Below are positions 1 through 64,000 of a stretch of 64,000 nt of DNA, piece by piece (within the stretch, counting starts at the first letter, position 1; each line of letters starts with the position of its first letter). This stretch comes from Candidatus Aminicenantes bacterium (GTDB lineage: Bacteria; Acidobacteriota; Aminicenantia; Aminicenantales; UBA4085), in assembly GCA_026393855.1 (NCBI GenBank), contig JAPKZJ010000007.1, forward strand, positions 1 to 64,000, read 5' to 3'. A program made the position numbers and the translations under genes. A model generated the notes under the pieces. That model made no database searches, was not told where the DNA came from, and worked only from the letters and a program-made list of their open reading frames with translations.

Positions 1-126
1 AATTTTTTGCAGATTTTGAGCGTGACCGTATTCGAGAAAGTCCCATTGAATCAACTGCTTACGTTTTCGGATGATCAAGTTTCTAAAGCCAAAGACCCTA
101 ACCAGTTTGTTTTGTTGGACTTTTAA
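1..126 (+). pseudogene. C-terminal end of IS4-type transposase (cut by window edge)
   Basis: An open frame runs from the first base to a TAA at 124-126 and encodes about 41 residues. The segment reading QILSVTVFEKVPLNQLL and the closing NQFVLLDF resemble the last residues of IS4-family DDE transposases, which commonly end in a similar NQL-x-LFDF-type motif. Only the tail is in the window, so it is unknown whether the gene is intact upstream. The right end of the insertion sequence should lie shortly after base 126, but I could not delimit its terminal repeat. The call rests on remembered family C-termini, not a search. Confidence 0.55.
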
Positions 127-292
127 CCGGACAGCCGTGATAATAATTGAATACTTAGTTCAAGATGGTTGATCGTATTATGAAGCAGGATCCCTTATTG
201 CCGACGATCGGTTGGCGGGCGACGGCGAACCCTGTATCCTGAAAGGGCTTAGACATATGTGCGGAGTTCGTCTCTATGAACTGAGGCGACCA

Positions 293-466
293 TCATTCCG
301 TGCCGACTAGGAAAATTCCGGCAATAACTCCGGCCCGAAAGGGGAGGGTCAGGTGGGCAAGTCCGAAGACATGAATCGGGATGGCCAGCAGGCTGGCGAA
401 GGTGCCCGGAACGATCGGAAATTCCCCGGCACCGAAGAAAGTGGATATGATCCGACTTCGTTCCAT
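293..466 (-). pseudogene. Possible fragment of phosphatidylglycerophosphatase A (pgpA-like)
   Basis: A short 57-codon frame starts at ATG 466 after a GAAGAAG-like ribosome site. It contains GAGEFPIVPGTFASLLAIP followed by hydrophobic residues. The x-P-x-x-PGT-F/A-x-S-L pattern and the following membrane helix match the N-terminal signature of PgpA, which dephosphorylates phosphatidylglycerophosphate in the inner membrane. PgpA is normally about 150-170 residues, so this is at most a truncated remnant ended by an early stop. It lies in the decayed, lower-G+C left part of the window. It could also be chance similarity in a hydrophobic frame. Confidence 0.35.
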
Positions 467-992
467 TATCTTCTTCGATATCGGCGCGGACGATACGCCT
501 CAAAGCGTTAATGGGAAATCCCGCAGAGTTGATCCGGCCACGTAAATCATACGCGTCCGCCTGGGTCATTTCAACTGTGGCGATGGGCCCTGCGGCGGCC
601 GTTCATCTGCTCTAATCTGATATGATATCAATAACATGCCGCATGGGCGCGGGGCTTTATTGCCTTATTATTGTTATGCTTTTACGATTCTTTAGCACAC
701 AGGAGCAGATCGCGACATGCGTTGGCCGAAACGTCCACGCGATCGGCGCTCTCTGTGAGCGGAAGCGCAAGCGAGATTAGGGCCTAGAACGGGATCGACA
801 TTGCTAGGACAATCTAGTCCTTGATCTGTTTCCCTAGAATGCGTATAATTCTCCTTGGGTGCGCCACGCAATAGGGCGTTGCGCAGGTATATTTCCTTGG
901 GTGGTCGGGCCGCCATCCATATCGTACGGGGCTACGCCAGTTGCATAGCCTCGGTGATAGCGTTCGAGAAGAACGCCGATATGGAGGCTCAA
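467..992. other. Non-coding, decayed stretch
   Basis: No frame here looks like a recognisable protein on either strand. Base composition is visibly less G+C-rich than the main part of the window. The stretch lies between the pgpA-like fragment and the small membrane protein gene, and is best described as degraded intergenic DNA. Confidence 0.4.
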
Positions 993-1331
993 ATGACCGT
1001 GCCCAATCCTCAACTTTCCCAAGACTCCGATTCAGGTTCCGGGTGTCTTTCTGGATTTGTGCGCCTCACCTGGATATTTGGCGGGGTCAGCCTGGTCTAT
1101 TGTGCCGTGTACGTAGCCATGCGCAAAGGACCAGTCGTTGCCGACATACTGTTGTTTGTCTTTGCCCTTTTGCTTATCGTGGCCCGCTTCTTGGATATCC
1201 GGTATTTGGATGGCGAAACGATGAATCAGCAACCGGCCACAATCAAGCACTGGCGACGCTATTCATTCTTTGTGTTGATCATCACTAGCGCACTCTATGC
1301 TCTCGCAAAGTTCATTGCCCAGAAACAATGA
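993..1331 (+). CDS. Small integral membrane protein, unknown function
   Basis: This 112-residue protein has three probable membrane helices: about residues 22-44 (LTWIFGGVSLVYCAVYVAM), 49-66 (ADILLFVFALLLIVARFL) and 87-106 (SFFVLIITSALYALAKFI). A short Gly/Ser-rich N-terminal tail precedes them. The ATG at 993 is chosen because a GGAGG lies five bases upstream; an in-frame ATG at 981 has no such site. I do not recognise the family. It is the only intact-looking gene in the first 2.1 kb and does not share the very high G+C third positions of genes further right, which fits foreign or relict DNA. Confidence 0.55.
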   Translation: MTVPNPQLSQDSDSGSGCLSGFVRLTWIFGGVSLVYCAVYVAMRKGPVVADILLFVFALLLIVARFLDIRYLDGETMNQQPATIKHWRRYSFFVLIITSALYALAKFIAQKQ

Positions 1332-1755
1332 CTATAACGGCTCGCCGGCGGGCTGCCTAGCCTTTGCATCTTATATCGGAAAGTCCGAGGCTTAAGGCCC
1401 GGTCGTGAAATAACATGTCGGATAAATGAATTCGTTTCAAGGGCGGGGATGTTAATGCGCCTGCCTCAGAGAACCGAGGCGAAGAAAAGCCGAACTGACC
1501 GTCTTCCCGTCATCCCCGATGCGGACTAGATGATCATTTTCAGCTGCCTGGATGGGACCTTGCTCGAACATCGGACTTATTCATTCGAATCCGCGCGCCC
1601 GGTAAGTCCAGCTCAATCGTGTTCAATTCCACGCGACGCCGGCTGATAGCGGGTGCCGGGTTCGAAGACTAGCTGAGGGCAGCTATTCGACTCTTAAACC
1701 TCAGATCGAGCCAAGGACCGTCGCACTATCCCTGCCGCAGACGCTTCTGATGCCG
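1332..1755. other. Intergenic stretch without recognisable features
   Basis: No credible frame, RNA gene or repeat was recognised here. It separates the small membrane protein from the exchanger remnant. Confidence 0.4.
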
Positions 1756-2098
1756 TCAGCGTAGAAAGTAAAGCAATACGATATTGATGATAAAGATGAA
1801 GAAAATGCCGCATGTATCCCAGGATAATCGAAAGCGCTTCCTCGGGGATCGGTAGATAAGCCCCGCTACGGCTAAGCCCGTCATTGCGACCGCAGACATG
1901 ACCGCGATTAAATGCTGCTTATCGACAGCGGAAAGCAAAGGCGATCTGAAGAAGAAAAGGTCGTCGATGGCAAGAATCGCCATATTGATAAGGTTGCTGC
2001 CGAAGAGATTACCGACGGCCGTGTCAATGGCCCCCAGCCTGAAGCTGGCGATCGTCACGACCAACTCGGGCAAGGACGTCGACATGGCAATGATATTT
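1756..2098 (-). pseudogene. C-terminal remnant of a Na+/Ca2+ exchanger family (CaCA) protein
   Basis: The minus strand encodes STSLPELVVTIASFRLGAID and then a GNLFGSN segment followed by AILAIDDLFF. This is the second alpha-repeat signature of CaCA cation exchangers (T-S-L-P-E and G-N-x-x-G-S-N). Three further hydrophobic segments follow to the stop at 1756. A complete exchanger has about 10-11 helices and over 300 residues. Here only about 115 C-terminal residues remain, and upstream of about 2,100 the frame no longer resembles the family. The break lies next to the inverted repeat at 2145-2223, suggesting truncation by rearrangement or insertion. Confidence 0.7.
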
Positions 2099-2144
2099 TT
2101 TAATTGAACAGGAAGCAATTTCTCTAAGATTCGCCTGCGTTTTG

Positions 2145-2223
2145 ATTCCCAGACACATGCCGAATTCCATCTCTTTCTTCCTCGTGCGTACGGAAAGCGT
2201 GAATTCGGTATGTGTCTGGGAAT
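2145..2223. repeat. 23-bp inverted repeat, REP-like hairpin
   Basis: The arms at 2145-2167 and 2201-2223 are reverse complements over 23 bases with one mismatch, around a 33-base spacer. The core is CCCAGACACATGCCGAATTC. It lies exactly between the truncated exchanger and the dipeptide epimerase promoter, whose -35 box begins at the last base of the right arm. No transposase is nearby, so it may be a REP/REPIN-type or miniature-element remnant. Confidence 0.75.
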
Positions 2224-2251
2224 TGACATCGGCCGCGGCGGCGGATACTTT
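2223..2251 (+). promoter_or_regulatory. Sigma-70 type promoter of the dipeptide epimerase gene
   Basis: TTGACA (2223-2228) and TACTTT (2246-2251) are separated by 17 bases. The -35 box touches the right arm of the 2145-2223 inverted repeat. An AAGGAG ribosome site follows at 2260-2264, just ahead of the ATG at 2271. Confidence 0.6.
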
Positions 2252-2270
2252 AGGCTCTCAAGGAGCCGCC

Positions 2271-3392
2271 ATGCCATTCACCCCGGCCGACGCCGCCAAG
2301 ATCCGCGTCATCGGCGTGGACATCTTCGTCTACGACCTTCCCCTGGAGCAGCCGTTCCGCATCGCCATCGGAACGATGGAAGCCGCCAACGACGTCCTCA
2401 TCCGTCTCCGCACGGACGCCGGGCTGACGGGCCTCGGCGAAGCCTGCCCGTTCCCCCCGATCACGGGCGAAACGCAAGCCACGAACATCGCCGCGGCCAA
2501 GGCCGTCCGGGAGATCGTGCTGGGCCGCAACCCCCTCGAGATCGAAAGCCTGCTCAAGGATTGCGGCGCGATCGTTCACTCGAACCCGAGTCTCACGGCC
2601 GCCTTCGACACGGCCTGCCACGACATCCTGGGCCAGGCCGCCGGCCTACCGCTCTATAGGCTCTGGGGCGGGGCCAAGACCGAGTTCGAGACGGACATCA
2701 CGGCCGACCTCGATTCGCCGGAGGCCATGGCGGCCCGGGCGGTGAAGTTCGTCGCGGCGGGCTTCACCATGATCAAGATCAAGGTCGGCCAGGGCCGTGA
2801 GATCGACCTCGAGCGGCTGCGGTCCATCCGGGACGCGGTCGGCGGCGGCATCCGCCTCCAGATCGACGCCAACCAAGGCTGGTCGCCCGCGACGGCCAGG
2901 GACACGCTGAAAAAGATGGAGCGCTTCGACATCCTGTTCTGCGAACAGCCGGTCCTGGCATCGGACATCGACGGCCTGCGCGACGTTCGGCGGGCGAGCC
3001 CCATCCCGATCATGGCCGACGAGGCCGCCTATGGCCCGGCCGACGTCGCCCGGCTGATCAAGGCCGAGGCCTGCGATGCGATCAACATCAAGCTGATGAA
3101 GGCGGGGAGCCTCGCGGCCATGCGCAAGATGGCCCACGCCGCCGAGGCCGCCAACATGCCCTGCATGGTCGGCTGCATGCTCGAATCGCGGCTGGCTCTG
3201 ACGGCCGCCGCCCACGTCGTCGCGGCCCACAACAACATCCTATGGGCCGACCTGGACGGCCACAGCTCGCACCGCATCGATCCCGTCGAGGGGGGGATGT
3301 CGTTCGCCCGCGGCCGCGTGACGCTGCCGGAAGGCCCCGGCCTTGGGGCCACGATCGACCCGGCTTTCCTGGACAAGCTGCCGCAGGTTTGA
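2271..3392 (+). CDS. Dipeptide epimerase (enolase superfamily, muconate-lactonizing subgroup)
   Basis: This 373-residue cytoplasmic enzyme most likely epimerises an L-Ala-L-Glu-like dipeptide, for example from peptidoglycan turnover. It has the enolase-superfamily capping domain (about 1-130) and a TIM barrel. The acid/base lysines are in KIKVG (K169, K171) and INIKLMK (K274). The Mg2+ ligands are D199 (DANQGW), E225 (CEQP) and D250 (ADEA). The MVGCMLESR segment is typical of dipeptide epimerases. The start at 2271 is set by the AGGAG six bases upstream; longer frames run into the repeat. It is convergent with the next gene. Exact dipeptide specificity cannot be read from sequence. Confidence 0.85.
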   Translation: MPFTPADAAKIRVIGVDIFVYDLPLEQPFRIAIGTMEAANDVLIRLRTDAGLTGLGEACPFPPITGETQATNIAAAKAVREIVLGRNPLEIESLLKDCGAIVHSNPSLTAAFDTACHDILGQAAGLPLYRLWGGAKTEFETDITADLDSPEAMAARAVKFVAAGFTMIKIKVGQGREIDLERLRSIRDAVGGGIRLQIDANQGWSPATARDTLKKMERFDILFCEQPVLASDIDGLRDVRRASPIPIMADEAAYGPADVARLIKAEACDAINIKLMKAGSLAAMRKMAHAAEAANMPCMVGCMLESRLALTAAAHVVAAHNNILWADLDGHSSHRIDPVEGGMSFARGRVTLPEGPGLGATIDPAFLDKLPQV

Positions 3393-3404
3393 AGCGGAGC
3401 CGTC

Positions 3405-5906
3405 TTACTTCCGAATTTTAACCAGCCCCGCCTTCGTCTGGAAGAAGGCCCCGGCGGTCGCATCGGCCAGAACGATGTCGCCGTCCGCGGCGGGCATGCC
3501 CCAGACTCCCTGAAACTCCGCACCGGTCCCCAACGCGAGCGTCCGGACGAGACTTCCGTCCGCGTTCAAGCGAACAACATACGCGCGCGCCCCGGCCCCC
3601 TCCGTCGGCTTGGCGGTTCCAACCGCCAGAAAGCCGCCGTCCGATGCAGCCGCGACATGGACGAACGATTCTTCGGCCGCGGTCCCGAAAGCCTTCTCCC
3701 AGACCGGCTCGCCGCCGGAGTCGACCCGGACCAGGAAGGCATCCGATCCGCCTGCCCCGCTCGATTGCGTCAGTCCAGCGGCGATCAAGCCGCCGTCGGC
3801 CGTCGCGGCCAGGCAGGATCCGCTCTCCTCCTTCTTCCCACCGAAGGCTCGGGCCCAGATTCTTCGGCCGGAGCCGTCAAAGCGCGCCAGCCAGAGATCC
3901 TTATATCCGGCCCCGGGGGTCAGGATCTCCCCGGTCGCCGCCACACCGCCCCCGGCCGTCCAGACGGCGCAGCCGATAGTCAATTCCTTCTCCTCCCCCG
4001 GATCAATATCCGCGGTCTTGACGACGGCGCCCGCACTGTCGATCGTCCAGACGAACAGCTTCCCGCCGGCGGTCCCGAGGACTTCGCATTCGCTCCCTCC
4101 GGCCGCACGAACGCCGAAAACGGAATGGATGACGCCTTCGGCGCCCAGCGTCTTTTCCCACACGGCCTTGCCGGAGGCATCGGTTTTAACGAGATAGACG
4201 CGGGCCGATCCTTCGAAAGAGGTCTCGGGCCTGGTCTCTCCCGCCGCGAAAAATCCTCCGTCGGGCGCCTCGGCCAGGGCTATGAGGTAGTCCCATGGCT
4301 CGCCGCCGAAACGGCCCTGCCATAACAGGCGCCCCTCGCCGTCCAGACGGGCCAGGTACGCGTCGACGTTTGCGCCGCCCGCATCGCAATGTCCGCCAAC
4401 CAGGAACCCCCCACCGGAGACGGGGATCGCCGACCTGGCGACGGTGATGTTGCCCTGGTCGAGAACGGCGCTCCAGGCGAAGGAGGTCTCGCCGTCGGCC
4501 GCGGCAAAGACGACGGGCTCGGCTTTCTTCGCCCCGGCCGCCGGCAAAGGATCGGCCGCCCCCCGGCCGGACCGGCCGCTTCCGGCCAAGAAAACCAGGG
4601 CTAGGATGATGAAGATAAAGGGAGTCAGAAGGAGGACGGCCAAGATGCGGTCGCTCTTAGGACGCAGACGCTTGCCGGACGCGTCTTCGCCTTCGGGTGC
4701 GGTGATGCCGGTGAACGATCGGGCTTCGTCCCGTCGAGCCACTCCTGCCTTGTCCAGGGCCTTGAGCAGGCGCCCGGCGCCGCCGGTGGTGTCGCCCCCC
4801 AGCGCATCCGTAATCCAGACAAAGACGCTCGACCCGCCCCCGAGACCCAAGCCCAAGCCGCCGTAGGCGCTGCCGCCCAGGATCAGGGCCCGGCCTGCCG
4901 ATCCCAAACGGGCCGAGCCGCGGCCGGCCAAGGCCCCCAGCCAGGAGGCGATGATCAGCCACTTGGGAGGCTTGAGAACGAGCGGCTGATAGAACTTGAT
5001 CCCGGCGAAGGAAATATCGCGATCCCGGCGGCCCGTCCGCAGGGTCAGCCCTTTCTCGTTCCAAGACAGGCAGTATTCCGCCATCCGCCCGTTGCGGAAC
5101 AGGAGCCAGACCCCGGCGAACGCCAGCGGCCACATCACGGCGGCCAGGACCCAGCCCCTGGTCAAGCCTTGGATCGCCCCGCCCAGGACGAACATGGGCA
5201 GGACGAAGAAGGGAACGAACAGCAGAAAGGAGGCGAAATCGCCGAGGATGATCCTCCAACGCTGATACTGGAGAGCGCTTTTGCGGCGGCGCGGCCATGG
5301 CAGGAGAATATAGACGGCCAGACCGGCGAGAACGGGCCAGAGGGCGAAGCGGCGGAGGGGACGAAAGATCGCGGCGGGCGGCGTGGGGGAATGGCTCAAC
5401 CCCGAGCCGAAGGAAAAATCGTCGTCCGTGAAGGCATGGTAGGTCAGGCTGAAGTAGGAAGCGCCGGCCGCGGTCTTCAGGACCAGATAGGTCTGCTGGC
5501 CGTTGCGCGTCAAGCCGAGGTCCAACCCGGCCCAGACAGGATCGTCGGCCGCAAAATGAATCTGGCGCGGATAATAGGCCTGGTCATACTCCGAGCGGCT
5601 GATGTGATCCTTCCAGGCGGGAGGCAGAGGGGTGTCGAGCGAAGCCCGGCGGGCATCCGCGAGAAGCGTCTCCCAGGCCGGGCCCGCCACATCGACATGC
5701 TGGCTGCTGGTGATTTCGGCGATATATTGATCGAGCGGGAGGCTGGCCAGGTATTGGCCGCGCTCGGTCAATCGCGATTCGTCCTTCTGGGCGGCGGCCA
5801 TATCGACAGGCTCGATCGTCAGAAAGGGCTTGAGGGAAACGAATAAGGCCATGATCAGGCCGGCGCTGACGGCGGCCAAAAGGATCCAGCGGCGGACGGT
5901 TTCCAT
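3405..5906 (-). CDS. Membrane-anchored protein with C-terminal beta-propeller repeats
   Basis: The 833-residue protein starts with a membrane helix (about 8-28). It then has a roughly 150-residue extracytoplasmic region, a central block of about four membrane helices (about 185-300), a Gly-rich stretch and another helix near residue 425. The last 370 residues contain repeated units of the form DGG-F-x-x-G-x-T...D-x-x-L-x-R-x-D-x-x-G-x-x-x-W-x-x-x-FGG, as in bacterial propeller repeats with WD40-like geometry. GGAGG precedes the ATG at 5906. Function is unknown; the propeller probably faces the periplasm and mediates binding. It is convergent with the epimerase gene. Confidence 0.6.
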   Translation of the reverse strand: METVRRWILLAAVSAGLIMALFVSLKPFLTIEPVDMAAAQKDESRLTERGQYLASLPLDQYIAEITSSQHVDVAGPAWETLLADARRASLDTPLPPAWKDHISRSEYDQAYYPRQIHFAADDPVWAGLDLGLTRNGQQTYLVLKTAAGASYFSLTYHAFTDDDFSFGSGLSHSPTPPAAIFRPLRRFALWPVLAGLAVYILLPWPRRRKSALQYQRWRIILGDFASFLLFVPFFVLPMFVLGGAIQGLTRGWVLAAVMWPLAFAGVWLLFRNGRMAEYCLSWNEKGLTLRTGRRDRDISFAGIKFYQPLVLKPPKWLIIASWLGALAGRGSARLGSAGRALILGGSAYGGLGLGLGGGSSVFVWITDALGGDTTGGAGRLLKALDKAGVARRDEARSFTGITAPEGEDASGKRLRPKSDRILAVLLLTPFIFIILALVFLAGSGRSGRGAADPLPAAGAKKAEPVVFAAADGETSFAWSAVLDQGNITVARSAIPVSGGGFLVGGHCDAGGANVDAYLARLDGEGRLLWQGRFGGEPWDYLIALAEAPDGGFFAAGETRPETSFEGSARVYLVKTDASGKAVWEKTLGAEGVIHSVFGVRAAGGSECEVLGTAGGKLFVWTIDSAGAVVKTADIDPGEEKELTIGCAVWTAGGGVAATGEILTPGAGYKDLWLARFDGSGRRIWARAFGGKKEESGSCLAATADGGLIAAGLTQSSGAGGSDAFLVRVDSGGEPVWEKAFGTAAEESFVHVAAASDGGFLAVGTAKPTEGAGARAYVVRLNADGSLVRTLALGTGAEFQGVWGMPAADGDIVLADATAGAFFQTKAGLVKIRK

Positions 5907-5953
5907 GTTCCCTCCTTATCGATACGATCGGCCCCGCGCGGAGCCCGGATCGG

Positions 5954-7048
5954 TCACAAGACCCGTTTGAGCGCGCCGAGAAGCCGGTCGATATGGGCCG
6001 AGGTGTGGCTGGAGAAGACCGTGGCTCGCAGGATGCCGCCGGCGGGAGCGCCGGCATAAGCCAGGAGCGCCAGCGCGATGCCGCGCTCGAGTAGGGCGGC
6101 CTGAACTCTTTTCATCTCGGTCGCGGGGGCAAGCGGCCAGGCGGCGATCGGCACGGGCGAATCGTCGACCGGCAAACCGAGCGCCCGCAGGCCCGTCTTA
6201 AGCCGATGAGCATTTGAGCGCAGGGAGTCCCGCCATTCCGGGTGAGCGGACAGGAGCTCGATGCCCTTGGCCGAAGCGGCGGCGATCGGAGTCGGAGTCG
6301 GAGTTGACCCGGCGTATGCGCCGACCTCGGCCCGGACGCGATCGGCCAGGCCGGCGGGAAGCGGCAGGAAGCCGCCATGGCCGCCGAAGGCCTTGCTTAA
6401 AGTCCCGGCCATGAGGATCGATCCGCCGGGCGCGAAGCCGAAGTGATCGAGCGTGCCGCGACCGCACGGGCCGAGCACGCCGACGCCATGGGAGTCGTCG
6501 ACGGCCAATCGGCCGCCGTGGCGCTCGACGACGCCAAGGAGGGCGGGAAGGGGGGCCAGCTCGCCGAGCGCGGGAAAGACGCCGTCGGTCAGCGCCAGGA
6601 AGCGGCCCTCGACCGACGGACGGGCCGCTATCTTAGCCTCGAGGTCGTCGGGATCCCGATGGCGGTAAAAAACGACGGGCTTGCCGGCGGCGGCGATCCC
6701 ATCCTTGAGGCTGAAATGGGCGTCTTCGTCGACAAAGGCGGCATCCCAGGAGTCTTCGGCCGTCCGGGCAAGAAACAGGCCGCTCATATAGCCGGACGGA
6801 TACGCTACCGCGTCTTCCGTCCCGAAAAATCCGGCGATCTTCCGCTCGAGATCGAGCAGGACGGGGTTGTTGCCGAAGCCGGCCCGGGTGGTGGCGCCGT
6901 GCGTGCCCCATCGAAAGGCGTCGATCCCGGCCCGGATGACCTCGGGATGGCCGTGCAGGCCGAAGTACCCCGTGCCGCCGAAATAGAGGACGGCGCGGCC
7001 GTCGAGGATTGTTTCAGGGCCCGGGGGGCCCTCCATCAGGAATCCCAC
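5954..7048 (-). CDS. PLP-dependent alpha-oxoamine synthase family protein (BioF/KBL-like)
   Basis: The 364-residue protein belongs to fold-type I aminotransferases of the alpha-oxoamine synthase family (8-amino-7-oxononanoate synthase, 2-amino-3-ketobutyrate CoA ligase). The PLP-binding segments DDSHGVGVLG and GTLSKAFGGHGGF are visible, the latter holding the Schiff-base lysine. ATTRAGFGNNP near the N-terminus is also typical. Family members are usually 380-400 residues. No biotin or threonine-degradation gene is adjacent, so the acyl-CoA substrate is unknown. The frame starts at GTG 7048, six bases after a TAAGAT hexamer and without a Shine-Dalgarno, so the mRNA may be leaderless; ATG 7036 is an alternative. 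Confidence 0.75.
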   Translation of the reverse strand: MGFLMEGPPGPETILDGRAVLYFGGTGYFGLHGHPEVIRAGIDAFRWGTHGATTRAGFGNNPVLLDLERKIAGFFGTEDAVAYPSGYMSGLFLARTAEDSWDAAFVDEDAHFSLKDGIAAAGKPVVFYRHRDPDDLEAKIAARPSVEGRFLALTDGVFPALGELAPLPALLGVVERHGGRLAVDDSHGVGVLGPCGRGTLDHFGFAPGGSILMAGTLSKAFGGHGGFLPLPAGLADRVRAEVGAYAGSTPTPTPIAAASAKGIELLSAHPEWRDSLRSNAHRLKTGLRALGLPVDDSPVPIAAWPLAPATEMKRVQAALLERGIALALLAYAGAPAGGILRATVFSSHTSAHIDRLLGALKRVL

Positions 7049-7069
7049 GGCCTCATCTTAACATAGGAA

Positions 7070-7167
7070 GGAGGGGTCAGGTCTTAACTTTTAACAGATT
7101 TGACCCGGCCTGACCCCGTGGTGCCAGGCCTCGCCAAAAGCGTTAAAAGTTAAGACCTGACCCCTCC
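7070..7167. repeat. Perfect 26-bp inverted repeat with nested hairpin
   Basis: The arms at 7070-7095 and 7142-7167 are perfect reverse complements (core GGGGTCAGGTCTTAACTTTT). Within the 46-base spacer a second stem, GGCCTG/CAGGCC, can form. It lies between the divergently transcribed BioF-like and permease genes. The GGGGTCAGGTC-type ends resemble REP sequences associated with Y1 (RAYT) transposases; that association is from memory and no transposase is seen here. Confidence 0.85.
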
Positions 7168-7240
7168 CCTGATTGCAAAGAGGCGGCGGTTTCCTTTAAA
7201 GTAAGGGTCTCGCGGATTCCACGAAGAGGAGCCCCTGCCG

Positions 7241-8533
7241 ATGAGCATGACCGCCTCGGCCTCGATCATCCTGGCGGCGATGGTGGCCGCCTACGCCGTC
7301 GCCAAAGCCCTGAAGCTCACGACCGAGCTTTCGATGTTCGCCGCCGCCCTGGTCGGCGCGCTGGTCGGCGGCCACGGCGTCCCCGCCCGCCACATCGTCG
7401 AGGGGGCTTTCACCTACCTCGACATCTGCCTGATCTTCATCACCGCCACGCTGTTCATGAACCTGCTCAAGGAGTCCGGCGGCGTCGCCTTCGTCGTTCG
7501 CCGCATCCTGCAGCGCTTCCACCGCCACAAAGCGGTGCTGTTCGTCATGCTGGCCATCCTGCTGCTCATCCCCGGCGCCCTGACCGGGGCGGGCAGCGTC
7601 ACGGTCCTCATCGTCGGCGGCATGGTCGCCACCATCCTCGGCTACATGGGCCTGCCCAAGGCCAAAGCGGCGGCCATCGTCTTCATCATCGCCGGCCTCA
7701 GCGCCGCCGCTCCCCCCGTCAGCCTATGGGCCATGCTGACGGCGGCGGGCGTCAACATGCCCTATGTCGGCTTCTTCCTGCCGCTGCTCGTCCCTTGCGT
7801 CCTTCTGGCCTTGGCGACCATCTTCATCCTGGGCTGGAAGGCCAAGCCGGCCGACCTGGAGCTGGCCTTGCGGGAGCTGCCCGAGGCGCCCGCGGGCATG
7901 AGCTGGTTCAAGATCGCGGCGCCATTCCTGGTCTTTTTCGCCCTGGTCGTGGCCGGCCGGGTCTGGCCCTTCGCCCTACCCATCCTCGGCCTGCCGATGA
8001 TCTTCGCCGCCGCGGCCGTGGTCACGATAGCCCTTTCGCCCCGTCGGCTGGCCGTCTTGGAGATCGCTCGCCGGACCGTCCATCAGCTCCTGCCGCTCAT
8101 CGGCACCCTGACCTGCGCCGGCATCCTGGTCCAGATTATGACCCTGACGGGAGTCCGGGGCCTGATCTCGATCACGGTCGTCACCCTGCCGCTCGTCGTC
8201 GTCATCCTGACGCTGTTCGTCACCCTGCCCCTCTCCGAGGCCGTCCTGATGTGGGGCGCGGCGCCGGTCCTGGGCGTCCCGCTCGTCCTGCTCTTCAACA
8301 CCCTGAACATGAACCCGGTTATCGCCCTGGCCGGAATGAGCATCATCTGGCCGCTCGGCGACGCCATCCCGCCCACGGCCATCATCGGCCGCCTGACCGT
8401 CGAAACGGTGGGCCTCAAGGAATCGTACGGCAAATTCCTGCGCTACTGCCTGGTGCCGGCCGGGCTGATCGTCCTCGTCGGGACGCTGATGGTCCTGTTC
8501 AGCCGGAAGCTGGCCTTTTTGACGGTATTTTAA
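7241..8533 (+). CDS. Ion-transporter superfamily permease (TRAP DctM/CitMHS-like)
   Basis: The 430-residue protein is almost entirely hydrophobic, with about 11-12 membrane helices and a duplicated architecture typical of the ion transporter superfamily that includes TRAP large permeases and citrate transporters. Features include the small-residue-rich segment LTGAGSVTVLIVGG about residue 110 and a matching SIIWPLGDAIPPTA segment near 370. GAGGAG precedes the ATG at 7241. It is followed 11 bases later by a 49-residue membrane microprotein and then a secreted M14-like hydrolase, suggesting uptake of an organic acid or acyl amino acid product. No separate solute-binding subunit is adjacent. Confidence 0.65.
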   Translation: MSMTASASIILAAMVAAYAVAKALKLTTELSMFAAALVGALVGGHGVPARHIVEGAFTYLDICLIFITATLFMNLLKESGGVAFVVRRILQRFHRHKAVLFVMLAILLLIPGALTGAGSVTVLIVGGMVATILGYMGLPKAKAAAIVFIIAGLSAAAPPVSLWAMLTAAGVNMPYVGFFLPLLVPCVLLALATIFILGWKAKPADLELALRELPEAPAGMSWFKIAAPFLVFFALVVAGRVWPFALPILGLPMIFAAAAVVTIALSPRRLAVLEIARRTVHQLLPLIGTLTCAGILVQIMTLTGVRGLISITVVTLPLVVVILTLFVTLPLSEAVLMWGAAPVLGVPLVLLFNTLNMNPVIALAGMSIIWPLGDAIPPTAIIGRLTVETVGLKESYGKFLRYCLVPAGLIVLVGTLMVLFSRKLAFLTVF

Positions 8534-8544
8534 GGAGCGCCGAG

Positions 8545-8694
8545 ATGATCGTCACGATCCTCTACTACATTCTAGTCGCCTTTGCGGCCGGGCTGATGAT
8601 CTGGAACATTTTCAAGACCAAGAAATGGCAGGAGGAGGCTCTGTACGTCATCGTCCTCATCCCCTTCCTGCTCCGGCTTTTCCGACTCAAATGA
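8545..8694 (+). CDS. 49-residue membrane microprotein in permease operon
   Basis: A short frame with ATG at 8545 lies after AAGGAGCGCC and is placed between two real genes of the same operon. It begins with a membrane helix (about 3-22, ILYYILVAFAAGLMIWNIF), then a KTKKWQEE linker and a second short helix. Its stop lies just before the next gene. The size and placement suggest a small accessory subunit of the upstream permease, comparable in role, not in sequence, to the small subunits of TRAP or SSS transporters. This is inferred from context; I do not recognise the family. Confidence 0.6.
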   Translation: MIVTILYYILVAFAAGLMIWNIFKTKKWQEEALYVIVLIPFLLRLFRLK

Positions 8695-8702
8695 GGTCCG
8701 TC

Positions 8703-9851
8703 ATGCCGCGTAAAATTCTGATTCTGTCCTTGGGTACTGTCCTGGCCGTCTTCGCCGGGCTCGGCTTCTACCGCATCCGGCATCTTCGGGAGCCGCTCGT
8801 CCTCGGCCCCGGCGTCACCGAAGTCAAAACGCTGTCCGAATATTTCCCGGCCCTCAAGGGCTCGGTCAACGACTGCCAGATCTACGTCCTGGGAGGCAGC
8901 AAGCCCGGCGGCGGCGTCCTCATCCTGGGCGGTTCGCACCCCGAAGAGCCCTCGGCCCGGCTGGCCGCCTGGATTCTGGCCGAGAACGGGGTCGTGGACC
9001 AGGGCCGGCTGTTCGTCGTCGCTTCCGCCAACCGCAGCGGCACGACCGTGACCCGCCCGGGCGGCGCCTACCCGGCCAGCTATACCATCCCGACCTCTTG
9101 GGGCGGCCAGGCCTTCCGGGTCGGCGACCGCTGGGCCAACCCACTCGACCAGTGGCCCGATCCCGAAGTCTATATCCACTATCCCTCCAAGCAGAATCTG
9201 GCCTACATGGACGTCCGCAACCTCAACCGGGCCTGGCCGGGGCGGCCCGACGGCACGCTGATCGAGAAGACCTGCTACGCCTTCATCGAGATGATCAAGC
9301 GGGAGAAGATCGACGTTGTTATCGACCTGCATGAGGCCGAATTGCAATATCCTGTCATCAGCACCATCGTCGCCCATCAAAAAGGGGCGGACCTGGCGGC
9401 CATGGCCTCGATGGTCATCTCGGGGGACGAGTTCAAAATCGGGGTGGAATACTCGCCCAAGGCCCTGCGCGGGCTGTCTCACCGCGAGATCGGAGACGCC
9501 ACGGACGCCGTTTCGCTGCTTCTCGAATCGCCCGAGCCCTTTCTCGATGCCACCCGCGGCCGGACCGACGCCAAGCTCCTGCTCACCGGACAGGACGAGT
9601 TCGTCGTCAAGGCCGGCAAGCACGGCCTGCTGTTCGAGAAGATCGACGCGAAAGGCTGGCCGATCGACGTCCGGGTGGGCCGTCACACGTCCACCATCCT
9701 GACCCTCCTCGACCTCTGGTCGCAGGACCACCCCGACCGGGCGGTCCTGCTCAAGGACGTGCCGAAGTACGCCGAGGTCATCGCCAAGGGGACGGGGGCA
9801 TTCCTTAAAGATCCCAAGGGAGTCGAGGCTTCACGCATCCGCTACGAATAG
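8703..9851 (+). CDS. Exported M14-superfamily hydrolase (succinylglutamate desuccinylase/aspartoacylase-like)
   Basis: The 382-residue protein has an N-terminal signal anchor (about residues 4-20). GGSHPEEPSAR supplies an H-x-x-E zinc motif and DVVIDLHEAE the later zinc histidine, as in the M14 carboxypeptidase and aspartoacylase superfamily. It would cleave an amide or peptide bond outside the cytoplasm. ATG 8703 follows GAGG by seven bases; ATG 8691 overlaps the preceding stop and is an alternative. It is the third gene of the permease operon, fitting release of a product taken up by that permease. It is convergent with the response regulator gene. Confidence 0.65.
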   Translation: MPRKILILSLGTVLAVFAGLGFYRIRHLREPLVLGPGVTEVKTLSEYFPALKGSVNDCQIYVLGGSKPGGGVLILGGSHPEEPSARLAAWILAENGVVDQGRLFVVASANRSGTTVTRPGGAYPASYTIPTSWGGQAFRVGDRWANPLDQWPDPEVYIHYPSKQNLAYMDVRNLNRAWPGRPDGTLIEKTCYAFIEMIKREKIDVVIDLHEAELQYPVISTIVAHQKGADLAAMASMVISGDEFKIGVEYSPKALRGLSHREIGDATDAVSLLLESPEPFLDATRGRTDAKLLLTGQDEFVVKAGKHGLLFEKIDAKGWPIDVRVGRHTSTILTLLDLWSQDHPDRAVLLKDVPKYAEVIAKGTGAFLKDPKGVEASRIRYE

Positions 9852-9868
9852 CCGCGCCGCCGAGCCTG

Positions 9869-10573
9869 TCAAGATCGGAATCGATATCCGACCCCATAAA
9901 CCGTCTGGATGTGACGGGGCTCGGCCGGATCGTCCTCGATCTTCTGCCGCAGCTTGGCAATGTGCTGGTCCAGGGTGCGAGTCGTCCCTTCATAGCGGAC
10001 GCCCCAGATCTCGTCCAGCAGGGTGAAGCGCTCCACCACCTCGCCGTCGTGGCGGAGGAAGAAGCGCAGCAGCTCGATCTCGCGGGCCGTCACGGCGAAG
10101 CCGCGGCCGGCCTTCGTGCCGGTGAAGGTTTTGGGATCGACGGAAACGTCACCGAAGGTCAAGGGGGATCCGTCGGGCGTTTCGCCCGCCGCGGCCTCGC
10201 GGGAAGCGGCCCGGCGCAGCGCCGCCCGGACCCGGGCCACGAGCTCGGCCACCCCGAACGGCTTGACGATGTAGTCGTCCGCCCCCAGCTCCAGCCCGAC
10301 CACCTTGTCCACCTCCTGCCCCTTGGCCGTCAGCATCAGGATCGGGGTCAGGGCGTCGCCGCGGCGGATTTCCCGGCAGACGTCCAGGCCGCTTTTCTCC
10401 GGGATCATGATGTCGAGTAGGATCAAGGCCGGTTTTCCGGACCGGTAGGCGGCAAGGGCGGCGGGGCCGTTCGTGGCGGAATCGACCGCGAAGTCTTCCC
10501 CCTCCAGGAGGTCGACCAGGCCGGTCAGGATGGAAGCGTCGTCCTCGACGACGAGGATCCTCGGTTTGTTCAT
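9869..10573 (-). CDS. OmpR/PhoB-type response regulator
   Basis: The 234-residue regulator has a receiver domain (about 1-120) with acidic pocket EDD near the N-terminus, phospho-acceptor aspartate in ILLDIMIP and the conserved lysine in MLTAKGQE. A winged-helix DNA-binding domain (about 135-232) ends in YGVGYRF, typical of OmpR proteins. Its ATG overlaps the stop of the histidine kinase gene (ATGA), so the pair is translationally coupled and certainly cognate. Target genes are unknown; the ARPP-1 gene just upstream in the operon is a possible output or input. Confidence 0.92.
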   Translation of the reverse strand: MNKPRILVVEDDASILTGLVDLLEGEDFAVDSATNGPAALAAYRSGKPALILLDIMIPEKSGLDVCREIRRGDALTPILMLTAKGQEVDKVVGLELGADDYIVKPFGVAELVARVRAALRRAASREAAAGETPDGSPLTFGDVSVDPKTFTGTKAGRGFAVTAREIELLRFFLRHDGEVVERFTLLDEIWGVRYEGTTRTLDQHIAKLRQKIEDDPAEPRHIQTVYGVGYRFRS

Positions 10574-12558
10574 GGCCGGCCCGCCTCCGGGAGCGAAATG
10601 CGGAATACGCTGCCTCCCCCCTCCCGGGCGGCGAACGAGACGTCGCCGCCGAGGTCCCGCAGGATGCGGCGGGCGATGGTCAGCCCCAGGCCCGAGCCGC
10701 GTACGGGCGCGGTCAGGGTCGTGTCGACGCGGTAGAACTCGCGAAAGATCTTCTCCCGCTCGGCCGGCGGGACGCCGATGCCCCGGTCCTTGACGTCGAC
10801 GCAGACCGTCCCCCCCTCCCGTCCGACTTCGACCTCGATGCTCTTCACGCCGGCCGAGTACTTCTCGGCGTTCGACAGAAGATTAAGGACGGCCTGCTTG
10901 ACGGCCTCCTCGTCGGCCTCGACGACCGACGACTCCGCCCCATCATGAAAGACGACCGAGAATCCGGCCGGCTCCAGCCGAGTCCGCTCGCTCTCGACCA
11001 GCGCCTCGACCAGGGCGCCGAGGTCGAACCGCTTCCGGGCATAAGCCCGCCGCCCCTTCTCCATGCGCGAGAAGTCCAGGACGTTGTTGATCAGCCGGGT
11101 CAGCCGCTCCGTCTCCGAGGCCATCAGGCCGAGGTATTTCTTCTGTTTATCGGGGTCGGGCTGACGGCCGTCCTTGAGCATTTCCGAGAACATCCGGATC
11201 GAGGTCAGTGGCGTCTTGAGCTCGTGCGAGACATTGGTCACGAAGGTCGTCTTCTGCCGGGCCAGGGCCATTTCGCTCCGCACGGTCGCCAGGACGACCG
11301 TCCCACCCGAAAGGATGACGACAAACATGGCCAGGATGATCAGGATGGTCAGGTAGCGGGTCGCCCGAGCCCGCGAGGCCAAAGCCCCGGGGTCCGTGGC
11401 GTAGGCGGCCGCCTCCCAGCGGGGGAGAATCTCGCTCACCTCACGGGCCGCTACGGGCCGGCGCCAGTCGCGCCCCTCCTGCCCGGCCGGGGTGACCAGC
11501 GGACGCCCGTTCTCGTCCAGAAAGGTCAGGATGCGGGCCGGCGAATAGACGTCGGGCAGGCGCGCCAGGAGCGCGGCCTTGGCCGAGCCGTCGTCCAGCC
11601 GGCAGCCGACGATCCGGCCCGAGGGCAGGCGCTTCCAGAACAGCCAGCCGAGCTTCTCCTCGATGAACCGCGGGATGAGACCGGCCTCCCGGCCCGCCGT
11701 GATCTCGCTGAAGCGGCGCGGTTCGGAAATATAGATGGATTCGGTGCGCGGCGCCGCGGAAGCGGGGGACGGCGCGGGCGCCCCCCCGGCCGGCCGGACG
11801 TTGCGGGTTTCCGCCTTCTGACCCATGCGGGCAGCTTCGTCGTAAACCCGCTTGCGGGCGGCGTCGCTCTGCTCGAACTCGGACAAGGCCTGCTGTTCGG
11901 CCCGGACATCCTCGATCTTGGACTTGGCCGCGAGTTTGTCGCCGGCGTCTTTTTCGGCCGTCGCGGCAGGAGCGGCAGCCCCGACTTTCATTTGCATCAT
12001 CACCGGCGCTTCGGCCCGTTGCGCGGCATCCTTCTTGCTCTCGCCTTTAACCTCCCCCGGATTCGCGGCCATCAATTTTTCCGCCGTCCCCTGATCGCCT
12101 CCTCCCCCGGTGACCTGGTCCCGGTAGAGAAGAGCCGCGTTCTGATAGAACGGGATCGCGGCCGCGTCGCTGATGAACTCGCGGTTCCAATTGAGGAAGG
12201 ACAAATCCGCGGCATCGAGATAAGCGGTGCGCGTCGGCCAAAGGATGCGGAAATCGGAATCCAGTAGAAACGGCACGCCGACCAGGGGGGCCGCCTTCTT
12301 CCAGGCCGCGAAGGCGGCCCGGGGATCGCTCCCGGGATCGGCGGGGGCGGAGGCGGAGAGCAATTCCTCGATCCGTCCCAGGTTCTCGCGGACCAAGGCC
12401 ACGGCATAGGTCAGCTCCGCATCCAGGCTCTGAGCCAGCCGCTTTTCCAGGAACGCCTCTTCCCGGCCGAGAGAGCGGACCGAGAGAACGGCCAGGACGG
12501 CGCAGGGGACGAGGACGGCGACGACAAAGACGAGCCGCAGATGCCTGGAAAGCCTCAT
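10570..12558 (-). CDS. Membrane sensor histidine kinase
   Basis: The 662-residue kinase has a membrane helix at about 9-27, a large extracytoplasmic sensor region to about 395 including an Ala/Lys-rich segment, and a second helix near 400-422. A HisKA domain follows with phospho-acceptor histidine in VSHELKTPLTSI, then HATPase_c with the N-box (LLSNAEKYS) and G-boxes (DRGIGVP, GSGLGL). It phosphorylates the overlapping OmpR-type regulator. The sensor part is unusually long and contains a low-complexity linker, and the signal is not identifiable. GAGGGAC precedes ATG 12558. Confidence 0.9.
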   Translation of the reverse strand: MRLSRHLRLVFVVAVLVPCAVLAVLSVRSLGREEAFLEKRLAQSLDAELTYAVALVRENLGRIEELLSASAPADPGSDPRAAFAAWKKAAPLVGVPFLLDSDFRILWPTRTAYLDAADLSFLNWNREFISDAAAIPFYQNAALLYRDQVTGGGGDQGTAEKLMAANPGEVKGESKKDAAQRAEAPVMMQMKVGAAAPAATAEKDAGDKLAAKSKIEDVRAEQQALSEFEQSDAARKRVYDEAARMGQKAETRNVRPAGGAPAPSPASAAPRTESIYISEPRRFSEITAGREAGLIPRFIEEKLGWLFWKRLPSGRIVGCRLDDGSAKAALLARLPDVYSPARILTFLDENGRPLVTPAGQEGRDWRRPVAAREVSEILPRWEAAAYATDPGALASRARATRYLTILIILAMFVVILSGGTVVLATVRSEMALARQKTTFVTNVSHELKTPLTSIRMFSEMLKDGRQPDPDKQKKYLGLMASETERLTRLINNVLDFSRMEKGRRAYARKRFDLGALVEALVESERTRLEPAGFSVVFHDGAESSVVEADEEAVKQAVLNLLSNAEKYSAGVKSIEVEVGREGGTVCVDVKDRGIGVPPAEREKIFREFYRVDTTLTAPVRGSGLGLTIARRILRDLGGDVSFAAREGGGSVFRISLPEAGRP

Positions 12559-12581
12559 GTCCCTCTCCGCGTATTATAGCC

Positions 12582-13670
12582 TCATCGCCCATCCCGGATC
12601 ACCCGGATTCTCTGCTCGGGGCCGTCGGTCCCGGTCACCTTCGTCCGGTCATCCTCTTGAGCGAAGGCGGCCAGATGGGCCACCGCCTGGTCGACGACCA
12701 GCGCCTGGACGTTGACGTCCTTGTCCAGGAAGGAATGCTCGAAGCCCAGGTCGAGGCCCTTCTTGATCTGATAGTCCTTGTCGAGCAGGGCTTTCAGGAA
12801 GTCGGCCGCCGCTTCCGGCTTCAGCGACCCTTCGCCCCGGCGGCCCAGGGCGGCCAGGGCGGACGACCGCAGGATCTTCGGCCATTGCTTTTGGAAGAGG
12901 GCCGGGTCGGCGAAGAGATCCGCGCTGACGATCCGCCCGCCCAGTCCGATCACGACCCCGACCGTGTCCTTCATCAGCCGCGGGATCGCGGTCATCCGGT
13001 CCTCGATCTCAGCGATTTGCTTCTTGGCCCCGGCGGACTCGTAGGCGTCCTGGTAGGCGCCGGTGGGGGAAGCCGCCCCGACCCGGGCATTCTGTTCGGC
13101 CACCCGGTCCCAGATCTCGGTCTGGGCAGCCTCGCCCTTGGCCATGGCCTTGGCCCGCAGGTCGTACGTCCCGATGTTGTTCTTGGTCGTGAAACCGGGC
13201 GAGACGGCCGTCCAGCGGCCGTGCTCGACGCAGAAGACGGGGACCACGAGATTGCGGGTGCCCGGGCCGAGCAGAAGGTCCGAGGCCAGGATGCGGTCCT
13301 GTCGGGCCCCGGTCAGGATCTCGCCGCCCATCAGGTAGATCGTGCGCTTGGACAGGTTCGAGATCCGGACCTGCGGCACGCGCCCGCCGTCGAGCTCGCC
13401 CACTTCGATCCAGCCGTTCTTGACCGCCTCGTCGAACATCACCCAGTCCTTGGGCCGGGGCGCGTCCGTCCGGTAGACCGGGACGATCGTCAGCCCCTGG
13501 TGGGTCACGGGGCGGCCCACCTCGAGGACCCTGACCAGGGACGGAATCGGGCCGTTCTTGTCGGCCGCCGGAGCCGCCCCCGCCGCGAGAAGAAACCCGC
13601 CCAGGACCAGGAGAGCCAACGCGGCCCGCCGACCCATGCCCTTGGTGACCTTGGTGTTCGTCTTGTTCAT
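12582..13670 (-). CDS. Exported ARPP-1/DUF6569-type protein
   Basis: The 362-residue protein has a signal peptide (about 13-35, ALALLVLGGFLLAAGAAPAA). The following domain, with LEVGRPVTHQGLTIVPVY, SNLSKRTIYLMGGEILTGA and RQDRILASDLLL, matches my recollection of the ARG/phosphatase-associated protein family (ARPP-1, DUF6569), whose biochemical role is unknown. GGAGG precedes ATG 13670. It is the first gene of an operon with the downstream kinase and regulator, so it may supply or modulate the signal. It faces DUF1015 across a 133-base promoter region. Confidence 0.6.
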   Translation of the reverse strand: MNKTNTKVTKGMGRRAALALLVLGGFLLAAGAAPAADKNGPIPSLVRVLEVGRPVTHQGLTIVPVYRTDAPRPKDWVMFDEAVKNGWIEVGELDGGRVPQVRISNLSKRTIYLMGGEILTGARQDRILASDLLLGPGTRNLVVPVFCVEHGRWTAVSPGFTTKNNIGTYDLRAKAMAKGEAAQTEIWDRVAEQNARVGAASPTGAYQDAYESAGAKKQIAEIEDRMTAIPRLMKDTVGVVIGLGGRIVSADLFADPALFQKQWPKILRSSALAALGRRGEGSLKPEAAADFLKALLDKDYQIKKGLDLGFEHSFLDKDVNVQALVVDQAVAHLAAFAQEDDRTKVTGTDGPEQRIRVIRDGR

Positions 13671-13766
13671 GGTGTTTGACCTCCGTCGTATTCAACATAC
13701 GCGGAGCCGGCCTCCCGATTGTCACCCAAGCGCAAAACGATTGTAAAAAGATCGTCTCTTTTAGGC

Positions 13767-13797
13767 TATAATTTCCCTCCATACGTCCTCGCGAGGA
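13767..13797 (+). promoter_or_regulatory. -10 box and ribosome site of the DUF1015 gene
   Basis: A perfect TATAAT lies at 13767-13772, 31 bases before the ATG. An upstream TTGTAA at 13741-13746 is 20 bases away, longer than ideal, so the -35 assignment is weak. A GAGGAG ribosome site is at 13792-13797. The same 133-base gap must hold the divergent promoter for the ARPP-1 operon. Confidence 0.5.
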
Positions 13798-13803
13798 GCC
13801 TCT

Positions 13804-15147
13804 ATGCGCACTTATAATTCGATCGCCCTGGGCATTCCGGATACCCTACTGCCCCGGGAAGGCACCGACCTGGCCAAGTGGGCCGTCATCGCCTGCGACC
13901 AATACACGTCCGAGCCCGATTATTGGGCCAAGGCGGCATCGACGGTCGGCAACGCCCCCTCGGCCCTCAACCTGATCTATCCCGAAGTCTTCCTGCACGA
14001 GGCGGAGGCCGAGAAGAGCGCCCGCATCGCCCGCATCCGGGAGACGATGGCCCGCTATTTGAGCGAAGGCCTGTTTCAGCCCCGCGAAGGCATGGTCTAC
14101 GTGGAGCGGACGACCGGCGGCCACACCCGGCGCGGGCTGGTGGTCTGCCTCGACCTGGAAGCCTATGACTACCGCAAGAGCTCGACGACCCTGATCCGGG
14201 CCACCGAGGGCACCATCCTCGACCGGATCCCACCCCGGGTCCGGATCCGCGACGGGGCGGCCCTCGAGACGCCCCACATCATGGTCCTTATCGACGACCC
14301 CGCCGACGCGGTCATCGGCCCGCTTACAGCGGCCAAAGCCAAGCTGCCGCGGCTCTACGATTTCGAGCTGATGCTGGGCTCGGGGCATTTGGTCGGATAC
14401 CGGGTCGGCAACCCGGCGGTCGAATCGGGGATCGTCAAGGCCCTGGCCGCCCTGGCCGACCCCGCGACGTTCGCCGTCAAGTACGGCCTGCCGACGGGCA
14501 CCCCGGTGATCCTCTATGCCATGGGCGACGGCAACCACTCCCTGGCCACAGCCAAAACGATCTGGGAAACGACCAAGGAAAAGGCGGCCGACAAGTCCGC
14601 GGTCATGGCTTCACCCCTGCGATACGCCATGGTCGAGCTGGTCAACCTGCACGACCCCGCTCTGGTTTTCGAGCCCATCCACCGGGTGGTGTTCGACATC
14701 GCTCCCGGCCGCGATCTGTTGACCGAAGCCATAGCCTTCTACGGCGGCGCGGCCGAATACGCTCCGATGTGCTGCGAACATGTCATGCGGGAAACGATCG
14801 ATGAGCAGTCGGGCCGGCCCCACAAGATCGGGATCGCGACCCAATCCGGATTCGGCCTGCTCGAGATCGCCACGTCCGGCTCCAACCTCGCCGTCGGCTC
14901 GCTGCAGGGCTTCCTGGACGAGTTCCTCAAGACCGGCGGCGCCCGCGAGATCGACTACGTCCACGGAGCGGAGGCCGCGATCGCCCTGGGCGGCAAGCCC
15001 GGAAACTGGGGCTTCCTCCTCCCGGCGATGCGCAAGGAGGACCTGTTCAAAACCGTCATCCTGGACGGCGTCACGCCCCGCAAGACTTTTTCGATGGGCG
15101 AGGCCTGGGAGAAGCGTTTCTACATGGAAGCCCGCCGGCTCGGCTGA
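13804..15147 (+). CDS. DUF1015 family protein
   Basis: The 447-residue cytoplasmic protein matches DUF1015. It has the N-terminal W-x-V-I-A-C-D-Q-Y-T-S-E-P-x-Y-W block (WAVIACDQYTSEPDYW, about 26-41), a long middle domain and the signature MGDGNHSLATAK around residue 240. The family is widespread and lacks a firmly assigned reaction, and its conserved acidic/His motif suggests catalysis. It is a single-gene unit with its own promoter, followed 20 bases later by a hairpin-rich inverted-repeat element that may serve as the 3' end. Confidence 0.85.
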   Translation: MRTYNSIALGIPDTLLPREGTDLAKWAVIACDQYTSEPDYWAKAASTVGNAPSALNLIYPEVFLHEAEAEKSARIARIRETMARYLSEGLFQPREGMVYVERTTGGHTRRGLVVCLDLEAYDYRKSSTTLIRATEGTILDRIPPRVRIRDGAALETPHIMVLIDDPADAVIGPLTAAKAKLPRLYDFELMLGSGHLVGYRVGNPAVESGIVKALAALADPATFAVKYGLPTGTPVILYAMGDGNHSLATAKTIWETTKEKAADKSAVMASPLRYAMVELVNLHDPALVFEPIHRVVFDIAPGRDLLTEAIAFYGGAAEYAPMCCEHVMRETIDEQSGRPHKIGIATQSGFGLLEIATSGSNLAVGSLQGFLDEFLKTGGAREIDYVHGAEAAIALGGKPGNWGFLLPAMRKEDLFKTVILDGVTPRKTFSMGEAWEKRFYMEARRLG

Positions 15148-15167
15148 GCCTCGGCCTCATAAAAGGT

Positions 15168-15706
15168 TCATCGCCCGATTCCGGGGAGGCGGTTCGGGGT
15201 ATCGGCCCGGCAACGCTTTGATAGTTCTCGCCAGGACAGTTGTTTCAACAGTCCTCGCGAGGGCGGCTTCGGGCTCTACTCGCCTTTTCCCACAGCTCTC
15301 CTCGGCGCCTCCAGCGCTTCGCAGTCCTCGGAGGGACGTCGCCCCGACCGTCCCCGCGAGGGCGGAACTCCGCATTCGAGATCTCCCGGTCTTGGAGACC
15401 TCCCACTCCGTTTCGATTACGTTAAATAGTCGCGTGCTCAAACAGCCCTCGGCACATGCAGCCGAAGGCGCTATCCAATCCCCGCCTTCGAAGGCGGGGT
15501 AGGGGTGGTGATATCAATGAGAATAAGAGTGTTGTGCGCCTTCGGAATAAAAATCTTTGCCCTCGCGATTTCGCCGTCGGCCGATCTTGCTGCGTTGTTC
15601 CCTCACCACAATCACGGCTGTAGAAGAGACCGTTCACGCAGCATGATACCGTTACCCCCAACGGCACACCCCGAACCGCTCTAGTCTCCCTAGAATCGGC
15701 CGATGA
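15168..15706 (-). mobile_element. Hairpin-rich terminal-inverted-repeat element, copy A (about 539 bp)
   Basis: The ends are inverted repeats: TCATCGCCCGATTC at the left and the reverse complement of TCATCGGCCGATTC at the right, each followed by GCGGTTCGGGGT. The interior shares long blocks, in reverse orientation, with the copies at 39,479, 45,474 and 62,428. Examples are TTTGAGCACGCGAC, AATCGAAACGGAGTGGG, GACTGCGAAGCGCTGGAGG and the CCTCGCGGGGAC hairpins. Like the 62,428 copy it carries an extra block of about 85 bases containing GGTATCATGCTGCGTGAAC. It has no plausible coding frame. It fills the space between the DUF1015 stop and the TonB-receptor stop, ending seven bases from the latter. 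Confidence 0.8.
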
Positions 15707-15712
15707 TTTTTT

Positions 15713-17875
15713 TTACAAGAGAATATAGACGCCGAGGAATATCGTCCGGCCGAAGATGGACCGCTGGTCCTTGCGCTCGGCGTAGTCGGCACCGTAATCG
15801 TAGCTCGAGATATTGGCGGTGTCGAGGACGTTGGTCAGCCCATAGTAAAAAATAGCCGCCGTTTTCCCGATCGTCACCATTTGGCTGCCACTGAGGTCGA
15901 TCCGGGAGTACCCGGGATAGCGGGCGCTCATCGGGGCCCCCCAGACCGGATCGTAAGCCGCCTCCGCCGCATCCCATTCCCGCCCCAGAAGCGGAGTCAC
16001 GGGCCGGCCGGAAGCGGCCGATATCCTGGCCGAGAGCGAACCGCCTTTGAATTTTCGGGATACAATCAGCGTCCCCGCGTGGCGGATTTCGTAGGGCGAG
16101 GGAGCCAATTCCCCTACCCCGCCTTCCAGGCGGCGCGAAGAAAGATAATTATAGACGGCGATGAAGTCCCAAGCCGAACCCTTGGACTTGAAAAACAGCT
16201 CCGCCCCGCGGGCATAGCCGCGCCCGCCGTTGGTCGTCTCCCCCGCCGGACCGGACAGAAACAGGCCCCGGTATTCCTTATCGTAAACCGTGGCCCGGAC
16301 CTCGAGGGTCTCCCGGACCCGGTCGAAGCTCAGGGCGGCGTGGATGGCCGAAGGAGGGGCCAGGCCCGGCGTCCGGGCCAAAGAGGCGAAATCGCCGAAC
16401 TGATGGTACTGTCCGGCGGAGAGGCGGATCGTGTCGGACTTGGCGGCGAGGTAAGCCAGGGAAAAACGGGGATCGACCGCCGTCCGCGAACCGTTCGCGT
16501 CCAAATGGGCCAAGCGGGCACCCGCCGTGATAAAGATCTTCGGCGCGACCCGGAAGCGGTCGTTGACGAAAAAGCCGGTCCGCGTCCCGTCCATCGTCCA
16601 GTCGGCATCGGGAATGGTCGGAAGTCCCTGCCGGACCCGGCGTCGGACGACATCGCCGCCGAACTCGAGATAGTGGCGCTCCAGGTCCCAGGAGGCGTCG
16701 GCGCGCAGTTGAAAGGCCCGATCGCCGCTCTCGGCCCGGAAGCCTCCGAGCTCGTCATATATCGAGCGGTAGTCCGTCCAGGCGGCCACCGCCCGGGTCG
16801 TGATTTTGCTCCCCCAAGCCGCCGTCCAGGTCAGCCCGGCCATGGCGTTTTCGGAGGAGGCGTTGAAGGCGTCGCCCTGGGTGAAGCGGTAGTCATCGCG
16901 AAAGCCGTAAATCCGAAGCTTGTGGGAAGCGCCCAGGGGCAGGATGAGCTTGCCGAAGCCCTGGGCGGTGCGGAAGGCCTGCCCCTCCCGGCCGTTAAGC
17001 CAGGTCATGACGTCGGACCAGCCTCTGTTATAGCTGCCGATAAATCCGCCGCCCTCGCCGACGGGAACGCCCAAATAGCTGGTCAGCCCCAGAACCGAAA
17101 GCCCCAGGTTCAGCTCGGTTCGCGGCGCCGCGTCCTTGGCGGTCAGGGCCATGACCCCGGACAAGAGGTCGCCGTAGCGGGGGTGAACACCGCTCGTGGA
17201 GACGCTGAAGCCGTCGATGATCTGATTGTCGAAGACGCTGAAATAGCTCTCATGGAGCGATTCGCTGAGGAAGGGATGGCTGATCTCGATGCCGTCGAAG
17301 TAATAGCCGACCTCGCGCGGAGCGCCGCCGCGGATGAGCAGCCCGGAGGAGTCCGGCAGAGAGTTGACCCCGGGGAGGACATGGCTGGCATAGAGCGGAT
17401 CAGCCGCAGCCCCGGGGACCCGATAGACGTCCATCTTGCCTAACGATACGGTCCGCGGGCTCGTTCCGTCGGACACGATGCTGTCGGCCGATACGGTCAC
17501 TTCCTTGGCCGGGAGCGGCTCCAGATCGAGCTCCACCATGACCGGCGAGCCGGGCTTGGCGAGAATTTCCTTTTTCTGGTACCCCAAAAGGTAGACGACA
17601 AGCCGGACTCCTGCCTCCGGGACAGCCGCGACGGTCAGGCGGAACCGCCCGTCCGATCCCGCCGATACGCCCCCGCCGCCGGCGATCATGACATAGGCCG
17701 GAAGAGGATCTTTCGACTCCCGGTCCAGGACCCGGCCTTCGACGACGGCCTTGGCCTGCCCCGAAGCCTCGGGCTTGTCCTCACACGCCGAGGCCCGCGC
17801 AGACAGCCCGGGGACGACGACAAGGGAAGCCAAGGCCAGAAGCAGGCCAAGAAGAAAGCGCCGGGTTCGGACCAT
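15713..17875 (-). CDS. TonB-dependent outer-membrane receptor
   Basis: The 720-residue protein has a signal peptide (about 5-30), a carboxypeptidase-regulatory-like domain (about 40-110: AVVEGRVLDRESKDPLPAYV), a plug domain (LLIRGGAPREVGYYFDGIEI) and a beta-barrel of alternating aromatic strands. It sits in the outer membrane and imports an unknown ligand using TonB energy. It is shorter than many such receptors and ends in leucines rather than the usual aromatic residue. The start is at ATG 17875, one base after the stop of the TPR gene. It is the last gene of the operon controlled at 19,701-19,753. Confidence 0.8.
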   Translation of the reverse strand: MVRTRRFLLGLLLALASLVVVPGLSARASACEDKPEASGQAKAVVEGRVLDRESKDPLPAYVMIAGGGGVSAGSDGRFRLTVAAVPEAGVRLVVYLLGYQKKEILAKPGSPVMVELDLEPLPAKEVTVSADSIVSDGTSPRTVSLGKMDVYRVPGAAADPLYASHVLPGVNSLPDSSGLLIRGGAPREVGYYFDGIEISHPFLSESLHESYFSVFDNQIIDGFSVSTSGVHPRYGDLLSGVMALTAKDAAPRTELNLGLSVLGLTSYLGVPVGEGGGFIGSYNRGWSDVMTWLNGREGQAFRTAQGFGKLILPLGASHKLRIYGFRDDYRFTQGDAFNASSENAMAGLTWTAAWGSKITTRAVAAWTDYRSIYDELGGFRAESGDRAFQLRADASWDLERHYLEFGGDVVRRRVRQGLPTIPDADWTMDGTRTGFFVNDRFRVAPKIFITAGARLAHLDANGSRTAVDPRFSLAYLAAKSDTIRLSAGQYHQFGDFASLARTPGLAPPSAIHAALSFDRVRETLEVRATVYDKEYRGLFLSGPAGETTNGGRGYARGAELFFKSKGSAWDFIAVYNYLSSRRLEGGVGELAPSPYEIRHAGTLIVSRKFKGGSLSARISAASGRPVTPLLGREWDAAEAAYDPVWGAPMSARYPGYSRIDLSGSQMVTIGKTAAIFYYGLTNVLDTANISSYDYGADYAERKDQRSIFGRTIFLGVYILL

Positions 17876-17876
17876 G

Positions 17877-18719
17877 TCAGGGCCTTTTACCGAGCTTGGC
17901 CAGCTCGGACTTGGCCTGGCCGGAGGCCGGGTTGACGGCCAGGGCCTTCTCGAAACAGGCCTTGGCCTTGGCCGGATCGGTTTTGGCATAGGCGAGGCCG
18001 AGATAAGTATAGGCTTGGTCCTTGCCCCAGACGGGATGCAGGGGATCGCCGGACGACTCTTTTTCGAAAAGCCCGGCGGCCTTTTCGAGCAAAACAATGG
18101 CGGCCGCGGCTCCGCCTCCGTACGCCTCCGGCACGTACATCAGATACTGGCCGTTGAGAAGGTGAACGCGCGGATTCGCCGGCTCGAGGGAAACGCCTTT
18201 GCTCAGAGCCGCGAAGCTCTCCAGGCCCAAAGTCATGGCTTGGTCGGGGTGAAGGGCCAAGTCGAGGCCGAGCAGGAATCCATACAGGGCGGCGGCCTCT
18301 CCCGATTTCGGATCGGCCTTCATGGCCCGATCAAGATAGGACTCCCCTTCGCTGACGAAGCGCTCCGCGTCGGCGGAAGCCGATCGGGACAGGTGATAGG
18401 AGGCCAAGCGCATATCCGCCAGCCCGACCGATATCGCCAGAAGGGCGGCCGGCTCCTTGCGCTCGATCAGGACGGCCAGGAACGAATCCCTGGCTTGAGA
18501 GAGCTTGACCGGGTCCCAAGCGTCCAAGCCCGCCTGCAGCTCGGCGTAGGCTTTCTGGAGCGAGGCGGGGAACGGAGCTTGCCCGACCGCGCCGAAGCCC
18601 GGATATGGAAAAAGGAGCCAGACGGCCACGGCCGCCAGCACCCCGGCCGCGGCGGCCGTGACGGCGGGCGGACGGCGTCCGGCCCGCAAGCGGTAAATCA
18701 GCGAACTCAGCTTAATCAT
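17877..18719 (-). CDS. Membrane-anchored TPR protein
   Basis: The 280-residue protein has an N-terminal membrane helix (about 20-37). After it come alpha-helical repeats, including SYLDRAMKADPKSGEAAALYG, KGVSLEPANPRVHLLNG and a final AKACFEKALAVNPASGQAK, all matching TPR consensus spacing. AGGAGG lies ahead of ATG 18719. It overlaps or abuts the TonB receptor gene and follows the winged-helix regulator, so it probably acts in the periplasm with the receptor, for example as an assembly or substrate-handling partner. The gene order resembles receptor-plus-TPR pairs in other envelopes; the role is inferred. Confidence 0.65.
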   Translation of the reverse strand: MIKLSSLIYRLRAGRRPPAVTAAAAGVLAAVAVWLLFPYPGFGAVGQAPFPASLQKAYAELQAGLDAWDPVKLSQARDSFLAVLIERKEPAALLAISVGLADMRLASYHLSRSASADAERFVSEGESYLDRAMKADPKSGEAAALYGFLLGLDLALHPDQAMTLGLESFAALSKGVSLEPANPRVHLLNGQYLMYVPEAYGGGAAAAIVLLEKAAGLFEKESSGDPLHPVWGKDQAYTYLGLAYAKTDPAKAKACFEKALAVNPASGQAKSELAKLGKRP

Positions 18720-18776
18720 GTTTTCGTCCTCCTGGTGGCGATTTTCGCCCCGGCATCCGAACGCGGCGCTCCGCGC

Positions 18777-19082
18777 TCAGGTCCGGGGCTTGGGCAGATA
18801 GGATTCCAAAGCGGTCACGTATCGAGCCAAGGCTTCGCGCCCGGCTTCCGTCAAGGAGCAGACCGTCGCGGGCTTGCGGCCCCGGAAAAATTTCTTTACC
18901 CGGATATATCCAGCCTCTTCCAGCTTGGCCAGGTGGGTGCTGAGGTTGCCGTCGGTCGCCCCCGTCGCCGCCTTCAGCTCGTTGAAATCCGCCTCGACGG
19001 CCGAGACGAGGATCGACATCACGGCCAGGCGGAGCTGCGCGTGGATGACGGGATCGAGCGGGGCGAGCTTATCGGGAGTCAT
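18777..19082 (-). CDS. Small winged-helix transcriptional regulator
   Basis: The 101-residue protein is a single winged-helix domain: HAQLRLAVMSIL, FNELKAATGATDGNLSTHLAKLEEAGYIRVKK (recognition helix in DGNLSTHL) and a wing GRKPATVCSLTEAGREAL. This architecture fits the MarR/ArsR-like small winged-helix family that often sits beside a small membrane protein. It has no cysteine-rich metal site. It lies four bases after the membrane protein gene in the operon whose promoter carries a CAAAGTA palindrome (19,701-19,724), so it is the likely autorepressor of the operon, including the TonB receptor. Confidence 0.8.
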   Translation of the reverse strand: MTPDKLAPLDPVIHAQLRLAVMSILVSAVEADFNELKAATGATDGNLSTHLAKLEEAGYIRVKKFFRGRKPATVCSLTEAGREALARYVTALESYLPKPRT

Positions 19083-19086
19083 GCCG

Positions 19087-19683
19087 TCAGGCCTGTTTCT
19101 TGTCGCTGCGGAATCTGGCCCGGAAGACCAAGCCTGGGACGAGATAGCCGATGACGAGGAGGGGAACCATGCTCAAACCCCGCCAATCGGGGGGAACAAA
19201 CGCCAGGCCCATGGATCCCACCCACCACGCCGCGCCGGCCGCCAGCATGAACTTGGCCCGGAAGATCCCGCCCAGGCCGAAAAGGAACACGCCGGAAACG
19301 AGGGAAACGACGATGGGGATGACGCCATAGCCGTAAACACCGAGGAGGGGCAGTGCGAACGCGGCCAGGGCAAAGCCGATGCCGCAGGCGAATGAGAAAT
19401 AGGCCGCGGCTTCCTGGGCGAAAGTCAGGACGCGCTCCCGGCGGCCGTTCCGGATCGAATACCAGATCGTCACCACCCAGCCGGAAAAACCGAAGAAGGC
19501 CCAATTCACCCAGATCCATTTGTAGAGATGAGTGAAGACAAGGGCATAGTTGCCGACGAGGGCCAGGATGATCCAGACGCCCCAAAAGATAAAGTTCATC
19601 CCGGAATCGGCCGTCGACCGCCGGGTCCGTTCCAGCATATCGCGGATAAGCTTGATGTCGTCCCGGGCTTGCTGTTCGTCCAT
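19087..19683 (-). CDS. Multi-pass membrane protein, first gene of receptor operon
   Basis: The 198-residue protein begins with a soluble helix (QARDDIKLIRDMLERTRRS). It continues with about five or six hydrophobic segments, starting INFIFWGVWIILALVGNYAL and ending MVPLLVIGYLVPGLVF. Proteins of this type are often co-transcribed with small winged-helix regulators and may sense or modulate them at the membrane. GGAGCG precedes ATG 19683, about 35 bases downstream of a strong sigma-70 promoter. Function is otherwise unknown. Confidence 0.65.
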   Translation of the reverse strand: MDEQQARDDIKLIRDMLERTRRSTADSGMNFIFWGVWIILALVGNYALVFTHLYKWIWVNWAFFGFSGWVVTIWYSIRNGRRERVLTFAQEAAAYFSFACGIGFALAAFALPLLGVYGYGVIPIVVSLVSGVFLFGLGGIFRAKFMLAAGAAWWVGSMGLAFVPPDWRGLSMVPLLVIGYLVPGLVFRARFRSDKKQA

Positions 19684-19700
19684 GTTCGCTCCTATTTATT

Positions 19701-19753
19701 CAAAGTACTTTGTTTTACAAAGTAAATATAGGCGGCATGAGCTCGTCTGTCAA
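19701..19753 (-). promoter_or_regulatory. Promoter with overlapping palindromic operator
   Basis: On the minus strand TTGACA (19748-19753) and TATATT (19725-19730) are exactly 17 bases apart. Immediately downstream lie two overlapping palindromes: TACTTTG-TTTTA-CAAAGTA (plus-strand reading, 19706-19724) and the perfect 12-mer CAAAGTACTTTG (19701-19712). Together they cover the transcription start. A repressor bound here would block initiation. The winged-helix protein encoded two genes downstream is the obvious candidate. Confidence 0.85.
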
Positions 19754-19857
19754 TGTATATTTTTTATATTACTGTTAATAAATGATTTAACGATGATAAC
19801 AATTTACGGAGCGGCTTAATTGAACGGGATTTGGGACCGGATTCTCGTATTCGTTAA

Positions 19858-20958
19858 TCAGCCGATCCGGCGGCGGCGGCCGATCCAAATGAGCCCGGCG
19901 ACCGAAACGACGACAAAGAAACCAGCCAGCGCGGCTTTCAGGCGGGAAGTCCTCCCGCCGCCGGATGCTTCCGCAGAAGCGGGCGAAGCGAACGGCATCG
20001 GATCCCAGGGGATCCCATACCTCTCGCACAAACCTCTGACAAAGAGCAGGTGAACGACGGGGACCCCCTTCGCCGCCCAGGCCTGAATGAGGCCGCGCCT
20101 GGCGACGGGCGGGATGCTCACATCCGCGGCCGGGTTGAACCCGGGCCTCAGCTTCAACACCTCGGAATCGGTCCCCATGTCCACCCAACTTCCGCCCACG
20201 TTGACGAACGCCTTGATCGGCGCGCCCGCGGCCCAGGATTCGAACAAGCGAATCCTAACCGCCACCTCCGCCGTCAAATCCCCGGCTGCCAGGAATTCCC
20301 CTCCCCACTCTTCGATACGGCGCCGCAGGAGCGCCCTCCCCTCCGGCGCCATGTCCAGGCCCATGTCCCCCTCGCCCCCGATCGAGGCGGCTATGATCGG
20401 GACATCGAGCACACCCGACTTGTTCAGGCTCTCGACAATGTCGAGGCCCGTCCAGCGGGGATCGTTGGCCCCCCAATTCGACGCCCCCAGTGAAACGATG
20501 GGCAAGGCCCGCGCACCCATGGCCTGAGCCGCGCAAAGGGTCGCGACGACCAGCCCGGGGAATGAGCTCGAGGCGCCTACGGCAATGGCATCGCCCCGGC
20601 CGACTCCGGCCTCGTGGAGCATTCGGACAACGGCCCCGGCCAAGGCCGGATTGGCTGCCGTCCGCTTGGCCTCGAGATGACCAAGCGAGGTTGTAGTGGG
20701 CGACGCCTCCCGCCCGATAAGGCCGGTGAGGTTGAGATCGGTCCGCTCGTCGATTGCGAGCCCGGCAGCGGCTCGGGCTTCGCGCAAGGCATCCAGGGCC
20801 CGGGTCATCAACCGGACCGCGTCGCCGGCATCCTCTTCGGCGGCGGGCCGCGGCGGCGCGACGGGCAGCAGCGTCCGCAGGACGATGAACAGCCCTCCCA
20901 GGATTCCCAGCCAAGCGAGCGGAAAGCTCAGGTTTCGGTTTGAATCGCGCTTGGCCAT
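19858..20958 (-). CDS. pgsW: Poly-gamma-glutamate system protein PgsW
   Basis: The 366-residue protein has an N-terminal membrane helix (about 10-28), a soluble alpha/beta domain and a C-terminal membrane helix ending in an Arg-rich tail. The motifs GRGDAIAVGASSSFPGL and LPIVSLGASNWGANDP fit the PgsW family found with pgsB/pgsC in poly-gamma-glutamate gene clusters; its exact role is not established. Its ATG follows the PgsC stop by a single base. It is the last gene of the cluster. No PgsA/CapA (the export/anchoring hydrolase-like subunit) is seen. Confidence 0.75.
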   Translation of the reverse strand: MAKRDSNRNLSFPLAWLGILGGLFIVLRTLLPVAPPRPAAEEDAGDAVRLMTRALDALREARAAAGLAIDERTDLNLTGLIGREASPTTTSLGHLEAKRTAANPALAGAVVRMLHEAGVGRGDAIAVGASSSFPGLVVATLCAAQAMGARALPIVSLGASNWGANDPRWTGLDIVESLNKSGVLDVPIIAASIGGEGDMGLDMAPEGRALLRRRIEEWGGEFLAAGDLTAEVAVRIRLFESWAAGAPIKAFVNVGGSWVDMGTDSEVLKLRPGFNPAADVSIPPVARRGLIQAWAAKGVPVVHLLFVRGLCERYGIPWDPMPFASPASAEASGGGRTSRLKAALAGFFVVVSVAGLIWIGRRRRIG

Positions 20959-20959
20959 T

Positions 20960-21385
20960 TCAGAAGAGCAGGCTCGCCAGAGCGACCGTGAGCGCCGTTG
21001 CCCCCGCCAGGGAGGCCAGGGTCGGTCCCGGCTTCTGGCGGACGAGATTGTTGGCCAGCAAGCCGGGGATGACCCAGCCGATGACCCGGAGATCAACCGG
21101 ACCCGAGAAGAGCCGCGGCCAGAGCAGGAGCCAGGCCTGCCCGATCAGCCCGCCGATAAAGAGCATGAAGACGAACCTGCGGCGGCCGAACAGCAAAAAC
21201 CATCGGGACAGGAGGCGATAAGCCCCGAACGCTAAAAAGGCCGCGGCCAGCGTGGCCGCGATCCGCCAGGGCTGGTTGGCATACAAGGCCAGATAAGCGG
21301 GGACGATAAGACCGCCCGGCAAGACACCCGTGATTTCCGTCCAAAGCAGAGCGACGGCCAAGCCGAGGAGGATCGAGGCGGCCAT
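20960..21385 (-). CDS. pgsC: Poly-gamma-glutamate biosynthesis membrane protein PgsC/CapC
   Basis: The 141-residue protein is all membrane: about four or five helices, with the PgsC-like segment TGVLPGGLIVPAYLALY about residues 18-34 and GWVIPGLLANNLVRQKP about 101-117. The internal repeat of the G-x-x-x-P-G-L-x-x/N-x pattern is characteristic. PgsC forms the membrane complex with the PgsB ligase. Its ATG overlaps the PgsB stop by one base (TGATG), so the two are translationally coupled in the expected order. Confidence 0.85.
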   Translation of the reverse strand: MAASILLGLAVALLWTEITGVLPGGLIVPAYLALYANQPWRIAATLAAAFLAFGAYRLLSRWFLLFGRRRFVFMLFIGGLIGQAWLLLWPRLFSGPVDLRVIGWVIPGLLANNLVRQKPGPTLASLAGATALTVALASLLF

Positions 21386-22581
21386 CAGACCGGCTCCCCG
21401 TTCGCGGCCCAGAAATCGATCAAGGCCGTTCCGATGCCGACAATGTTGCCCATGCCGATGAGGCAGGCATCCCCACCGGCCAAGCCCACAGCCGCGGCCA
21501 TGATGCGAGCCGGATCGGATGCCGACGAGGCCGAAACAGCCGTCCCCGCCGGTGCGAGCCGGCGGAGCCGCCGGGCAATGGGGAGGGCGTGGTCGCCCAG
21601 GACCATGATTCCGGCGAAAGCCTTGAAAAAGCCACGGCCCGCGGCCTCCAGCCATTGCCGGGTCCGGTCTTCGCGGTCGGCCCGAAAGGCCAGGACGGCC
21701 ACTCGCCGTTCGGGCAGCCCGGGGAAAGCCAGGGCCAGACGCTCTAGGGACAAGGCCGTCGACTCGGGTTCGTTGGCGGCAAAAAGGCTGACGGCGCAGG
21801 CCGGGGGCGAAAATTCGGGAATCCGGAGTCGCCAGGCCTTAAGGCTGCCGAAGTCAGGCGCGGCGGCGGCCAAGCCGGCTTTCAACCGGCCGTCGTCGAC
21901 GCCGCAATACCGGGCGACCGCCTCCGCCAGACGGATATTGACCGGAAATTCCACGGCCGCCCCGCCGGTGACCACGGGACGCCTTTCGGCCGGATCGCCG
22001 GAGATGGGCGTCAGGCGGCATCCGACCCGGCGCGCGGCCTCAGCGTAAATAGGGAGCATCTCCTCCTCCGGCAGGAAGGCCACGACGCCCGGGATAAAAG
22101 CCCGAGCCAGCGTCGCGGCGATCTCTTCGCGGGTCCGCCCCATCTCCTCGCGGTGATCGAGCCGGGCGTTCGTGACGACCAGAATATGGGGTCGCAGGAT
22201 CTTGCCGGCCTCGGCCCGCAGCGTCTCGGGCCCGATGCTCATCATCTCGGCCACTAGGGCGTCGGCCCGCATCCGGACGGCCGCCCGGACGACCGATCTT
22301 TGCTCCAAAATGGACGGCGGGCCGGGGCGCCGGATCTCCGTCTCCTCTCCCCCCGGACCGATCAGGGCCGGCCGGGATCCGGTGGTCTTGGCCAGGACGA
22401 TGCGCCCGTCCGCCCGCAGGGCCGCGGCGACGAGCCGGGTCACGGTGGACTTGCCGCGCGTCCCGGTCACGGCGATCCGCAGCGGGATGCGGCGGCAAAA
22501 AGCCTCCAGGCGGACCCGCTCCGCTCCCAGGGCGGCCAGACCGGCCGCGGCCAAGGCCGAGGGGACAAGGATGTCGATCAC
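21385..22581 (-). CDS. pgsB: Poly-gamma-glutamate synthase subunit PgsB/CapB
   Basis: The 398-residue protein is an ATP-dependent amide ligase of the Mur-ligase superfamily. It has an N-terminal membrane helix, the P-loop TGTRGKSTVTRL (about 38-49), RPHILVVTNARLDHREEMG and a C-terminal LIGMGNIVGIG. PgsB polymerises glutamate through gamma-amide bonds at the membrane with PgsC. I chose GTG 22581 because the membrane helix starts here; a TACAAT hexamer lies six bases upstream and no Shine-Dalgarno is visible, so a leaderless mRNA is possible. Together with pgsC and pgsW it forms an operon for a gamma-polyglutamate capsule, released polymer or osmoprotectant. Confidence 0.88.
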   Translation of the reverse strand: MIDILVPSALAAAGLAALGAERVRLEAFCRRIPLRIAVTGTRGKSTVTRLVAAALRADGRIVLAKTTGSRPALIGPGGEETEIRRPGPPSILEQRSVVRAAVRMRADALVAEMMSIGPETLRAEAGKILRPHILVVTNARLDHREEMGRTREEIAATLARAFIPGVVAFLPEEEMLPIYAEAARRVGCRLTPISGDPAERRPVVTGGAAVEFPVNIRLAEAVARYCGVDDGRLKAGLAAAAPDFGSLKAWRLRIPEFSPPACAVSLFAANEPESTALSLERLALAFPGLPERRVAVLAFRADREDRTRQWLEAAGRGFFKAFAGIMVLGDHALPIARRLRRLAPAGTAVSASSASDPARIMAAAVGLAGGDACLIGMGNIVGIGTALIDFWAANGEPV

Positions 22582-22632
22582 GGAGCTATTGTATTTTGTC
22601 CCCGGGGAAAAAGACAGGGCCGACTTCCAGCC

Positions 22633-22672
22633 AAAAAAAAAGAGGCGAAGGAGCTTGGGTCTCCTTCGCCTC
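22633..22672 (-). terminator. Intrinsic terminator (minus strand)
   Basis: The 12-bp perfect stem (GAGGCGAAGGAG with CTCCTTCGCCTC, 22642-22653 and 22661-22672) with a 7-base loop is followed, on the minus strand, by nine consecutive T residues (22641-22633). No protein gene ends here, so it must terminate a non-coding transcript. Confidence 0.9.
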
Positions 22673-22731
22673 CCCACTGAAAGGAAGAGAGTTGAAAGGT
22701 ATATTGTAGGCGCTCGGGAAGCGCCTTTGTC
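22634..22731 (-). ncRNA. Candidate sigma-54-dependent small RNA (about 98 nt)
   Basis: No reading frame explains a strong minus-strand terminator standing alone between two divergent genes. Upstream of it on the same strand is a -24/-12 promoter whose predicted start is about 22,730. The RNA between them would have a 5' hairpin (AGGCGCT/AGCGCCT, 22708-22726) and a 35-nt pyrimidine-rich single strand containing CCTTTCA twice and CTCTCTTCCTTTC. A 12-bp terminator stem with nine U residues closes it. This is the classic layout of a base-pairing small RNA. TTCCTTTC is complementary to GAAAGGAA in the ribosome site of the receiver gene at 27,417. It is not matched to a known RNA family; expression is unproven. 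Confidence 0.6.
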
Positions 22732-22740
22732 CCTGATTAG

Positions 22741-22757
22741 AGCACGAATCGTGCCAA
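22741..22757 (-). promoter_or_regulatory. -24/-12 (sigma-54) promoter of the candidate small RNA
   Basis: The minus strand reads TTGGCACGATTCGTGCT, with GG and GC separated by the required ten bases. The -24 element is a consensus TTGGCAC; the -12 element is GTGC rather than TTGC. A dyad GGCAG-ATCG-CTGCC (22761-22774) abuts it upstream and a palindrome TGAGCGCTCA lies further up (about 22,811-22,820), either of which could bind an activator. The element itself is also part of a near-palindrome (GCACGATTCGTGC). Confidence 0.65.
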
Positions 22758-23026
22758 TTTGGCAGCGATCTGCCGTCTTTTTTCCCCCTGAAAATAGACC
22801 CCCGGCCGCACTGAGCGCTCAAACCTGCAAAAAAAGTTTACAGAAACCCACTTTCTTTACTTTTTTCGCCCCCGGATGGGGACATGAGCCGGAGCAAAGC
22901 CCCCCACCTTCATCCAGTTCCCACATACAGACCGGGATTCCCGCTCGATTTTCCCGCTTTGGCCGAAACTTGATAATATTAATCAAGTTGCCTATGATGA
23001 TTCTTCAAGGAGCGGCAGAGGAAGCC

Positions 23027-23617
23027 ATGGACCAGGGACGATATACTCTTACCGCGGCTCTGATCGCGGAGATCTCGCGCTGCACGCGGATCGTGCTGGC
23101 CAGAAAGTTCCCCGGCTTCTCCGAGGCCGCGCGGGAAGACATCGAGCAGGAAGTCCTGCTCAAGCTTTGCCGGATGGCTCAAAACGGGAAAAAGATCGAC
23201 CATCTGTCGTCTTATCTTTGGAAGGCCGTGACGACCACGGCTTTGGACTGGATGGAGCCCGAACGGGGGACGATCTCACTGGAAGGGTATCTGGAGAAAG
23301 CCCGCCCGGACAGGCTCCCCGAAGACTTGCTCGTCGTTTCCGGCCAGGAGGAAATCGAATTCCGCCGCCACTTGGAGAGCTTGCTCGAAAGGCTGCCCCA
23401 AAAACGCCGGCTCGTCCTCAAGCTCCACTTGTCCGGCCTGGGGCTGGAGGAAACGGCGGAATACCTGCATTGGACGCAGCCCAAGGTCCGGCACCTGTTT
23501 TACCGGGCCTTGGACCAGTTGAGGAAAATGATCCGCGAATCGCGAGAGGATGAAGATGAACCCGGAGAAACCCTCCTGTCCGTCGAACGAGGCGTTCGAG
23601 AAGTCCTTCCGGACTGA
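23027..23617 (+). CDS. ECF-type RNA polymerase sigma factor
   Basis: The 196-residue protein has region 2 (about 15-85: DIEQEVLLKLCRMAQ, SYLWKAVTTTALDW) and region 4 (about 118-170: LLERLPQKRRLVLKLHLSGLGLEETAEYL followed by VRHLFYRALDQLRKM). It has no region 1 or 3, as in extracytoplasmic-function sigma factors. The start at ATG 23027 follows GAGGA by five bases; an in-frame ATG at 22994 lacks a ribosome site. Its end overlaps the anti-sigma gene by 68 bases, so the two are coupled. The likely regulon includes the converging CHAT-domain gene. Confidence 0.88.
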   Translation: MDQGRYTLTAALIAEISRCTRIVLARKFPGFSEAAREDIEQEVLLKLCRMAQNGKKIDHLSSYLWKAVTTTALDWMEPERGTISLEGYLEKARPDRLPEDLLVVSGQEEIEFRRHLESLLERLPQKRRLVLKLHLSGLGLEETAEYLHWTQPKVRHLFYRALDQLRKMIRESREDEDEPGETLLSVERGVREVLPD

Positions 23618-24218
23618 CGCCCCGGCGGCGGAGCGGGAAGCCCTGGTCGATCATGTCCGCGTCTGCCCTCCTTGCCGGGCCAAGTGGGACGTTCTGTGGG
23701 AGCTGAAGAGGGAGATTTCCGGCCGCCGCGGGAAATTCGAGCGCTTGGCTGCCGCCAGCCTGGACGAATTGAGGGCGGACGGGGCGCCTCGAGCGACGCC
23801 CGGGCGGCTTCGGTTCGCATGGTTCCGGCGCAGTCCGGCGGCAGCCTGGGGGCTGCTTCTGGCTTTGACGGTCGCGGCCGGCCTCTATTTCGGCCCCTTC
23901 GCCCAGCGCGGAGACAGCCTCCGGAGCGGGGAAACCGGCGGTCTCGTTCTCCTCAGCCCGCGGGGGACGATAGACGGGTTTCCGGTTGAATTCCGCTGGT
24001 CGGCGCCGCCCAGCGCGGAAAGCTATTTTTTCGAGCTGATCGACGACCGCTTGATGATAATCATCCCGGAATCCGGCCTTAATGAACTCTCCTTCAGCCT
24101 GCCGATCGGCTACGAGAGCCGATTCCAGAAAGGCCGCACCTATATCTGGAGCGTGAAAGCCACGAACGACGCCGGCCAAACCGTCGGGACGAGCCAACAA
24201 TCGTTCTCGATCCGTTGA
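23550..24218 (+). CDS. Zinc-finger anti-sigma factor with extracytoplasmic domain
   Basis: The 222-residue protein starts with a zinc-finger-like segment (DHVRVCPPCRAKWDVL, the H-x3-C-x2-C pattern of ZAS anti-sigma domains, about 34-49). A membrane helix follows at about 98-116 (AAWGLLLALTVAAGLYF), then a roughly 90-residue periplasmic beta-sandwich-like domain (FRWSAPPSAESYFFELID...YIWSVKATN) resembling an Fn3 fold. It overlaps the sigma gene by 68 bases and should sequester that sigma factor until an envelope signal arrives. The periplasmic domain is the likely sensor. Confidence 0.75.
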   Translation: MKMNPEKPSCPSNEAFEKSFRTDAPAAEREALVDHVRVCPPCRAKWDVLWELKREISGRRGKFERLAAASLDELRADGAPRATPGRLRFAWFRRSPAAAWGLLLALTVAAGLYFGPFAQRGDSLRSGETGGLVLLSPRGTIDGFPVEFRWSAPPSAESYFFELIDDRLMIIIPESGLNELSFSLPIGYESRFQKGRTYIWSVKATNDAGQTVGTSQQSFSIR

Positions 24219-24235
24219 ACCGATAAACCCGCTCG

Positions 24236-24258
24236 CCCCGATTTGAAAATCGGGGTTT
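24236..24258 (+). terminator. Intrinsic terminator between convergent genes
   Basis: The stem CCCCGATTT/AAATCGGGG has a two-base loop (24236-24255) and is followed by TTT. It lies 17 bases after the anti-sigma stop, between it and the convergent CHAT gene. The symmetric stem could serve both strands. Confidence 0.7.
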
Positions 24259-24273
24259 GGCGCCGCGAATGGA

Positions 24274-26847
24274 TCAATCCCCTATCAGGACGAACGGAGC
24301 CCAGGCGAAGGGCGGCTCGCCCGATCGAAGGGCCTCGATCTTGGCCTGGCGGAGGGCTTCCGGCTTGCTCGTTCCCCGCTTCCACAGCCGATAGAATGAA
24401 GCCATGAACCGAGCGGTGGCCTTGTCGTTGACGCTCCACAAGCTGATCAGGACGGATCTGGCTCCGCTGCGGAGGAAGGCGCCGGACAAGCCCATCACCC
24501 CTTCACCCTTCAACAGACTGCCGCCGCCGGTCCGGCAGCCGGAGAGGACCAGCAGCTCGGGACGGAAACGAAGGGAAAGCAGGTCCCCGGGCTGGAGGAA
24601 GCCGTCCTCTTCACCGTCTTTGTCCCTTTGGAGAAGGAGGGCCGAGCGCCACCAAACGGCGTCATCGAAAAAGCCGTGGGCGGCCAGATGGACGATTCGG
24701 TAATCGGCCAGCGGGAGCGATTTCAATCGGCCCTCGCCGGCATCCCGGCCGGTCAGAATCGTCCGCTTCGCGGCCGGGAACAGCCGGCCGATTGACCGGA
24801 CCTCCCGCATCGCGTAGGGCAGGCTTGGGAATCGCAGCTCCCCGCCGGCGCTCAAGCCGAAGAGCCGGTAGGGCAAGTCATTGGCTAAGCCGAGAAATTC
24901 CATCGGGTAGCCGGCCGGCGCCGGCCGGCGCCGGAGATCGATAAGCACCGAGGCCGAAGGTCCATAGCCGATGGCAAAGTCTTCGACCAGAAAACGCCGG
25001 CCTTCGGGTCCGCCCAATAGAGTCTCAAAGGGCAGATAGTGGAGAAGTCCGTCGGGGATGATGAGAATCTTCTTGATGCGAGGCGATAAACGGCCTTCGA
25101 AGGGGCTCCAAAGCGATTCCCGAAGCAGCCGGCCCCCGGACCAGCCCGCGAATTCGCGGGGCTCCCGCAGCGTCAGGAACCTCAAATAGTTCGAGATCCG
25201 CGGCCGCAGGGCTCCCTCGTTCGGGATTTCGGCCGTCCACAGGCCCTCCCGGGTCATGAGGAATGCATAGGACCGCTTTCCGCCCAGCACATATTCCAAG
25301 AGGGCGGTAGATTCGTCCAGGAGCTCGCGCCTGATTTCTTCAATCGAGGGCGCCGGGAGAGGGGCTCCGCGGGCGCCCGATGGATCCCGTTGCCTGACCC
25401 GGAGTAAGAAGGTCTGTCGCTCGGCATCGGCTTTGTCCAGCCGGCGCAAGAGGGCGGATCGGGCGTCAGGGGTCGCGCCGGGGTCCTGGAGCTCGGTCTG
25501 GATCCGGCTGATGGCGGAAGACACCCGCTTCATCTCGCGGCGGCCGTCATCCCGGGACATGCCCGCCAGATCGGTCTCGGCTCGGCGCAGATCGCCAAGA
25601 ACGCCTTGGGCCTTGGATCGTTCGGCCATGAGGAACGCGCGGCGATCGTATCCCTCGCCGGGAGCCAGGGCATGCCGGTCGAGCAGGAGCCCGATCGCCG
25701 TCTCATAGACCCCGATCTTGTCCTTTCGGAACCGGGTCCGGTGATCCGCCAAAGGAAGCCGGGACCCGACGCTCTCGATGAAATCGATCGTCCGGCCATA
25801 GCGCTCGATGGCCACGGCCGCGTCGCCCCTTTTTTCGGCCGTCTGGGCCGAGCCCAGTTCGGCCATCCAGCGCGCTTCCAGGCCGCCTCCGGCTTCGGTC
25901 AAGGCCAGGGCTTGCCGAAAGTGCGATTCGGCTCCCGCTAGATCCCCGCTGTCCAACGAAGATTGTCCCATCATCGCCAGGAGCAGCGAGTCCCGACGCT
26001 TGACCCGATCGGCCGATTCGGGCCGAGGGCCCCGGTCCGCCGCGAAAAGCCGATTGAGGCGCCGCGGAAATTCCCTTCTCTTGGCCCGCGCATCGGCAGC
26101 CGAGCCGGACCAGATGTCCGGGCCCAGATCAATTCGGTTGGTGCCGGGAGCCGGGATGGCCGGGAGGGACTCCTCCTTGACCATCATGCAGTCCCAGAGG
26201 ACGGCCCGGTCAACCTTGAAGAACAAGTGATTGCTCCCCGAAAAGGCAACCTTCGTCCTGGCGATTAAGCACCGTTCCGCCGAGAGGCTCCCGGCCTCAT
26301 TGGTGGAAAGACCTCTTTCGCAATTGCCGATGATGAGCCGGGACAACCGGGCCGATCCGACTCGGGTCCAGCGATCGTCAACGTCTACAGCGAACGTAAT
26401 GTCGAAGAAAGCCAGATCCGATCCGGTCCATTCGACATCGGGACTGTCCCTCTGGAGGAGGCCGAAGACCGAATCTTTCAGGATGAAGCCCGAGATGTCC
26501 ACGGCGGCCCGGACGATGAAAACGGCCGTCCGCGGCGCTTTCGAGCCGCAGACCACGGCTCCGAAGAGATTTTTGGACCGGATCGTGATCGGCTTGTCAA
26601 GAACGAGGTCTTGTTCGAAATAATACCCGTCGTCGACCTCGACGACATCCCCCGGCCGGGCGGCCGCGACGGCCAGCGAGATCAGCAGATGGTCCTGGGG
26701 AACGCGAATAGTCCGGGCTTGAGGGACGGGAGCGGCGGCCAGGGAACCCGGGATACAGGCAGCCAGGATGGCGAAAAGGCCAAGGAGACCCGCCCGGCTC
26801 AAAGCTGGGCGGGAATGCTTCGGACGCCGTCCCTCGGGCTTGGCCAA
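24274..26847 (-). CDS. CHAT-domain protease with beta-helix and TPR regions, probable lipoprotein
   Basis: The 857-residue protein opens with a signal peptide and lipobox (FAILAAC, Cys about 32), so it is probably lipid-anchored. Residues about 45-230 look like a right-handed beta-helix (TIRVPQDHLLISLAVAAARPGDVVEV and repeated short beta strands), and 290-370 contain TPR-like helices. The last 270 residues are a CHAT caspase-like domain with catalytic H724 (VHLAAHGFF) and C771 (LVLSGCRTGGG). CHAT proteases act in regulated proteolysis and cell-death systems; the substrate here is unknown. It starts at TTG 26847 after GGAAGGG. It faces the sigma/anti-sigma pair, a likely regulatory link. Confidence 0.85.
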   Translation of the reverse strand: MAKPEGRRPKHSRPALSRAGLLGLFAILAACIPGSLAAAPVPQARTIRVPQDHLLISLAVAAARPGDVVEVDDGYYFEQDLVLDKPITIRSKNLFGAVVCGSKAPRTAVFIVRAAVDISGFILKDSVFGLLQRDSPDVEWTGSDLAFFDITFAVDVDDRWTRVGSARLSRLIIGNCERGLSTNEAGSLSAERCLIARTKVAFSGSNHLFFKVDRAVLWDCMMVKEESLPAIPAPGTNRIDLGPDIWSGSAADARAKRREFPRRLNRLFAADRGPRPESADRVKRRDSLLLAMMGQSSLDSGDLAGAESHFRQALALTEAGGGLEARWMAELGSAQTAEKRGDAAVAIERYGRTIDFIESVGSRLPLADHRTRFRKDKIGVYETAIGLLLDRHALAPGEGYDRRAFLMAERSKAQGVLGDLRRAETDLAGMSRDDGRREMKRVSSAISRIQTELQDPGATPDARSALLRRLDKADAERQTFLLRVRQRDPSGARGAPLPAPSIEEIRRELLDESTALLEYVLGGKRSYAFLMTREGLWTAEIPNEGALRPRISNYLRFLTLREPREFAGWSGGRLLRESLWSPFEGRLSPRIKKILIIPDGLLHYLPFETLLGGPEGRRFLVEDFAIGYGPSASVLIDLRRRPAPAGYPMEFLGLANDLPYRLFGLSAGGELRFPSLPYAMREVRSIGRLFPAAKRTILTGRDAGEGRLKSLPLADYRIVHLAAHGFFDDAVWWRSALLLQRDKDGEEDGFLQPGDLLSLRFRPELLVLSGCRTGGGSLLKGEGVMGLSGAFLRSGARSVLISLWSVNDKATARFMASFYRLWKRGTSKPEALRQAKIEALRSGEPPFAWAPFVLIGD

Positions 26848-26965
26848 AGTTCACACCCTTCCGCGTGTCTCGCGAGGGTGGATTTTATCAGAAACGAGTC
26901 CTGCGGGGGAGTACGATCGCGCGGGAGGCCCGGCAGCGAAAGCCACCAGGCTATCTGAAAGGTCC

Positions 26966-26992
26966 GGGGGGAACTCCTAACTCGTTCCCCCC
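26966..26992 (-). terminator. Probable intrinsic terminator after the receiver gene
   Basis: The perfect 9-bp stem GGGGGGAAC/GTTCCCCCC has a 9-base loop; a second stem, GGCTCCC-GGTG-GGAGCC-like, precedes it (about 26,998-27,015). Both lie between the receiver stop (27,037) and the CHAT gene start. The T-run after it is short. Confidence 0.5.
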
Positions 26993-27036
26993 GGCGCCGG
27001 CTCCCACCGGGAGCCGACGGCCCTGTCTCGGCCGTG

Positions 27037-27417
27037 TCAAATGCGGGCGGCGCTTTCGTCCTTGGTCAGCAGATAGTCGATCGACCGGCTGATGGCGTTG
27101 AGGTCGAGCGGCTTGGCAAAAAAGTGCCCGATCCGCAGCCGGCCCAGGATCGAGGGATCGACGAGCTCGGCATGGGCGGAAATGAGGATGACCTCGCCTC
27201 GATACCCCCGGCGCCTCAGCTCGGTGATCAGCTCGACACCGTCCTTGCCGGGCAGGCGCAGGTCGGCAATGACCAGGTCATACCCGTTCTTCTGCTTGTC
27301 GAGGGCCTCCTCGGCGTCCTTGGCCGCGACCACGCGGTATTTGCCGTTGAGCAGGAGGACAAAAGTCTTGCGGATGGATTCTTCGTCGTCCACCACGAGG
27401 ATTTTCTTTCCCAGCAT
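27037..27417 (-). CDS. Stand-alone receiver-domain response regulator
   Basis: The 126-residue protein is a single receiver domain: acidic residues DDEES at the N-terminus, phospho-acceptor aspartate in LVIADLRLPGKDG, and the KPLD motif near 100. It has no output domain, so it acts by protein contact or in a phosphorelay. It starts at ATG 27417, seven bases after GAAAGGA. A sigma-54 promoter lies just upstream. It follows the kinase/NtrC-type operon but has its own promoter, so it may be a feedback or relay partner of that system. The candidate small RNA at 22,634 could pair with its ribosome site. Confidence 0.85.
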   Translation of the reverse strand: MLGKKILVVDDEESIRKTFVLLLNGKYRVVAAKDAEEALDKQKNGYDLVIADLRLPGKDGVELITELRRRGYRGEVILISAHAELVDPSILGRLRIGHFFAKPLDLNAISRSIDYLLTKDESAARI

Positions 27418-27450
27418 GTTTGTTCCTTTCTTCGAAGCCTCAGCCAATGA

Positions 27451-27470
27451 TTATGCAGGATTCGTGCCAA
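27451..27470 (-). promoter_or_regulatory. -24/-12 (sigma-54) promoter of the receiver gene
   Basis: The minus strand reads TTGGCACGAATCCTGCATAA. The GG and GC are ten bases apart, and the element has a consensus TTGGCACG and CTGCA. The predicted start near 27,443 gives a 26-base leader that contains the GAAAGGA ribosome site, an ideal fit. GATGCGTCCGG just upstream resembles GATTCGTCCGG found next to the promoter at 32,004. Confidence 0.8.
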
Positions 27471-27572
27471 AACCGGCCCGGACGCATCAGGGAAAAAGGC
27501 GCTTTCGGATCCCGGAACCGCAGGCCACCGGCAAGGGAATTTACGAGCCGGGTAAAGAAATCTTATGGCCGC

Positions 27573-28910
27573 TTAGGCGATTTCCAGGCTGTAGTCCTTG
27601 ATCTTCTTGTCCAGCGTCGGCCGGCTGATCTGCAGGATCTGGCTGGCCCGCGTCTTGCTGCCCTTGACCGCGGTCAGGACGTACCGGATGTATTCCTTCT
27701 CGACCTCTTCGAGCGAGGTCAGGGCCTTGGCGAACAGTCGCTTGTCCTCGAACTCCAGCGGCAGGTTCTCCTTGAGGACGACGTCGCCCTTGGCCAGGAT
27801 GACCGCCCGGGTCAAGGCGTTCTCAAGCTCCCGGACGTTGCCTTTCCAGGGCATATCGGACAGCAGCTTGATCACCTCGGCCGGGACTTTGCGGACGTTT
27901 TTTCGCAGCTCCCGGTTGATCTTCTCCAACAGGTACGCAACCAGTTCGGGGACGTCTTCCATGCGGTCCCGCAGGGCCGGCAGCTGGATCTCGACGACCT
28001 TGAGCCGGTAGTAAAGGTCCTCCCTGAACTTGCCCGACTCGATCAGGCCGCGCAGGCTCTGGTTGGTGGCGGCGATGATGCGGGCCTCGGTCTTGAGGAC
28101 CTTTTCCCCGCCCACCTTCATGAAATCGCGCGTCTCGATGACCCGCAGCAGCTTGGACTGGAGGTTGGGCGAGACGTCGCCGATCTCGTCCAAGAACAGC
28201 GTCCCCCGGCCGGCGATCTCAAACTTGCCCTTGGTCTCGCAGTGGGCGTCGGTGAAGGCGCCCTTGACGTGGCCGAAGAGCTCGGATTCGAGCAGGGTGT
28301 CCTGGATGGCGGAGCAGTTGATGACGATGAACGGTTCGTCGCGCAGCGGGCTGTTGTAGTGGATGGCCTTGGCCACCAGCTCCTTGCCCGTCCCGCTCTC
28401 GCCTTGGATCAGGACGTTGGTCCGGGTTACGGCGACCGAGCCGATCAGCTTGAAGACCTCGCGCATCGGGGCCGAGCGGCCGATGATGTTGTCGATCTGG
28501 TATTCCTTGCTCCGCTCCTGGACCAGGTAGCTGACCTTCTCCTCCAAGGCCCTGACCTGGAAAGCCTTGTCCACGGTCAGATCGAGAGCCACGTAATCGA
28601 GCGGCTTGACCAGGTATTCGAAGGCGCCCCGCTTGACGGCCTCGACCGTGGTCTTCATGTCGTCGTAGGCGGTCATGATCACGACCGCCGCCCCGCAACC
28701 GGACTCCTTGAGCCGCCGCAGGACTTCCAGCCCGTCGATGTCCGGCAGGCGGATGTCGCAGAGAACCAGATCGGGCTCGGCCTCCGCCGCCTGGGCCAGG
28801 CCGGACTCCCCGTCCTCGGCCGTCCGGACTTCGAAGCCCTGCTTGCCCAGGTGGGCCGCCAGGGTCTTGCGGATCAGGGCGTCGTCGTCGATGATCAGGA
28901 TCGATTTCAT
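27573..28910 (-). CDS. NtrC-type sigma-54-dependent response regulator
   Basis: The 445-residue protein has three domains. The receiver domain (about 1-118) has acceptor aspartate in LVLCDIRLPD. The AAA+ domain (about 140-375) has Walker A GESGTGKELVAKAIHY and Walker B TLFLDEIGD. The Fis-type HTH (about 405-442) includes TRASQILQISRPTLDKKI. The sigma-54 contact loop reads GAFTDA instead of GAFTGA, a substitution within the loop. Its ATG 28910 overlaps the kinase stop (ATGA), so it is cognate to that kinase. It is the natural activator for the four -24/-12 promoters seen in this window. Confidence 0.92.
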   Translation of the reverse strand: MKSILIIDDDALIRKTLAAHLGKQGFEVRTAEDGESGLAQAAEAEPDLVLCDIRLPDIDGLEVLRRLKESGCGAAVVIMTAYDDMKTTVEAVKRGAFEYLVKPLDYVALDLTVDKAFQVRALEEKVSYLVQERSKEYQIDNIIGRSAPMREVFKLIGSVAVTRTNVLIQGESGTGKELVAKAIHYNSPLRDEPFIVINCSAIQDTLLESELFGHVKGAFTDAHCETKGKFEIAGRGTLFLDEIGDVSPNLQSKLLRVIETRDFMKVGGEKVLKTEARIIAATNQSLRGLIESGKFREDLYYRLKVVEIQLPALRDRMEDVPELVAYLLEKINRELRKNVRKVPAEVIKLLSDMPWKGNVRELENALTRAVILAKGDVVLKENLPLEFEDKRLFAKALTSLEEVEKEYIRYVLTAVKGSKTRASQILQISRPTLDKKIKDYSLEIA

Positions 28911-30364
28911 GGCTCTCCCTCGCACGGCAGGTCGATTTCGAAGGCCGCCCCCGGGCCGCGCTTGCGGGCCGCCCGGATAGTCCCTTTATGCTGCTCGACG
29001 ATCTTGCGGGCGTTGGCCAGCCCCAGCCCGAAGCCCTGCGGCTTGGTGGTGAAGAACGGTTCGAAGATGTTATCCCAGTCCTTCTCGGGGATGCCGGCGC
29101 CGTTGTCCGAGATCCGGACCCGCAGCCGGCAGCCCGCCTCGGTCTCGGCTTTGCCCGTGGTGATGGTGATGCGCCCGCCCGGACCGAGGGCCTCGGCCGA
29201 GTTGCGCAGAATGTTGGCAAAGACCTGGCGCAGACGGTCGCCGTCGACCGCCACCTCGGGCAGGCCGGCGGCGTAGCGGCGCTCGACGGCGATCATCTTC
29301 TCGGCCAGGACGTCCCGCAGCAGCTTGACGCTCTCGTCCAGGACCTGCTCGATCCCGAAGCGGGCCTTCTGCAGGTCCGAGACGCGGGTAAAGTTGAGCA
29401 GTTCCTTGATGAACCGCTCGATCTGGGCGATGCCCTCTTCGGACAGGCTCATGTGCTCCTGCTCGATCTCGTCGAGGTGGAGGGAGCTGCGGACCTTCTG
29501 GATGTTGAGCTTGACGGAGGTCAGGGGGTTGCGGATCTCATGGGCGATGGTGGCGGCCATGCGGCCGATCTGGGCCAGCTTCTCGGACTGGACGAGCTTG
29601 CGGTTGGCCACCTCGATGACCCCCAGAGTCTGCTGCAGCTTCTCGCTCATGTCGTTGAAGTCGCGGGCCAGGCGGCCGATCTCGTCCTGCGAATTGATTT
29701 CGATCCGGTGCGAGAACTCGCCCCGGGCGATGCGGACCGTCCCGTCGGCCAGATCCTTGATCGGCCGGGTGATGCGGCGGGCCAGGACGGTGGCGCCCAG
29801 CGTCCCGAAGAGCAGCCCCACGGCTCCGATCAGAATGAGGACGAACCGGGTCCGACTGACCTGCCGGTCCAAGGCTTCGAGCGACAACCCCATCTTGACC
29901 GAGCCCCAATTGGCATCGGAGCCGCGGACGAAGATCGGCACCTCGACCTCGAGAACCCTGCGGATCTTCTTGGCGATATAGACATTCTTGGCCTGGGCGT
30001 AAGTCGGCGCGCCGCCGGAAGCTCTCTGCAACTGACTCGTCTGGGCCAGGGCCCGGTCGGCGGCGATGTCGCGGCTGGCCACCAAGCCGGTCCCGTAGCG
30101 GTCGAAGAAGGCGATGTACAACCGGTTGTCGTCGATCTGGGCGTCGACGTTGGCCTGCAGGTCTTCGATGTCCCAGACCTTGACCGAGCCCTGGTTGACT
30201 TCGGCCAAGTTGGATGCCGTCAGGAGGGCCCGGGTCTTGAACTCGTCGAAGATGATGCTCAGCTCGCGCCCTTGAATGACCCAAAGAATGGCGCCGACCA
30301 GGACCAGAACCAGGGCCGCCACCCACAGGGTGAACCGCTTTTGGATCGAGTTCGGCATGCTCAT
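28907..30364 (-). CDS. Sensor histidine kinase with HAMP domain
   Basis: The 485-residue kinase has two membrane helices (about 10-28 and 175-197) around an extracytoplasmic sensor of about 145 residues. A HAMP linker follows (RRITRPIKDLADGTVRIARG), then a short coiled coil. HisKA has the acceptor histidine in TIAHEIRNPLTSVKLN. The HATPase domain has ILRNSAEAL, DNGAGIP and GFGLGLANARKIVEQH. It starts at ATG 30364, which overlaps the stop of the solute-binding protein gene, and ends overlapping the NtrC-type regulator. The three genes are thus translationally linked, implying that the binding protein and kinase work together. Confidence 0.92.
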   Translation of the reverse strand: MSMPNSIQKRFTLWVAALVLVLVGAILWVIQGRELSIIFDEFKTRALLTASNLAEVNQGSVKVWDIEDLQANVDAQIDDNRLYIAFFDRYGTGLVASRDIAADRALAQTSQLQRASGGAPTYAQAKNVYIAKKIRRVLEVEVPIFVRGSDANWGSVKMGLSLEALDRQVSRTRFVLILIGAVGLLFGTLGATVLARRITRPIKDLADGTVRIARGEFSHRIEINSQDEIGRLARDFNDMSEKLQQTLGVIEVANRKLVQSEKLAQIGRMAATIAHEIRNPLTSVKLNIQKVRSSLHLDEIEQEHMSLSEEGIAQIERFIKELLNFTRVSDLQKARFGIEQVLDESVKLLRDVLAEKMIAVERRYAAGLPEVAVDGDRLRQVFANILRNSAEALGPGGRITITTGKAETEAGCRLRVRISDNGAGIPEKDWDNIFEPFFTTKPQGFGLGLANARKIVEQHKGTIRAARKRGPGAAFEIDLPCEGEP

Positions 30365-31989
30365 GGCCGGGGGCTTCTCCGATCCAGCCACAAGTCTTTG
30401 GCGTCGAGATAGCTCGAACCCAAGGGGGGCATCCGGACGCCGCGGACGTAGCTCTGGACCGCCAGCCGCTCCTCCTCGGTGAACAGCGGCACGGCCGGCA
30501 TATCCTGGCCCAGGAGCTTCTCCATGCGATGAAACAGCTCGATCCGCCGGGTCCAGCTCTTCTCGGCCGCGGACTCCTCGAGCAGCTTGTCCAAGGCCGG
30601 CGAAGAGTAATGGATCAGGAACTGGAGCCCATCCGTTCCCTGTCCGAAGAGAGGCAGGATGATGTTCTCGGCGTCGGGATAATCCATCAACCAGGTAAAA
30701 AACGTCAAGTAGGGGGTCCGGACGTCGAGCAGATCATCGGCCTTCGTGTACGTTCGGATGGAGACGGAGATGCCGACGGCATCCAGCTGGGCGGCGATCT
30801 CGCGGGCCAGGCGCATCGGCGCTTCGGCGCGGGGCTTGAGGACGAACAGCAGAAGGGAGGGGAAGCGACGCTCTCCGGAATACCCGAGTTCGTCTAGAAG
30901 CCGGCGGGCCTGTTCCGAGTCGAAGTGCGAGGTCTCCTCCAACGGAAGAAATCCCGGCAGCCCGGATGGAATATAGCTCGAGGCCTGGCGGCGGACCCGG
31001 TCCGGCGCTTGGGCCGCCTCGATCAGACGGTCCTTGTTGATGGCGGCCGCCACGGCCCGGCGGACCACACTGCGGTCGAAAGGCGGGATCTGGCAGCTGA
31101 AGCCCAGGTAAGATTCCTTGTAGGGGACGCCGACCACGGCCTGACAGCCGGAGTTGGCCATCCGATCCGAGAGAAACGGCATGATGTCGGCATCGCCGCT
31201 CATGAAATGATCAACGGTCAGATAAGGGCTGTATTCAACATGGTCAAGATAGGCCTTGCGGCCGTGGTACTGTTCGAACCGGTCCAGATGGACGCCCACG
31301 ATGTCCAGCTGAGGGCTGCGCATCCAGTTGGCGAATCGGAAGGGGCCCGTCCCGGACGGCTTGTCGAAGAAGCCCGCCCCCTCCTCGATCAGCTTGTCGC
31401 GCGGCAGGATCTTGCAGAAGCTCATGCTCAGCAGATAGAGGGACGCGACCGAGGGAGCCTTCCAGCTTACTTCGAAGACGTATTTTTCCGGAGCCCGGAA
31501 TCCGGTCACCTCGGCGGCCTTGCCGTCCCAGAACTCCTCGGCTCCGACGATCTTGCCGGCCAAAAGCCCGGCATAGGGCGACTTGGTCTCCCGGCGGAGC
31601 AATCGCTCGAAAGAGTATTTGACGTCCTGGGCATCGAATTCACGACCGTGATGGAAGCGCACGCCCCGCTTGAGGATGAACGTCATCCGACATCTGTCCT
31701 CGGAAACCATCCAGTATTCGGCCAGCGAAGGGACGAGATCGAGCCGGTTGTCGAGCCGGACCAGCCCTTCGAAGATCTGTTCGGTGGCGAAAACCCAGGA
31801 CGCGACGGCCGGGTCGAGATTGGGCTTAAGGGAGGTGGTGAAGTCGCGGACGCGGATCATTCCGCCCAACTTCGGCAAGTCCTCGCGGCCGGGCGAGGCC
31901 CCGGTCGCGGCGGCGACAGCGGCAACGAGCAGAAAAACGCAGGCACCCCAGTGAGGGGCGGCGGACAGACGGTTTTTAAGGCGGTTCAT
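30361..31989 (-). CDS. Family 5 extracellular solute-binding protein coupled to a kinase operon
   Basis: The 542-residue exported protein (signal peptide about 12-32) resembles the DppA/OppA peptide-binding family: EQIFEGLVRLDNRLDLVPSLAEYW near the N-terminus, LKRGVRFHHGREFDAQDVKYSFERLL, and FDSEQARRLLDELGY later. Such proteins normally deliver oligopeptides or similar solutes to an ABC permease. No permease or ATPase gene is adjacent. Instead the gene overlaps a histidine kinase by four bases, so it probably serves as the periplasmic ligand receptor of that kinase. A -24/-12 promoter lies directly upstream of ATG 31989, where no Shine-Dalgarno is visible. Confidence 0.82.
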   Translation of the reverse strand: MNRLKNRLSAAPHWGACVFLLVAAVAAATGASPGREDLPKLGGMIRVRDFTTSLKPNLDPAVASWVFATEQIFEGLVRLDNRLDLVPSLAEYWMVSEDRCRMTFILKRGVRFHHGREFDAQDVKYSFERLLRRETKSPYAGLLAGKIVGAEEFWDGKAAEVTGFRAPEKYVFEVSWKAPSVASLYLLSMSFCKILPRDKLIEEGAGFFDKPSGTGPFRFANWMRSPQLDIVGVHLDRFEQYHGRKAYLDHVEYSPYLTVDHFMSGDADIMPFLSDRMANSGCQAVVGVPYKESYLGFSCQIPPFDRSVVRRAVAAAINKDRLIEAAQAPDRVRRQASSYIPSGLPGFLPLEETSHFDSEQARRLLDELGYSGERRFPSLLLFVLKPRAEAPMRLAREIAAQLDAVGISVSIRTYTKADDLLDVRTPYLTFFTWLMDYPDAENIILPLFGQGTDGLQFLIHYSSPALDKLLEESAAEKSWTRRIELFHRMEKLLGQDMPAVPLFTEEERLAVQSYVRGVRMPPLGSSYLDAKDLWLDRRSPRP

Positions 31990-32003
31990 AGATGAATCAA
32001 CAG

Positions 32004-32020
32004 AGCAATCTTTATGCCAG
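32004..32020 (-). promoter_or_regulatory. -24/-12 (sigma-54-like) promoter of the binding protein-kinase-NtrC operon
   Basis: The minus strand reads CTGGCATAAAGATTGCT: TGGCA and TTGC with GG and GC ten bases apart. The predicted start near 31,993 leaves only about four bases before ATG 31989, so translation would be near-leaderless. GATTCGTCCGG lies immediately upstream. If real, the NtrC-type regulator activates its own operon. Confidence 0.55.
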
Positions 32021-32123
32021 ACCGGACGAATCGATTCTTCCGCCTGTTAAAAGCGCGGGCGCGCGCTCAACTCGCTAATAGATTACCAGAACGTAAAGAT
32101 ATTTTACAGTCTTGGCCTGATAA

Positions 32124-33386
32124 TCAGGCCGCGGCATCGATGACTTTCTGGAGCACGCGCATGATATTGCCGCCCCAGATCTTCCCGATTTCCTTCTCGT
32201 TGTATCCGCGGCGCAGCAGCTCCATCGTCACCCGGAACATCTGGCTGACATCGCCGCAGTCGCTGACGCCGCCGCCGCCGTCGAAGTCCGTCCCGATCCC
32301 GATATAGTCGACGCCCACGAGCTTGATGACGTGCTCGATATGATCAACGATATCCTTGACCGAGGCCCGGTCGTCAGGAAATTTCTGCATCACCGCCTGG
32401 TATTCCTGGGTGGCCTTGACCCGCAGCGCCTCATCCTTGACGTTCTGGAGAGCCCGGCGGGGCCCGTACTTGGCCTCGAGCTCCTTGAGGGCCTTTTCCC
32501 GGTCGGGGTTGGGCTTGGGCGCCTTGAGATAGGCCGACAGGAAGCACATTTGAATGACGCCGCCCTTGCGGGCCAGGGCTTTGATCATATCGTCGGTCAG
32601 GTTGCGGGGATTGTCGCACAGCGCCCGACAGCAGGAGTGGGAGGCGAAGATCGGGGCCCGGGACGCCTGCAGGACGTCGAAGAACGACTTGTCCGACATA
32701 TGAGAGACATCGACCATGATCCCCCACCGGTTGCACTCGGCCACGACTTTACGGCCGAACTCGGACAGGCCTTTGTCCTCGGGGTTCCGGCGTTCGGTAC
32801 CCGAATCGCAGATCTGATTGTCGGACCCGTGGCACAAGGTGATGTAGCGGACGCCCTTCTTGGCGTAAGCCTCGATGAGCGACAGATCGGTGCCGATCGG
32901 ATAGCCGTTCTCCATGCCGAGGAAGGCGATCCGCTTGCCGGTCGCCTTGATCCGCCAGGCGTCGCCGGGGGTGGTCGCTTTCTCGACCAGATCCGGATAC
33001 TTGACGCACATGGCGTCCACGGCGGCGATGAGCTGATCGGCCCGTTCCTTGGCCTTGGCGTAAGCCTGGGGCGAAAGCTCGCCCTGGCCGACGAAGGCGC
33101 CGAAGAACAGGGCGTCGAGACAGCCCTCTTTCATCCGCGGCAGGTCGATGAGCCCGCTGCCCGACTTGCCCGGCTCGTGGCGCTGGCCGATGTCCCAATT
33201 GCCGCGGAGCATGTTCATGGGTGTGTCACAGTGAGTGTCGACGGATAGGATCCTGGCGTGGATGGCGCGGGCCTTGGCCTCGAGCGATACGTCGTCCATC
33301 TTGACCGGGGCCGCGACGCAGGCGGCTAAGACCGCGACGCCGATCGCGAGCCATGTCAATTCGACAAATCGGGAACGCTTGGTCAT
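32124..33386 (-). CDS. Membrane dipeptidase (peptidase family M19), probable lipoprotein
   Basis: The 420-residue zinc dipeptidase of the renal dipeptidase family has DTHCDTP near residue 50 (the H-x-D zinc ligands), ENGYPIG, SHSCCRAL and GTDFDGGGG. It hydrolyses dipeptides, possibly with broad or D-residue specificity. A signal with lipobox LAAC (about residues 19-22) suggests outer- or inner-membrane anchoring. It starts at ATG 33386 after GGAGGCGACC. A hairpin GGCCTGAT/ATCAGGCC overlaps its stop. The position downstream of peptide-type binding protein genes may reflect a peptide-utilising lifestyle. Confidence 0.88.
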   Translation of the reverse strand: MTKRSRFVELTWLAIGVAVLAACVAAPVKMDDVSLEAKARAIHARILSVDTHCDTPMNMLRGNWDIGQRHEPGKSGSGLIDLPRMKEGCLDALFFGAFVGQGELSPQAYAKAKERADQLIAAVDAMCVKYPDLVEKATTPGDAWRIKATGKRIAFLGMENGYPIGTDLSLIEAYAKKGVRYITLCHGSDNQICDSGTERRNPEDKGLSEFGRKVVAECNRWGIMVDVSHMSDKSFFDVLQASRAPIFASHSCCRALCDNPRNLTDDMIKALARKGGVIQMCFLSAYLKAPKPNPDREKALKELEAKYGPRRALQNVKDEALRVKATQEYQAVMQKFPDDRASVKDIVDHIEHVIKLVGVDYIGIGTDFDGGGGVSDCGDVSQMFRVTMELLRRGYNEKEIGKIWGGNIMRVLQKVIDAAA

Positions 33387-33446
33387 GGTCGCCTCCTTCG
33401 GATGCGGGGGGATTATATCAGAATTCTTTCCGAACAGATTGCGCAT

Positions 33447-33747
33447 GCCGTCAAGCCTAGGCCTCCGCTAAAACCCAGTGTTATTGCTTCCGAAAAGGTC
33501 TTTTGCTGAGGCGAGGGGTATAGGGGGCCAAACCCACAGGCTTGGCAGCCCTATGCTTCAGCATAGGGTCGGCGAGAGAGCGGGCACGGTCCCGAGCCGG
33601 GCGGCGCTAAAAATATGTTCCTATCTATACGATGGAAGCCAAATGGACGAGGCTCCTTGGAGGGGTAGCAGCCCGAATCGGCCTCAGGCCGATTCGGGCG
33701 TTGGAGGGGGACCCGGCTAAAGGGTCCCCTTCCAAGGGAGTCCGAGC
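33447..33747 (-). other. Structured non-coding region with three strong hairpins
   Basis: This 300-base gap between the ABC permease stop and the dipeptidase gene has no credible frame but carries strong dyads. These are CCCTATGCT-TC-AGCATAGGG (33549-33568), a perfect 14-bp-arm hairpin with a one-base centre (33671-33699, core CGAATCGGCCT), and TTGGAGGGGGACCC/GGGTCCCCTTCCAA (33701-33736, one G-T). A second TTGGAGGGG at 33657-33665 could compete for the same right arm, so two alternative folds exist. It could be a terminator cluster, a leader regulating the dipeptidase, or an independent RNA. It matches no riboswitch I know. Confidence 0.5.
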
Positions 33748-35133
33748 CTATTCATGCCGCAAGGCGACAGCCGGGTCGACCCTCGCCGCGCGCCGGGCCG
33801 GGTAGATCCCGGCCGCCAGGCTGACCAGGACGGCAAAGACGATCGCCCCCAGGCAGAGCCAAGCCGGGAAGCTGAAATATCCCATGGCCGGAAGCCCTTC
33901 CTTGGCCGCGAAGTAGTTGATGACGGGGTTGATGATCCGGCTGACCGCCCAGCCCAGGACCAGCCCGAAAACGCCGCCGGCCAAGCCGATCAGACTCGAT
34001 TCGAAGACGAAGATCTTCTGAACGGCGGCCGGCGATGCGCCGACGGCCTTCATGATCCCGATCTCGTTGGTCCGTTCCAGGACCGACATGACCATGGTGT
34101 TGACGATGCCCAAGGCGGCGACGAAGATGGCGATCATCCCGATCGCGGCCAGCATCATGTCCATCAGGACAAAGCTGGTCTTGATCTGCTCGAACTGGTC
34201 GAGAAGCGAGAAGGTGGAGAATCCCCTATCCGCGGCGGCCCGCTTGACGGCGGCGGCGGCCGACAGGTCTTTGAGCCGCACGTTGACCGCGGAATAGCCG
34301 GCGCCCCCGGGTCCCGTCCGGAAAAGGTCCCAGATATTCGTCACGGACAGCTTGGGCAGCCGCCCGGCCGGGCCCGGCGGCAGCAGGATGTCGGAGGCCA
34401 ACGGGGTGACCCCCCCCCCGAACCCGCCCGTCTCCATGACCCCGGCGATCCGGAAAGAGGCGGACGTCCGCTTGAACGGCGAGGCCCCGCCGCCGAGGAT
34501 GGCCCCGATCTTGGCCGGATCGAATGAGGCCAGGTTGAACGACAGCGAGACGATCTCGACCGTCCGGCCGATCGCGGCAGCCGGATCGGCCAGGCCCATG
34601 GCCCGCAGGAGCCCCGCCCCGACCAGGACCGCTTCCTCGTCGTCGGAGGCGTACGGCCGGCCCACCCGAAGGGGGAGCAGACGCGAGCCCGCGATCCGGG
34701 CGGGAACGACCTGGACGAGGCGGAATTCCTCGGCCTCCCCGATCCGGATCATGGCCGGGAAGCGGACCTCGGGGAAGACGCTTTCGACCCCTGGGAGACG
34801 GCCCAGATCCGCCACGGCGGCATCGTCCAGGACGGCGGACTTGGCCCGCGCCGCCGGCTCGGCTGCGGCCCGTCGTCCCCGCCGGAGGCCGAAATCGCCC
34901 ATCCCCCCGCCGGCCGGCAGGACGGTCAGGGAATTGAAAAGGTCGAGCTTGGCGAAGTTGTCGGTCACGTTCTTCTGCATGCCCTTGCCGAAGCCGACCA
35001 TGGCCACCAGGGCCCCGATGCCGACGGTGACGCCGAAAGAGGTCAGAAAAGTTCGGAGCTTCCTCTGGCCCAGATCGGAGACGGCGAACTCCAGGTAATC
35101 GCGAAGCGACAAGCGGGGGGATCTGGCAGCCAT
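33748..35133 (-). CDS. MacB/FtsX-type ABC transporter permease
   Basis: The 461-residue inner-membrane protein has an N-terminal helix (about 31-50), a long MacB-type periplasmic core domain to about 315, and the three-helix FtsX domain (LMDMMLAAIGMIAIFVAALGIVNTMVMSVLERTNEIGIMKAVGAS...). The ERTNEIGIMKAVGAS motif contacts the ATPase. Such permeases drive lipoprotein or peptide export mechanotransmission. No ATPase or MacA-like gene is next to it in this window. It lies three bases downstream of an acetyltransferase gene and is presumably co-transcribed with it. Confidence 0.85.
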   Translation of the reverse strand: MAARSPRLSLRDYLEFAVSDLGQRKLRTFLTSFGVTVGIGALVAMVGFGKGMQKNVTDNFAKLDLFNSLTVLPAGGGMGDFGLRRGRRAAAEPAARAKSAVLDDAAVADLGRLPGVESVFPEVRFPAMIRIGEAEEFRLVQVVPARIAGSRLLPLRVGRPYASDDEEAVLVGAGLLRAMGLADPAAAIGRTVEIVSLSFNLASFDPAKIGAILGGGASPFKRTSASFRIAGVMETGGFGGGVTPLASDILLPPGPAGRLPKLSVTNIWDLFRTGPGGAGYSAVNVRLKDLSAAAAVKRAAADRGFSTFSLLDQFEQIKTSFVLMDMMLAAIGMIAIFVAALGIVNTMVMSVLERTNEIGIMKAVGASPAAVQKIFVFESSLIGLAGGVFGLVLGWAVSRIINPVINYFAAKEGLPAMGYFSFPAWLCLGAIVFAVLVSLAAGIYPARRAARVDPAVALRHE

Positions 35134-35136
35134 GGG

Positions 35137-36108
35137 TCAGGCCTTATGCAGGACGTACCAGCTTTCGGCCTCGGGCCGCCTGACGCCCCGAAAATCTATA
35201 ATCCGGTAGCCGAGGCGAAAAAGAGCTTGAAAGGCCTCCCGGGTCCGAAGCCGCCACTCCAAGGGAATCCGGCGGATCTCGGGGTCGGCCACGTCGGTCT
35301 CCTGCAGCATAAGGTAGAAATCGCGCGGCACGCGGACAAGCGCGAAATCTCCGGCCGCGGCAAGGTCTGCGGCCTCGACGATCTCGAGGTCCTGGGGGCC
35401 GGACGCGCCGGCCGTGGTCCGCCTGGAGATGCAGAGGATCGGCGGCGTCGCCTCCAAAAGGTCGGCCAGGTCGTAGGCGGGACGCGGCGGGGGCGCCTCG
35501 AGATCCCAATCCATGAAGAACCGGTCGGTGGGGACGTCGCGCCGATTGAGCCGTCCTCCGTATTCTCCGTAGGTGGCGACCCGGTATTCCAGGACGGACA
35601 TCCCGAAATGATGGATGTTGCGATAGGCGTTGACCCCCGTTAAAGGATCGTAAGTGCACACGACGTGGCCGAGGCCGAAGACACCGCGCAGGATGTCGCG
35701 CTGGAATTCTTTGAGGGCCACCCCGAGACCGGCGCCCTGGCAGGCGGGCTTAACGGCCGTGTACTGGGCGTAGAACCACAGGTTTGCCGGTGAGCGGAAG
35801 CCGATCGATTTGTCCCGGATGCCGACGAAGCCATAGGCGAAGCCGACTAGGCGGTCGTCGGCCTCGGGGAGTCGTCCGTCCGGCCCGGCGTCATAAGCGG
35901 CCAGGAAAAGCGCGCTTCCGTCGTGCAGGAAGTTCTCGCACATCAAGTTGCGCGTTCCGGCCATGTGGTCCTCGGGGAAGCCCCAGACCTCGTTCCGCAG
36001 ATGGTCGTATTTGGCATAAGCGCCGGCATCGGGGGAGGCTTCCACTTGAAGCCGATAAGTCCGGCCTCCGGCTTGGTGGAGCCTGGGGGACAGCAGGGCA
36101 TCGTTCAT
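35137..36108 (-). CDS. GNAT-like predicted acetyltransferase (COG3375 type)
   Basis: The 323-residue protein has a GNAT-like core with RLVGFAYGFVGI, YAQYTAVKPACQGAGLGVALKEFQRD (acetyl-CoA loop Q-G-x-G-x-G-like) and TYDPLTGVNAYRNIHHFGM. A second domain of about 120 residues follows. The layout agrees with COG3375-type predicted acetyltransferases, whose substrates are unknown. It has no strong ribosome site at ATG 36108. It is probably first in a two-gene unit with the MacB-like permease. Confidence 0.65.
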   Translation of the reverse strand: MNDALLSPRLHQAGGRTYRLQVEASPDAGAYAKYDHLRNEVWGFPEDHMAGTRNLMCENFLHDGSALFLAAYDAGPDGRLPEADDRLVGFAYGFVGIRDKSIGFRSPANLWFYAQYTAVKPACQGAGLGVALKEFQRDILRGVFGLGHVVCTYDPLTGVNAYRNIHHFGMSVLEYRVATYGEYGGRLNRRDVPTDRFFMDWDLEAPPPRPAYDLADLLEATPPILCISRRTTAGASGPQDLEIVEAADLAAAGDFALVRVPRDFYLMLQETDVADPEIRRIPLEWRLRTREAFQALFRLGYRIIDFRGVRRPEAESWYVLHKA

Positions 36109-36209
36109 GGTTGGGACTTCAAACCGGATTGTAGCCCAACCGGCCTGGGAAAGAAACCCGGGCCAGGGAAGGTTTTCTCCATTCGTGCGTCTAATGGAAG
36201 AGGGTTGGT

Positions 36210-36238
36210 TTGTCTAAATCGGCCGCTCGTGGTAAAAA
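36210..36238 (+). promoter_or_regulatory. Probable promoter of the diacylglycerol-kinase-like gene
   Basis: TTGTCT (36210-36215) and TAAAAA (36233-36238) are 17 bases apart, and the ATG follows at 36259. The -35 and -10 boxes are partial matches. Confidence 0.4.
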
Positions 36239-36258
36239 TAGGGTTTAATCAGGATTGG

Positions 36259-37191
36259 ATGATGCCCCATCGAAAGCCGTCTCCTTACGTGGCCGGAAAG
36301 CGGGTCGTCGTCGTTGTCAATCCCCACTCGGCCCGCCAGAAGTGGCGCCGATCGCCGAAAGTCCGCGCTTACTTGAACGCCCGCTTCCCGGGCCGGGTCT
36401 ACGACCAATTCGCCGGCAAGGCCGAGATGATCGAGACGGTGGCGCGGCTCAGCGCCGAAAACGACGTCATTCTCGGGCTGGGCGGGGACGGCACCTTGGC
36501 CGACATCATGCAGGGCATCGTCAATGCCGGCCGCCAGGCCGACGTCCTGATGGGCATCATCCCCTTCGGCAGCGGCAACGCCCTACGCAAATCCCTGCGC
36601 ATCCCCAAACAGGCGCGGGCCGCGGTCAAGGCCTTCTACCGCGGCCGGCCGCGGGCCATCGACCTCATCGACGTGGACGGCCGGGTGGCCAGCTTCGTCA
36701 GCATCGGGGCGACGGGGATGGTGACGCACCGCAAGGCCCAGATCAAGATCCCGGGCCTGGCTGGCCATCTGCTGGCCTCGACCCGGCTGGCCTGGCATCC
36801 GCGCGAGTACTTCGAGATCGAGCTCTTTGACGGGCTCGACGATGCGGGCGAAGTTTTCGTCCACAAGATCCTGCGGCTCAAGATCTTTGATTGCATCGTC
36901 AACAAGACCAATCACTTCGGCTACAACTGGGTTATCGCCCCCAAAGCCAAAATCGACGATGGCTACCTCGACGTCACCCTCTTCGACATCCGGGCCTACA
37001 ACTACCTGGTGAATTTCCCCCTGATCTACCTGGGCTACTACCAGAAGATCCTCAAGCACTTCAAGGCCCGCCGGGTGGTGATTCGGGGCGAGATGCTGCA
37101 CGCCCAGTACAACGGCGAAATCCTGGAACCGCGGCGCGAGCTCGAGCTGAAGGTCCTGCCCAAGGCCATCCGCGTTATTCGCCCTCGCTGA
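36259..37191 (+). CDS. Diacylglycerol kinase/sphingosine kinase family lipid kinase (YegS/DagK-like)
   Basis: The 310-residue protein has the DAGK catalytic domain: VVVNPHSARQKW, GLGGDGTLADIMQGIV (the GGDGT nucleotide motif, about 76-80), and IPFGSGNALRKSL. A C-terminal beta-sandwich domain closes with MLHAQYNGEIL, where the family normally has D-G-E. It phosphorylates a lipid alcohol such as diacylglycerol at the membrane. It starts at ATG 36259 (a second ATG at 36262) with a weak AGGAT site. It ends 17 bases inside the convergent DUF429 gene. Confidence 0.85.
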   Translation: MMPHRKPSPYVAGKRVVVVVNPHSARQKWRRSPKVRAYLNARFPGRVYDQFAGKAEMIETVARLSAENDVILGLGGDGTLADIMQGIVNAGRQADVLMGIIPFGSGNALRKSLRIPKQARAAVKAFYRGRPRAIDLIDVDGRVASFVSIGATGMVTHRKAQIKIPGLAGHLLASTRLAWHPREYFEIELFDGLDDAGEVFVHKILRLKIFDCIVNKTNHFGYNWVIAPKAKIDDGYLDVTLFDIRAYNYLVNFPLIYLGYYQKILKHFKARRVVIRGEMLHAQYNGEILEPRRELELKVLPKAIRVIRPR

Positions 37192-37825
37192 GCGCGGGCA
37201 GCAGGATGGCCCCGGTCCGGAAATCTCCCAGAACCTCGGCCCGGCCCAGAAGGTACAGGCGGCCGACATAAGCACCCGTGGCGGCGTCAAGCTCGTGCTC
37301 CGACATCTCCGAGGTCAGCCCCCGCAGCCCCAGCCGGGTCAGCCCAACCCGCAGACCTCGCCGATCGCGGCGGGCCCGGGGGATGTCCCAGACGTCCTGC
37401 GCCCCGCCGGGGTACATCTCCAAAGACCGAAAACCGGCCCGTTCAAGGCGTTTCTTGAGGGCCATGCCACGCACGGTCAGGCCGCGCATCGGGCCGAGGG
37501 TGATCGGAAAGAAGGGGATTTTGCGGGCTTTGAGCTCCAGGTCACAGGGACGGTAATGAGCGCCGTTGCGGTCGTCGATCGAGCGGCGGCCGGGAGGCAG
37601 GTGGAGCGGTGCATCGATAACCACCAGGTCGGGACGGCCGGCCTTGACGAAGGCCAGGATCTCGTCATCCCCGCCGAGCTCGGCGGTCGTCGCGGTCATC
37701 GTCCGCAGGAGGCAGGCTCCCGTGGGGCGCGAGGGGACGCCGGCCAAGTCGAGCCCGGCGACGACGATCGGTCCGCGGCGGCGGCGCGGAGGGGGCGCCG
37801 AGGCGGCGGCGGGCCGATGCGTCAT
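37175..37825 (-). CDS. DUF429 family predicted nuclease
   Basis: The 216-residue protein matches DUF429, an RNase H-like fold predicted to be a nuclease: VVAGLDLAG at the first strand, LVVIDAPLHLP around residue 82, FRSLEMYPGGAQDVW, and HELDAATGAYVG near the C-terminus with acidic residues expected for metal binding. It starts at ATG 37825 after GAGGGGAC. It overlaps the convergent lipid kinase gene by 17 bases. Confidence 0.75.
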   Translation of the reverse strand: MTHRPAAASAPPPRRRRGPIVVAGLDLAGVPSRPTGACLLRTMTATTAELGGDDEILAFVKAGRPDLVVIDAPLHLPPGRRSIDDRNGAHYRPCDLELKARKIPFFPITLGPMRGLTVRGMALKKRLERAGFRSLEMYPGGAQDVWDIPRARRDRRGLRVGLTRLGLRGLTSEMSEHELDAATGAYVGRLYLLGRAEVLGDFRTGAILLPALSEGE

Positions 37826-37973
37826 GTCCCCTCTCCGTTGCCCATCGGCGCTCAATCTATCGCGACGGTGGACCCAAGTCAATCCGGGACCGGGGCCTGC
37901 CCGAACGCCGCGCCGGGAGGCGCGGGCCCGTCGGCCGCCGGGCGTCCGGTCGCGCGGCCGGGACGCGGCGGAC

Positions 37974-38384
37974 TCAGGCTTCGGCGATATGGGAGGTGAT
38001 TTCGAAATCCGGCGGAAAGGCCAGGTGGGCCTTGACGGCGCATTTGTCGGCCGCTTTGATCACGGCCTCTTTGTATTTGGCCGGGAAACCGGCCGGCAGA
38101 TGGATCTCGATGCGCACCATCTCTATGAGCTTCGACTTCGGGCCCCGCTCCATGCGTTGAACCAGGGTGATCCCTTCGGTCGGAATCTTCCGCTCCTGGC
38201 AGAAGGCGAGGACATAATAGCCGGCGCAGGTCGCCAGGGACGCCAGAAACAAGTCGAACGGAGAAGGGGCGGCGTTTTCACCGCCGGCGTGGACGGGCTG
38301 GTCGGTCAGGATGGAAAAACCCCGCAGGCGGGCTTCCACCCGGCTTCCGCCGGGCAATGTGACGAGAATCTCGTTATCGGTCAT
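37974..38384 (-). CDS. OsmC/Ohr-like protein
   Basis: The 136-residue protein is an OsmC-family member: GENAAPSPFDLFLASLATCAGYYVLAFCQ holds the conserved catalytic-type cysteine in LATCAG and a second cysteine in AFCQE. OsmC proteins reduce organic hydroperoxides with two cysteines, though some members have other roles. The second cysteine lies close to the first rather than about 60 residues away, so peroxidase activity is uncertain. ATG 38384 overlaps the RNA methyltransferase stop by 11 bases. Confidence 0.8.
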   Translation of the reverse strand: MTDNEILVTLPGGSRVEARLRGFSILTDQPVHAGGENAAPSPFDLFLASLATCAGYYVLAFCQERKIPTEGITLVQRMERGPKSKLIEMVRIEIHLPAGFPAKYKEAVIKAADKCAVKAHLAFPPDFEITSHIAEA

Positions 38385-39153
38385 GGTCGGACTCCTTTGG
38401 GTCGGAATTCACTCCCTTGGCGAACAAGGCCAGCAGGAACCGCCGGTCGCGGGCGGTCATCGCCAGCCGGCCCAGCAGGTCGCGGGTCAAGGCGGAGATA
38501 TGAACTTTGTTGCCGGCATGGATGAAGCGCTTGGCTTCGAGCTGCCGGAGGATGAGGTCGATGGCGGCGTCCTGCTCCGGCCGCGGCAAGGGCGGCCCGG
38601 CATTGCGGCCCGGCTCGCCTCCGGCCGGAGGCGCCCCGGAATTGAAGAACGTGAAGAGCGTCAAGAGCACGGCCGCTGCGAGGTTGTAGGAGGGCTGGCG
38701 TCCGGCCTGGGGGATGGTGAAGACGCAGTTGGCCCGCTCGATCTCCTCCGCCGTAAGCCCGGTCCGCTCGTTGCCGAAAAGCAGGGCGACCGTCGTCCCC
38801 GGCGGCTGCCCGCCGATCATCCGGGCCGCCTCGTCCAGGCCGACGACGGTGGAATGGCGCCGCATCCGGGCGGTGGAGGCGAGGACGATCTCGCGGTCGG
38901 CCAGGGCCGCCTCGAGGGTCGGAAAGACCTTGGCCTGTTCGAGGATGTCCTCGGCGTGGACGGCGGTCTTGCGCGCTTCGGCCGGGAGAGCCCGGCGGCT
39001 GACGATCCGCAGGTCGGCGAAGCCCGTGTTCTTCATGGCCCGGGCGGCCAAGCCGATGTTCTCGGAGCTCTCGGGCCGGCAGAGAATAACCGAAGTCCGG
39101 GACGGCAAACCGGGCCCGGAAGGAGCGAGCAGCGGAACCGTTGGTCGGGCCAA
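38374..39153 (-). CDS. TrmJ/SpoU-type tRNA 2'-O-methyltransferase
   Basis: The 259-residue protein has the SPOUT/TrmH knotted fold: VILCRPESSENIGLAARAMKNTGF (motif 1 with N and R), TVALLFGNERTGLTAEEI (motif 2) and FTIPQAGRQPSYNLAAAVLLTLF (motif 3, S-Y-N-L-A). The C-terminal helical extension is as in TrmJ, which methylates position 32 of tRNA. The frame begins with TTG 39153 preceded by GAGG eight bases upstream. It is co-transcribed with the OsmC-like gene. Confidence 0.85.
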   Translation of the reverse strand: MARPTVPLLAPSGPGLPSRTSVILCRPESSENIGLAARAMKNTGFADLRIVSRRALPAEARKTAVHAEDILEQAKVFPTLEAALADREIVLASTARMRRHSTVVGLDEAARMIGGQPPGTTVALLFGNERTGLTAEEIERANCVFTIPQAGRQPSYNLAAAVLLTLFTFFNSGAPPAGGEPGRNAGPPLPRPEQDAAIDLILRQLEAKRFIHAGNKVHISALTRDLLGRLAMTARDRRFLLALFAKGVNSDPKESDHDR

Positions 39154-39218
39154 TTCTGAACCTCTATTTGGATTCTATTCTATTTCCGAGCCGAGAGAAA
39201 CGGGAGCCCGGCGCGGAC

Positions 39219-39386
39219 TCAGCGGCCGAACCCCGAGGCCGCAAGACCCCCGATGAGGGCCCCATAGAGCACGGAGCGAATGGGGTTGGATGTCAGCAGG
39301 CAGACTCCCGATCGGCAGCCGACCAGCTTGTAGTAGAGAAACCCGACGACGGCGCCGGCGGCGATGCCGATGAGAGTGATAAGCAT
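39219..39386 (-). CDS. DUF6132-like small membrane protein (55 residues)
   Basis: A 55-residue frame starts at ATG 39386 with GGAAGGA just upstream and its own strong promoter. It has two membrane helices, residues 1-20 (LITLIGIAAGAVVGFLYYK) and 40-52 (LYGALIGGLAASGF), around a conserved-looking loop GCRSGVCLLTSNPI with two cysteines. The GCxSGxCxxTSNP loop is the signature I associate with DUF6132 proteins, which often occur with rhodanese or YeeE/YedE sulfur-transfer genes. No such partner is adjacent here. Confidence 0.75.
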   Translation of the reverse strand: MLITLIGIAAGAVVGFLYYKLVGCRSGVCLLTSNPIRSVLYGALIGGLAASGFGR

Positions 39387-39430
39387 GGCTTTCCTTCCGA
39401 GAGAGAAGTGATTCTATATATTCGTTATTT

Positions 39431-39459
39431 TTTATATAACATATTTAGAATACTGTCAA
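39431..39459 (-). promoter_or_regulatory. Strong sigma-70 promoter of the DUF6132-like gene
   Basis: On the minus strand TTGACA (39459-39454) and TATAAA (39436-39431) are 17 bases apart in an A/T-rich tract. The leader is about 40 bases. The promoter lies directly beside element copy B, about 20 bases from its edge. Confidence 0.8.
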
Positions 39460-39478
39460 GTCTCTTTTCCCCAAATAC

Positions 39479-39819
39479 TCGCCCAATTCGGGGGAGGGCC
39501 GTTCGGGGTATCGTCCCGGCGGCTTCGGGCTTTACTCGCCTTTTCCCACAGCTCTCTTCGGCGCCTCCAGCGCTTCGCAGTCCTCGGAGGGACGCCGCTC
39601 CGACCGTCCCCGCGAGGGCGGAACTCCGCATTCGAGATCGTGCGGTCTTGGAGACCGCCCACTCCGTTTCGATCCCGCTAGATAGTCGCGTGCTCAAACA
39701 GCCCTCGGCGCCTGGCCAGAGCCAGGTTCCCTCAGAGAGCTATGGAAAAAGGCGCCGCCCTTGCGATTTCGCCGTTGGCCGACACCCCGAACGGCCTTAG
39801 TCTCCCCGGGATTGGGCGA
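39479..39819 (-). mobile_element. Hairpin-rich terminal-inverted-repeat element, copy B (about 341 bp)
   Basis: The left edge TCGCCCAATTCGGGG and the right edge (reverse complement TCGCCCAATCCCGGGG) are inverted repeats, each followed by GGCCGTTCGGGGTA or a near match. Interior blocks match copies A, C and E in reverse orientation: GTTTGAGCACGCGAC, GATCGAAACGGAGTGGG, CTCGAATGCGGAGTTCCGCC, CCTCGCGGGGAC and GACTGCGAAGCGCTGGAGG. It lacks the GGTATCATGC block and the second 12-bp hairpin. It stands between two divergent strong promoters (39,431 minus and 39,858 plus) and is non-coding. Confidence 0.8.
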
Positions 39820-39857
39820 CGGACCTTTCTTTCTTCCATTCGGGACCGGCAGCTGAT

Positions 39858-39885
39858 TTGACGCGTTTGTCGAATGGACTATAAT
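39858..39885 (+). promoter_or_regulatory. Strong sigma-70 promoter of the DUF2284 gene
   Basis: TTGACG (39858-39863) and a perfect TATAAT (39880-39885) are 16 bases apart. The ATG follows at 39918, giving a leader of roughly 26 bases with a weak AAGGA-like site. Confidence 0.8.
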
Positions 39886-39917
39886 TAGCCAAAATTCACG
39901 AAACAAGGACGCCGGAC

Positions 39918-40457
39918 ATGCCCGAACGCAAGCGACTCGAAACCCTATTTGAGAAGAACGGCTTTTTCGATTATCGTTGGCTCGACCCGGCCGGGATCGT
40001 TGTGGCCCAGTGGGTCCGGATGAAGTGCCTCTACGGCTGCCCCGATTACGGCAAGGCCGCTTGCTGCCCGCCCAACACCCCGTCGGTGGCGGAGTGCGAA
40101 CGATTCTTCAGGGAGTACAAGCAAGCCGCTATATTCCACTTCGAGAAGGCGGTCGACAAGCCGGAGGACCGCCACGACTGGAGCCGCGGCATCAACGGCC
40201 GGCTCTTGGATCTAGAGAAAGAAGTTTTCTTGAGCGGCTTCGTCAAGGCCTTCCTGCTGCCCATGGACAGCTGCGGCGTCTGCGCCTCGTGCGCGGGGAT
40301 GAAGACAGGCTGCAAGGATCCCAAGCGGGCCCGGCCGTCGCCGGACGCCATGGCCGTGGACGTCTACGCGACCATCCTACGGGCCGGCTACCCCATCGAG
40401 GTTTTGGCCGACTATAAAAAGACCATGAACCGGTACGCCTTTCTGCTGATCGAGTAG
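39918..40457 (+). CDS. DUF2284 predicted metal-binding protein
   Basis: The 179-residue protein matches DUF2284. It has a Cys-rich N-terminal cluster MKCLYGCPDYGKAACCPPNTPS (cysteines near 37, 41, 49, 50) and a second cluster CGVCASCAGMKTGC (about 115-128), together able to hold an Fe-S cluster or metal. The family is common in anaerobes and its function is unknown. It has its own strong promoter and is followed 33 bases later by malic enzyme with a separate ribosome site, so read-through is possible. Confidence 0.82.
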   Translation: MPERKRLETLFEKNGFFDYRWLDPAGIVVAQWVRMKCLYGCPDYGKAACCPPNTPSVAECERFFREYKQAAIFHFEKAVDKPEDRHDWSRGINGRLLDLEKEVFLSGFVKAFLLPMDSCGVCASCAGMKTGCKDPKRARPSPDAMAVDVYATILRAGYPIEVLADYKKTMNRYAFLLIE

Positions 40458-40490
40458 CCCCGCCCGAACGGGGCCGCGAGGAGCATCGCC

Positions 40491-41843
40491 ATGTGGTGGG
40501 AAGAAAAAATCATGCGCACCTTCCGCTGCCGACTGCGGCAGGTGCCCGGGACCTTGGGCCGCTTCCTCTCCCGCCTGGGCGAGGCCGGCGGCGATGTCGG
40601 CGAGATCCGCGTCCTGCGCCAGGGCATCGGCCAGGTCGAGCGCGATATCGTCGTCTTCGCCGACTCGCCGGCCCACATGGACCGGCTCATCGCCCTGGCC
40701 GGCGGCGTCGCCGACGTCGAGCTTCTCGAAGTCCGCGACGACGTACTGGAGATGCACCAGGGCGGCAAGATCGCCATCCGGAGCCGCTACAAGATCGACA
40801 GCCTGGAGGTCTTGCGCAAGGTCTACACGCCCGGTGTGGCCGAAGTTTGTCTCAAGATCAAAGAGGACCCCTCCCTGGCCCGCCGCTACACCTGCATCCG
40901 CCACTTTGTGGCCATCGTCACCGACGGGACCGCCGTGCTCGGCCTGGGCGACATCGGGCCGCAGGCGGCCATGCCGGTCATGGAAGGCAAGGCCAGCCTG
41001 ATGGAGACGCTGTGCGGCCTGTCGGGCGTGCCCATCCTTCTCTCGACCAAAGACGTCGACCAGATCGTCGAGGCGGTGGTCGCCATCGCCCCCACCTTCA
41101 GCGCCATCCAGCTCGAAGACATCTCCGCCCCGCGCTGCTTCGAGATCGAGCGTCGCATCCAGGAGCGGGTGGATATCCCGGTCATGCACGACGACCAGCA
41201 CGGGACGGCCTGTGTGGTCACCGCCGCCCTCCTCAACGCCGAGAAGGTCGCCGCCCGGAGGCCTTTGGCCGACAGCCGCATCGGGGTCATCGGCCTGGGC
41301 GCCGCCGGAATGGCCATCTCCAAGATGCTGATGTTTCTGACCGGCCGCCCGGTGGCCGGCGCCGATCTTGCGGCGGACGCCCTCGACCGCCTGGCCAAGG
41401 CCGGCGGCCGGCCGGCCGGGCTGGCCGAGATCATGGCCTCCTCGGACGTCATTGTGGCCGTGACCGGAGCCGCCGGGTTGATCAAGCCGGACATGGTCCG
41501 GCCTGGTCAGATCATCCTGGCCCTTTCCAACCCCGCGCCCGAGATCGAGCCCGACGCGGCCCGCCAGGCGGGTGCCGCCTTCGCCGCCGACGGCAAGTCG
41601 GTCAACAACGTCCTCGGTTTTCCCGGCATCTTTCGCGGCGCCGTGGACGCCAACGTCCGGCAGATCACGCAGGACATGCTGCTCGCGGCGGCCCGAGCCA
41701 TCGCCGACACGGCTCGCCCCGGCGAGATCGTCCCCAGCCCGCTCGAGCGCACCCTGCACCCGAAAGTGGCCCGGGCCGTGGCCCGGGTGGCGCTGGAGAA
41801 GGGCCTCAACCGGGATGATCTGACCGGCTATTTCGACGACTGA
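40491..41843 (+). CDS. NAD(P)-dependent malic enzyme with N-terminal ACT domain
   Basis: The 450-residue enzyme decarboxylates malate to pyruvate. Residues about 5-85 form an ACT-like regulatory domain (FRCRLRQVPGTLGRFLSRLG). The catalytic part includes VYTPGVAEVC (catalytic Tyr), GTAVLGLGDIGPQAAMPVMEGKA (catalytic Lys region), metal ligands in QLEDISAPRCFEIE and MHDDQHGTA, and the nucleotide loop GLGAAGMAISKML. ACT domains suggest allosteric control by an amino acid. GGAG lies nine bases ahead of ATG 40491. Confidence 0.93.
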   Translation: MWWEEKIMRTFRCRLRQVPGTLGRFLSRLGEAGGDVGEIRVLRQGIGQVERDIVVFADSPAHMDRLIALAGGVADVELLEVRDDVLEMHQGGKIAIRSRYKIDSLEVLRKVYTPGVAEVCLKIKEDPSLARRYTCIRHFVAIVTDGTAVLGLGDIGPQAAMPVMEGKASLMETLCGLSGVPILLSTKDVDQIVEAVVAIAPTFSAIQLEDISAPRCFEIERRIQERVDIPVMHDDQHGTACVVTAALLNAEKVAARRPLADSRIGVIGLGAAGMAISKMLMFLTGRPVAGADLAADALDRLAKAGGRPAGLAEIMASSDVIVAVTGAAGLIKPDMVRPGQIILALSNPAPEIEPDAARQAGAAFAADGKSVNNVLGFPGIFRGAVDANVRQITQDMLLAAARAIADTARPGEIVPSPLERTLHPKVARAVARVALEKGLNRDDLTGYFDD

Positions 41844-41882
41844 CCGCCTAAGCTTTCTCGAGCTCCTTCCTAGGGGGTTGCC

Positions 41883-44177
41883 ATGAAGAGACGCGAAGCC
41901 CTGAAGACGCTCCCCTTGGCCGCGGCGGGGTGGACGCTGTCCGCCCGGGTCGCGGGCGCCGGTCCCGCCAGGGCGGCCGCTCCGCCGTTGCGGGCCGAGG
42001 TCAAGGCCTTCCACGGACGTCCCGTCCTTCATCTCAACGGCAAGCCCGTCTTCCCGGCCATCAGCTGGGTTTCGGGTCCGCGGCCCGACGGCTGGGACTT
42101 CGCCCGCCAGGCCCGCATGAACAGGGAAACGGGCATCCATGTCTACGCCTTCGACGTCGGTAAAGGCGTCGAATGGATCGGCCCGGGAACCTCGCCCCAA
42201 AACCCCTATGACTTCTCGACCCTCGCGGCCCGCTTCGGCCGGGTCCTGGACGCCGATCCCGAGGCCCTCTTCCACCTGCGGATCTACCTGGAGACGGGCC
42301 ACGACGATTGGTGGGAGCGGGCCAACCCGGGCGAATGCGAGATCCTATCCGACGGCCGCCGCAACGGCCAGTCTTTCGCCTCGACGGTCTGGCGGCAACA
42401 GGTCCGGGATTTCCTGACCGCCTATGCGGCGGCTTTGAAGAAGGCGGGGCTGGCCGAGCGCGTCCTCGCCTACCAGGTCGGCGCGGGACATACGGGCGAG
42501 TGGGTCAAGGGCGAAAGCTCGATGCACGCGCCCTGCGGCGACTACAGCGAACCGATGCGGCGGCATTTCCGGGCTTGGCTGCGCCGGACCTATGCGGAGG
42601 ACGCCGCCGCCTTCCGCCTGGCTTGGAACGATCCGCGGGCTTCGTTCGAGACGGCCGAAGTTCCCGGAGCTGAAGCCCAGCTAGCGGCCGGAGGCTATAT
42701 CTTCCGCGATCCCCGGACCGAGCGGGCCGTGATCGACTATTTCCAATGCCTGGCCGAGCTGTGCGCGGACGCCGTCATCGACTTCTGCCGGGCGGCGAAA
42801 ACGGCGTCGGGCGGGACCAAGCTGGCCGGCGCCTTCTATGGCTACGTCATGGACCTCGCCTGGAACGGCGGCTTCTTCCGCGAACGGCCGGACAGCGATT
42901 ACTCGACTTACCAGCGCAGCGGCCACCTCGGCCTGCACCGCGTGCTCGAAGACCCGGCGGTCGACTTCCTGGTCAGCCCCTACAGCTACGGCTACCGGGG
43001 CATCGGCGGCGACGGCCCGAGCATGCTGCCGGCCGAGTCGGCCCGTCTCCACGACAAGCTCGTCCTGATCGAGGACGACACCCGGACGCACGTCGACGCC
43101 GAGGATCCCCACTACGGCCGGGCCGCGACCCTGGCCGAGAGCACGGCCATCCTCCGCCGCAACCTGGCCCAGGACCTAACCCACGGGCAGGGGGCCTGGT
43201 GGGCGGCCTGGAAGATCGATCCGATCAAGGAGCCCGCTTTTCTGGAGATGCTGCGCGGCTTTCGGGGCCTGGGAGAGTTCGCCTTGGAGCTCGACCTCGC
43301 GCCCTCGGCCGACGTTGCCGTCCTCCTCGACGACGAGAGCTTCTTCTATGAGACCTGCCGCTACAACCTCGACATCCCGCTCATCTTTCAACAGCGGCTC
43401 TGGGGCCTGCCCAAGATGGGCACGCCGTTCGACACCTATCTCCTGAACGACTTCATCGGGGGACGGACGAAGCCCTACAAGCTGCTGGTGTTCCTCAACC
43501 CCTTCCGGCTCGACGCCGGGCGGCGCCGGGCTCTGGCGGCCAGGCTCGCGGGGAGCGGCTCGACGGCGCTCTGGATCTACGCCCCCGGATACATCCGGGA
43601 CGATTGTTCGACGGACCACATGCGGGAGCTGACCGGGATCCGTTTCGGCCTCGGCGAACAGCCCTGGGGCCCGCTCGTCCATATCACCGACGGGGCCCAT
43701 CCCATCACGGCCGGCCTCCCCCAGGACCTGGTCTGGGGCACCAACGCCAAGCTGGCGCCGCTATTCCATGTCGACGACCCCGAGGCGCGCGTCCTCGGCC
43801 AGGTCGTCTATTCGCAGGGCGACTGCAAGCCGGGCTTCGCCGTGAAACCGCAGGCGGGCTGGACGTCCGTCTACTCGGCGGCGCCGAATCTCCCCGCCCC
43901 CGTCCTGCGCGGCATCGCCCGCTTCGCCGGGGCCCATATCTACGGCGAGGACGGCGACGTCCTCTACGCGACGCCGCAGCTACTCGGCCTCCACACGATC
44001 ACGGGCGGGCGCCGGACGATCCGCTTGCGCGGTCCGGTCGAGATCGTCTACGACCTCTTCGCCCGCCGCGTCGTCGCTCAAAATGCGGCCGGATTCGAGA
44101 TCGAGACGGCGCCTGCGTCCACGGCGCTCTTCTACATGGGGTCCGCCGGACTCCTGGAAAAGCTCCCGCGGGCGTGA
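41883..44177 (+). CDS. GH42-like glycoside hydrolase family protein with Tat-type signal
   Basis: The 764-residue protein begins with a twin-arginine-like signal (KRREALKTLPLAAAGWTLSA). The TIM-barrel half (about 45-480) has features of clan GH-A beta-galactosidase-like proteins, such as YQVGAGHTGEW (potential acid/base Glu), VDFLVSPYSYGYRG and KLVLIEDDTRTH (potential nucleophile Glu followed by Asp). The second half (about 480-690) resembles the class-I glutamine-amidotransferase-like trimerisation domain of GH42, with YKLLVFLNPFRLD and ALWIYAPGYI. The substrate is unknown. It is followed 21 bases later by an MFS transporter, suggesting a sugar-utilisation pair. Confidence 0.65.
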   Translation: MKRREALKTLPLAAAGWTLSARVAGAGPARAAAPPLRAEVKAFHGRPVLHLNGKPVFPAISWVSGPRPDGWDFARQARMNRETGIHVYAFDVGKGVEWIGPGTSPQNPYDFSTLAARFGRVLDADPEALFHLRIYLETGHDDWWERANPGECEILSDGRRNGQSFASTVWRQQVRDFLTAYAAALKKAGLAERVLAYQVGAGHTGEWVKGESSMHAPCGDYSEPMRRHFRAWLRRTYAEDAAAFRLAWNDPRASFETAEVPGAEAQLAAGGYIFRDPRTERAVIDYFQCLAELCADAVIDFCRAAKTASGGTKLAGAFYGYVMDLAWNGGFFRERPDSDYSTYQRSGHLGLHRVLEDPAVDFLVSPYSYGYRGIGGDGPSMLPAESARLHDKLVLIEDDTRTHVDAEDPHYGRAATLAESTAILRRNLAQDLTHGQGAWWAAWKIDPIKEPAFLEMLRGFRGLGEFALELDLAPSADVAVLLDDESFFYETCRYNLDIPLIFQQRLWGLPKMGTPFDTYLLNDFIGGRTKPYKLLVFLNPFRLDAGRRRALAARLAGSGSTALWIYAPGYIRDDCSTDHMRELTGIRFGLGEQPWGPLVHITDGAHPITAGLPQDLVWGTNAKLAPLFHVDDPEARVLGQVVYSQGDCKPGFAVKPQAGWTSVYSAAPNLPAPVLRGIARFAGAHIYGEDGDVLYATPQLLGLHTITGGRRTIRLRGPVEIVYDLFARRVVAQNAAGFEIETAPASTALFYMGSAGLLEKLPRA

Positions 44178-44198
44178 TAGAGTCGGTCCTTCCCGGCC

Positions 44199-45368
44199 AT
44201 GAAAAAGAAGATTCTGCTCTCCGCCTCGGTCTTCCACGCTCTGACCGATGCCGCCACCGTCATCACGCCGACGATCTTCCCGATCCTCTACAGCCAGGGC
44301 TTCCTGATCACCCGCTATTCCCAAATCGGATTCCTTTCCAACCTCGGCCTGCTCGTCACCCTCATCCTCCAGTTCCTGGCCGTCCGACTTTCGTTCCGCC
44401 ATGAATACCGGCGGCTGCTCCTGATCAGCGGCCTGGGCATCTGCGCGGCCACGGCGCTGGTTCCGTTCGCCCGCACTTTCCTCGGGCTCACGGCCGCTTT
44501 CCTGCTTTTGCGGGCCGCCACCAGCTTCTACCATCCGGTCGTCATCGCCTGGGTCTCCAAGTCGAGGGAAGGGGCGGGCCGGGAGCTGGACGATGCCATG
44601 GGCATCCAGAGCGGCTCGGGCAACGTCGGCGTCATGCTGGCCTACCTTTCAGTGGGATTCCTGGCCCAGCGCTTCGGCTGGCAGGTCTCGCTGTTCGTCT
44701 GGGCGGCCCTGGGGCTCGGCCTGGTCGCCCTCGGGACGCTGACCCTGCGGGGCGTCTCTTCGCGCAACGAAGAAAAGCCGTCTCTCGGCGCCCGGTCCTG
44801 GGCCCGCTCGCTCCGATCCATCCGCCGGTTCATCCCCGGATTCTTCTTCGGCGGGATGGGCTGGTCGGTGACGGTCTATTACGCGCCGTCCCTGCTCAAC
44901 CACAAGTTCGGCATCCCCATGGGGCGGACGGGACTCATCCTGGCCCTCTGGATCGGCCTGGGGACGATCACCGGCTACGGCTACGGTGTCTGGAGCCGCC
45001 GCTTCGGGCGCAAAAACGTCTTTCTGGTCAGCCTGGGCGGGGCCGCGGCCTGCCTGTTCCTGATCGGGCTCTCGCCCCATCGGACGCCGGCCGTGCTCGG
45101 CCTCATCGGCTTCGGCGGCTTCCTGCTGATGACCTACCCGTCACTTCACACGTTCGTCGGCTCGACTGTGCCCGCCGCCGGGCAGACCCAGGCCTTCAGC
45201 TGGGTCTCGAACATCCAGCTCATCTCGGGCGCCCTCGTCTCGCTCGTCTCGGGATTTCTCTCGGACGCGCTGGGCATCCATTTCCCGTTCCTGCTGACGG
45301 GTGTTCTAACGATCGGAATCCTGCTTTTCTATCTCCCCCGCGGCGCCGAATTCTTCGGCGCCCAATAA
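44199..45368 (+). CDS. MFS transporter, fosmidomycin-resistance (Fsr)-like
   Basis: The 389-residue protein has about 12 membrane helices. The order and motifs (VFHALTDAATVITPTIFPILYSQGF at the N-terminus, SFYHPVVIAWVSK around residue 110 and the long cytoplasmic loop to about 215) resemble Fsr-type exporters. The cargo is not deducible; adjacency to the GH42-like hydrolase makes a sugar or glycoside possible. A REP-like hairpin starts at its stop codon and may end the transcript. Confidence 0.75.
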   Translation: MKKKILLSASVFHALTDAATVITPTIFPILYSQGFLITRYSQIGFLSNLGLLVTLILQFLAVRLSFRHEYRRLLLISGLGICAATALVPFARTFLGLTAAFLLLRAATSFYHPVVIAWVSKSREGAGRELDDAMGIQSGSGNVGVMLAYLSVGFLAQRFGWQVSLFVWAALGLGLVALGTLTLRGVSSRNEEKPSLGARSWARSLRSIRRFIPGFFFGGMGWSVTVYYAPSLLNHKFGIPMGRTGLILALWIGLGTITGYGYGVWSRRFGRKNVFLVSLGGAAACLFLIGLSPHRTPAVLGLIGFGGFLLMTYPSLHTFVGSTVPAAGQTQAFSWVSNIQLISGALVSLVSGFLSDALGIHFPFLLTGVLTIGILLFYLPRGAEFFGAQ

Positions 45369-45400
45369 ATAGGGGGACAGTATACGTAATCCCCTATTTA
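45367..45400 (+). repeat. REP-like hairpin, left partner
   Basis: AATAGGGG...CCCCTATT forms an imperfect hairpin with an inner ACGTAT segment, overlapping the MFS stop codon. Its reverse complement matches the repeat at 45,841-45,875 at about nine of ten positions. The pair therefore forms a REPIN-like inverted couple around element copy C. Confidence 0.8.
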
Positions 45401-45473
45401 ATTATTTATGCTCAAGTATTCCATCGGGGCAATCGGCTTTGATGCAACGCTAAGTCGCCAGAAATAATTAGGA

Positions 45474-45834
45474 TCATCTCCAATCTCCGGGAGACATAAG
45501 CGGTTCGGAGTGTCGGCCAACGGCGAAACCGCGAGGGGACCCAACGGGCGCCGAGGGCTGTTTGAGCACGCGACAATCTAACGAAATAGAAACGGAGTGG
45601 GTGGTCGCAATATCCGGGAGATCTTGAATGCGGAGTTTCGCCCTCGCGGGGACCGTCGAAGCGACGTCCCGACGAGGACTGCGAAGCGCTGAGGCGCCGA
45701 GCGGATTAGCGTAAAAAGGAGTGGTGAACCCGCGCCGTCCTCGCGAGAACCGTTGAAGCAACTGTCCTGGCGAGGACTATCAAAGCGTTGCCGGGGCGAC
45801 ACTTCGGACCGTGTTTCCCGGGGATTGGAGATGA
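45474..45834 (+). mobile_element. Hairpin-rich terminal-inverted-repeat element, copy C (about 361 bp)
   Basis: The ends TCATCTCCAATCTCC and (reverse complement of the right end) TCATCTCCAATCCCC are inverted repeats, followed inward by CGGGA-AC and GCGGTTCGGAGTGT-like sequence. It carries both 12-bp hairpins in near-ideal form: GGGAC-C-GTCG-AAG-CGAC-GTCCC and, with the paired bases changed, a GTTG-AAG-CAAC version. A 10-bp direct repeat, AATAATTAGG, lies at 45463-45472 and 45838-45847, one and three bases outside the ends, as expected for a target duplication. It is non-coding. Confidence 0.82.
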
Positions 45835-45840
45835 ACCAAT

Positions 45841-45875
45841 AATTAGGGGGTTACGTATGGTGTCCCCCTATTCTT
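45841..45875 (-). repeat. REP-like hairpin, right partner
   Basis: TAGGGGG-TTACGTATGGTGT-CCCCCTA forms a hairpin and is the inverted match of 45,367-45,400. It covers the last bases before the DUF1667 stop at 45,877, so it may also shape the 3' end of that transcript. Confidence 0.8.
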
Positions 45876-45876
45876 C

Positions 45877-46233
45877 CTATTCATTAATCGTGCGGGTGGC
45901 GATGACGTCGACGCCCGAGCCGAGGACATCGGAGATCAGAACTTGGCCGCGCCGCACAGGAGGCTCGGGCCGGAGGCCGGAGATGGCGTCCAGGATCGGA
46001 AAGATCCGGTCGCGCGGGACGGGTCCGCTCAACCGGACCGAGACCATCCGGGTCGCGTTTCCCTTCACGGGGACGGACGTGGCCAGATTCCGGCGTGGAT
46101 CGCGGATCTCATTTTGGGCAAATTCGACACCCTTCTCACATTCGTTGCCGCGGATCTCGAGCCGGCCGTCCGCCTCCCCGACCTCCAGCTCGCAGCCGGC
46201 CGGGCACTGGATGCAGGTCATCTTGTCAATCAT
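45877..46233 (-). CDS. DUF1667 protein (GlpA/FAD-oxidoreductase partner)
   Basis: The 118-residue protein starts MIDKMTCIQCPAGCELEV, the C-x-x-C-P-x-G-C signature of DUF1667, with a further conserved cysteine in NECEKG. Four cysteines can bind an Fe-S cluster. The family nearly always occurs downstream of a GlpA-like dehydrogenase and an FAD-dependent oxidoreductase, as here, and probably passes electrons from them. ATG 46233 overlaps the upstream gene by eight bases. Confidence 0.88.
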   Translation of the reverse strand: MIDKMTCIQCPAGCELEVGEADGRLEIRGNECEKGVEFAQNEIRDPRRNLATSVPVKGNATRMVSVRLSGPVPRDRIFPILDAISGLRPEPPVRRGQVLISDVLGSGVDVIATRTINE

Positions 46234-47485
46234 GTCCGCCGACCTCGATGTCCTCCTCGATGGGGCCCTTGAGGAGGATCGTCTGCATTTCCGAAGGAAT
46301 CGCGCGGGCGAGCCGCCGCCCGCCGCAGCGCCGGCCGGTCTCGACTCCGCGGGCTTCCACTTTTAGGCCGCGGACCGGGCGGGCGACGCGGAAATGGACC
46401 GTCACATCCCGCGCGCCGCGGTGGACGGCTTGGGGGAGGGCATAGCGGAGATACCCGGCGGCCGAAACCCGTACGGTCTCCGCCAAGGAACGCAGGCCCA
46501 GGACGTATTCGGCCGCGCGCCGCCCGGCCGCCAGCCCCTCGGCCGCCGCCCAATCAGCGATGTCGTGGATATGGAGCACATTGCCGCAGGAGAAGATGCC
46601 CTCCACCCCGGTCATGAACGTCTCGTCAACGACCGCCCCGCCCGTAAGCGGCGACAGCGCGATCCCGGCCCGCTTGGCCAGCTCGTTCTCCGGGATCAGC
46701 CCGACCGAAAGGAGCAGCGTGTCGCAGGGGACGATCTCTTCCGTCCCAGCCACGGGCATGAGCCTCTCGTCGACCCTGGCTGTAACGACGGCCGAGAGCC
46801 GCTCCCGGCCCCGGATCTCGACCACCGTCCGCGACAGCTCCAGGGGGATGCCGAAGTCCTTGAGGCATTGGCGGATGTTGCGCTCCAGCCCGCCGGGCCA
46901 GGGCATGATCTCGAACACGCCCTTGACTTTGATGCCCTCAAAGGTCAGCCGGCGGGCCATGATCAGCCCGATGTCGCCCGAGCCGAGAATGACCGCCTCA
47001 CGTCCGATCCGGATGTTCTGGAGGTTGACCAGGGCCTGGGCGCTTCCCGCCGTCAGAACACCGGCCGGCCGCATACCGGGGATCTCGATCATATCCCGCG
47101 TCCGCTCGCGGCAGCCCATGGCCAGGACCACCGCCCCGGCCCGGATCAGCCGGTAGCCGTCCGGCGCATTGAGGCGCAGGAGCCGGTCGGGACCGAGGTC
47201 GAGGACCATCGCCCCGGTTTGAACGGCGATGCCCTCGCGCTCGACATCCTCGGCCAGGCGCTCGGCGAATTCGGGACCGGAGATCGACTTCTTATACAGA
47301 AAAAGTCCGAAGCCGTCGTGGACGCATTGATTGAGGATGCCGCCCAGGTTCCGGTCCCGCTCGACGAGCAGGACGTCCGCCGCCCCGGCCCGCTTGGCGC
47401 CCAGCGCCGCCGTCATGCCGGCCGGTCCGCCGCCGATAACGACGACGTCCCTCTTTTCAACGGCGGGAAGCATCCCGGCGTTCAC
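46226..47485 (-). CDS. FAD/NAD-dependent oxidoreductase of the GlpA-DUF1667 cluster
   Basis: The 419-residue flavoprotein has the FAD dinucleotide motif VVIGGGPAGMTAALGA at its N-terminus, an NAD-binding fold VILGSGDIGLIMARRL around residue 165, and SGNVLHIHDIADW-like GIFSCGNVLH near the second FAD contact. It is a pyridine-nucleotide disulfide oxidoreductase-type fold without an obvious redox C-x-x-C. Context suggests it accepts electrons from the GlpA-like protein. GTG 47485 overlaps the GlpA stop (GTGA); ATG 47473 is an alternative. Confidence 0.85.
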   Translation of the reverse strand: MNAGMLPAVEKRDVVVIGGGPAGMTAALGAKRAGAADVLLVERDRNLGGILNQCVHDGFGLFLYKKSISGPEFAERLAEDVEREGIAVQTGAMVLDLGPDRLLRLNAPDGYRLIRAGAVVLAMGCRERTRDMIEIPGMRPAGVLTAGSAQALVNLQNIRIGREAVILGSGDIGLIMARRLTFEGIKVKGVFEIMPWPGGLERNIRQCLKDFGIPLELSRTVVEIRGRERLSAVVTARVDERLMPVAGTEEIVPCDTLLLSVGLIPENELAKRAGIALSPLTGGAVVDETFMTGVEGIFSCGNVLHIHDIADWAAAEGLAAGRRAAEYVLGLRSLAETVRVSAAGYLRYALPQAVHRGARDVTVHFRVARPVRGLKVEARGVETGRRCGGRRLARAIPSEMQTILLKGPIEEDIEVGGHD

Positions 47486-48981
47486 GGCTTGATCCTCCCA
47501 AAAAACATCCGCGATTCCCCACCGCGCTTGCTGATCCTGTCCAGGGGCACCCCTTCCTTCTGCAATATTTCGACAATCCGGGGCCCGCAGAATCCGCCCT
47601 GGCAGCGGCCCATGCCGCAGCGTGTCCGCCGCTTGAGGCCGTCCATAGTCCGGACGCCGAAGGGGTTGCGAAGCGCAGCCTCGACCTCGGCCCGGGTCAC
47701 GTGCTCGCAGCGGCAGACCATCTCGCCCCATTTCGGATCGGCCGCTGCGTGCGCCGCCCGCTCGGCGTCGTCCAGGCGCGAGAAATCGGGAGGGGCGGGC
47801 CGGTCCGGCTTGAAGTCGGACTTTTCGGCGAGGTCCCTGTGCGCCCCGATCATCTCGACGACCCGACGGGCGATGGCCGGGGCTGCCGTCAGCCCGGGCG
47901 ACTCGATGCCTAGAAGGTTGATCCACCCGGGCCGCCGCCCGCTCTCCTCAATGACGAAATCCGCCATCAGCGACGCGCCGCCCGGGGCGATCAGCTTGGG
48001 CCGCAGGCCGGCATAGCTGTGAATGAACGGGAAGCGCCGCAGGCTCGGAACAAGATCGAACGCCTCGGCCTTGAGCTTGTCCATGACGGCCCGGGTGGAG
48101 GCGGTGTCGCGCTTGTCGCCGACGGCCTCCGAGCTTGGGCCGAGCAGGACGTTGCCTTCCAGCGTCGGCGTGATGTGAACGCCCAGGTAGGAATCGTCCC
48201 GCGGCGGGACCGGATAGACGGGCATCGACAGCGCCGCTCCCGCCTCCCTGTCGGCGATGAGGTACTCTCCCCGGAAGGGAAAGACGCAGTAGCCTTCGAT
48301 CCCGGCCAGGGCGGCGACTTCGTCGGCGAACAGCCCGGCCGCGTTGACCACCCGGCGCGCGGTCACGACGTCGCGCGGCGTCGTCAGCCGGAATCCGTCC
48401 GTCCGGCAGCCGACCGACGTCACCGGCGCATCCAGGGCCACCGCGGCCCCGTTGGCGACGGCGCTCTCGGCCAGCGCGATCGTCAGTTCGTAGGGCGAGA
48501 TGATCCCGGTACGGGCCGACAGCAGGGCTCGCAGGCCTCGCACGCCCGGCGCCAGCCGCTCGATGCCGGCCCGGTCGACGATCTCCAGCCCCGGGACGCC
48601 GCTCCTCTCGCCCTGGGCCAGAAGCTCCCCGAGCCGCGGAAAATCGCCCTCGGATAGGGCGACCACGAGCTTGCCGGTCAGGCGATGGGGCACGCCAAGC
48701 CGGGCCGCCAGACCGTAGATCAGCCCTAGGCCCTCGACATTTAAACGGGCCTTGAGCGAACCCGGCGGGACATTGAATCCGGCGTGGATGACCCCGCTGT
48801 TGGCCTTGCTGATCCCCTCGGCCAGGTCGGACTCTTTCTCCAAAAGGCAGATCCGCAGGTCGAAGCGTGAGAGCTCCCGCAGGACGGCGCAGCCGACCAC
48901 CCCGCCGCCGATGACGGCCACGTCGTAGATGGCGCCGTCGAACGGATCAGGCGACGGGGAGGGAGGTTTCGTTTCGTGCAT
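47482..48981 (-). CDS. GlpA-like FAD-dependent glycerol-3-phosphate dehydrogenase with BFD [2Fe-2S] domain
   Basis: The 499-residue protein has the FAD motif VAVIGGGVVGCAVLRELS (about 21-38), the DAO-type core with ISKANSGVIHAGF, and a C-terminal bacterioferritin-associated-ferredoxin-like domain. That domain's cysteines lie in VCRCEHVTRAEV and TRCGMGRCQGGFCGP. This combination matches anaerobic GlpA-type enzymes and related hydroxyacid dehydrogenases. With the FAD oxidoreductase and DUF1667 genes it forms a three-gene electron-transfer unit. Substrate: glycerol-3-phosphate is likely, but a different hydroxyacid is possible since glpK/glpF are not seen. Confidence 0.88.
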   Translation of the reverse strand: MHETKPPSPSPDPFDGAIYDVAVIGGGVVGCAVLRELSRFDLRICLLEKESDLAEGISKANSGVIHAGFNVPPGSLKARLNVEGLGLIYGLAARLGVPHRLTGKLVVALSEGDFPRLGELLAQGERSGVPGLEIVDRAGIERLAPGVRGLRALLSARTGIISPYELTIALAESAVANGAAVALDAPVTSVGCRTDGFRLTTPRDVVTARRVVNAAGLFADEVAALAGIEGYCVFPFRGEYLIADREAGAALSMPVYPVPPRDDSYLGVHITPTLEGNVLLGPSSEAVGDKRDTASTRAVMDKLKAEAFDLVPSLRRFPFIHSYAGLRPKLIAPGGASLMADFVIEESGRRPGWINLLGIESPGLTAAPAIARRVVEMIGAHRDLAEKSDFKPDRPAPPDFSRLDDAERAAHAAADPKWGEMVCRCEHVTRAEVEAALRNPFGVRTMDGLKRRTRCGMGRCQGGFCGPRIVEILQKEGVPLDRISKRGGESRMFFGRIKP

Positions 48982-49050
48982 GGGGCTGCGAAGGGGGAAA
49001 TCATATCAGATCGATCCGGGGCCGCCAACCGAAGGCGGCGGCTGGATCGA

Positions 49051-50058
49051 TCAAGCCTTAACGGGGCCTTTCCGCTTGAGGAGCCCGGCGCCGAGTCCTG
49101 CGGCGATCGCCAGCGGGAAGAAGGCCAGGCCGAAGAAGACATACGCGTCGCGGGCGTAGATCAGGATCAAGTAGGCGTAGATCCAAGCCCCCAGAACAAG
49201 CAGCCAGCCCCGGCGGCCCAACAGTCGGAATCCGGCCGTGATCAGGCCGCCGGCGACGAACGCAACCAGCGCCGCTTGGAGATCCTTGGTCGTCGCCAGG
49301 ACGGCTCCCGCCCAGGCCAGGGGGACGAGAATCCAGATCTTTTTCCGCGGCCGGGTCAGAATAACGCCCGCAGCCAGCAAACCGATCAAGACGAACCCGG
49401 CGTGGGCGGCGGCTGTTCCCGCCTTGGCGAACGGCGGCCGGCCTTCGGCCAGGTTCCCGATCGTATTCATCATCCTCTTTTCCATAAAGAAATACACCGG
49501 GTCGAGAATGATCGTCATGGGAATCTTGGCCCAGATCTTGACCGGCCCGGCCGCCATGCTCCTGATCAGCACACGCGTTCCCCCGATTCCCTCCGCCTCC
49601 ATGACGAAGGGACCCCAGCCGGGGTTCAGAAAGAACACCCGGCCCGGCTCCAGGATGTCGAAGGCCCAGCCGTTGGCGCCGGCTTTAAGCGCACCGAATT
49701 GAAGCGACCGAACAAATTCGCGGTCGGGACGATTCTGCCACTCCGGGACGATCCGGAAATCGTTCCTGATGCCGGCCAGGAACATGTTCTCCATCCAGGT
49801 ATAACTGTAGTAGCCGGAGCGCCCGATGCCGAGCTGGACGAACCGCTCCCAGACCTTTTCCGGCGGAGCCCCAATCGTCAGGGCTCGGGTGCACTGGTAC
49901 TCGATCGCGGCCGGCGTGACATCCGCGGGAAAAACACGCGCGGCTTCCTCCGCGGTCGCACCCCAGGTTAAAAACGCGGGCCGGACCAGGCCATAATACG
50001 CAGCCAGCCAGGCGGTCAGTAGAACCAGACCGCCGAGCCAAAACGATCTTTTCTTCAT
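49051..50058 (-). CDS. Membrane protein with SRPBCC-like domain
   Basis: The 335-residue protein has an N-terminal membrane helix (about 7-26). A 140-residue domain follows whose opening IEYQCTRALTIGAPPEKVWERFVQLG and closing strands resemble SRPBCC/polyketide-cyclase folds, which bind hydrophobic ligands. The last 110 residues hold about four membrane helices (HAGFVLIGLLAAGVIL, IWILVPLAWAGAVLA, ALVAFVAGGLITAG, YAYLILIYARDAYVFFGLAF). Function is unknown. It starts at ATG 50058 after AGGTGAGG. It is downstream of dut but separated by about 50 bases. Confidence 0.6.
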   Translation of the reverse strand: MKKRSFWLGGLVLLTAWLAAYYGLVRPAFLTWGATAEEAARVFPADVTPAAIEYQCTRALTIGAPPEKVWERFVQLGIGRSGYYSYTWMENMFLAGIRNDFRIVPEWQNRPDREFVRSLQFGALKAGANGWAFDILEPGRVFFLNPGWGPFVMEAEGIGGTRVLIRSMAAGPVKIWAKIPMTIILDPVYFFMEKRMMNTIGNLAEGRPPFAKAGTAAAHAGFVLIGLLAAGVILTRPRKKIWILVPLAWAGAVLATTKDLQAALVAFVAGGLITAGFRLLGRRGWLLVLGAWIYAYLILIYARDAYVFFGLAFFPLAIAAGLGAGLLKRKGPVKA

Positions 50059-50110
50059 CGCCTCACCTAGCTTTCCGAAGGCCTCGCCCCCGTCTTGATC
50101 CGACGACCGC

Positions 50111-50533
50111 CTAATATAACCCCGTACTGCCGAAGCCGCCCTCGCCGCGGCTGGTATCGTCGAGATCGTCGGCCTCAACGATCGTAGCCTCATGGACGGG
50201 CTGGATGAGCATCTGGGCGATCTTCATCCCGACTTTGATCTCGAACGCGGTTGCACCCAGGTTGATCAGGACGACCTGGACCTCGCCCCGGTAGCCGGCG
50301 TCGACGACACCGGCCAGCCGGTGGACTCCCTTAAGCGAAATGCCGCTCTTGTCCCAAACCAGGCCGACGAAGCCGCGCGGGATGGCCATTTTGATCCCGG
50401 TCGAAACGGCGAAGACTTCGCCGGGGGCCAGGGTGTGATCGACGGCCGCGTAAAGATCCATCCCCGCATCGCCCGGATGCCCGAAGGACGGGAGCTTAGC
50501 CTGGGGGACTATTCGTTTCACTCTGAGCTGCAT
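50111..50533 (-). CDS. dut: Deoxyuridine 5'-triphosphate nucleotidohydrolase (dUTPase)
   Basis: The 140-residue trimeric dUTPase shows all five motifs: PGDAGMDLYA (1), VWDKSGISLKG (2), GVVDAGYRGEVQV (3), KIAQMLIQPV (4) and RGEGGFGSTG (5). It converts dUTP to dUMP, keeping uracil out of DNA and feeding dTMP synthesis. It starts at ATG 50533, five bases after GAGG. It lies close to the anaerobic ribonucleotide reductase operon on the same strand, a sensible nucleotide-metabolism neighbourhood. Confidence 0.95.
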   Translation of the reverse strand: MQLRVKRIVPQAKLPSFGHPGDAGMDLYAAVDHTLAPGEVFAVSTGIKMAIPRGFVGLVWDKSGISLKGVHRLAGVVDAGYRGEVQVVLINLGATAFEIKVGMKIAQMLIQPVHEATIVEADDLDDTSRGEGGFGSTGLY

Positions 50534-50579
50534 ATTCGCCTCTTTAAAGGACATTCAGATAGATCCCTCGCGGTAAAGT

Positions 50580-50650
50580 ACCCGCTCGGGATGACGTTCT
50601 TGCACACTCATTCCTAGGGATGACATTTTACCTTATTCGTTCCTCGGGAT
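50580..50650. repeat. Three short imperfect direct repeats
   Basis: TCGGGATGAC-like units occur at about 50,587, 50,619 and 50,651 (CGCTCGGGATGACGTTC, CCTAGGGATGACATTTT, CCTCGGGATGACGGATA), spaced about 32 bases. They fill the gap between nrdG and dut. They may be a small tandem repeat or protein-binding sites; no array with conserved spacers exists. Confidence 0.5.
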
Positions 50651-50667
50651 GACGGATACGAGAAACA

Positions 50668-51369
50668 CTAGATTCCCTCGATCCTGACTTCGCCGAAGTA
50701 GGGCTCGGCCACGGCGGCCATCCGCCGCACCTCGTCCCGTCCGTAGGGCCGGATCTTGCGGTAATCCTCGTCCATGGCGTTCACAGGCGAGAACTGCTGG
50801 ATCTGGAAGACGGCGGCGCCCAGCATCCAGCGTCCGATGGCCTCGATGTCGGAGGCGTCGATCAGCCCCGGGACGACGGTTGTCCGAAGCAGATACGGCA
50901 GGCCCGAGGCCCGTAGGACTTCAGCGCTTTGGGCCACGGCCTCCGGGTCGGCGGACTTGGCGCCGGTCACCTCGCGGTAGCGCTCGGGGGGGGCCTTGAC
51001 GTCCAAGGCCACCCGGTCGGCCAGACCGGCCTCCAGGACGGCCCGCAGCCGGTCCGGCCGGGAGCCGTTGGTGTCCAGCTTGACCAGCAGGCCCTTGGCC
51101 TTGAGGATGCTGAGGAAGCCCTCCAGATCATCCGTCAGCAGAGGCTCGCCGCCGGTGACGCAGACGCCCTCGAGCCAGCCTTTGCGGGCGTCCAGGTAGG
51201 CCAGGAACAGGTCCATCGGGATGTCGGCCAGGCGATCCGGCTGCAGGATCAGATCTGGATTATGGCAGTACGGACAACGGAAATTGCAGCCGGCCAGGAA
51301 GACAGTCGAGGCGATGAAGCCGGGAAAGTCCTTGGGGGCGAATTTCTCTAGGCCCTTGATCGCAACCAC
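50668..51369 (-). CDS. nrdG: Anaerobic ribonucleotide reductase-activating protein (radical SAM)
   Basis: The 233-residue radical SAM enzyme has the cluster motif AGCNFRCPYCHNPDL (C-x3-C-x2-C, about 30-37) and the SAM-binding GGEPLL segment (CVTGGEPLLTDDLE). It generates the glycyl radical on NrdD. It starts at GTG 51369, which overlaps the glutaredoxin-like gene by 21 bases. The operon order nrdD-glutaredoxin-nrdG on the minus strand supports the assignment over other activases. Confidence 0.88.
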   Translation of the reverse strand: MVAIKGLEKFAPKDFPGFIASTVFLAGCNFRCPYCHNPDLILQPDRLADIPMDLFLAYLDARKGWLEGVCVTGGEPLLTDDLEGFLSILKAKGLLVKLDTNGSRPDRLRAVLEAGLADRVALDVKAPPERYREVTGAKSADPEAVAQSAEVLRASGLPYLLRTTVVPGLIDASDIEAIGRWMLGAAVFQIQQFSPVNAMDEDYRKIRPYGRDEVRRMAAVAEPYFGEVRIEGI

Positions 51370-51614
51370 GCTTCGAAGTCCTCGCGGGTGTTGAGCACGG
51401 CCTCGACCCGGCCGCCCTCCATACACATCAGAGTCGGCAGGATGATCGAGCCCTTATCGTCCCGCACGACGCTCCGCAGGAAGTCGCGGATCTTCGTCCG
51501 GCCTTCCTTCAGAGTGACGTCATACTCCTGCTTGGCCAGGCCGCGCTCGGCGAAGAAGGCCTTCAGGGCATCGCACTTATGGCAGTTGGGATAAGTGAAG
51601 AGAAGATAGTCCAT
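51348..51614 (-). CDS. Glutaredoxin-like protein of the anaerobic RNR operon
   Basis: The 88-residue thioredoxin-fold protein has a redox motif in FTYPNCHKCDALKAF (C-x-x-C), a cis-proline in IILPTLMCMEGG and the usual beta-alpha-beta layout. Its ATG overlaps the nrdD stop (TGATG). Such small glutaredoxins in anaerobic RNR operons may supply electrons to NrdD in place of formate. It overlaps nrdG by 21 bases, so the three proteins are coupled. Confidence 0.85.
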   Translation of the reverse strand: MDYLLFTYPNCHKCDALKAFFAERGLAKQEYDVTLKEGRTKIRDFLRSVVRDDKGSIILPTLMCMEGGRVEAVLNTREDFEAWLRSRA

Positions 51615-53689
51615 CAGGCGATCTGGGTGTAAGGGGTGCGGTCCTTGAATTCCTGCTGCTTGCCGTCGTTCCAAGTCCGGACCGGGCGCAGATAGCCGAC
51701 GATGCGCGAGTAGACCTCCGTCTCCGCCCCGCAATCCGGGCAGCGCGGATGCTGGCCTTTCAGGTAGCCATGGCTCTCGCAAACGCTGAAGGTCGGAGTG
51801 ATGCTGAAGTACGGGATGCGCGTCTCGGCGATCTTGCGGACCAGCTTGCGGCAGGTCTCGCCGTCGATGGCTTCGGGCAGGAAGGTGTGGAAAATGGTGC
51901 CGCCGGTGTAGAGCGACTGGACCGCCTCCTGGTGCTGCAAAGCCTCGAAGACGTCCCGGGTGGCGTCGACGTTCAGCTGGGTCGAATTGGTCAGGTAGGG
52001 GTATCGATCCGAGCCCGAGGTCACAATCTGCGGGTATTTCTGCTTGTCCAGCCGGGCCAGCCGGTAGGAGGTGGACTCGGCCGGGGTAGCCTCCAGGTTA
52101 TAGAGGTTTCCCGTTTCCTCCTGGAACTCCTTGAGCACGCCGCGCATGAAGTTGAGGATGTCGACGGCGAAGGCCTGGCCTTCGTGTGTCGCGATGCCCT
52201 TGCCCAGGAGGTTTAGGGACGCCTCGTGCATGCCGCAGATGCCGATGGTCGAGAAATGGTTGTTGAAGTGACCCAGGTAAACCTTGGTGTAGGGCATGAT
52301 GCCCCGCTCGAGCATATGGTTGACGATCTCGCGCTTGGCCTCGAGCGAATCCTTGGCCAGGCCCATCAGATGGCGCAGGCGCTCCTTGTACTCGTCCGGC
52401 GACTTGGCCGTGTAGCCGATCCGGTTCAGATTGATGGTCACGACGCCGATCGAGCCGGTCGAGTCGCCGGGGCCCCAGATGCTGCCCGGCCGGCGCATCA
52501 GCTCGCGCTGATCCAGGTTCAGCCGGCAGCACATGGCCCGGATGTCGCCGGGATTCAGGTTGGTGCCGATATAGTTCTGGAAGTAGGGAATGCCGTACTT
52601 GGCCGTGGCTTCGAACAGCAGCCGGGCATTGGGGCTGTCCCAGTCGAAGTCGGGGGTCAGGTTGTAGGTCGGGATGGGGAAGGTGAAGACGCGGCCTTGG
52701 TGATCGCCCTCAACCATCATCTCCAGGAAGGCCCGGTTGATCATGTCCATTTCGGGCTGGAACTCGCCGTAGACGGCGTCCAACTCCTTGCCCCCGACGA
52801 CGACCTTCTTATCGGCCAGGTCGCGCGGCACGACCCAGTCGAAGGTCAGGTTGGAGAAGGGCGTCTGCCAGCCCCAGCGGGAGGGGACGTTTAGCCCGTA
52901 AATGAGCTTCTGGATGTCCTGCCGGACGCGGTCGAAGTCCAGCTTGTCGGCGCGGACGAAGGGCGCCAGCAGAGTGTCGACGCTGGAGAAGGCCTGGGCC
53001 CCGGCAAACTCACCCTGCATGGTGCCGATGTAGTTGACCATGTGCAAGGTGGCGGTTTCGAGGTGCTTGGCCGGGGAGGAGTGGATCTGATTGGGGACGT
53101 GGCCGAAGCCGCGTCGCAGGAGATTCTCGAGCGACCAGCCGGCGCAATAGCCGACGATGGGATAGGACAGGTCGTGGATGTGGAAATCGCCTTCCAGATG
53201 GGCTTGCTTGATCGGCTCGGTGTAGATCTGGTTGAGGGCGTAGGTGGAAAGGACCTCGCCCGCGACCCGGGCGTTGAGCCCGGAGAAGCTCATGGTGCCT
53301 TCGTTGGAGTTCTCCCGGATCTTCCAGTCCTGGTCGCTGATGTAGTCCTTGATCAGGCGCTCCAGGTTGAGCCCGGTCTGGCGGGCCTCGCGGATGCTCT
53401 TGTGCCGCTCGCGGTATAGGATATAGGATTTGGCCACCTCGTGGTAGCCGCGCTTCATCAGCACCATCTCGACCAGATCCTGAATCTGTTCGACGGAGGG
53501 TGTGGTATATCCGCCGAACTTCTCCTCGATGACGAAGGTGACGATATCGGAAACGGTCTTGGCCTGGCTGAAGTCGTCAATCCCTTGGGTCTTCATCGCC
53601 ATAAAGATCGCGTTGGTGATCTTGTCCTGGGTGAAGTCCACGACAGACCCATCGCGCTTCTTAATGCGGGCGATGACCTTGGAATTCAT
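51614..53689 (-). CDS. nrdD: Anaerobic (class III) ribonucleoside-triphosphate reductase
   Basis: The 691-residue enzyme reduces ribonucleoside triphosphates using a glycyl radical. The N-terminal ATP-cone (KVIARIKKRDGSVVDFTQDKI, about 2-90) gives allosteric activity control. The core has NLLRRGFGHVPNQIHSSPAKHLETATLHMVNYIG and the active-site cysteines. Near the C-terminus a zinc site (CESHGY...CPDCG) precedes the glycyl-radical motif RIVGYLRP. GGAGG is upstream of ATG 53689. Two dyads resembling NrdR boxes lie in its promoter region. The presence of only a class III enzyme in this operon indicates anaerobic dNTP synthesis. Confidence 0.95.
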   Translation of the reverse strand: MNSKVIARIKKRDGSVVDFTQDKITNAIFMAMKTQGIDDFSQAKTVSDIVTFVIEEKFGGYTTPSVEQIQDLVEMVLMKRGYHEVAKSYILYRERHKSIREARQTGLNLERLIKDYISDQDWKIRENSNEGTMSFSGLNARVAGEVLSTYALNQIYTEPIKQAHLEGDFHIHDLSYPIVGYCAGWSLENLLRRGFGHVPNQIHSSPAKHLETATLHMVNYIGTMQGEFAGAQAFSSVDTLLAPFVRADKLDFDRVRQDIQKLIYGLNVPSRWGWQTPFSNLTFDWVVPRDLADKKVVVGGKELDAVYGEFQPEMDMINRAFLEMMVEGDHQGRVFTFPIPTYNLTPDFDWDSPNARLLFEATAKYGIPYFQNYIGTNLNPGDIRAMCCRLNLDQRELMRRPGSIWGPGDSTGSIGVVTINLNRIGYTAKSPDEYKERLRHLMGLAKDSLEAKREIVNHMLERGIMPYTKVYLGHFNNHFSTIGICGMHEASLNLLGKGIATHEGQAFAVDILNFMRGVLKEFQEETGNLYNLEATPAESTSYRLARLDKQKYPQIVTSGSDRYPYLTNSTQLNVDATRDVFEALQHQEAVQSLYTGGTIFHTFLPEAIDGETCRKLVRKIAETRIPYFSITPTFSVCESHGYLKGQHPRCPDCGAETEVYSRIVGYLRPVRTWNDGKQQEFKDRTPYTQIA

Positions 53690-53756
53690 CAGGGGCCTCC
53701 TCTCTCTTCCGCGGCCCAAGCCGTGCCCACTCCCAAGAAAAAAGCGTAAATCCCAA

Positions 53757-53804
53757 AGTCAATATTTTGTGGGTTCTTAAGCCGATAAATACAACATCTT
53801 GTAT
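53757..53804 (-). promoter_or_regulatory. Two candidate NrdR boxes upstream of nrdD
   Basis: AGTCAATATTTTGTGG (53757-53772) and the palindrome ATACAACATCTTGTAT (53789-53804) each resemble the 16-bp NrdR consensus (ACACTATATATAGTGT-like) at about ten positions. Their centres are 32 bases apart, close to three helical turns, the usual arrangement. NrdR represses RNR genes when dATP is high; its gene is not in the window. Confidence 0.55.
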
Positions 53805-53940
53805 TTACGGAAGCAATTTAACGCCCTCCCGGAGCCTTTGTCAAGCCCCTTTTTTCCGGGGCCTAAACAGGGCCGATTCCGTTGTTTTCCGCCAGGCTTA
53901 GGAGAAATTTTCGCCGGCTCGCGAGGCTCCTCCGCCATCC

Positions 53941-53969
53941 TTGACACGGCCTTCGGATGGGTCAAGAAT
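53941..53969 (+). promoter_or_regulatory. Promoter of the DDAH-like gene (leaderless transcript)
   Basis: TTGACA (53941-53946) and AAGAAT (53964-53969) are 17 bases apart. The -10 ends only six bases before the GTG at 53976, so transcription would begin at or within a base of the start codon; no Shine-Dalgarno is present. Confidence 0.6.
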
Positions 53970-53975
53970 AGCGCC

Positions 53976-54752
53976 GTGCTCCACGCCGTCGTTCGCGAAG
54001 TCAGCCCGGCCCTGGGCCGCTGCGAGCTGTCATACCTGCCGCGGACCCCGATCGACGTCGAAATCGCCGGCCTCCAGCACAAGGCTTATGTCGCGGCGCT
54101 CGCACGGCAGGGCTGTCGAATCATCGCCCTGCCGGCCGATCCAGGTCTCCCCGATTCGGTCTTTGTCGAGGATGCCGCCGTCGTTCTGCCCGAGCTCGCC
54201 GTCATCACCCGGCCGGGAGCGCCATCCCGCCGCCCCGAGACCGAAGCCGTCGCCGCGGGACTGGCCTCGTACCGGCGCCTGGCGTTCATCCGCCCGCCCG
54301 GCACTCTTGACGGCGGAGACGTCCTGGCTCTGGGGCATATCCTTTTCGTGGGGATTTCCAAGCGCAGCGATGCGGACGGGATCGGCCAGCTTCGCGCCCT
54401 GGCCGGCCCGGCCGGATTCGAAGTCCGGTCCGTGCCCGTCCAAGGCTGCCTGCATCTCAAATCGGCGGCCACGGCGGTCGGCGATGAAACGCTGCTCCTC
54501 AATCCCGATTGGGTCGATGCCGCCGCCTTCGCGGGGATCGAGCGAATCGCCGTCGATCCCCGCGAGCCGCACGCCGCCAACGCCCTGCGCGTCGGCGGGG
54601 GCCTGATCTACCCGCTGTCGTTTCCCCGAACGCGGGCCCGGCTGGAAAGCCGCGGCCTCGAAGTCGCCGTCGTGGATGTCTCGGAACTGCAGAAAGCGGA
54701 AGGGGCGGTGACCTGCTGCAGCCTGGTGTTCGAAGCGCCCCTTAAGCCTTGA
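53976..54752 (+). CDS. Dimethylarginine dimethylaminohydrolase-type amidinohydrolase
   Basis: The protein (258 residues from GTG 53976) belongs to the amidinotransferase/DDAH superfamily. It has LPDSVFVEDAAVVLP (substrate Asp/Glu), PGTLDGGDVLALG, CLHLKSAATAVGD (catalytic His) and the C-terminal catalytic cysteine in AVTCCSLVFE. It hydrolyses methylated arginine or a related guanidino compound to citrulline plus amine. The start is inferred from a TTGACA/AAGAAT promoter six bases upstream and the loss of family similarity further upstream. It ends 11 bases inside the convergent HAD gene. Confidence 0.85.
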   Translation: MLHAVVREVSPALGRCELSYLPRTPIDVEIAGLQHKAYVAALARQGCRIIALPADPGLPDSVFVEDAAVVLPELAVITRPGAPSRRPETEAVAAGLASYRRLAFIRPPGTLDGGDVLALGHILFVGISKRSDADGIGQLRALAGPAGFEVRSVPVQGCLHLKSAATAVGDETLLLNPDWVDAAAFAGIERIAVDPREPHAANALRVGGGLIYPLSFPRTRARLESRGLEVAVVDVSELQKAEGAVTCCSLVFEAPLKP

Positions 54753-55347
54753 GGCCCAAGCGGACCAGCTCGGCTTCCAGATCAACTTCGGGGCCGTAGA
54801 CGATTCCCTGGATCCCCATCCGTTCCGCCCCGGCCACGTTTTCCGCCAGATCATCGATGAAGACGGCGGACTCTGGCCGAGCGCCGATAAGCGCGAGCGC
54901 CTCCCGGTAGACCAGGGGATCGGGCTTCATGGCCCCGAGCTCGAAGGACAGCGCGTAGGCATCGAAGATCAGGATCTCGGGGAAGCGCCGCTTGATGAAC
55001 GTCCAGCGCATGATGTCGGTACTCGAAACCAGGGCCGTCTTGAGCCCGGGCCGCAGCCGGCGGTAGATCTCCAGCACGGGCCGGTTCAGAGTGAAGACGT
55101 CGCAGTAGAGGGCGAAAAACTCGCCGAAATCCGCCTCGGTCGCGAAGAGATCCTTGGCGTTGCGAAAGAAATCGATCTCCGAGATGGCGCCTTTTTCGAA
55201 CAGAACGGCCAAATCGACGTTCTCGCCGGCGATGCGGCCGATCTCGGCCGCCGTCAGGCGCGACCGCGCGGCCAGGGCGCGGAAGAAGATCTCGTTGTCG
55301 AACGTCAGGAGGACGTTGCCCAGGTCGGAAAGAATCGCGTCGATCAT
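54742..55347 (-). CDS. HAD-superfamily hydrolase
   Basis: The 201-residue protein is a haloacid-dehalogenase-type phosphatase: motif I is ILSDLGNVLLTFD (the usual nucleophile D is in SDLGN), motif II TALVSSTDIMRW, motif III GAMKPDPLVYREALALIG, and motif IV VFIDDLAENV. It resembles YihX/GPH-type small-molecule phosphatases. Its ATG overlaps the MFS stop (ATGA). Substrate unknown. Confidence 0.85.
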   Translation of the reverse strand: MIDAILSDLGNVLLTFDNEIFFRALAARSRLTAAEIGRIAGENVDLAVLFEKGAISEIDFFRNAKDLFATEADFGEFFALYCDVFTLNRPVLEIYRRLRPGLKTALVSSTDIMRWTFIKRRFPEILIFDAYALSFELGAMKPDPLVYREALALIGARPESAVFIDDLAENVAGAERMGIQGIVYGPEVDLEAELVRLGLKA

Positions 55348-56675
55348 GCCGCCTTGGCCTGGGCCCGCTCCAGCCCGCCGCCTTCCCGGCGATCGGCCCG
55401 TTTCAGAAGCAGGGCAAAGATCAACCCCACAATCCCCAGTCCGGCGAACATGAACTGGCCAGCCGTGTAGGAATGGGTCTTGTCCCGCAGCATCCCGCTG
55501 AGCAGGGGGAAGAGGGCCATACCAACGTTCTGAATGGCGGTCATCAGCCCAAAGGCGGTCCCGACCCGCTCCTTCTTGACGATGAGCGGGATGGACGGCC
55601 AGAGAGCGGCTGGAACGAGGACGAAGGCGAAGCCCAGCGCGATCATCGGGTAGACCGGGTAGATTCGGGTCAGCCCCATCATTAGATGGCAGGGGATGAG
55701 GATGAGCGAGCCGAAGATCATGAAAGTCGCGCGCCGCCCGATCCGGTCGATAAGCCGGCCGGCGAAGGGGGCCAGGATCATCGAAGCGAAGATGATGATC
55801 GAGGAGATGCCGCCGGCGGTGCCGAACAGGTGGATAAAGTTGTTGAAGACCTGATTGAGGAACCCGCCGCCGGTCGTCGCCACCCGGGCGATACCCCACT
55901 TGTCGGCGAAGAAGTCGGTCGACAGGTTGGTGAACGGGAAGATGGCGGCGTAGAAGGTCAGGCACAGAAACGTCACGTACCAGAATGAGGGCTTGAAGGC
56001 CTTGATGTCGCGCAGAACGATCTTGTCGCCGCCTCCCTCGTCCTTCAAGCCCAGGACGGGGGCGCCGCGGCGGTCCATGACAATGTAGACCAGGTTGGCC
56101 AGCAGCGACAGGCCGCAAGCCGCGAAGGCGACCAACAGGGCCGCCCGATACGTCCCGTACATTTTGGCGAAAAGCTCGCCGGTGTTGAAGGCGAAGAGCG
56201 ACCCCAGCCGGCTCACGGTCAGGGCGATGCCGAAGGACAGGGCCAACTCCTTGTTCCGGAACCAGCGCGACAGGATGGCGCTTTGGGCCACGATAAGCGG
56301 CTCCGACCCCGCGCCGAAGACGAAGCGGCCGACGAACAGCATCGGCACGCTGCGGGCCTGCCAGACGATGCCGGCCCCGATGAGCACCAGGACCGAGAAC
56401 AGCAGGCTGGCCTTGCGCGTCCCGAGCTTGTCGATCAGCATGCCGCCGAGCAGGACGGCCATGATGGCGGCCACGCTGTAGGCGGTAAAAAAGGCCCCGA
56501 CCGTGCCCCGCGAGGCACCCAGCTTTTCGACCAGCGTGGGAGCAATGGCGCCCACGATGTCGTAGGCGAAGTAGCTCCCGAAGGAGAGCATGGCCACGAA
56601 GATGAGCAGGCTGAAACGGTAGAGGGGCTTGGTCGGATGGAAGGGGCCGCCGATAGCGGTCGGGATTTCGCTCAT
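55344..56675 (-). CDS. MFS transporter
   Basis: The 443-residue protein has about 12 membrane helices and the MFS loop motif G-x-L-x-D-K-x-G-x-R/T as LGGMLIDKLGTRKASLL after helix 2, repeated in the second half as FAGRLIDRIGRRATFM. A cytoplasmic loop follows helix 6. The substrate cannot be assigned; the coupled HAD gene hints at sugar phosphate or organic-acid metabolism. GGATATCC-like sequence precedes ATG 56675, with a weak ribosome site. Confidence 0.85.
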   Translation of the reverse strand: MSEIPTAIGGPFHPTKPLYRFSLLIFVAMLSFGSYFAYDIVGAIAPTLVEKLGASRGTVGAFFTAYSVAAIMAVLLGGMLIDKLGTRKASLLFSVLVLIGAGIVWQARSVPMLFVGRFVFGAGSEPLIVAQSAILSRWFRNKELALSFGIALTVSRLGSLFAFNTGELFAKMYGTYRAALLVAFAACGLSLLANLVYIVMDRRGAPVLGLKDEGGGDKIVLRDIKAFKPSFWYVTFLCLTFYAAIFPFTNLSTDFFADKWGIARVATTGGGFLNQVFNNFIHLFGTAGGISSIIIFASMILAPFAGRLIDRIGRRATFMIFGSLILIPCHLMMGLTRIYPVYPMIALGFAFVLVPAALWPSIPLIVKKERVGTAFGLMTAIQNVGMALFPLLSGMLRDKTHSYTAGQFMFAGLGIVGLIFALLLKRADRREGGGLERAQAKAA

Positions 56676-56727
56676 GGGATATCCTTGCCGAAGAGCGTCC
56701 CGGCGCGGGACGCCTGTCCAGTCGCGG

Positions 56728-57135
56728 TTACTTCTTCGTCCCGGTCACCGGCACCGTCATCCCCATTTCCTCGATGGTAAGGGTGCCGACGAGCTTGGCC
56801 TGGTCGAGCTTGAATTCGAACTTGCAGATCCGCTCGGCCCCATCCGGCGGAGTGGGGATCTTGGCCGCGAACTTGAGGGTTACGCCGTCCCACTCGAAAT
56901 TGGTCAGAGGAACGTTCGTGAACATCCCGCTCTGTTCGCTGACCCCGCCGGCCAGCTTCTCTTCGACTAATTTCAGCTCGAGCGGCAGGAAGTAGGATTC
57001 GCCGCCGGCGTTGACTTCGAGCAGCCAAGTGCCCAGCAGGGGGGCCGGGCTCGGTTTGGTCTGGGCCGCGAGGCCGGCCGCCAGGACGACCGCGAGAAGC
57101 GCGACGAGAAGAGCTTTTTTAGCGAGTGTCGGCAT
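56728..57135 (-). CDS. Small exported protein, lipocalin-like size, unknown function
   Basis: The 135-residue protein has a signal peptide (ALLVALLAVVLAAGLAAQ, about 7-24) and a single beta-rich domain (LGTWLLEVNAGGESYFLPLELKLVEEKL, VTLKFAAKI, LVGTLTIEEMGM). The pattern recalls small exported proteins that monitor or bind compounds, but I recognise no family. It starts at ATG 57135 after GGAGG. It precedes the MFS-HAD genes on the same strand. Confidence 0.65.
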   Translation of the reverse strand: MPTLAKKALLVALLAVVLAAGLAAQTKPSPAPLLGTWLLEVNAGGESYFLPLELKLVEEKLAGGVSEQSGMFTNVPLTNFEWDGVTLKFAAKIPTPPDGAERICKFEFKLDQAKLVGTLTIEEMGMTVPVTGTKK

Positions 57136-57208
57136 GTCAACCTCCAAATAAATATCGGAACCATAGATCAGGCCACCCTAATATGGGGTTTTCGGGAGGA
57201 ATAATCAA

Positions 57209-57411
57209 GCCCTCGCGAGGACGTTCGAAGCGATGTCCCGACAAGGACGATCAAAGCCTCGCCCTCATAGGGATATGCGAGGCGCCGTCCCAGTGAGGAC
57301 GATCAAAGCCTCGCCCTCGTCGTGACGGGTGAAGCGCTGCACTCGCGGGGACTCTCGAAGCGATTGTCCCAACGAGTACGACCAAAGCGTCGCCCTCGCG
57401 GGGTCTGTTCC
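57209..57411 (+). repeat. Degenerate tandem array related to the hairpin-rich elements
   Basis: Units beginning GCCCTCGCGAGGAC or close variants occur at about 57,209, 57,262, 57,314 and 57,392. Each is followed by TTCGAAGCGA-TGTCCC-like sequence and a closing GATCAAAGC(C/G)TC. The same building block (CCTCGCGGGGAC, GTCGAAGCGAC, GTCCCGACGAGG) makes up the hairpins of the elements at 15,168, 45,474 and 62,428. No terminal inverted repeats are present here, so this is a partial or decayed copy, or a tandem expansion. It lies directly upstream of the pgi promoter. Confidence 0.7.
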
Positions 57412-57441
57412 GACATGGTCGAGCCAAGCCCCGCTCTCCCG

Positions 57442-57470
57442 TTGAAAAACGGCCCGGCCCGGATTACAAT
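57442..57470 (+). promoter_or_regulatory. Sigma-70 promoter of pgi
   Basis: TTGAAA (57442-57447) and TACAAT (57465-57470) are 17 bases apart. ATG 57480 follows the -10 by nine bases, leaving almost no leader. Confidence 0.75.
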
Positions 57471-57479
57471 CGGGCGGAC

Positions 57480-59198
57480 ATGAACGCATCCGATCTCCGC
57501 TTGGCCGGCGTCCCCTCCCCGCCCTTGGATCAGTCCCTGCGCGAGGCCCTGGCCGGCCTGGACGCCGAGAAAGCCGTCGACCGGGTCTGGGCCAAGGACT
57601 TCACCCTCTGGAAGAACCGGGACGAGGAGATCTCGAACCGGCTCGGCTGGCTGGACGCCGCCGTCGAGACGCAAGTCGCCGCCGCCGATCGCGAAGGGTT
57701 CGTCCGGGAACTCCGGGCGGAAGGATTCACCCATGCCCTCGTCCTGGGCATGGGCGGCTCGAGCTTGGCGCCCGAAGTCTTCGCCCGCGTCTACGGCCCC
57801 TCCCGCGGCGGCCTCAGCCTGAGTGTGCTCGACAGCACCGATCCCGCCGCGGTTGAGCGCATGCGGTCCGCCCTGCCGATCAACCACACCCTTTTCATCG
57901 TCTCTTCCAAGTCGGGCACGACGCTGGAGACAAGCTCCTTCCTGTCCTATTTCTTTGCCGAGACGGCCTCCGTCGTCGGGCCGGAGCAGGCGGGACGGTC
58001 GTTCATCGCCGTCACCGATTCCGACACGCCTCTAGCCCGGCTGGCGGAGAGCCTTGCCTTTCGCCACATCTTCCACGGCGATCCGAACGTCGGCGGCCGA
58101 TTCTCGGCCCTGACCCCGTTTGGACTGATCCCGGCGGCGCTGCTGGGTGTCGATATCGTTTCGCTCCTCCTCTCGGCCAGGACGGCGGCGCGGGCCTGCC
58201 GGATCGCGGAATCCGACCGCAACCCAGGCGCCTATCTGGGGGCCATCTTGGCAACAGCGGCCCGCCGGGGAATCGACAAGCTGGCTTTGTTCCTTCCCCG
58301 TCGCCTGGAAAGCCTGGGGGCATGGATCGAGCAACTCGTGGCCGAGAGCACCGGCAAGGAAGGCCGCGGCATCCTGCCCCTGCCGGGCCGGCGGCCGGAA
58401 GACGAATCTGGCGCCGGAGGGCTTCTCGCGGGCAGCGCCGATGTCCTGCCCGTCTTTTTCGAAGATGCCGACGACCGGAGCTGGACGGGGGTGAAGGATC
58501 GGGCCCTGCAATCCGGCCGGCCCTGCCTCCTTCTGCGGACAGAGGGCGAGGCCGGGCTGGGCGGACAGATCTTCCTCTGGGAATTCGCCACGGCCGTAGC
58601 CGGCCGGCTGCTGGGCGTCAACCCGTTCGATCAGCCGGATGTCGCCTCGTCCAAGAAGAGGACCATGGAATCGCTGGCCGAGGCGATCCGGGAAGGCCGG
58701 GTCCCGATGGAGGCCCCTACGGTCCGAAACGCCGATGTCTCGCTCTGGGCCGGATTCGAAGCCGCCGACGCGATCGACGCCCTGCGGCGCCTGAGCGCCT
58801 CGGTAGAACCGGGCGGCTATGCCGTGTTCCAGGCCTTCCTGCCGCCCCAGCCGTCCGTCCGGGACGCGCTGCGGGCCCTGGCCTTCCGCTTCCAAGCCCT
58901 GTCCGGCCATCCCTCCGCCTTCGATTTCGGGCCCCGCTTCCTCCATTCCACGGGGCAGCTTCATAAAGGAGACCAGGGCCGGGGGATCTTCATCCAATTC
59001 ACAGCCGATCACCCCCGCGACTTGGCCGTTCCCGGGACCCCGGGCGGGCCCGCCTCGTCCTATTCCTTCGGCACCCTGATTGATGCCCAGGCCGCCGGCG
59101 ACCGCCGAGCGCTCTTGGAAAAAGGCCGTCGCGTTCTCTCCGTCCGCTTCCACGGCGATCCGGCCGCCGGCCTCAAGGCCCTAGCCGAAGCCCTATAG
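57480..59198 (+). CDS. pgi: Glucose-6-phosphate isomerase-type protein
   Basis: The 572-residue protein carries phosphoglucose isomerase signatures: HALVLGMGGSSLAPEVF (about 84-100), FIVSSKSGTTLETSSF (about 139-154), GGRFSALTPFGLIPAALLG and, near the C-terminus, HSTGQLHKGD with the catalytic His/Lys. It interconverts glucose-6- and fructose-6-phosphate. It most resembles the PGI half of transaldolase-PGI fusion proteins rather than the E. coli type; no transaldolase domain is present. It has a promoter almost at the start codon and a repeat array upstream. Confidence 0.85.
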   Translation: MNASDLRLAGVPSPPLDQSLREALAGLDAEKAVDRVWAKDFTLWKNRDEEISNRLGWLDAAVETQVAAADREGFVRELRAEGFTHALVLGMGGSSLAPEVFARVYGPSRGGLSLSVLDSTDPAAVERMRSALPINHTLFIVSSKSGTTLETSSFLSYFFAETASVVGPEQAGRSFIAVTDSDTPLARLAESLAFRHIFHGDPNVGGRFSALTPFGLIPAALLGVDIVSLLLSARTAARACRIAESDRNPGAYLGAILATAARRGIDKLALFLPRRLESLGAWIEQLVAESTGKEGRGILPLPGRRPEDESGAGGLLAGSADVLPVFFEDADDRSWTGVKDRALQSGRPCLLLRTEGEAGLGGQIFLWEFATAVAGRLLGVNPFDQPDVASSKKRTMESLAEAIREGRVPMEAPTVRNADVSLWAGFEAADAIDALRRLSASVEPGGYAVFQAFLPPQPSVRDALRALAFRFQALSGHPSAFDFGPRFLHSTGQLHKGDQGRGIFIQFTADHPRDLAVPGTPGGPASSYSFGTLIDAQAAGDRRALLEKGRRVLSVRFHGDPAAGLKALAEAL

Positions 59199-59208
59199 CC
59201 GGCGCACG

Positions 59209-59244
59209 AAAAAAAAGAGCCGATCCCCGCAAGGGAACCGGCTC
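59209..59244 (-). terminator. Intrinsic terminator for the lipoprotein gene (minus strand)
   Basis: The stem GAGCCGATCCCC/GGGAACCGGCTC (59217-59228 and 59233-59244, with wobble pairs) has a 4-base loop and is followed on the minus strand by eight T residues. It lies about 30 bases after the stop at 59,274. Confidence 0.85.
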
Positions 59245-59273
59245 GTAGCGTTCGGGTCGGATCGGGTCCGGGC

Positions 59274-60041
59274 TCAGTAGAGGCCGGCGAAAACGACGTC
59301 GGCGTGGAAGACTTCCTTGGCCTTGCCGCGGAGATTGGCCGCGACACTTTCCTTGACCGTCAGGTAGAAGTAGAACTTGTCGAACAGGCGGAGCTTTTTG
59401 AGATAGAAGTTGGAATACTCGCTCATCGTGTCGACAAGGACCTTGGCGGTCTCTTTGCCCTTGTCGTCCAGAACGGAGATGGCCGCGGCCGACTTGTCGG
59501 CGGCCGGGAGGTATTTTCCATAGAGCTTGACCTTGCCCTTGCCTTCCCAGTCCGCGGCTTTCATGATGTTGGCGATCTTGATCTCGGCGAACTCGGCCCG
59601 GGCCTTCTGATCGAAGAAATCCTCGGGCGAGGCGGGCGAGGCGGCCGTGAAGACGTTGGCGAAAGCGCCGCCATCCTGCTTGACCTCGATGCTCTGGGCC
59701 AGCAGCAGGGAGGGCCGATCGCGGTGGAACTCGGCCTTGACCTTGACTTCCTTATCGACCAGGGTGGCGGCATCGAACTGACCGACGGCGGCCAGATCGA
59801 ATCCGGGCATCTGGGAGATATAGAAGTACTTGCCCAGGGCGCTCTTGACCGTGCCGGCGATATCGTTCACGCCTTCCTTAATGCTCATCTCCTGCGAGAC
59901 GGGAGCAACAACTTCACCCCCGGCGGGAGCAGCGCCTTCCGTCCCGGCTTTCTTGCCGGAACAGGCCATATTCCCGAAGAGGGCGAGCCCGGCGGCCAGG
60001 GCGAGGACGAGGAATAGCCCGGTATGTTTCTTAATCGACAT
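59274..60041 (-). CDS. Probable lipoprotein, unknown function
   Basis: The 255-residue protein has a hydrophobic signal (FLVLALAAGLALFGNMACSG, about 10-29) with a cysteine in NMAC, a possible though non-ideal lipobox. The mature part is alpha/beta with many Lys/Asp and a repeated VKV-type strand pattern (KEVKVKAEFHRDRPSLLLAQSIEV, KGKVKLYGKYLPA). I do not recognise the family. GGAGG precedes ATG 60041. It has a good terminator and stands alone between pgi and the DUF6600-type gene. Confidence 0.6.
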   Translation of the reverse strand: MSIKKHTGLFLVLALAAGLALFGNMACSGKKAGTEGAAPAGGEVVAPVSQEMSIKEGVNDIAGTVKSALGKYFYISQMPGFDLAAVGQFDAATLVDKEVKVKAEFHRDRPSLLLAQSIEVKQDGGAFANVFTAASPASPEDFFDQKARAEFAEIKIANIMKAADWEGKGKVKLYGKYLPAADKSAAAISVLDDKGKETAKVLVDTMSEYSNFYLKKLRLFDKFYFYLTVKESVAANLRGKAKEVFHADVVFAGLY

Positions 60042-60129
60042 GACGGATACCTCCATGGACGAAGTCATTCCGAAAGACGAAGAAAGATTTATACCATTGG
60101 ACGCCCGAAAAGTAAAGGGCGGGAGGGGT

Positions 60130-60173
60130 AAAAAGGCGGCGGCCGGGCGCCGCTCTCGAGACGCCCGGCCGCC
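60130..60173 (-). terminator. Intrinsic terminator after the DUF6600-type gene
   Basis: The arms GGCGGCCGGGCG (60138-60149) and CGCCCGGCCGCC (60162-60173) pair over 12 bases with a 12-base loop and are followed on the minus strand by five T residues. It ends the transcript of the gene stopping at 60,202. Confidence 0.85.
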
Positions 60174-60201
60174 TATGATGAAAGGAGGCTTCGGAACCGT
60201 A

Positions 60202-62286
60202 TCAACGCCGCCGGGACGAACCCCCCGAGGAGCGGGAGGACGATCCCGACGAGCTGCGGGAGCTGCTACCGCCGCCCGAAGACCTGGAAGAGGAACCGGA
60301 GGACGAGGAGCTCCGGGACGGAGCGCTATAGCTGCGCGAGGAAGAAGAAGAGCTGCGGGAAGGCGCACTGTAGCTCCGCGAGGACGAGGACGGCGCCGAG
60401 TAGCTGCGCGAGGAAGACGAGGAGGACGGGTACTCGCGGCTGGACGAACGGGAAACCGCGCCCGAGGACGAGCTTGAGCTCCGCGAAGAGCCCGAGCTGA
60501 TCCGGGAAGCTGACGAGGAGCTTCGCGAGGACGAGGAGGACGGGTACTCCCGCATCGAGGAGCCCGAAGCACGGGAAGAGGTCCCGCGGGACGAGCTAGA
60601 AGACGAGCTCGAGATTCGCGAGGAACCCGAACTATTCCGGGACGAAGAGGATCCGCTCGACGGGTAGCTGCGGATCGTCCGGGCGGAGGAGGACGAAGCA
60701 GCGCTGCGCTCGTTGCTGCGGATAGCGCCGCTCGAACTTATCCGGTTCTCGGAACCGGACTCGATCCGTCGAGTCGAAGACGACCCGGCGGAAGTTCCGC
60801 GATCGCCCTGCGTAGGATAAGACCGGATGGTCCGGGCACTGCCGTCCTGGGTCCGGCCGGAGACGGCCCGGCCCGGATCTTCGGTCCGCGCGGCGCTGCC
60901 GCCGTCGCGGATGACTCGGGACCCGGCGCCGGTCGCGGCTTCGCCGCCCCGGGCGCCGGACGATCGGATCTGGTCGGCGGACAGCCGCTGCCCGTTGCCG
61001 GTATAGCCGCGCTCGACCGTCCGGGCGTTGCGGCCGCCAAACGCCTGGTTCGCCCTGGCGTTGATGGCGGCGTCGCCGCCGGCGGCCGACCGAACGTTAG
61101 GTTGATCGGCTCGGAAGTTGATGTTGTCGGCCCGACCGGCGAACCGGTCCGCTCCGACCATGGCGCCGTTGAGGCGCCGATTCTGGAATTGATTGCGGTT
61201 GACCACGTTCAGCGTCCGGGAGTAGCTCCGGAAGTCGTAGCGGTCGTAGCGGTCGTAGAAGCGGTTATTGAGGATGACACAGGGGCGGTTGTAGTAGCTC
61301 AGAGGGCACCAGCCGATGTAGTCCCCGTCGTACCACCAATTGACCCAGGCCGGGCCCCAACCCCAATGGTTGCGGGGGATCCAGTACCAGCCCAGGTTCA
61401 TGCCCCAGCCCCAGCGGCCGTAGTGATCCGTGCACCAGCCCCAGGAATCGTAAGAGACCCAGGTCCAGCCGATGATCGGGTACCAAACCCAGCGGCCGGA
61501 GCTGTAAGGCCGCCAGACCGAGTCGAGGACGCGCGGCACCCAGACGTAGCCGTAGTCGGCTTCGTTGACCCAACTGCCGTTGTCATCGAGCTCGGTGGCG
61601 TAGTCCGAATACTCGGCCGGCAGATAGGAGGCGGACTGGCCCGAGGAGCGGGCGAACAGAGCTTCCCGGGTGTCGTTCCAGGCGGAAAAATCATCCCGCC
61701 GGGCCATCAGCGAAAGAGGCTCGGAGGTGAAGCGCCCGTCGGCGGCCGAGACGCGCTGGCGCTCGGCGACCGCGATCGAGCCTTCCTGCCCGGCCGCCTC
61801 CGCCGCGCCTTCAAAGACGCTGAGCTCGGTCTCCCGGCTCTGGCGGACGTCGATCCGGTACAGGCCTTCCCTCAGAATATAGAAGGAGGCGTCCGGGGTA
61901 TGAATCTCAAAGCCCTTCTCGACATCCATCGAGGCGACGCGCAGATAGATGCCGCCGCCCAGGATATGGATCTTGGTGGGCTGGCCGTCAGCGGCCGGCA
62001 GCCCGGCCATTTCGACCTGTGTCTCGTTGTCGAGGCGCAGATAGTTGCGCAGCCCGAGCTGGACCTCCAATCGACCGGCCTTCGTCCCCAGCTTGTCGCC
62101 TTGGACGACGACCAGGTTGACCTGGCCTTGTTCGTAACCCAGGTCCTGGGTCCTCTGGACATAAACGTCCCCTTGGACATAGCTCATCCGCACATAGCTG
62201 CGGTCGTAATAACCGTTGGTCTGGGCTAGCACGGAGAGAGGAAGGACGACTGCCGCCGCGAGGGCGAGAACTGCTGTGCGTCTCAT
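60202..62286 (-). CDS. Exported FecR/DUF6600-like protein with long serine-rich tail
   Basis: The 694-residue protein has a signal peptide (VLALAAAVVLPLSVLAQ, about 5-21). A FecR-like domain follows (about 32-190: RMSYVQGDVYVQRT, LRNYLRLDNETQVEMAGLP). A tryptophan/tyrosine-rich DUF6600-type region (about 235-345) has SWVNEADYGYVWVPRV, RPYSSGRWVWYPIIGWTWVS and HYGRWGWGMNLGWYWIPRNHW. The last 210 residues are low complexity, mostly Ser with Arg, Gly and Tyr. It is probably a surface or envelope-bound structural protein. A consensus-like sigma-54 promoter and AAGGAG ribosome site precede ATG 62286, and a strong terminator follows. Confidence 0.75.
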   Translation of the reverse strand: MRRTAVLALAAAVVLPLSVLAQTNGYYDRSYVRMSYVQGDVYVQRTQDLGYEQGQVNLVVVQGDKLGTKAGRLEVQLGLRNYLRLDNETQVEMAGLPAADGQPTKIHILGGGIYLRVASMDVEKGFEIHTPDASFYILREGLYRIDVRQSRETELSVFEGAAEAAGQEGSIAVAERQRVSAADGRFTSEPLSLMARRDDFSAWNDTREALFARSSGQSASYLPAEYSDYATELDDNGSWVNEADYGYVWVPRVLDSVWRPYSSGRWVWYPIIGWTWVSYDSWGWCTDHYGRWGWGMNLGWYWIPRNHWGWGPAWVNWWYDGDYIGWCPLSYYNRPCVILNNRFYDRYDRYDFRSYSRTLNVVNRNQFQNRRLNGAMVGADRFAGRADNINFRADQPNVRSAAGGDAAINARANQAFGGRNARTVERGYTGNGQRLSADQIRSSGARGGEAATGAGSRVIRDGGSAARTEDPGRAVSGRTQDGSARTIRSYPTQGDRGTSAGSSSTRRIESGSENRISSSGAIRSNERSAASSSSARTIRSYPSSGSSSSRNSSGSSRISSSSSSSSRGTSSRASGSSMREYPSSSSSRSSSSASRISSGSSRSSSSSSGAVSRSSSREYPSSSSSSRSYSAPSSSSRSYSAPSRSSSSSSRSYSAPSRSSSSSGSSSRSSGGGSSSRSSSGSSSRSSGGSSRRR

Positions 62287-62310
62287 CTGTTTTCTCCTTA
62301 CGCCCCTTTC

Positions 62311-62330
62311 AAATGCGAGAAGCGTGCCAA
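62311..62330 (-). promoter_or_regulatory. -24/-12 (sigma-54) promoter of the DUF6600-type gene
   Basis: The minus strand reads TTGGCACGCTTCTCGCATTT, with a consensus TTGGCACG and GC ten bases after GG (TCGC instead of TTGC). The predicted start near 62,303 gives a 17-base leader containing AAGGAG. A dyad GTCCT-AAAAAA-AGGAC (about 62,371-62,388) upstream is a candidate activator site. Confidence 0.75.
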
Positions 62331-62427
62331 TCGGCCCCCCCTGGAATCAGGGGTGTAGAGCCGGATAAGCCGTCCTTTTTTTAGGACACTTGCCGATTCC
62401 AGGAAATTCGGCCCGGACAAGAAAGGC

Positions 62428-62946
62428 TCATCTCCCATCTCCGGGAAACATCAGCGGTTCGGGGTGTGCCGTTGGGGGCAACGGTATCATGCTGCGTGAA
62501 CAGTTCCTTCTTCAGCCGTGATCTTGGCGAGGGAACAACGCAGCAAGATCGGCCAACGGCGAAACCGCGCGGGTTCCGGCTTTTTACGCCTCTCCGCGAG
62601 GGCAGCCAATCCTCGCGGGGACTTTCGAAGCGACGTCCCTACGAGGACTGCGAAGCGCTGCGGGCGCCGAGGGCTGTTTGAGCACGCGACCATCTAACGG
62701 AATCGAAACGGAGTGGGTGTTCTCCAAGACCGAGAGATCTCGAATGCGGAGTTCCGCCCTCGCGGGGACTGTCGAAACGAAGTCCCGACGAGGACTGCGA
62801 AACGCTGGAGGCGCCGAGCGGATTGGCGTAAAAAGGAGTGGCGAACCCACGCCGCCCTCGCGAGGACCGTCGAAGCAACTGTCCTGGCGAGGACTATCAA
62901 AGCGTTGCCGGGAGGGCACTCCGGACCGCGTTTCCCGGAGATGGGA
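62428..62946 (+). mobile_element. Hairpin-rich terminal-inverted-repeat element, copy E (about 519 bp)
   Basis: The left end TCATCTCCCATCTCCGGGAA and the right end (reverse complement TTCTCCCATCTCCGGGAAAC) are inverted repeats, followed inward by AGCGGTTCGGGGTGT or a near match. The element contains the GGTATCATGCTGCGTGAAC block shared with copy A and three CCTCGCG-type hairpin units. It also has the central block GTTTGAGCACGCGAC...AATCGAAACGGAGTGGG shared by all copies. It lies between the DUF6600-type promoter and the Spy-like gene terminator. No credible protein is encoded. Confidence 0.82.
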
Positions 62947-62953
62947 GAAGAAC

Positions 62954-63002
62954 AAAAAAAACCCCGCCTCCCGCCCCCAGATAAGGGAGCGGGAAGACGG
63001 GG
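62954..63002 (-). terminator. Intrinsic terminator for the Spy-like gene
   Basis: A long G+C-rich stem (CCCCGCCTCCCGCC with GGGAGCGGGAAGACGGGG, loop about six bases) is followed on the minus strand by eight T residues (62961-62954). It lies about 20 bases after the stop at 63,024 and next to the right edge of element copy E. Confidence 0.85.
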
Positions 63003-63023
63003 CGGAGCAGAGCCTCGTTTAAA

Positions 63024-63785
63024 TCAGCGCTTTTTGTCGGCGGGAGGAGGCGTTTTCGCTTCCGGGGCGTCGCCGCGCATGCCCATGCGGCCTCTCATCA
63101 TCTGACCGCGACGCATGCCCATACCCATCCGCATGCCGATCCGGTTTCTGATCATCTGGCCGATCCGCATGCCGATGCCCATCCCGCCTCTCATCATCTG
63201 ACCGGGACGCATGCCCATGCGGCCTCGCATCATCTGGCCGGGACGCATACCCATGCCCCGACCCATGCCTTGGCCCTGGCCGGGAAGCATGCCCATGCCC
63301 ATACCCCGGCCCATCGGCATGCCCATACCCATCCGGCCGCCCATCATCATGCCCATCCGGCCGAAGGCCTGGCGGCCGTTCTTCATCTTTTCGAGCTGTT
63401 CGGGAGTGAAGATCGTATTCCGCTCCTGCTCGTGCTTGAAGCCGGCCTTGGCCCGGTCAGCCTGAAGCTTGAACATCTGGTCGATCAGCCCGTTGACCTT
63501 GGCAGGATCGGCTTTGCCGTCCTTGCGCAGGGTCTGCATCTCGTCTCGCATCTTCTTCATCTGCTCACCGAAGGCCTGGGCTTCGGCCTGGCGGGCCTTC
63601 TGGAATTCCTTGAGCTTGGTTTCCTGCTCGGGAGTCAGGTTTAAGGCTTCCTTGACCCGTTCGAGCGGAGCCCTCATAGCCGGAGCCGCCGGCTTGGCCG
63701 GGGCGGCGGGCTTCTCCTGGGCGAATACGCCCAGGCCGAAGGAAACGAGGGCGATCAAAGTGACTATAACGGCGAATTTCTTCAT
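63024..63785 (-). CDS. Spy/CpxP-like periplasmic protein with methionine-rich tail
   Basis: The 253-residue protein has a signal peptide (FAVIVTLIALVSFGLGVFAQ, about 3-22). An alpha-helical region follows with two LTxxQ-type motifs (LNLTPEQETKLKEFQ and IFTPEQLEKM), as in Spy, CpxP and ZraP periplasmic chaperones. From about residue 155 it changes to tandem repeats of the type MG-R/M-PGQMM-R-G/R, about a third methionine with arginine and glycine. Such tails can bind Cu(I) or Ag(I). GGAGG precedes ATG 63785. It is bracketed by element copy E and the start of copy F in the same orientation. Confidence 0.75.
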   Translation of the reverse strand: MKKFAVIVTLIALVSFGLGVFAQEKPAAPAKPAAPAMRAPLERVKEALNLTPEQETKLKEFQKARQAEAQAFGEQMKKMRDEMQTLRKDGKADPAKVNGLIDQMFKLQADRAKAGFKHEQERNTIFTPEQLEKMKNGRQAFGRMGMMMGGRMGMGMPMGRGMGMGMLPGQGQGMGRGMGMRPGQMMRGRMGMRPGQMMRGGMGIGMRIGQMIRNRIGMRMGMGMRRGQMMRGRMGMRGDAPEAKTPPPADKKR

Positions 63786-63946
63786 TTGGGGACCTCCTGA
63801 GTCCGTTTTCGAGTATTTAGACCTGGCCGACGTCAAATCCTTGGCGATTTGGCGCGACCGGTTGAATCGGCGATCCTGGGGGAAGGGCATCTTCATTCTC
63901 CACCCTTTGGACGCCCCAGCGGGGGGAATATTCCCTTTTATATGGC

Positions 63947-64000
63947 TCATCTCCCATCTCCGGGAAACATCAGCGGTTCGGGGTGTGCCGTTGGGGGCAA
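63947..64000 (+). mobile_element. Hairpin-rich terminal-inverted-repeat element, copy F (cut by window end)
   Basis: The last 54 bases are identical to the first 54 bases of copy E at 62,428, and the three bases before (GGC) also match. Only the left terminal repeat and the start of the next block are inside the window. Confidence 0.85.

Follow-up and report, generated by a model that had tools for sequence, protein, structure and literature searches.

Organization of the Locus

The 64-kb stretch of Candidatus Aminicenantes DNA that we analyzed, hereafter the window, carries on its minus strand a predicted small RNA (sRNA) gene that is preceded by a sigma-54 promoter, followed by a capB/pgsB-like Mur-ligase gene, and linked to a two-component locus encoding a stand-alone receiver, an NtrC-family activator, a histidine kinase and a family-5 extracellular solute-binding protein (Table 1). 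The immediate upstream neighbor of the sRNA gene lies on the plus strand, the next minus-strand gene begins downstream of the sRNA terminator, and the window annotation contains no minus-strand gene ending at this terminator. The receiver gene and the sRNA gene are more than 4 kb apart in the window because a CHAT-domain gene (24274-26847, minus strand) and a sigma-factor-like pair (23028-24218, plus strand) intervene, and both of these are missing at the corresponding place in most relatives.

Table 1. Coordinates of the predicted sRNA gene, its control elements and the linked genes in the window.
Feature	Position	Strand	Basis or remark
capB/pgsB-like Mur-ligase gene, neighbor of the sRNA	21385..22581	minus	GTG start at 22581
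sRNA gene, predicted length ~98 nt	22633..22730	minus	start from -12 spacing, end from T-run
Rho-independent terminator	22633..22672	minus	12-bp stem plus nine T; two compensatory pairs
Pyrimidine-rich single-stranded core CCTTTCAACTCTCTTCCTTTCAG, putative seed	22677..22699	minus	CCTTTCA twice
5' hairpin GGCGC-N7-GCGCC	22709..22725	minus	sRNA fold; one compensatory G-C to A-T pair
Sigma-54 (-24/-12) promoter TTGGCACGATTCGTGCT	22741..22757	minus	read as TTGGCACG-ATTC-GTGCT
Candidate UAS GTAAACTTTTTTTGC	22827..22841	minus	differs from GTAAA-N5-TTTAC at one position; the -24 element follows after 84 bp
Stand-alone receiver-domain gene	27037..27432	minus	PF00072, E 1.7e-19
Sigma-54 promoter of the receiver gene, TTGGCACGAATCCTGCA	27454..27470	minus	-24/-12 pattern
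NtrC-family sigma-54 activator (receiver, AAA+, Fis-type HTH)	27573..28925	minus	PF00072, PF00158, PF02954
Histidine kinase (HAMP, HisKA, HATPase_c)	28907..30391	minus	domain search
Family-5 extracellular solute-binding protein, at the head of the kinase/activator operon	30361..31989	minus	PF00496, E 5e-58
Sigma-54 promoter of the operon TGGCATAAAGATTGCT with perfect UAS GTAAAATATCTTTAC (32093-32107)	32005..32107	minus	

Anatomy of the sRNA Gene

The terminator has a perfect stem (GAGGCGAAGGAG/CTCCTTCGCCTC, 22672-22642) closed by a 7-nt loop and followed by its T-run at 22641-22633, and it is the strongest terminator-like site between positions 20000 and 30000. The orphan minus-strand terminator claimed in the preliminary description was recovered in its exact parts, with no gene end at that place. 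Likewise, the -24/-12 promoter from which a start about 98 bases upstream of the terminator end had been predicted is present, placing the putative 5' end of the RNA at about 22730 on the minus strand. The promoter pattern TTGGCAYN6TGCW occurs at only two sites in the 64-kb window, those of the sRNA and of the receiver gene, where 0.05 would be expected, and genome-wide it had 16 matches versus 2 for the reversed control. The predicted fold showed a z score of -3.05, and none of 200 shuffled sequences was equally stable.

A scan of the sRNA against Rfam gave weak sRNA matches of 14-18 bits compared with cut-offs of 41-80; suhB/mmgR and BjrC80 were among the best of them, below the gathering cut-off. 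The sole Rfam match in the window is an nhaA-I riboswitch (RF03057) at 857-918 on the plus strand (53.7 bits, cut-off 37).

Conservation of the sRNA Among Relatives

A blastn search across 59 related genomes detected the sRNA element in all 12 genomes of the window's family (f1) and in two genomes of a second family (f7). All 13 loci with readable upstream DNA have the -24/-12 promoter at the expected distance and retain promoter, CU-rich core and terminator jointly, with one copy per genome. Such joint retention had been named in the preliminary description as the check on its proposal, and the opposite pattern, a terminator kept alone, was absent.

When the 14 copies were aligned, hardly any change was seen in the CU-rich core or in the lower part of the terminator stem, in contrast to the variable remainder. 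Across 5 genera, the TCTCTTCCTTTC region of the core scarcely varies, and GAGGCG/CGCCTC, the lower stem of the terminator, is invariant. The 5' hairpin and the seed with two CCTTTCA copies that had been described are both found in the window, but in relatives the duplication is not strictly kept: the second CCTTTCA is invariant, and the 5' copy reads CCTTCA in one genus. Among the closer genera there are three compensatory base pairs, one in the 5' hairpin and two in the terminator, and the core stems contain no broken pair. The 5' hairpin has been swapped for unrelated hairpins at three loci (L008, L012, L026) and is missing at three others (L009-L011). The notion of an orphan terminator that happens to stand near a chance promoter-like site, without any function, is barely credible in view of the compensatory changes and of the way in which all parts are conserved together in two families.

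A covariance model made from the 14 copies and run on 94 genomes of the order returned exactly these 14 loci, one per genome, at E values of 1e-12 to 1e-17; elsewhere in the 94 genomes there was only noise, and the weak order-level matches were coding DNA. Among DNA-pattern matches on public records, the real ones are labelled Candidatus Aminicenantes or Acidobacteriota, and the matches on other contigs, outside such records, were attributed to chance. In addition, three loci from another class of the phylum (L122, L123 and L124) contain an intergenic anti-Shine-Dalgarno-like CACCTCCTTTCAG followed by a strong GC-rich hairpin, and an upstream GAAAGGAG there could pair in cis with CACCTCCTTTCAG. 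No sigma-54 promoter was seen before this element and its terminator at the three loci, which were set aside as look-alikes.

The Downstream Gene

The gene that follows the sRNA differs among relatives. The capB gene is next in g1 (G000, G002), g3 and f7; in g2, g4 and g5 its place is taken by the gene of a MerR-type regulator, with a radical-SAM gene after it, and G001 has a third, different gene there. The terminator is retained in all. The capB-like gene of the window has its own TACAAT box at 22593-22588, and in the capB-linked loci that were read a TATAAT-like box lies between the sRNA terminator and capB. These arrangements bear on whether the element could be a cis-acting capB leader, that is, a sigma-54 transcript whose terminator serves as an attenuator deciding capB-capC transcription. 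The adjacency of capB in g1, g3 and f7 and the terminator end only 50 bp before capB in the window are in line with a leader. Yet the single fixed downstream partner of a riboswitch or attenuator was not found for the sRNA, an alternative antiterminator stem is not apparent, and the sRNA has no Rfam riboswitch match. A capB leader is quite improbable because the next gene varies, the terminator is always kept and capB has its own promoter box. Since the conserved parts persist while the downstream gene changes, the evidence argues for a free-standing sRNA gene.

Two-Component Synteny and the Candidate Activator Site

A receiver orthologue is present in 50 of the 59 relatives, and its sigma-54 promoter was found in all of about 30 loci examined. 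In most relatives, the sRNA lies 0.2-1.1 kb downstream of the receiver gene, and going upstream from the sRNA on the same strand come the receiver, then the activator, the histidine kinase and the family-5 solute-binding protein; in G010 (L034), the order activator, receiver, sRNA, capB, capC is uninterrupted. The linkage of the sRNA to a two-component NtrC-type activator is therefore conserved, and the connection between the sRNA and a sigma-54-controlled receiver that had been claimed from the window does exist in the arrangement of the locus, as judged by synteny, sigma-54 promoters and related upstream sites.

A palindrome, GTAAA-N5-TTTAC, precedes the sRNA promoters, the promoter of the activator operon and the sRNA-position promoters of other families by some 55-100 bp; at the sRNA promoters, its usual distance from the -24 element is 79-88 bp. 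This candidate upstream activator site (UAS), with at most one mismatch, was identified at 10 of 13 sRNA promoters versus 0.045 expected from shuffles, and at 11 of 30 receiver promoters versus 0.235. The motif was read off these same loci and was therefore tested elsewhere, so that only other promoters and families provide an independent test. The combined pattern of palindrome, 50-80 bp and -24/-12 element was searched in 94 genomes and matched in 70 of them, whereas its reversed control had zero matches. Among the matches in genomes with a known receiver position, 20, in as many genomes, fell 4.6-5.2 kb upstream of the receiver, before the operon of solute-binding protein, kinase and activator, and 15 fell on its downstream side, where the sRNA is expected.

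The upstream sites common to the sRNA promoter and the linked bEBP operon promoter are candidate binding sites of one protein. Because both promoters carry one palindrome, with putative autoregulation of the operon, the local activator is the likely regulator of the sRNA, and, judging from these sites, the NtrC-type activator encoded at the locus very probably drives the sRNA through sigma-54. Gene anatomy, conservation, synteny and common upstream sites can all be read directly in the genomes.

Two further observations concern the extent of the regulon. The gene of a conserved secreted protein that has about 350 residues and matches no Pfam family is preceded by the activator site and a sigma-54 promoter in f1 and f6 (G000:C125 (L412) and L405-L411), and this protein is probably a main protein output of the regulon. 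The sigma-54 promoter of a prepilin-like gene (L074, G000:C3) lacks this activator site, as would be expected under a different activator.

Diverged Versions in Other Families

The sequence model of the sRNA had no match in families f5 and f6. In many genomes of these families, the place that the sRNA would occupy after the receiver gene holds a second sigma-54 promoter with a UAS, and the RNA predicted to start there is a different one, though once more CU-rich in its core and closed by a terminator. Nine g15 genomes share a core built of CCCTTCTTT-like units in tandem, which hardly changes among them, while the preceding 150 nt vary freely. At the g15 loci (L354-L361, L373), a sigma-54 promoter whose activator site is perfect leads into a variable region with a GGGGAGGGAG/CTCCCTCCCC hairpin, and then come the near-invariant RNA segment CTCCTTTTTGCCCTTCTTTGCCCTTCTTTCCATTCCCCCTTCCTTCAATT and the terminator. 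By family, the core is single in f1 and f7, arranged as tandem CCCTTCTTT arrays in f6 and as double blocks in f5; in f2, f4 and some f5 genomes, no such RNA gene was seen in the stretch read. In the families in which the gene was found, what stays constant is therefore its promoter and activator site, its position, a CU-rich composition and the terminator.

The nine g15 genomes have, after the promoter, an open frame 74-78 codons long that runs through the core, which would suit a gene for a small protein or for a bifunctional RNA under the sigma-54 promoter. We consider this very improbable, as changes in the frame are spread evenly over the codon positions (558/653/722), single changes comprise 370 non-synonymous versus 122 synonymous ones, and the g15 tail is conserved at the nucleotide level. 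Moreover, the sRNA of the window's family contains no conserved open reading frame. A small protein in the g15 version was rejected on the lack of codon-position bias.

Pairing and Candidate Targets

The conserved unpaired core CUCUUCCUUUCAG is anti-Shine-Dalgarno-like and complementary to ribosome sites of the GAAAGGAA type. The seed had been proposed to pair with the ribosome site of the receiver gene (GAAAGGAA, 27423-27430), with the caveat that the pairing could be generic. The complementarity holds, and GAAAGGA is kept in most receiver orthologues of the family, although not in other families; but GAAAGGAA precedes 26 ATG starts in the window's genome, which means that the caveat was justified and that the receiver pairing is not specific. 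The receiver mRNA, being one of 26 with this site, was dismissed as a specific target, and the match only weakly suggests that the sRNA silences it. More generally, a core so similar to a generic anti-Shine-Dalgarno sequence, with its partner site before so many starts, gives the sRNA no specific target.

In the window's genome, the 11-nt perfect partner GAAAGGAAGAG was found in the sRNA gene itself only. An 11-nt partner TGAAAGGAAGA stands before a DksA/TraR-type zinc-finger gene in four genera (G002, G004, G005, G009), near matches to it precede the DksA-like gene in other genomes, and this is the only gene recurring with the 11-nt TGAAAGGAAGA before its start. The gene upstream of the DksA/TraR-like gene overlaps it, and its last codons (Met-Lys-Gly-Arg) form the ribosome site of the DksA/TraR-like gene (L222, L220, L224, L221). 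The overlapping Arg is encoded by AGA, which makes up 3% of Arg codons in a sample of window genes, and this rare codon hints at selection on the RNA. The site has one G-U pair in the window's genome and is lost in G001 and G011, and covariation with the diverged f6 seeds was not seen. The DksA-like gene was not accepted as a proven target, given that its site doubles as coding sequence of the upstream gene and shows no f6 covariation. It stays a candidate because two family members are without the site and the window's genome has the G-U pair; by these matches, it would be a better candidate than the receiver, but a confounded one.

The host genome encodes an Hfq-family protein (PF17209 above cut-off, G000 C34:19940-20095), as do 19 of 30 genomes in total at the same cut-off. 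The 3' end of the 16S rRNA was searched in these draft genomes and was not found.

The core could instead make the transcript a sponge RNA that binds a protein or a divergent Hfq, as CrcZ does, without mRNA pairing; we regard this as rather unlikely. CrcZ uses A-rich motifs, unlike the CU-rich core here, which is moreover complementary to ribosome-binding purines and which in the f1 RNA is a single strictly conserved copy. The tandem units of the g15 core are what a multivalent binding site would be expected to look like, and CrcZ, which is likewise a sigma-54 RNA adjoining its activator, acts through the Crc/Hfq complex, to which it binds (PMC8871633).

Pairing at ribosome-binding sites, with translation repressed as a result, appears the likeliest mode of action of the sRNA. 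In the model that we infer for its transcription, activator identity, repression by pairing and targets, the kinase, probably sensing its solute-binding protein, would phosphorylate the adjacent NtrC-type activator, which would bind GTAAA-N5-TTTAC and drive sigma-54 RNA polymerase at its own operon, the receiver gene, a few secreted-protein genes and the sRNA gene. The 5' hairpin and the terminator would protect the RNA of about 98 nt, while the exposed pyrimidine core CUCUUCCUUUCAG would pair with purine-rich ribosome-binding sites and repress translation. The repressed mRNAs would probably be several, possibly including those of the receiver and the DksA-like factor. Taken as a whole, a free-standing trans-acting sRNA gene, switched on by the local sigma-54 activator and repressing through core pairing, is the reading that we find likely.

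Comparison With Known Systems

Like the CrcZ, Pxr and Qrr1 class, the sRNA has a -24/-12 promoter of its own. First, Pxr of Myxococcus is an intergenic sRNA of about 100 nt located downstream of the sigma-54 response regulator gene nla19, with its own sigma-54 promoter and with a position retained while its neighbors change (PMC5568312). Size, sigma-54 promoter, response-regulator neighbor and kept position are all similar in the Aminicenantes sRNA. Pxr folds into three stem-loops, of which SL1 and SL2 are conserved (PMC5684412), whereas conservation in the Aminicenantes sRNA rests on a largely single-stranded CU-rich core. Second, in CbrAB-CrcZ of Pseudomonas and Azotobacter, the two-component genes are followed by a separate sigma-54 sRNA activated by the neighboring NtrC-type regulator, and the synteny is kept across a family (PMC8871633). 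CrcZ resembles the Aminicenantes sRNA in having a sigma-54 promoter, in standing beside an NtrC-type two-component system and in its conserved synteny. It acts on the Crc/Hfq complex, whereas the Aminicenantes sRNA has an anti-Shine-Dalgarno-like conserved element, and the Aminicenantes locus, unlike CbrAB-CrcZ, has a stand-alone receiver gene between activator and sRNA. Third, Qrr1 of Vibrio is a trans-acting sRNA whose sigma-54 promoter is driven by the phosphorylated NtrC-family protein LuxO (PMC10162802). The wiring is alike in NtrC-family activator and sigma-54 promoter; the Qrr targets are known, whereas the Aminicenantes sRNA has candidate targets, and no sequence relation to Qrr1 was found.

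A further comparison concerns the seed. NfeR1, an alpha-r14 sRNA of rhizobia, has ultraconserved anti-Shine-Dalgarno seeds in unpaired regions, with CCUCCUCCC in three hairpins, and it exerts feedback on NtrBC mRNA; NtrC represses it, whereas LsrB is its activator (PMC10746234). The Aminicenantes sRNA also has an unpaired anti-Shine-Dalgarno seed but, unlike NfeR1, carries it as CUCUUCCUUUCAG in one linker and has a sigma-54 promoter; the CCUCCUCCC repeated in three hairpins that marks alpha-r14 was not found in its sequence and fold. Overall, the wiring predicted here matches that of CrcZ, Pxr and Qrr1, and the tests run gave homology to none of them.

Implications

These results point to a real sRNA family in Aminicenantes, with a well-supported promoter, a probable activator and a mechanism that is in part inferred. 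The kind of system is known from CrcZ, Pxr and Qrr1; the RNA family is new and without an Rfam match, and our literature search joining Aminicenantes and small RNA found no paper. The arrangement of an NtrC-type activator with a neighboring sigma-54 sRNA, as in Pseudomonas, Vibrio and Myxococcus, now appears in Acidobacteriota. Because it shares the architecture but has an unrelated RNA body, this suggests that one circuit has been invented repeatedly.

Aminicenantes are known mainly from metagenome-assembled genomes, and they now have a candidate RNA family, activator, binding site and small regulon. A wider proposal is an order-wide two-component circuit with a dedicated anti-Shine-Dalgarno RNA as its main RNA output, in which activator and site are constant, the CU-rich core is rebuilt in each family, and many mRNAs, including that of the DksA-like factor, are damped when the kinase fires. 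We put this forward tentatively and regard it as unlikely. If true, the order would have, under sigma-54 control, an RNA imitating the anti-Shine-Dalgarno tail of the ribosome itself.
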